Position numbers and translations under genes: made by a program | Assembly (NCBI GenBank): GCA_003662715.1 | Contig: QMYO01000012.1 | Location: 1 to 14,620, forward strand | DNA from: Candidatus Bathyarchaeota archaeon | GTDB taxonomy: Archaea; Thermoproteota; Bathyarchaeia; Bathyarchaeales; Bathyarchaeaceae | Direction of reading: 5' to 3' | DNA: 14,620 bases | The notes under the pieces: generated by a model | Database searches by the model: none | What the model was told of the DNA's origin: nothing | The model's input: only the letters and a program-made list of their open reading frames with translations | In this document: in pieces, positions 1 to 14,620 of the stretch | Layout of the letters: each line of letters opens with the position of its first letter | Numbering within the stretch: position 1 is the first letter of the stretch

Positions 1-52
1 GGTTAGCCTAGCCTTCATCGGAGCCACAGACTCCACACTTAGAATTGTTAAA

Positions 53-72
53 TCCCTATTTAAGCTTAACCG
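53..72 (-). promoter_or_regulatory. Possible leftward promoter sharing 11 bp with the operon D promoter
   Basis: On the minus strand, bases 72 to 62 read CGGTTAAGCTT. These 11 bases are identical to 5789-5799 in the promoter motif before operon D. A TTAAATA-like box follows on the minus strand at about 59-53. A minus-strand ATG at 18-16 lies 47 bp beyond the GGTTAA core, close to the motif-to-start distance of the three intergenic + strand copies. The TTTCA half of the motif is absent, and only six codons of any leftward gene would be inside the window, so this is a weak call. Confidence 0.22.
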
Positions 73-112
73 CCATTCATCTCCCCGCTAAAGCAGGGAG
101 CTTTCTGACGGC
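62..112. repeat. IS200/IS605-like end hairpin (probable remnant)
   Basis: Bases 81-88 and 93-100 form an 8-bp stem with one mismatch around a TAAA loop, followed by CTTTCTGACGGC. From general knowledge, this resembles the stem with a TTTA/TAAA loop, preceded by GAAGC on the other strand, that closes many archaeal IS200/IS605 elements. Read on the minus strand the order is GAAAGC, stem, GAGATGA, which would put the transposon gene to the right of base 112, but no tnpB is there: bases 201-1115 hold a + strand surface protein. It is therefore best read as a leftover or deleted element end, or as a chance hairpin. A 10-bp palindrome TTAAGCTTAA (60-69) lies beside it. Confidence 0.35.
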
Positions 113-149
113 AACTTTGTGAAATTCGAAATTTTCGGAATCAAACAAG

Positions 150-157
150 TTATATAT
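150..157 (+). promoter_or_regulatory. TATA box for operon B
   Basis: TTATATAT lies 43 bp upstream of the ATG at 201. With the usual archaeal distance of about 25 bp, transcription would begin near 180, leaving a leader of about 20 nt that contains the GAGGT/AAGGA ribosome-binding region (185-197). An imperfect palindrome, TTCGAAATTTTCGGAA (about 125-140), sits just upstream and could be a regulator site. The TTTCACGGTTAA motif of the other operons is not present here. Confidence 0.6.
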
Positions 158-200
158 GATTTTTACGATAGCTTTTGCCGAAGAGAGGTAAAAAGGAAAA

Positions 201-1115
201 ATGTCAGCTGAAGTCTGGTACGAAAAGAAGCTGCTGGGCACCTTAATAATTGCGATACTCTTCGCGGCTTTCATCTTCTACCTGCCAACGATAGTGCAGT
301 ACTTCAGGCCAGCAAGAGTCGTTGTACCAACATACCTGTATACTGAAGACTTGACAGTAGGATTCAAAATCATGGATGACACGACCTCTTCGCTGATAAC
401 GTCTGATGTTAGCCCCAAATTCTTCACGGTTGGAACAAACCCGTTTGCCTACGCCTTTGTTGGAACACCTATAGGCGCGGCAACCTACGACTCGACAGAA
501 GCCGAATGGATAGCCATACTTGACGCTGGAAGCTACGTTCTACTCGTAACGGACGAGGCAGCCTCAAAAACAAAATATCCAGTTAAAGTAACTGTTTCAG
601 TCCCCGGAACAAACGACACCGACATGGTTGTTAAACTTGACCCCTACATGATACACATGGTTGAAAGAGCAACTCCAAGCATCTCAACCGCAATATACGC
701 CTACAACAGCTCAAGCGGTGCATACGACATATCAGTATCCAACCTGAATGTTACCGCCTACAGCAAATGGCTCGTTGAAGCCCGCATCACAGTAGCAGGA
801 CTAAACAAGATAATCAAAGCCGGAAGAATCTACCTAACCCAATACACAGGAATCACCGTGGCAACAGCCTACGTTGACGGGGCGCAAGCAAGCGTCTACC
901 TCGACTCCGACAGCAGCGACGACGGCATGACAGGCTACTACATATTATTCCCAGACTGGACAGCCGGAGTCCACCACGTACAAATCTACCTGCAAAAGAC
1001 CGGCTCCCCATCAGCCGGAACAATAACACTAACACTCTTCGAATACTATGAATGTCTCAACCCAAGCCTCAGATTTTGGACTGACGAGACAGCATCTATC
1101 AGCGTCGTAACTTAA
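201..1115 (+). CDS. N-terminally anchored, beta-rich surface protein (unknown family)
   Basis: This is a 304-aa protein that I do not recognise. Residues 1-10 are polar with two lysines, residues 11-30 form one hydrophobic helix, and the remainder is a long soluble stretch with alternating short beta-like segments rich in Thr, Ser, Val and Tyr. Three N-glycosylation sequons (NDT, NSS, NVT) support an outside location. There is no C-terminal membrane segment, so it is probably held by the N-terminal helix with the C terminus outside. The start is supported by GAGGT/AAGGA just upstream. The next gene, a 90-aa membrane protein, follows 19 bp later and is likely co-transcribed. A surface or virion structural subunit would fit its size and composition, but nothing in the sequence proves this. 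Confidence 0.85.
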   Translation: MSAEVWYEKKLLGTLIIAILFAAFIFYLPTIVQYFRPARVVVPTYLYTEDLTVGFKIMDDTTSSLITSDVSPKFFTVGTNPFAYAFVGTPIGAATYDSTEAEWIAILDAGSYVLLVTDEAASKTKYPVKVTVSVPGTNDTDMVVKLDPYMIHMVERATPSISTAIYAYNSSSGAYDISVSNLNVTAYSKWLVEARITVAGLNKIIKAGRIYLTQYTGITVATAYVDGAQASVYLDSDSSDDGMTGYYILFPDWTAGVHHVQIYLQKTGSPSAGTITLTLFEYYECLNPSLRFWTDETASISVVT

Positions 1116-1134
1116 AGTGGAGGCTGAATAATCA

Positions 1135-1407
1135 ATGTGGTGGCTTTTAACCCTCATCTTGGCAGTATTATTCGGCTATGCACTCACAAAAGCAGAAAAG
1201 AGAGACTTCAGCGCGTGGATACTCACCTTTATAGGAGTGCTGGCGATTAGCTGGGTGTTCGGAATGATAGCGGTGGCAGTAGTGCCTGACCTAGCCGCTT
1301 TCATGCTGCCGGCCGAAACACAAGTGATTGGCAACGTAGTAGTGGATATAGTAGGGCTAATCCTTGGGCTGCTAGCGGCAGAAATAGAAGAGGTCGTAAC
1401 AAAGTAG
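1135..1407 (+). CDS. Small polytopic membrane protein, 90 aa
   Basis: The protein has three predicted membrane helices at about residues 2-18, 28-52 and 63-82, a charged loop (KAEKRD) after the first, and an acidic C-terminal tail ending EIEEVVTK. GGAGG at 1119-1123 lies 11 bp before the ATG. An in-frame TAA at 1129-1131 rules out an earlier start. It is the second and last gene of a two-gene unit with the preceding surface protein, and a C-tract and T-run follow it. Its family is unknown. A membrane partner or scaffold for the neighbouring surface protein is a guess from context. Confidence 0.8.
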   Translation: MWWLLTLILAVLFGYALTKAEKRDFSAWILTFIGVLAISWVFGMIAVAVVPDLAAFMLPAETQVIGNVVVDIVGLILGLLAAEIEEVVTK

Positions 1408-1431
1408 CTCCTTTAAGGTGCCCAGCCTAAT

Positions 1432-1445
1432 CCCCCCCATTTTTT
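1432..1445 (+). terminator. Probable T-run terminator after operon B
   Basis: A run of seven C (1432-1438) is followed by AT and then five more T (T run 1440-1445), about 30 bp after the stop codon of the 90-aa membrane protein. Archaeal RNA polymerase often stops at such T-runs without a hairpin. The next promoter motif begins about 20 bp further on, so this marks the operon boundary. Confidence 0.45.
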
Positions 1446-1459
1446 AAACATAAAACCGC

Positions 1460-1485
1460 AAATCTTTCACGGTTAAAAATAAATA
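1460..1485 (+). promoter_or_regulatory. Promoter with TTTCACGGTTAA motif, site 1 (operon C)
   Basis: TTTCACGGTTAA occupies 1465-1476, and an A/T-rich box (AAAAATAAATA) follows at once. From the end of the motif to the TTG start at 1523 there are 46 bp. If the A/T-rich box is the TATA element, transcription starts near 1505 and leaves a short leader with GGAGG at 1512-1516. The same 12 bp recur in the gaps before the genes at 5835 and 9936. A factor-recognition or special BRE role is inferred from the fixed placement. Confidence 0.6.
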
Positions 1486-1522
1486 GACTGTCTAAATACT
1501 CCAATTCAGAAGGAGGATTAAA

Positions 1523-3337
1523 TTGGAAAGGGAAAAACTCATAGTTGCCTCCGCCCTACTCATAGCATTAATTCTTATAGCCGCGTATCTTATTCCCATG
1601 CCAACATACACGATTATTAGCGTCTCAAAAATTGAAGTTCAACCTCAAGGCTACGAAAACGCTCAAACTGGAGAGTGGGAAGGTAGCTACTGGGTAATCA
1701 CCGCCGTAACCGACATGACCGATGAGATAGGCGCCGTAAAGCTTGAGAACAGCACCGAAGGCACCGTAGACGGCAAAAAACTTGTGACAACAAGCGAAAT
1801 CACAATAAAAATAGACCCGCACAGACCATACTGGGAAATACCCGTAACATGGGAGCCGGTGCAGGTCTACCCGAAAACCTATAGAAGCTGGGTAAACAAG
1901 CTTGGTTTAGGCTATCTTCATGGAAGAGACGAAGATGTTTATGTGCCCGCTAAAACATTGACAGTTTACCGTTTTACACGCGACTACTGGGAAGCCCACA
2001 CACCCTTCACAATTTACGTCTATAAAAATGACAAGTTAATCGGCTCAAAATACATCGACACCATAGGCGGAACAGAAACAGTAACCATAGAAAACCCGGA
2101 TGACCCCAAAGAAAAAGTGATAATAACGAATCTCGGGAAGATAGGTGCAGCGTATCAATTAACCCTCAAAAACCTAATCTTCATAGAGAGCTTAACATAC
2201 GCATATGACGAAGACGCGCTTTCACTTCTGCGCTATGACCAAACATCACAATCTTTCAGCCAATACTGGTTCGGTCCAGCAAAAACCGTAACTGAGTATG
2301 GCAGCGCCTACAACAGGTGGAAAGACATAGGCTCCCCCATCGGCTTTTGGGCTTATGATACAGCGGCAGGCACAATGCTGCAAGGAAGAGTTGAAGCCCC
2401 GGGATGGCAGGCTGACGATGACTTTTGGAATTACAAACAAAAACCAAAAGAAGCTTCATTTAACACTATAATTGACTACGTTGAGGACTTTTATGTAAGA
2501 AAGAACATAGATGTTTGGGGGCAGGGAGCAAAAATAGTAGGCGGCAAACTACGAGTCTACCTGCCTTACGGTGCAATGTCAAGTCTGATAACAATCAAAA
2601 TCTCATCTGAACTCGCCGACACAATAGTTTGGCGTCCGCCGACAGCCAACCTAAAAATAGTGGATTACACGCAGATAGGCGACGTCGGCGATAGAGTAAG
2701 CTTCATGGTTAAAGTAAGACAGGAATCCACAGTTCGCTCGACTGGAAGAATAAGCATAGAGATAACTCCGCCTAACGCCCCAGCGGCAGTAGTTCCAGAA
2801 TATGTCTCGCCAACCCTAAACCCCGGAGAAGAAGCAACCTTCTACTTCGACTTCATAAACTTGGGAACAGACCAGAAAATAAGCGGACAAGTCAATATAA
2901 TATGCACCGAGCTGACTACAGGAACCGTAACCGACCAAGCATCCATAAGCTATACATTGCTTCCTAGAGAAGAAGAAGCCGTAACCTTAGAAGTATACAC
3001 AATAGACAAAGAAACAGGAGAAAAAGTCAGCGGCATACCCGTCACAATAAAATGGGACACCCAATCAGACCTGAAATACACTGACGAAGGCGTAGCAGTA
3101 TGGGACATGAAAGGCTATACTGGAACAGTCTTCATAAGCTCAGCCGAAACCGCAGCCTACAAATCCGAAAGCACATCAACAACCCTCCACAGAGGAATAA
3201 ACACGGTTACATTATACCTTGAAAAGAGCAAAGCGCCTCCACCGTCAATTCCAGAATGGGCAATATACATAATAATCGCTTCAATAATTGCAGTTGCAAT
3301 CGTCGCTTCCGTATATTTAATTAGCAGGAGGAGATAA
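1523..3337 (+). CDS. Large surface protein anchored at both ends
   Basis: This 604-aa protein starts at TTG with GGAGG six bases upstream. A signal/anchor helix spans about residues 7-24. A long beta-rich ectodomain of unknown family follows, with no recognised catalytic motif. About residues 385-490 look like a CARDB/Ig-type domain (NPGEEATFYFDF and alternating strands), and about 495-570 like a carboxypeptidase-regulatory-type beta domain (TGEKVSGIPVTI, then TDEGVAVWDM). A proline linker (APPPSIPEW) precedes a final membrane helix (about 577-600) ending in SRRR. The proline-glutamate, helix, arginine order is reminiscent of exosortase/archaeosortase sorting tails but matches no named one exactly. 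It heads the surface operon, and a dockerin-like gene follows 1 bp after its stop. It may be a receptor-binding, adhesin or scaffold protein; this is inference. Confidence 0.87.
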   Translation: MEREKLIVASALLIALILIAAYLIPMPTYTIISVSKIEVQPQGYENAQTGEWEGSYWVITAVTDMTDEIGAVKLENSTEGTVDGKKLVTTSEITIKIDPHRPYWEIPVTWEPVQVYPKTYRSWVNKLGLGYLHGRDEDVYVPAKTLTVYRFTRDYWEAHTPFTIYVYKNDKLIGSKYIDTIGGTETVTIENPDDPKEKVIITNLGKIGAAYQLTLKNLIFIESLTYAYDEDALSLLRYDQTSQSFSQYWFGPAKTVTEYGSAYNRWKDIGSPIGFWAYDTAAGTMLQGRVEAPGWQADDDFWNYKQKPKEASFNTIIDYVEDFYVRKNIDVWGQGAKIVGGKLRVYLPYGAMSSLITIKISSELADTIVWRPPTANLKIVDYTQIGDVGDRVSFMVKVRQESTVRSTGRISIEITPPNAPAAVVPEYVSPTLNPGEEATFYFDFINLGTDQKISGQVNIICTELTTGTVTDQASISYTLLPREEEAVTLEVYTIDKETGEKVSGIPVTIKWDTQSDLKYTDEGVAVWDMKGYTGTVFISSAETAAYKSESTSTTLHRGINTVTLYLEKSKAPPPSIPEWAIYIIIASIIAVAIVASVYLISRRR

Positions 3338-3338
3338 A

Positions 3339-3974
3339 ATGAAATCTAGAACAATAGGAATAATCCTCACTGTTCTGGGCATCGCGGTAATAGCGCTTTC
3401 TCTATATCAAGCTCAAGCCGAAGTAAAGATTATTGCATGGTACGACATGAACGGCGACAATGTAATAAACTATAAAGACTTCGATGTAAATAACGACGAC
3501 CTTGTTAACTGGATTGACGTCCAGCTTGTGCAAGAAGCGGCTAATAGCGGAACCTACATCGAACGGTACGACTTCAACTTGGATGGAGTTGTTGACCAAA
3601 CCGACGTTGACATAGTCCATCAATGGTTGGGAGAAGGAAGAATGGCGCTTTACGACATGAACGGAGACGGAATCGTTGATTGGCACGACTTAGACATAAA
3701 CGAGGACGGAAAAGTTGACATGATGGACATAGGCACCGTCGCTAGAGCTTACGGCTCAAAAATCGGAGATGCAAAATATAATCCCAAATGCGACTTCAAC
3801 ATGGACGGCGTGATAGACGACGCCGACTTAGACCTAATCAAGCCATACTTTGGCTATCCATTATCAATTTATAACCTGTTTAACATCACCCTCCCAATCG
3901 GACAACTCTTCATAATAGGCGTAATCTTAACCTTATTAGGCACGATTATAATCTTAACCTCAAAAGGAGGATGA
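3339..3974 (+). CDS. Dockerin-like EF-hand protein with duplicated module and two anchors
   Basis: A 211-aa protein with a signal/anchor helix at about residues 5-24 and a C-terminal helix at about 186-206. Between them are six calcium-loop motifs of the DxNxDGxVxxxD kind, starting at D36, D49, D78, D106, D119 and D152. They form two copies of a three-loop module (about 34-100 and 104-173) with the same internal spacing: 13 residues, then 29 or 33. Such loops bind calcium in EF-hand and type I dockerin domains, and dockerins dock onto cohesin domains. No cohesin is recognisable among the neighbours, so the partner is unknown. The domain should face outside, with both termini anchored. GGAGGAG at 3327-3333 sets the start, 1 bp after the previous stop. 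The operon also carries a glycoside hydrolase, a common companion of dockerins in bacteria. Confidence 0.85.
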   Translation: MKSRTIGIILTVLGIAVIALSLYQAQAEVKIIAWYDMNGDNVINYKDFDVNNDDLVNWIDVQLVQEAANSGTYIERYDFNLDGVVDQTDVDIVHQWLGEGRMALYDMNGDGIVDWHDLDINEDGKVDMMDIGTVARAYGSKIGDAKYNPKCDFNMDGVIDDADLDLIKPYFGYPLSIYNLFNITLPIGQLFIIGVILTLLGTIIILTSKGG

Positions 3975-3977
3975 AAA

Positions 3978-4415
3978 ATGAGATTTGTGAAACCCGATAT
4001 GTTGAATGCAAAAGAAATTGCGAAAGAAATCGCCGAAACAGGCTTATTAGCTCTGCTGTTTAATCCGCTGGCTCTATTAATACTCATCATAGCGTTTCTC
4101 GTCTTTCTTGCAGTCGGCCTAGGCATCATAATATACTACGGCTTAACCACAGCCATCGTACTATTCGTGCTTTCAGCCATAGGAGTTCTAATCCTGCACT
4201 ACACAAAAGCCGTAGACTTAACTAAACAGCCGCTCCTAGCCGCCCTACCCTTCATCATGTTAGCGGTAGGCTACTTCGGAGAAAGACTACGCATATTCGC
4301 AATACAACCGTTATGGATAACACAAACAACGGCGACGACTGGCAACCTGCAACCCTTCATCATGCTAATAATACTGATAATACTTGCCGCGGCAATAGCC
4401 TCAAAGAGGAGGTAA
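3978..4415 (+). CDS. Polytopic membrane protein, 145 aa
   Basis: An amphipathic, lysine- and glutamate-containing N-terminal stretch (about residues 1-22) is followed by four predicted membrane helices at about 24-44, 45-70, 85-100 and 124-141, ending in SKRR. GGAGG at 3966-3970 lies 7 bp upstream of the ATG and overlaps the end of the dockerin-like gene. I do not recognise a family or any catalytic motif. Position inside the surface operon suggests a membrane platform for the anchored proteins around it. Confidence 0.8.
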   Translation: MRFVKPDMLNAKEIAKEIAETGLLALLFNPLALLILIIAFLVFLAVGLGIIIYYGLTTAIVLFVLSAIGVLILHYTKAVDLTKQPLLAALPFIMLAVGYFGERLRIFAIQPLWITQTTATTGNLQPFIMLIILIILAAAIASKRR

Positions 4416-4420
4416 AAACA

Positions 4421-4726
4421 GTGAACGCCAAAGCCTTCGCTGTCGGAGTAATACTAGTTTTTCTGGGTTGGTACGTGAACACAATTAGTATTCCTATGCC
4501 CGGCGTAGACTACTGGTCGCCTTCTTCAGGCGTAACGATTCCCTACCCAACAATTGTCTGGGGCAACCCTCTAGGTTTCCTGTCGCTCCCCCTTGTCCTA
4601 ATTGGGGCAATTCTAATCGCATTCGGATTATTCGAAAACACGGCAATCAGAATAGTCCTGACAATACTGATAGTTGTCTGGGTGCTCGTGTTTAAAGCAG
4701 CCCCAATATTGGGGGTTATACCTTGA
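4421..4726 (+). CDS. Polytopic membrane protein, 101 aa (GTG start)
   Basis: The frame stays open upstream to 4313 inside the preceding gene, but GAGGAGG at 4406-4412 followed 8 bp later by GTG at 4421 is the better start and leaves only a 5-bp gap. The protein has an N-terminal helix (about residues 4-20), a short outside loop rich in Pro, Tyr, Ser and Trp (about 24-48), and two more helices (about 51-70 and 73-95). The family is unknown. The stop overlaps the TTG of the next gene (TTGA), indicating translational coupling. Confidence 0.75.
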   Translation: MNAKAFAVGVILVFLGWYVNTISIPMPGVDYWSPSSGVTIPYPTIVWGNPLGFLSLPLVLIGAILIAFGLFENTAIRIVLTILIVVWVLVFKAAPILGVIP

Positions 4727-4923
4727 CTGCGTGGAGCATTTTCTGGAACGCCGTAAAAGCCTATCTGGGCTGGCTTTTTCTCACAGCAATATTCATTTTG
4801 GTTGCTTCCTTTACTGAGGGATTCAAAGCCTACTGCCCAATTAACAGCTTCATTTGTGGAAGCATAGCCGTATTCCTTGCAATCTTGATTTTAGGACTCG
4901 CCTTCGGAGTGTGGCGGAGGTGA
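4723..4923 (+). CDS. Small membrane protein, 66 aa (TTG start)
   Basis: The start TTG overlaps the previous stop as TTGA, with a G-rich GGGGG site about 8 bp upstream. Two membrane helices (about residues 9-30 and 43-62) flank a loop with two cysteines (YCPINSFIC), which could form a disulfide outside the cell. The tail WRR is basic and probably inside. Its stop is overlapped by the GTG of the glycoside hydrolase (GTGA), so the two products are made together. It may be a membrane partner of that enzyme. Confidence 0.7.
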   Translation: MTAWSIFWNAVKAYLGWLFLTAIFILVASFTEGFKAYCPINSFICGSIAVFLAILILGLAFGVWRR

Positions 4924-5780
4924 ACATTCTTAGAGTCTGCAGCGCCTTCACAAGTAGGCTTGGCGCACTAGCCCTTCTCTTTCTAGCCTTCACATCGGGA
5001 ACCGTATTATACTTTGCTTTTGCTTGGCACACCTCGGCTAAGCCAGCCCTCGGCATAGTCTACTTCTATGATAGGGATGAAACATACATGATAATTTCGG
5101 AGCTTGAAAGAATTAAAGAGGACGGCTTCCAGATAGTTTCAATCCCCTTTGTATGGCACGACAACCCTAAAGACCCTTTAAGGGTGAAAACAGACGTTTT
5201 AATGGAGAAATGCTCCCAGCTAGGCTTAAAGGTTTATGTCCGTGAACCTTGGCAAGAAAACTTCGAAGCACTTGAAAAATATCTATCCGCTTACGCCTCT
5301 AAAATAAGCTACTTTCAAGTCATAAACGAGGCTGACTCCCAATTCTTCAAGGAATGGAGGGTTCCCGGAGAGTTAGCGTCTCTAGCCCAGAAAAACGCTG
5401 AAATAATCAAAAAATTTAATCCGAACATAAAAACTGTGGCAAGCTTCTCAACTCCGCTGACGCCAACCCTAATTGCCAGAATAGCCGAACACGTTGACAT
5501 AGTTGCCCTAGACATCTACGAGCAAGTTCAGCTAGACACATTCCCAATCCAGATGCAAACTCTACTTACATTATCAGGAAAAGACACAATATGGATAGGC
5601 GAATTCGGCTATGCCTCCCTCGACGACCAAGCACAAGCAGAATTTATCCGAAAAGGCCTCGACATTTTCGCCAAAAACGGAGTTGAAGCAGTCATAATCT
5701 GGGGTTGGAAAAGCTTTGTAGGTTTAAACATTAAGGATAGGCTTGCCGAAACCACAATAAAAACTTGGAGCCAACCTTAA
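4920..5780 (+). CDS. Membrane-anchored clan GH-A glycoside hydrolase-like protein
   Basis: From GTG 4920 (GTGA overlap) this gives 286 aa. The same frame is open upstream to 4854, but that part runs inside the previous gene. Residues 14-38 form a signal/anchor helix, and the rest reads as a TIM barrel. The clan GH-A marks are visible: Asn136-Glu137 at the end of a strand (FQVINEAD) as acid/base, VDIVALDIYEQ (about 192-202) typical of strand 6, Glu228 in IWIGEFGY as nucleophile, and Trp261/Trp263 in VIIWGWK after strand 8. These fit families such as GH5, GH39 or GH113; I cannot choose among them. It should act on surface or environmental polysaccharide outside the membrane. It closes the surface operon, and the next promoter motif begins 3 bp after its stop. 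Confidence 0.82.
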   Translation: MNILRVCSAFTSRLGALALLFLAFTSGTVLYFAFAWHTSAKPALGIVYFYDRDETYMIISELERIKEDGFQIVSIPFVWHDNPKDPLRVKTDVLMEKCSQLGLKVYVREPWQENFEALEKYLSAYASKISYFQVINEADSQFFKEWRVPGELASLAQKNAEIIKKFNPNIKTVASFSTPLTPTLIARIAEHVDIVALDIYEQVQLDTFPIQMQTLLTLSGKDTIWIGEFGYASLDDQAQAEFIRKGLDIFAKNGVEAVIIWGWKSFVGLNIKDRLAETTIKTWSQP

Positions 5781-5805
5781 ATTTTTCACGGTTAAGCTTT
5801 TTTAA
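5781..5805 (+). promoter_or_regulatory. Promoter with TTTCACGGTTAA motif, site 2 (operon D)
   Basis: TTTCACGGTTAA lies at 5784-5795, only 3 bp past the stop of the glycoside hydrolase. An A/T box, GCTTTTTTAAC, follows. The distance from motif end to the TTG at 5835 is 39 bp. The motif is preceded by ATT, making a T-run (ATTTTTCACGG) that could also end transcription of the upstream operon, a compact terminator-promoter junction. Eleven bases (5789-5799) are also found in reverse at 62-72. Confidence 0.6.
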
Positions 5806-5834
5806 CTGAAGAACTAAACAAAATTAGAGCAAAA

Positions 5835-6056
5835 TTGAACTTGAAAGATTTCATTATAGGAATGATTGCGACGGTTATGGGCATAATAGCCTTCGGCATC
5901 CTCGTCAAAATGTCGTGGCAAATCTGGGACTTTATCGTTCAAAGGCTTGCTGAAACGGGATATCCGCCGGGCACGGAATATCTTCTTGGAATGGCTCTGC
6001 TGATAATAGCTGTTTACCTCGGAATAGTTCAACTAAAAAAGCCGAGGTTAACATGA
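5835..6056 (+). CDS. Small membrane protein, 73 aa (TTG start)
   Basis: The first gene after promoter site 2. TTG 5835 gives a start MNLKDF; a second in-frame TTG at 5841 is also possible, and neither has a strong ribosome-binding site, so the transcript may have a very short leader. Two membrane helices (about residues 7-25 and 47-65) flank a loop with WDFIVQRLAETGYPPGTEY. The tail is basic (KKPRLT). The family is not recognised. Its stop lies 1 bp before the next ATG, and it is co-transcribed with the SpoIIM-like gene and the two proteases. Confidence 0.72.
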   Translation: MNLKDFIIGMIATVMGIIAFGILVKMSWQIWDFIVQRLAETGYPPGTEYLLGMALLIIAVYLGIVQLKKPRLT

Positions 6057-6057
6057 A

Positions 6058-6576
6058 ATGTATCTGAGTAGGGGTTTCATGCTCTGTTTAATCTTTTCGT
6101 TCATTTTGTTAGTGGGGATTCTCTATGTGTCTGCCAATCAGGCATATGTGTACGGCTCAGTTGAAGAGGCTAACCAGACGCGGGAATTAATTGAAACTGA
6201 AAGGCAGGAAGTGTCGGCGCAGAGCATATTCCTTAACAATCTTCTTATAAGCCTTCCCATGATAGTTCCAGCGGTTGGGCTGGCGCCTTTCCTTATAGCT
6301 TGGCATAATACTGGATGGATAATTGGGCTTCTCAGCCTAGCCTACGGCGTCCCGCCGTCAACCTACATTTCAAATCTAATTGTGCTAGCATTTCCCGAAC
6401 TGCTTTCCTATGCTGTTCTATGCGCTGAGAACATCTATGTCACAGTCTTAGCTCTCTTCAAGGCTGGAGCGAAACAGCGCATCACCCAGCATTCATGGAA
6501 AAGTTTCATATTTTATATCCTCCTACTCTTTATAGGGGCGGTTTCGGAGGCGAATATGATTGCTTCAGTTAGGTGA
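6058..6576 (+). CDS. SpoIIM-like (DUF95-type) membrane protein
   Basis: A 172-aa protein with an N-terminal helix (about 6-25), a polar region (26-55) rich in Glu, Arg and Gln, then helices at about 62-82, 86-96, 106-134 and 148-165. The layout and several spots match the SpoIIM-like family known from archaea and bacteria: IFLNN (57-61) opening the second helix, PELLSYAVLCAENI in the middle, and a last helix ending GAVSEA. SpoIIM acts in peptidoglycan remodelling in sporulating bacteria; in archaea the role of these homologues is unclear. GAGGT about 10 bp upstream supports the ATG. The following protease gene starts 17 bp before this stop. Confidence 0.7.
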   Translation: MYLSRGFMLCLIFSFILLVGILYVSANQAYVYGSVEEANQTRELIETERQEVSAQSIFLNNLLISLPMIVPAVGLAPFLIAWHNTGWIIGLLSLAYGVPPSTYISNLIVLAFPELLSYAVLCAENIYVTVLALFKAGAKQRITQHSWKSFIFYILLLFIGAVSEANMIASVR

Positions 6577-7186
6577 GCCATACGACAAACCCTTCCTGTA
6601 TGTTTACGTCATTTCATACACGTTCCTACTCATTACTTTGCTTTCTGGCTACTACCTGAATGTTACTCAACTGCTCGCCTACTCAAGCATCTACCTAGCC
6701 ATGATAACTGTAAGCCTAACCTTCATGAGGGGAGTAGAAAACGGAAAAATAGTCGAAGGAACTGTGATGTCCATTATAGGGCTGTTTGCGGTAACCTTCA
6801 TATTTGGCTTCATAACCAGAAACTTTCGCATAATGGGCACGTTCCAGCTTCAGCCCATGTCCTTGATGTTGCTGGCTATCCCGCCACAAACTGTGCTTCA
6901 GGCAATGATGGTTATTCCAAACGCCACCGCCGAAGAATCCTTCTTTCGCATAGGCTTATACCACATGCTAAAGGCGGTAATGCCAAAGCACTGGGCGATA
7001 TTGACACAGGCAATACTCTTCGGAATATTCCACTACTACGCCTATGCTATGAACGTTGCAGGCATAGTAACCGCTGCAGCCGCAGGCATTCTTCTAGGCA
7101 TAATCTACGATGCGACAGGAAGCGAGTTCGCCCCCACATTCGCACACACAATATATAATATTATGGCCTTGTTGGGAGGTGCATGA
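6560..7186 (+). CDS. CPBP-family (CAAX-type) intramembrane protease, copy 1
   Basis: A 208-aa polytopic protein carrying the three motifs of the CPBP/Abi family (Rce1-like, glutamate-dependent) in order: EExxxR at Glu125-Glu126-Arg130, FxxxH at Phe154-His158 and HxxxN at His196-Asn200. All presumed catalytic residues are present. The family includes CAAX prenyl endopeptidases and bacteriocin-processing or immunity proteins. Start: TTG 6560 with GGAGG at 6546-6550, overlapping the SpoIIM-like gene by 17 bp. The active face lies in the membrane. It is one of two such proteases in this operon, clearly different in sequence outside the motifs. Substrates may be the small membrane proteins next to it, an inference from context only. 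Confidence 0.85.
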   Translation: MLQLGEPYDKPFLYVYVISYTFLLITLLSGYYLNVTQLLAYSSIYLAMITVSLTFMRGVENGKIVEGTVMSIIGLFAVTFIFGFITRNFRIMGTFQLQPMSLMLLAIPPQTVLQAMMVIPNATAEESFFRIGLYHMLKAVMPKHWAILTQAILFGIFHYYAYAMNVAGIVTAAAAGILLGIIYDATGSEFAPTFAHTIYNIMALLGGA

Positions 7187-7187
7187 A

Positions 7188-7406
7188 ATGGCGATTGGAA
7201 AACAAGAACTAATAGGATTTATCCTGATGCTTCTATTCGTAAGCTTCACAGCATCTGGAATAGTTCTCATCAATGTGGTTTTCACCGTGGCTCCACCATA
7301 CACCATTTACGGTAGACAGATAACGTTTACAGTAAATGTCGGCTTGGTTCTTATCCTGCTTGGCCTGCTGGCTTTAGCTCTTCTTCTAAGGATGGGAACG
7401 AAGTGA
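7188..7406 (+). CDS. Small membrane protein between the two proteases, 72 aa
   Basis: ATG 7188 is chosen because GGAGG at 7175-7179 lies 8 bp upstream and the previous gene stops at 7186; the frame is open further upstream but there overlaps the protease. Two membrane helices (about residues 8-33 and 48-67) flank a short loop (APPYTIYGRQITFT). The tail is RMGTK. The stop overlaps the GTG of the second protease (GTGA), so production is coupled. Sitting between two CPBP proteases makes it a natural candidate for a substrate or adaptor, though no cleavage motif is recognisable. Confidence 0.72.
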   Translation: MAIGKQELIGFILMLLFVSFTASGIVLINVVFTVAPPYTIYGRQITFTVNVGLVLILLGLLALALLLRMGTK

Positions 7407-8032
7407 GCGTTTTAGCTGAGACATCTTGGAAGCTAACAGTAATCTTCGTAGGCTTCCTAGTCTACTCTTGGATATGGATAATAACCAACATCCCAGAACT
7501 ATTTACTCTAGGAGTAATCTACGGGTTCCTGATGTTGTCCGGCATGATAATCTCCGTCTTTCTTATTTCTACAAATAAGCCAGTGTTCGGCTTTCCACCC
7601 CTACGCCTAATGCCTGAAACCACAATCGTAGGAGCATTTATCGGTCTGCTGAGCGTGCTGATTTCTGGAGCAATCTCACAGCTTCCCCTATTCCAAGTTT
7701 CAATCTACATGCAGCTTCCCCCGCTAATCGCGCTCTTCTTCGCAGTTCTAATCTCATGCACCGAAGAATCCTTCTTCAGAGGAGCGCTTCTTCCAGTAGT
7801 ATACTACTATGGAAACGAAAACGTCATACAAGCGATAATCCACAATTCAATCCTCTTCACAATACTGCACTGGGTAGCCTACCAAGCATCAATTCCCTCC
7901 CTAATCTCAAGCTTCATATTCTCAATAATAGTCTCTGCCGCATCGCTACACTACAAAAGCGGCTATGTTGGAATGATAGCCCATGTAACCTACAATCTGA
8001 TGATTCTGCACAGCATCACAGGCTTTCCGTAA
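7403..8032 (+). CDS. CPBP-family (CAAX-type) intramembrane protease, copy 2
   Basis: A 209-aa polytopic protein starting at GTG 7403 (GTGA overlap with the 72-aa gene). CPBP motifs are intact: EESFFR with Glu121, Glu122 and Arg126; FTILH with Phe152 and His156; HVTYN with His194 and Asn198. Helices occupy most of residues 10-115. The EESFFR hexamer is shared exactly with copy 1, but the flanking regions differ, so these are old paralogues or separate acquisitions rather than a recent duplication. It is the last gene of the membrane operon; after its stop comes the TnpB unit with its own promoter. The cellular role is unknown; protein maturation or bacteriocin-type immunity are the known roles of the family. 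Confidence 0.85.
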   Translation: MSVLAETSWKLTVIFVGFLVYSWIWIITNIPELFTLGVIYGFLMLSGMIISVFLISTNKPVFGFPPLRLMPETTIVGAFIGLLSVLISGAISQLPLFQVSIYMQLPPLIALFFAVLISCTEESFFRGALLPVVYYYGNENVIQAIIHNSILFTILHWVAYQASIPSLISSFIFSIIVSAASLHYKSGYVGMIAHVTYNLMILHSITGFP

Positions 8033-8073
8033 GTTGGTTTTGATTTATGGGGTGTTGCGTCTTCAGGAGAATG

Positions 8074-8080
8074 TTTAAAT
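8074..8080 (+). promoter_or_regulatory. TATA box for the RHH-TnpB unit
   Basis: TTTAAAT lies 25 bp ahead of the ATG at 8106. At the usual archaeal distance transcription would begin at or within a few bases of the ATG, and no ribosome-binding site is visible in the gap. The transcript is therefore probably leaderless. The TTTCACGGTTAA motif is absent, so this unit is not wired like its neighbours. Confidence 0.55.
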
Positions 8081-8105
8081 ACGTCTTGGCATTATAGGAT
8101 ATTAT

Positions 8106-8258
8106 ATGTCTAAGACCGATAGAAAGACAACAGTAACTCTCCATAAGTCGACCTTGAAGAGGCTGGCAGAGCTTAAAGTCCATCCTAGACAAAGCTATGA
8201 AGAGGTTATGCTGAGGCTTCTAGAGGTGTATGAGGAGCGGAAGCGGTTAAAGCGGTGA
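8106..8258 (+). CDS. Small ribbon-helix-helix protein upstream of TnpB, 50 aa
   Basis: A 50-aa ORF with the look of archaeal ribbon-helix-helix/VapB-like antitoxins: a KTTVTLHKSTLKRL start (strand then helix), LAELKVHPRQSYEEVMLRLLEV, and a charged end ERKRLKR. Such proteins bind DNA as dimers through the first strand. It probably starts at the 5' end of a leaderless message. Its TGA overlaps the GTG start of TnpB (GTGA), so the two are translationally coupled. It could repress the unit, act as a TnpB accessory, or be a remnant antitoxin; no toxin of a known family is adjacent. Confidence 0.8.
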   Translation: MSKTDRKTTVTLHKSTLKRLAELKVHPRQSYEEVMLRLLEVYEERKRLKR

Positions 8259-9382
8259 AGTGTGTCGGCATTCCCTATCAGCCCTCGCAAGATGTTCTCA
8301 GGCTCCTTGAGACATTCAGGGGTATGGTTAACTACTGTATCCACATAGGATTGGAGAAAGGGATAACTTCGAGGTTTAGGCTCACAAGAGAGACCTATCA
8401 CAGGCTGATGGGATACGGGTATCATAGCTGGTATGTTCTTTCAGCAATCGAGGTAGCTACAACAATTCTCAAGAACTATAGGAAAGCTAAGAGAAAAAAG
8501 CTTAGGGTCAAGGTTCCTAGAGCAAGAAGGCTTATGGCTAAAATCGGAAATCAAGCTATTAAAGTAGCTGACGGAATGCTGAGAATACCATTGAAGCCTA
8601 GACGATACCTTTATATACAGCTCTACGAGAGGGCCAGAGACCTCCTAGAAGAATATAAGGTTTGCTCAGCAACCCTGACCTCGAAAGCCGTCTACGTAGC
8701 CTTCTCTAAGACAGTCACAGTGAGAAGACCTAGAGGTTGGATAGCAATTGACGTAAACGAGGATAACGTTACAGCCGTAAGCTCCGACGGCGAGGGTAAG
8801 GTCTTTGACCTCTCCAAGTTGAAGAAGGCTAGCTATGGATACTTTGAGAGGAAAAGAAGGCTTCAGCGGAAATATCGTAAGGATAGAAGAGTGTTGAGAA
8901 AGGCGCTTTCAAAGCTGTCTGAGAACTACCGCAACAAGGTTTCCACCATGCTCCACCAAGCTTCTACAGCCATAGTGAAGTGGTGCAGAGAGAAGAATTA
9001 TGGTTTAATCCATGAGAACCTGAAGGGCTTAAGAAAAACCGTGAATGCGAAGATAAAACGGTTCAACAAATTTAATGGTAAAATCCAGCAAATTTCTAAA
9101 CGCCCAAAGAAACTTAAGAGAAGGCTGAACAATTGGTGGTTTAGGAAGTTCCTAAATCAAATATCCTACAAATGTACGTGGGGAGGAGTGGAAACAATTG
9201 AAAGCAAACATACAAGAGGCTCCTCATCCACCTGCCCGATATGTGGGTCTAAGTTAATAAAATACCCGAAAGGGCTGGTGGAATGCAAAAAACATGGATT
9301 GATGAACAGGCACGTGGTAGCCTGTTTGAACCTACTCAGATGGGAGGGTGTTGGTTCGCCCTCGACCGCCCCTCGAATGTAG
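8255..9382 (+). CDS. tnpB: TnpB (IS200/IS605 OrfB) RNA-guided nuclease, third RuvC acid apparently lost
   Basis: A 375-aa TnpB, full length for the family. RuvC-I Asp166 is in IAIDVNEDN and RuvC-II Glu254 in LIHENLKGL. The zinc finger uses Cys327, Cys330 (CPIC), Cys344 and His347 (CKKH) in place of the more usual fourth Cys. In the RuvC-III motif, commonly DRDVxAxxNL in archaeal members, this protein reads NRHVVACLNL: the position aligned with the catalytic Asp (six before the conserved Asn359) is His353, and the preceding Asp is Asn351. If the alignment is right, DNA cutting may be reduced or lost while guide-RNA binding could remain. No TnpA transposase is present, so the element would depend on one elsewhere. 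It is coupled to the ribbon-helix-helix gene. Confidence 0.9.
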   Translation: MKCVGIPYQPSQDVLRLLETFRGMVNYCIHIGLEKGITSRFRLTRETYHRLMGYGYHSWYVLSAIEVATTILKNYRKAKRKKLRVKVPRARRLMAKIGNQAIKVADGMLRIPLKPRRYLYIQLYERARDLLEEYKVCSATLTSKAVYVAFSKTVTVRRPRGWIAIDVNEDNVTAVSSDGEGKVFDLSKLKKASYGYFERKRRLQRKYRKDRRVLRKALSKLSENYRNKVSTMLHQASTAIVKWCREKNYGLIHENLKGLRKTVNAKIKRFNKFNGKIQQISKRPKKLKRRLNNWWFRKFLNQISYKCTWGGVETIESKHTRGSSSTCPICGSKLIKYPKGLVECKKHGLMNRHVVACLNLLRWEGVGSPSTAPRM

Positions 9383-9475
9383 CCGTGAACCTAGCCCTAA
9401 CAAGCCCTATGGCGATGAGGACAAGCTAGGTGAGCCTAAGAGGGGAAGTTGTGTCTCCTAAATGCAACAGAACCC
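9383..9475 (+). ncRNA. Possible right end / guide (omega) RNA region of the TnpB unit
   Basis: TnpB guide RNAs are normally made from the end of tnpB and the bases after it up to the element end. Here 9389-9395 (ACCTAGC) and 9425-9431 (GCTAGGT) form a perfect 7-bp stem enclosing 29 bases with a small internal GCC/GGC pairing. A purine-rich stretch GAGGGGAAG follows. The region has no convincing ORF of its own and precedes a new TATA box at 9481. The exact element end and guide start cannot be set by eye. Confidence 0.3.
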
Positions 9476-9480
9476 GTAAG

Positions 9481-9488
9481 TTTTATAA
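9481..9488 (+). promoter_or_regulatory. TATA box for the 110-aa membrane protein gene
   Basis: TTTTATAA, an archaeal-type box, lies 40 bp ahead of the ATG at 9529 and 25 bp ahead of the GTG at 9514. It sits just after the putative TnpB element end, so the gene downstream is independently transcribed and not simply read through from the TnpB unit. Confidence 0.5.
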
Positions 9489-9528
9489 CCATAAAGGCAT
9501 AAAGGAACAAAATGTGTCGGTGAACATA

Positions 9529-9861
9529 ATGAACCCTATAAACGCGTTTCTGCTCTTCTCGGCAATCTCCTACTTCATATGTATTTTCTTCCCGAAGCCA
9601 GTGACAAAAAACGTCAAATCAAGAACTTTTGAACGCCTATTCATGGCAATGTCAGGCGCACTCCTAACATTAAACCTTGCCCTCGACATCAGGCTTCTAT
9701 GGTTAACCTACGCGATAATCTGGACTGTTGCAGCAGGAGCCTCCTACCTAGGATACACCGTCTGGAACGTGCTCTGGAAAAAAGAAGCCTCAGAAGCAGC
9801 CCAAATGACTATGTTCGCATGGGACGCACTAATAGCCATATGTTGCCTCTTGAAATTTTAG
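9529..9861 (+). CDS. Polytopic membrane protein, 110 aa
   Basis: The frame is open from 9430, but the upstream part is Arg/Lys/Asn-rich, overlaps the TnpB end region and precedes the promoter, so it is unlikely to be coding. ATG 9529 has GGTGA at 9519-9523; GTG 9514 with AAAGGA at 9501-9506 is the alternative. Four membrane helices are likely (about residues 4-20, 37-52, 56-82, 94-107), with a KNVKSRTFER cytoplasmic loop. There is no recognised family. It is a single-gene unit between TnpB and promoter site 3. Confidence 0.68.
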   Translation: MNPINAFLLFSAISYFICIFFPKPVTKNVKSRTFERLFMAMSGALLTLNLALDIRLLWLTYAIIWTVAAGASYLGYTVWNVLWKKEASEAAQMTMFAWDALIAICCLLKF

Positions 9862-9876
9862 AATCAGAAATCCAAA

Positions 9877-9900
9877 AATTTTTCACGGTTAAACTTTAAA
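9877..9900 (+). promoter_or_regulatory. Promoter with TTTCACGGTTAA motif, site 3
   Basis: TTTCACGGTTAA at 9881-9892 is identical over 12 bp to sites 1 and 2, and the match extends left with site 2 (AATTTTTCACGGTTAA). CTTTAAA at 9894-9900 is a good TATA box. The motif ends 43 bp before the TTG at 9936, with GGTGA at 9925-9929 as ribosome-binding site. It starts 19 bp after the stop of the 110-aa gene. Confidence 0.62.
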
Positions 9901-9935
9901 GTCTAGCTTTACAATCTTTTTTGTGGTGACTAAAT

Positions 9936-10745
9936 TTGGCTGTTGAAGTGAGAGGTTCAACTCTGCTAATTGTCCTAGGCATGGTCTTGCTGGGCGTCGG
10001 CGTAGTCTATCCATTCATAACGTTAGTCGTGGACACTACTCCTCCTGATATAGCGGCAACGTGCCCTGAGAATGGCAGGGTTTATACTTCGCTGACTGAA
10101 ATTAATGCTTGGGTTGGCGACCCGGAAACAGATGTTGTAAGTGTAACCTGCACAATTAACGGTCAAACCTATACCCTACGTAAGTCTCATCTTACTCCAT
10201 ACGCGATTGCAGATACAGGGGGCTACGCCCTCTGGGAATACGACATTCCAGACATAACTACTGGAGGAACATACTCGTTCACCTTTAGGGCGAAAAACAA
10301 GGCTGGATTAACCGCGGAATACTCTGGAACCTTCACAATCTACACCGCACTACAAGGCAACTGGTACGTCAACAATCAACCCATAACAAGCCCAACTCAA
10401 ACAATTTACACTACCTCTCCGACAGTAAGCTTCAAATTCCAGAAAACAGCCGGAGTAGAAGACACAAAAATTTCGTGCTGGGTTGAAGAAGGCGGAGCAA
10501 GAATCTTAACATTAACACTCACCGACACCGCAAACCACATATGGACAGGCACCTACACATTCACCCCCGGAACCCACACCATCAAACTTGTAGCCAGCGA
10601 CGGAACAAACACCGTAACATTTAGCATAATCGGCTTAACCATACAGGGCGTAGGAGGCTGGACATTAACAACACAGCAAACCCTAATGCTCATAGGTGCA
10701 ATCGCCATAGTCGCCGGAGTAACACTCCGCATAAAAGGAAAATAG
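9936..10745 (+). CDS. Surface protein with two Ig-like domains and two anchors
   Basis: A 269-aa protein from TTG 9936. An N-terminal helix spans about residues 9-32. A first Ig-like domain (about 34-137) opens with DTTPPDI, a frequent lead-in of prokaryotic Ig-like repeats, and contains the pair Cys43/Cys72. A second domain (about 141-236) has NGT-like turns and SDGTNTVTFSI near its end. A C-terminal helix at about 247-263 ends in RIKGK. The plan (helix, beta ectodomain, helix) copies that of the 604-aa and dockerin-like proteins. It stands alone between promoter site 3 and a T-run terminator. A surface display or adhesion role is inferred from architecture. Confidence 0.83.
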   Translation: MAVEVRGSTLLIVLGMVLLGVGVVYPFITLVVDTTPPDIAATCPENGRVYTSLTEINAWVGDPETDVVSVTCTINGQTYTLRKSHLTPYAIADTGGYALWEYDIPDITTGGTYSFTFRAKNKAGLTAEYSGTFTIYTALQGNWYVNNQPITSPTQTIYTTSPTVSFKFQKTAGVEDTKISCWVEEGGARILTLTLTDTANHIWTGTYTFTPGTHTIKLVASDGTNTVTFSIIGLTIQGVGGWTLTTQQTLMLIGAIAIVAGVTLRIKGK

Positions 10746-10780
10746 CCTTCAGCTACGTCTAAATACCTCAAAAACCAGAG

Positions 10781-10795
10781 TTTTTTCTGCTTTTT
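10781..10795 (+). terminator. T-run terminator after the Ig-like protein gene
   Basis: Two T-runs, TTTTTT at 10781-10786 and TTTTT at 10791-10795, follow the stop codon by about 36 bp with no strong hairpin. This is the usual form of archaeal terminators. The rest of the 10746-10908 gap holds a degenerate promoter motif but no ORF I would support. Confidence 0.5.
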
Positions 10796-10844
10796 GTCGC
10801 TCTGATATTGCAGAGCCAAAGATGAGAAGAGCACAGAACCCTAA

Positions 10845-10860
10845 AATTTTTTAAGGTTTT
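10845..10860 (+). promoter_or_regulatory. Degenerate copy of the TTTCACGGTTAA promoter motif, site 4 (operon H)
   Basis: AATTTTTTAAGGTTTT matches 12 of 16 positions of the extended site 2/3 sequence AATTTTTCACGGTTAA, keeping AATTTTT and GGTT. It ends 48 bp before the TTG at 10909, close to the 39-46 bp of the three perfect copies. This agreement appears only with the ribosome-binding-site-based start at 10909, not with the earlier TTG at 10873, so motif and start support each other. Confidence 0.4.
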
Positions 10861-10908
10861 TCTTACATCTTATTGTCTAGGCTTAAGCATGATAAAAGGG
10901 AGGAAAAC

Positions 10909-11307
10909 TTGCCTGTGTACGAGCTATTCTTTTCAATATATGTAATAGCGGTTCTAGTCTTTGCCTATGCCTCACTGAGGCATCTTGGTTTACTGACCAA
11001 AAGTCCTGCCGAGCAACTTATGGAAAAACAGAAGTTGATGGAACAAGTCACACGGGTATTACACGATGCCCACTGCCCGTTATGTGGCGGTAAATCCAAC
11101 ATTTGGCAAATTGACCTGTGGAAAGGCAACTTTGCCATAACTAAATGCGAAAAATGCGGGCAAAACGCCTTATGGAGACTTGAGTCGCATCGATGGAGGT
11201 TGGTAGCTCCCTACCGACCAGTTCTTAAGCCTCAAATTGTGCTGGAGACTCCGCGTTCCAAGGAGAAGGAAATGCTGAAGGAGGAGGCTAAAAATGCAGT
11301 CGGCTGA
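10909..11307 (+). CDS. Membrane-anchored zinc-ribbon protein, 132 aa
   Basis: TTG 10909 is preferred over TTG 10873 because GGGAGG at 10898-10903 lies 5 bp upstream and because the promoter motif fits. One membrane helix (about residues 5-23) is followed by a charged linker and a zinc ribbon with Cys56, Cys59 (CPLCG) and Cys80, Cys83 (CEKCG), then a basic and acidic tail (SKEKEMLKEEAK). The ribbon probably faces the cytoplasm or a partner protein; no enzyme motif is seen. It is the first gene of the last operon. Its end overlaps the start of a 35-aa ORF by 14 bp. Confidence 0.78.
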   Translation: MPVYELFFSIYVIAVLVFAYASLRHLGLLTKSPAEQLMEKQKLMEQVTRVLHDAHCPLCGGKSNIWQIDLWKGNFAITKCEKCGQNALWRLESHRWRLVAPYRPVLKPQIVLETPRSKEKEMLKEEAKNAVG

Positions 11308-11401
11308 AGAAAAAGTTAGGAAAAGCAAGCTTCTTGTAGCAGTTCTCTTAACTTTGCTTCTGATAGGGGCGGGATTCAGCGTTTACTTATGGGGCGAATG
11401 A
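11294..11401 (+). CDS. 35-aa single-helix membrane peptide, N-terminal part of a split gene
   Basis: ATG 11294 has one of the strongest ribosome-binding sites in the window (GGAGGAGG at 11280-11287, 6 bp away). The product has a charged start (EEKVRKSK), one helix (about residues 13-33) and ends YLWGE before TGA 11399-11401. The frame stays open after this TGA straight into the 151-aa ectodomain ORF, which itself has no anchor and no clear ribosome-binding site. The simplest reading is one gene of about 198 codons interrupted by a stop. It could also be a true small protein. Confidence 0.65.
   Translation: MQSAEEKVRKSKLLVAVLLTLLLIGAGFSVYLWGE
11399..11401 (+). other. In-frame TGA splitting an anchored ectodomain protein
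   Basis: TGA separates codons for YLWGE from SYARTSLLFEQ in the same frame; the next in-frame stop is at 11888-11890. Possible causes are a point mutation (TGG or CGA to TGA), a sequencing or assembly error, or programmed readthrough. Other genes here end in TGA normally, so a general reassignment is unlikely. Confidence 0.6.
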
Positions 11402-11434
11402 TCCTACGCTAGAACAAGCCTGCTCTTTGAGCAA

Positions 11435-11890
11435 ATGCAAAGAATGATGTATGAGCAGGCGGTGCAGCAAGTCAACGCCACAGCCCCCAAAGTAGCCATT
11501 TCCGTCAGGCTCATTCCGACTCCGCCAGCCAGAAACATACCCTCAAACACGGTAACCTTCCTAACGGGCTATCTTGAAGCCACAAACCTTGAAGACCTGT
11601 ACTATCCATGCATTCTAACCGCCAACTTCACAGTAACCCACACTTCAACAAATCCAAACGCAACAGTAGAATACAGCTACATTCCATATCAGCAAGTTTA
11701 CCTATCCAAAGGAGTTCAACTCGTTCAGCTTCCATTCGGAGTTTTCCCCCTAACCGTCTATAATGCACATCCAGGAGACCAAATAGCGATAACAGTCAGA
11801 GCAACAACTCAAGTTTACTGGGAGCCAATTCACGCTTTAATGTCAACCCAAACGGCTGAATGCACAATAATTCTGGAGGTGACTACGTGA
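11435..11890 (+). CDS. Beta-rich ectodomain ORF, C-terminal part of a split gene
   Basis: From ATG 11435 the product is 151 aa, but the frame is open back to the TGA at 11399. It has no signal peptide or helix of its own, although the content looks external: NAT, NFT and NAT sequons, many Thr/Val/Tyr in strand-like patterns, and two long beta segments (about 40-75 and 85-148). No ribosome-binding site lies ahead of 11435. Fused to the preceding 35 aa it would have the N-terminal helix plus outside domain plan seen in the gene at 201. The family is unknown. Its TGA overlaps the GTG of the following gene. Confidence 0.7.
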   Translation: MQRMMYEQAVQQVNATAPKVAISVRLIPTPPARNIPSNTVTFLTGYLEATNLEDLYYPCILTANFTVTHTSTNPNATVEYSYIPYQQVYLSKGVQLVQLPFGVFPLTVYNAHPGDQIAITVRATTQVYWEPIHALMSTQTAECTIILEVTT

Positions 11891-12678
11891 CGCTGATTGA
11901 CTTCCTAGTTCAATACCGAGTCTACTTTGTCATAGCAATTTTCCTAGCATGGTTCATATATGCACTTCACCATACCGGAAAACTTAGAATACGTCGAGTC
12001 AGCTTGAAAAGAGCGCCTTCAGCTGCATTAATTCCCGTCGAGCAGCGTCTCTCCATAACCGAAGCAGAACTTGCAAGATTGCGTAAAGAAAACGAAAGAC
12101 TAACCCTTCAGCAAGCAGAAATCAAGAGAAAACAAGCCGAAAAAGAAATAGAAAAAATAGTAGAAAAAGAAATTCGAGCAATACTTCCTGAAAAACTCTA
12201 CCTCTTCGACCCAGACAACCAGCCAATATCAAGGCCGATTTACTATATTGGAGGAGTGCCCTGCATAGAGAAAAAGGAGGAAATAAACAGGATAATAGAT
12301 AGGTCGCCAATTCTAAAGGCGTTATCAAAGCTCTCCGCATCTCTCGCCTATAAACTTGCCGACTTTCTCTACTTCAAAGGAGACACACTATACTTCTATA
12401 CCGCGGAGTTACTTCCGAATGGCCATTGGTGCATAGCTGCAACGTCAAAGCCAGCTAGAAAAACCGGACGCTACATTAAACTTCCAAGAATATGCGAAAC
12501 CTACATTCTGCTCTCAAGCGGTCAAAGAAGAATAGACGACCTAATAGTCAACAAGTGGGAAGTCATAAAGGCGGGAGCAGCCATACACCTTGCCGCGACC
12601 GTTCTGGGGCCATTTCCAGCCGAGGAGTACTCCCAAATAAAGAGAAATGCGGGGTGGTTTGTTGAAGAAAAAAGCTGA
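11887..12678 (+). CDS. Membrane-anchored coiled-coil protein, 263 aa
   Basis: GTG 11887 overlaps the previous stop (GTGA) and has GGAGG at 11875-11879, 7 bp upstream; the frame extends to 11860 but that start lacks this signal. One membrane helix (about residues 12-28) is followed by a basic patch (KLRIRRVSLKR), a coiled coil (about 54-98) rich in Glu, Lys and Arg, and then a compact domain (about 100-263) of mixed helices and strands with no motif I know. The positive residues after the helix place the bulk of the protein inside the cell. A link between the membrane and the soluble coiled-coil protein encoded next is plausible. Confidence 0.8.
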   Translation: MTLIDFLVQYRVYFVIAIFLAWFIYALHHTGKLRIRRVSLKRAPSAALIPVEQRLSITEAELARLRKENERLTLQQAEIKRKQAEKEIEKIVEKEIRAILPEKLYLFDPDNQPISRPIYYIGGVPCIEKKEEINRIIDRSPILKALSKLSASLAYKLADFLYFKGDTLYFYTAELLPNGHWCIAATSKPARKTGRYIKLPRICETYILLSSGQRRIDDLIVNKWEVIKAGAAIHLAATVLGPFPAEEYSQIKRNAGWFVEEKS

Positions 12679-13270
12679 AAAAAATGGAGACCCTCCTAGA
12701 ACAATAGAAACAGACCTCCTAGACCTTCAGCAAAGAATAGACCAAGTAGAGAAGAGCTTACATAGCCTGCGCGACCATCTAGTCGTCACCAGAGAAGCCG
12801 TCATCCTACAGTCAGAATCAGTTCCGTTCCTACTGCAACAATATAAAAGGCTTGCCCTAGACCTCGCTGCACAAGACAGACTCCTGCATCAAATAGAGGA
12901 AGAACTAGGCATACGCTACAACAGCTTCCAAAACGCAATAAGAGAAACCTCAAGAGCTAAAGAAGAACTAAAGCTAACTCGCAAATACCTAGACACAGCA
13001 CTCAAAAACTACAGAACGGTAAGAGAAGAAAACATGGAACTAAAAGAGAAAAATGAAGAACTAGAAAGACAGCTGAGAGTAAAAGACGAAATCATAAAAG
13101 GAATGAAAAAAGCAATAACCGAAATATCCAAACTGCTGGAGCAAACAAAGACCCCTCCCGAAACATTAGACGAGCTAAGAAGGATACTAAGGGAAGCCGC
13201 CGCTCCAACTCCACGAATCCCCACAGAGGAGGAAGAAATTGAAGAGGAACTCGAAGAAGAACTTGAGTGA
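12647..13270 (+). CDS. Soluble long coiled-coil protein with acidic tail, 207 aa
   Basis: ATG 12647 overlaps the upstream gene by 32 bp. In-frame TTG codons at 12659 and 12662, just after a G-rich stretch (12651-12657), are possible later starts. After a basic N terminus (LKKKAEKN) come coiled-coil segments at about residues 21-48, 62-88 and 95-168, a Pro-containing linker (TPPETLDELRR) and a run of Glu at 194-207. No membrane helix is seen. The Glu codon run (GAGGAGG) also supplies the ribosome-binding site of the next gene. Its family is unknown; it could be a scaffold or tether acting with the anchored coiled-coil protein before it. Confidence 0.78.
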   Translation: MRGGLLKKKAEKNGDPPRTIETDLLDLQQRIDQVEKSLHSLRDHLVVTREAVILQSESVPFLLQQYKRLALDLAAQDRLLHQIEEELGIRYNSFQNAIRETSRAKEELKLTRKYLDTALKNYRTVREENMELKEKNEELERQLRVKDEIIKGMKKAITEISKLLEQTKTPPETLDELRRILREAAAPTPRIPTEEEEIEEELEEELE

Positions 13271-13553
13271 ACTAGAAACAGACGAAGCCAAAGCCCTACA
13301 ACTCGCCATGCTAATAAACGACATAAGAGAAACAGCCTCACTAAGACAGCTCCGATACATCCGCCAAGTACTCTCCGAAATAAAGAAAACACCAAAAATA
13401 ACCCCTTCAGCTAAACCGCTAAAACTCACAGAGATTGCCCCCGAACTACAAAAAGAGGAATCCGAACAATTCCAGCCTGAAACAGGAACCCCGCCGCAAA
13501 GCTGGTTTGAACGCCTAAGAAGAAGACTAAGAAGGGGGCGAGGCGCGGCATGA
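13239..13553 (+). CDS. Small charged protein with basic tail, 104 aa (TTG start)
   Basis: TTG 13239 has GGAGG at 13228-13232 six bases upstream, within the Glu-rich end of the preceding gene, giving a 32-bp overlap. TTG 13263 is a weaker alternative. The product has a basic N terminus (KRNSKK), a helical part (about residues 10-50), a Pro/Thr-rich middle and a strongly basic amphipathic end (WFERLRRRLRRGRGAA). The basic ends could bind the acidic tail of the coiled-coil protein encoded upstream, nucleic acid or membrane. The family is not recognised. It ends in an ATGA overlap with the thioredoxin-fold gene. Confidence 0.7.
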   Translation: MKRNSKKNLSELETDEAKALQLAMLINDIRETASLRQLRYIRQVLSEIKKTPKITPSAKPLKLTEIAPELQKEESEQFQPETGTPPQSWFERLRRRLRRGRGAA

Positions 13554-13960
13554 CAGAATACTATGAGCTACAGAATCCAGAATACGCAGGAGAACAGCAA
13601 CGGAAATATCTGGATAGGCTGGCTGAATTAAGAAAGCTCAAACCGAAAGTCCGCATAACATTTCTCTACAGCACGCGATGTCCACATTGCAGATTAGTTA
13701 AACCAATACTAGAAAAGTATGTTCAAAGACATCCTGAAATAAGCCTGACAGAACTAAACGTGGAATCAAAAGAGACATACACTAACCTTCTAGAAGCCAC
13801 TCTAAAAGGCGAACTGGAAGTTCCAGTAGCAGTAATAAACGACAGATTCATAGTTAAAGGAGACAAAGACTTCTTGGCTAGACTAACCTACGCCATAAAG
13901 CTTGCGGAAAACACGCCTCCAACCCGAGAGGAGGAAGCCAAATGGCTTTTGAAAAAGTAA
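13550..13960 (+). CDS. Thioredoxin/glutaredoxin-fold protein with CPHC site
   Basis: A 136-aa protein without a signal peptide. A helical N-terminal extension (about residues 1-32) precedes a thioredoxin fold: strand VRITFLY, active site Cys44-Pro-His-Cys47 (CPHC, as in DsbA- and glutaredoxin-like proteins), helix, strand SLTELNV, and the cis-proline Pro92 in EVPVAVIND. It ends with a charged helix (TREEEAKWLLKK). It should reduce or exchange disulfides in the cytoplasm, for instance those of the Cys-containing anchored proteins encoded nearby, though targets are not shown. The ATGA overlap with the previous gene couples translation. Confidence 0.85.
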   Translation: MTEYYELQNPEYAGEQQRKYLDRLAELRKLKPKVRITFLYSTRCPHCRLVKPILEKYVQRHPEISLTELNVESKETYTNLLEATLKGELEVPVAVINDRFIVKGDKDFLARLTYAIKLAENTPPTREEEAKWLLKK

Positions 13961-14589
13961 AAAAGAAGCTAGCCAAAACCATGAAGAAAATACTCGAAGA
14001 ATACAACATTCTTTACTATGATGAAGCGATACTTGTAATGTTTGACCCGTACAGCATATCGGAAGACCCAGACAAAACATACTGGCTGTGTAAAAACGTG
14101 ACTGTGCGATTTTACCCTGACGGAAACGTCATAGCCGAAAAAATAGGTGTCAGCGAATACATAACCAAGCAGCAGGCTGAAACGCTCCACTCAGAAATGG
14201 GCATACCCCTCATCTACACGCAGTACACAGACCTCTATGACACCAAACTAGAAGCAGACCTCAACAGAAAACAGCTAACAGAAATACCACTCGAAATAGA
14301 AGTTGAAGGCGCCATAATAGGCTACAACCAGTCCCCACTAGAAGCCCTAATAATAGCCAGCATAGAAAAATTCGGCCGAGGAAAAGCAACCCTCGACCAA
14401 ACAATAAACTACCTAACAATGCCGCCGCCAGACGGAGGAGGCTGGTACCACGCAACCCCGCAACTCAGACGAAAAGTAGAACAAAAACTCCAACAGCTAA
14501 CCGCAAAAGGCGTACTAGAATACAACCCCGAAACCCTAGAATACACTTTAATAGCCAAACCAACAACATCAAAAATAGAAAAGAGGTGA
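13942..14589 (+). CDS. Winged-helix-like protein, 215 aa
   Basis: ATG 13942 has GGAGG at 13930-13934, 7 bp upstream, and overlaps the previous gene by 19 bp. A basic helical start (KVKKKLAKTMKKILEEY) leads to a mixed alpha/beta domain (about residues 22-128) that I do not recognise. Residues 132-205 resemble a winged helix: ALIIASIEKFGRGKATLDQ, a helix with RRKVEQKLQQLTAKG as the recognition-helix position, then a wing (VLEYNPETLEYTLI). It may bind DNA and regulate the operons, or use the winged helix for protein contacts. A Pro/Gly-rich loop (PPPDGGG, 161-167) inside the domain is unusual. Confidence 0.78.
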   Translation: MAFEKVKKKLAKTMKKILEEYNILYYDEAILVMFDPYSISEDPDKTYWLCKNVTVRFYPDGNVIAEKIGVSEYITKQQAETLHSEMGIPLIYTQYTDLYDTKLEADLNRKQLTEIPLEIEVEGAIIGYNQSPLEALIIASIEKFGRGKATLDQTINYLTMPPPDGGGWYHATPQLRRKVEQKLQQLTAKGVLEYNPETLEYTLIAKPTTSKIEKR

Positions 14590-14620
14590 GCAAAATAAGC
14601 CTCCTCGAACTGTACGGAAC
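14586..14620 (+). CDS. Start of next gene (partial, runs off the window)
   Basis: GTG 14586 overlaps the previous TGA as GTGA, the arrangement used several times in this window. The frame reads VSKISLLELYG and stays open to the last base. Only 11 codons are visible, so no product can be named. Confidence 0.45.
   Translation, partial: MSKISLLELYG

Follow-up and report, generated by a model that had tools for sequence, protein, structure and literature searches.

What is the function of a short DNA string that recurs three times on the same strand of what appears to be a Bathyarchaeia-associated mobile element, each time shortly before a gene or operon? In the window (the whole stretch of 14,620 bases analysed here) the 12-mer TTTCACGGTTAA is found at 1465-1476, 5784-5795 and 9881-9892, always on the forward strand and always in an intergenic gap preceding an operon, and an exact search of both strands bore out the claim of an earlier, sequence-only reading that the window holds no further exact copy. 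The common unit exceeds the 12-mer by five bases on its 5' side, i.e., it is the 17-mer AAATYTTTCACGGTTAA (family D3; 1460-1476, 5779-5795 and 9876-9892). The bare threefold repeat is only moderately unusual, a string of 12 bases or longer being seen three times anywhere in the window on one strand in 2/300, 2/300 and 10/300 simulations (Markov orders 1, 2 and 3, respectively). It is the position of the copies in gaps, not the repetition as such, that makes the repeat convincing. According to our gene calls, eight gaps of at least 30 bases account for 852 of the 14,620 bases (one gap is 3 bases over-long, a gene start having been taken at 10912 instead of the actual TTG at 10909). When these gaps were simulated with an order-2 Markov model, at least three of them shared a 12-mer in 1 of 5000 runs. 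The remaining gaps contain no exact copy, and the one before 10909 has a degenerate version (Table 1).

The end of the 12-mer lies 46, 39 and 43 nt before the start codon at sites 1, 2 and 3, and we read the start codon as TTG in each case; at site 2 a second TTG at 5841 would be 45 nt away. Thus, the spacing described earlier as fixed holds within about 7 nt and is not strictly constant. The sites themselves are roughly evenly spaced (4319 and 4097 bp apart), a pattern that could also be expected of a site with a non-transcription role (an iteron or recombination site, for instance). We regard such a role as very unlikely, given that each copy has the same strand, the same distance to a start codon and BRE/TATA-like sequence attached, and that another copy precedes an ORF in an otherwise unrelated contig (see below).

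Table 1 Features of the three repeat sites, the units behind them and a degenerate copy
Feature	Position	Strand	Remarks
Site 1, upstream box AAATCTTTCACG	1460-1471	+	sequence comparison
Site 1, BRE-like GTTAAA	1472-1477	+	register picked to fit; putative function
Site 1, TATA-like AATAAATA	1478-1485	+	register picked to fit; putative function
First gene after site 1	1523-3337	+	604-aa surface-type protein, TTG start
Site 2, upstream box AAATTTTTCACG	5779-5790	+	overlaps at its 5' end with the preceding gene's stop codon
Site 2, BRE-like GTTAAG	5791-5796	+	putative
Site 2, TATA-like CTTTTTTA	5797-5804	+	putative
Unit after site 2	5835-8032	+	73-aa protein, SpoIIM-like protein, two Rce1-like CAAX proteases, small protein
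Site 3, upstream box AAATTTTTCACG	9876-9887	+	sequence comparison
Site 3, BRE-like GTTAAA	9888-9893	+	putative
Site 3, TATA-like CTTTAAAG	9894-9901	+	putative
Gene after site 3	9936-10745	+	single 269-aa gene, TTG start
Degenerate copy of the 17-mer	10844-10860	+	13/17 match; 48 nt ahead of TTG 10909; doubtful member

From 5' to 3', the order of parts is identical at the three sites: the 12-bp box AAATYTTTCACG comes first, GTTAAA/G follows as the BRE-like part, and the last is a TATA-like octamer, which begins two bases after the 12-mer in a register that we chose to fit. The box, in which inspection reveals no palindrome, is invariant at 11 of 12 positions, while the octamers and leaders differ. 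The archaeal BRE consensus is RNWAAW, and the BRE-like GTTAAG of site 2 agrees with it at five of six positions. A strong archaeal BRE carries G at -6 and A at -3, as given in the excerpt of PMC11065993, and GTTAAA has both before the octamer. The idea that the repeat is an unusual BRE is thus probably wrong, as the six bases before the octamer (GTTAAA, GTTAAG and GTTAAA, in the register chosen to fit) come near to a strong archaeal BRE; the 3' half of the repeat unit is probably an ordinary, near-consensus one, which would make the upstream 12-bp box the special part. The unusual BRE suggested by the sequence-only reading could mean a divergent BRE recognized by a special TFB, be it a host paralogue or one encoded by the element. 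Placing the TATA box a few bases further upstream does bring CACGGT to the BRE position, and the register is uncertain. However, the better-fitting register has a near-consensus BRE, and no TFB-like protein was present among the window proteins scanned with Pfam, so we hold a divergent BRE to be improbable.

We consider that the three sites are instances of a single composite archaeal promoter employed by a Bathyarchaeia-associated mobile element, and that the box is the site of a putative regulator (a rough probability of 0.62). Promoter function, start sites and the existence and identity of the regulator are what we infer here from the repeat, its position, its spacing and its rarity elsewhere. 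Read from 5' to 3', such a promoter would consist of the box, an ordinary TFB element (GTTAAA/G), the TATA-like octamer, a short leader and the TTG. Host TBP and TFB would assemble on its 3' half, with transcription starting roughly 5-15 nt before the start codon, and one sequence-specific regulator would bind the box directly upstream of the BRE, switching the surface, protease and third units together. The occurrence of three copies on one strand, all in gaps (1/5000 gap simulations), supports the composite promoter, as does the recurrence of box, BRE-like and TATA-like parts in the same order; repeat, position and geometry likewise support the earlier proposal that the three sites are common promoters of one regulon.

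There are also points against it. All three sites have a BRE+TATA core pattern plausibly spaced from the start codon, in a register chosen to fit, and this pattern has low specificity: of 538 host upstream regions, 40 contained it versus 32 on the opposite strand (11.3 in letter shuffles), so that such matches are weak evidence. Furthermore, the BRE-like part of site 2 deviates, and a clear ribosome site is missing from the sequence before its gene; the first and third genes are preceded by GGAGG (1512-1516) and GGTGA (9925-9929), respectively.

The sites could instead be recent copies of one strong promoter cassette, the box being a copied flank that serves no dedicated regulator. Sites 1 and 3 are indeed 79% alike over 39 bp (D7), and the BRE-like part is near consensus, whereas activators such as TFB-RF1 serve weak BREs, as described in part of PMC5937170. 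We nonetheless think this unlikely, as a box that is kept while octamers and leaders diverge is the opposite of what simple copying would leave.

The 604-aa surface-type protein has no Pfam match; with an E-value limit of 1e-3, at least 26 database proteins match it, among them its own entry. Its unit also contains a dockerin protein (Pfam). The SpoIIM-like protein of the second unit falls just under the Pfam cut-off. The gene at 9936 had been called Ig-like; its product has no Pfam match. Ahead of the window's first gene there is a hairpin (81-100, CTCCC-N10-GGGAG), which may be a terminator or may mark where an inserted element ends.

Outside the window, one copy stands out, that of locus L025, on a 116-kb contig of a Bathyarchaeota MAG (CALMWK010000125.1) that carries housekeeping genes. 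It shares 27 bp with site 3 (expected 1.2e-7 in 440 Mb and 7e-5 in 257 Gb) and is the only one of 19 non-coding contigs in which the match runs on through the octamer (8/8 bases, the others reaching at most 4). A glutamate dehydrogenase gene precedes this copy, and 33 bp separate it from the following gene, that of a 211-aa HNH-domain protein, downstream of which are a GINS-like gene and then an MCM-like gene (MCM by our reading). Both the 27-bp match at 33 bp from an ORF on a Bathyarchaeota contig and its unique continuation through the octamer support the composite promoter; given the same match, a restriction of the motif to this type of element is unsupported. A search of 50 family genomes found the HNH protein in G001 itself (the genome of this copy), the 49 others yielding two weak partial matches, and the gene may have been acquired together with its promoter. 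In a wider reading, AAATYTTTCACG would serve as operator for a transcription factor common to Bathyarchaeia mobile elements. Its regulon would extend to cargo genes that have settled in host chromosomes (e.g., the HNH gene in G001), with the result that genes of the element and host-resident ones would be switched together. We entertain this reading only tentatively, as well short of an even bet.

Taken together, the hits in the genome collection do not exceed chance level, since the 17-mer was found in 105 contigs versus about 87 expected (Markov model). These comprise 86 coding, 15 other intergenic and 4 promoter-position occurrences, three of the last four being bacterial by title. Thirteen viral contigs contain the 17-mer, with one copy each and no sign of kinship; in one (L003) it lies 19 bp ahead of an ORF, and in five (L005, L006, L009, L010 and L012) it is located inside an ORF of 588-593 aa, probably one conserved gene. 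The string TTTCACGGTTAANCTTT occurs in 51 viral contigs (45 coding, 6 intergenic and 0 in promoter position). In print, the sole occurrence of the literal 12-mer that we found was in a paper on E. coli CusF.

An exact 17-mer was found once in 256 Bathyarchaeia genomes, and up to one mismatch allowed 26 places in 25 of them (12 for the reversed pattern). Of these 26 places, 15 lie inside ORFs >150 aa. An ORF follows at 33 bp both from the exact copy (L180, the one with the 27-bp match to site 3) and from one near-match (L178); another near-match (L171) has a 62-aa ORF at 39 bp. On the coding strand of the 538 upstream regions (five genomes), CACGGTTAA occurs twice, one being the known G001 copy. 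These counts (17-mer exact 1x/256 genomes, CACGGTTAA 2x/538 upstream regions) rule out a general Bathyarchaeia promoter element, and a de novo motif search upstream of host genes returned TATA-like strings and no CACGG. With up to three mismatches the 20-mer TTTCACGGTTAAACTTTAAA was matched in 90 of 256 genomes; the 30 loci that we examined, a part of all matches (15 coding, 10 intergenic, 5 in promoter position), prove nothing, as they were picked by similarity.

Counts of the 12-mer with up to one mismatch were high in G205 (51 versus 2 for the reversed pattern), and ranged elsewhere from 41:24 (G001), 25:5 (G197), 24:13 (G067), 23:15 (G198) and 19:3 (G161) to 13:17 (G103), 9:9 (G163) and 1:1 (G202). 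In 40 stretches of G205 (486 kb), 23 of 29 such places are in ORFs >=90 aa and 6 outside, with 0 for the reversed pattern. We rejected a host-wide regulon as the source of the high count, the places being mostly coding, and read the excess as a k-mer bias of coding DNA, which the reversed-pattern control does not capture.

As a composite promoter-like unit, the repeat is of a kind already known from archaeal viruses. Halovirus HF2 has intergenic repeat promoters of 58 and 29 bp, examined with reporters and primer extension, for which a virus-encoded regulator was proposed (excerpt of PMC8707807). As in HF2, copies of a conserved promoter, made up of BRE, TATA and further conserved blocks, stand before several units within a single genome; unlike the HF2 promoters, the unit described here is 17 bp long and known from sequence alone, and both host and sequence differ. 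In SIRV2 the wHTH protein Aca8 is the proposed repressor of early promoters (PMC11065993, in part). There and in other archaeal viruses, a conserved regulatory sequence around the BRE/TATA core is likewise common to several genes of one element, and the three sites share with both viruses the placement of the same promoter before several units of one element. The SIRV2 promoters, however, are early ones of Sulfolobales viruses and serve mostly single anti-defence genes, whereas our sites precede operons of membrane and secreted proteins and have no known regulator. A third parallel is TFB-RF1 of Pyrococcus, an activator that binds directly upstream of the BRE at a palindromic box and serves weak BREs (PMC5937170, in part). 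The known use of activator boxes just upstream of BRE/TATA supports the composite promoter, and the Thermococcales motif also shares the conserved distance and the small number of promoters; unlike it, AAATYTTTCACG is non-palindromic and adjoins a BRE-like part near consensus. On promoters of Bathyarchaeia viruses, a narrow literature search found nothing beyond work on RNA polymerase evolution, and the word "promoter" is absent from the main text of a Bathyarchaeia virus survey, as far as its excerpt goes (PMC10848311). The repeat is a first handle on gene control in the elements of an uncultured archaeal class and, if the box is a regulator site, it could help to track down the regulator and allow co-expressed element genes to be predicted.

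A dedicated transcription factor for the repeat is plausible. For the candidate at 13942, previously put forward as a winged-helix protein, searches of PHROGs, Pfam, PDB sequence profiles and NCBIfam gave no winged-helix match. Its family was matched in a single one of 256 class genomes (G205) and, weakly, in two of 398 genomes of the phylum. A 3.6-kb contig binned with G205 (L202; C126, 1-3611) encodes relatives of the 11435, 11860, 12647 (weak, E 0.003), 13550 and 13942 proteins in the same order with other genes between, and this syntenic fragment spans the downstream operon only (11435-14200). Between its coiled-coil and thioredoxin-like genes it has an added HTH gene (2670-3020). The HTH protein of the related contig is ArsR-like in NCBIfam, below the cut-off, and profile comparison with the 13942 protein gave a probability of 0.5%.

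Protein relatives in other genomes point to Bathyarchaeia as the source of the window. Searches of phages, plasmids, viral contigs and the genome collection with the query proteins or DNA returned no relatives, save a weak transposase match to TnpB, and Rfam and tRNA scans were empty. The 604-aa surface protein has matches in 7 of 256 genomes, clear in G198 and G067 and weak in five; the G198 relative is distant (32%), and the genes neighbouring it look chromosomal to us. Virus-like contigs of the Bathyarchaeia genomes G114 (C117, L296-L298) and G228 (C25, L299) contain relatives of the 269-aa protein. The G114 relative is inside an operon, which precludes a promoter comparison; five places within 2 mismatches of the 12-mer were found in this remotely related contig and none in that of G228. 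By our reading, both contigs carry many small membrane proteins and an integrase-like protein. TnpB (8255-9382, forward strand) and the preceding 50-aa protein have adjacent relatives in G163 (69% and 86% identity, respectively). The 50-aa protein (8106-8258, forward strand; Pfam DUF7557) overlaps the TnpB start and is possibly a regulator travelling with TnpB. The TnpB-like protein and two of its relatives (L193 and L194) end in NRH(V/I)xA, while L195-L198 have DRDENA. The NRH histidine presumably stands at the usual position of the last RuvC aspartate, and this TnpB clade is possibly nuclease-dead or altered.
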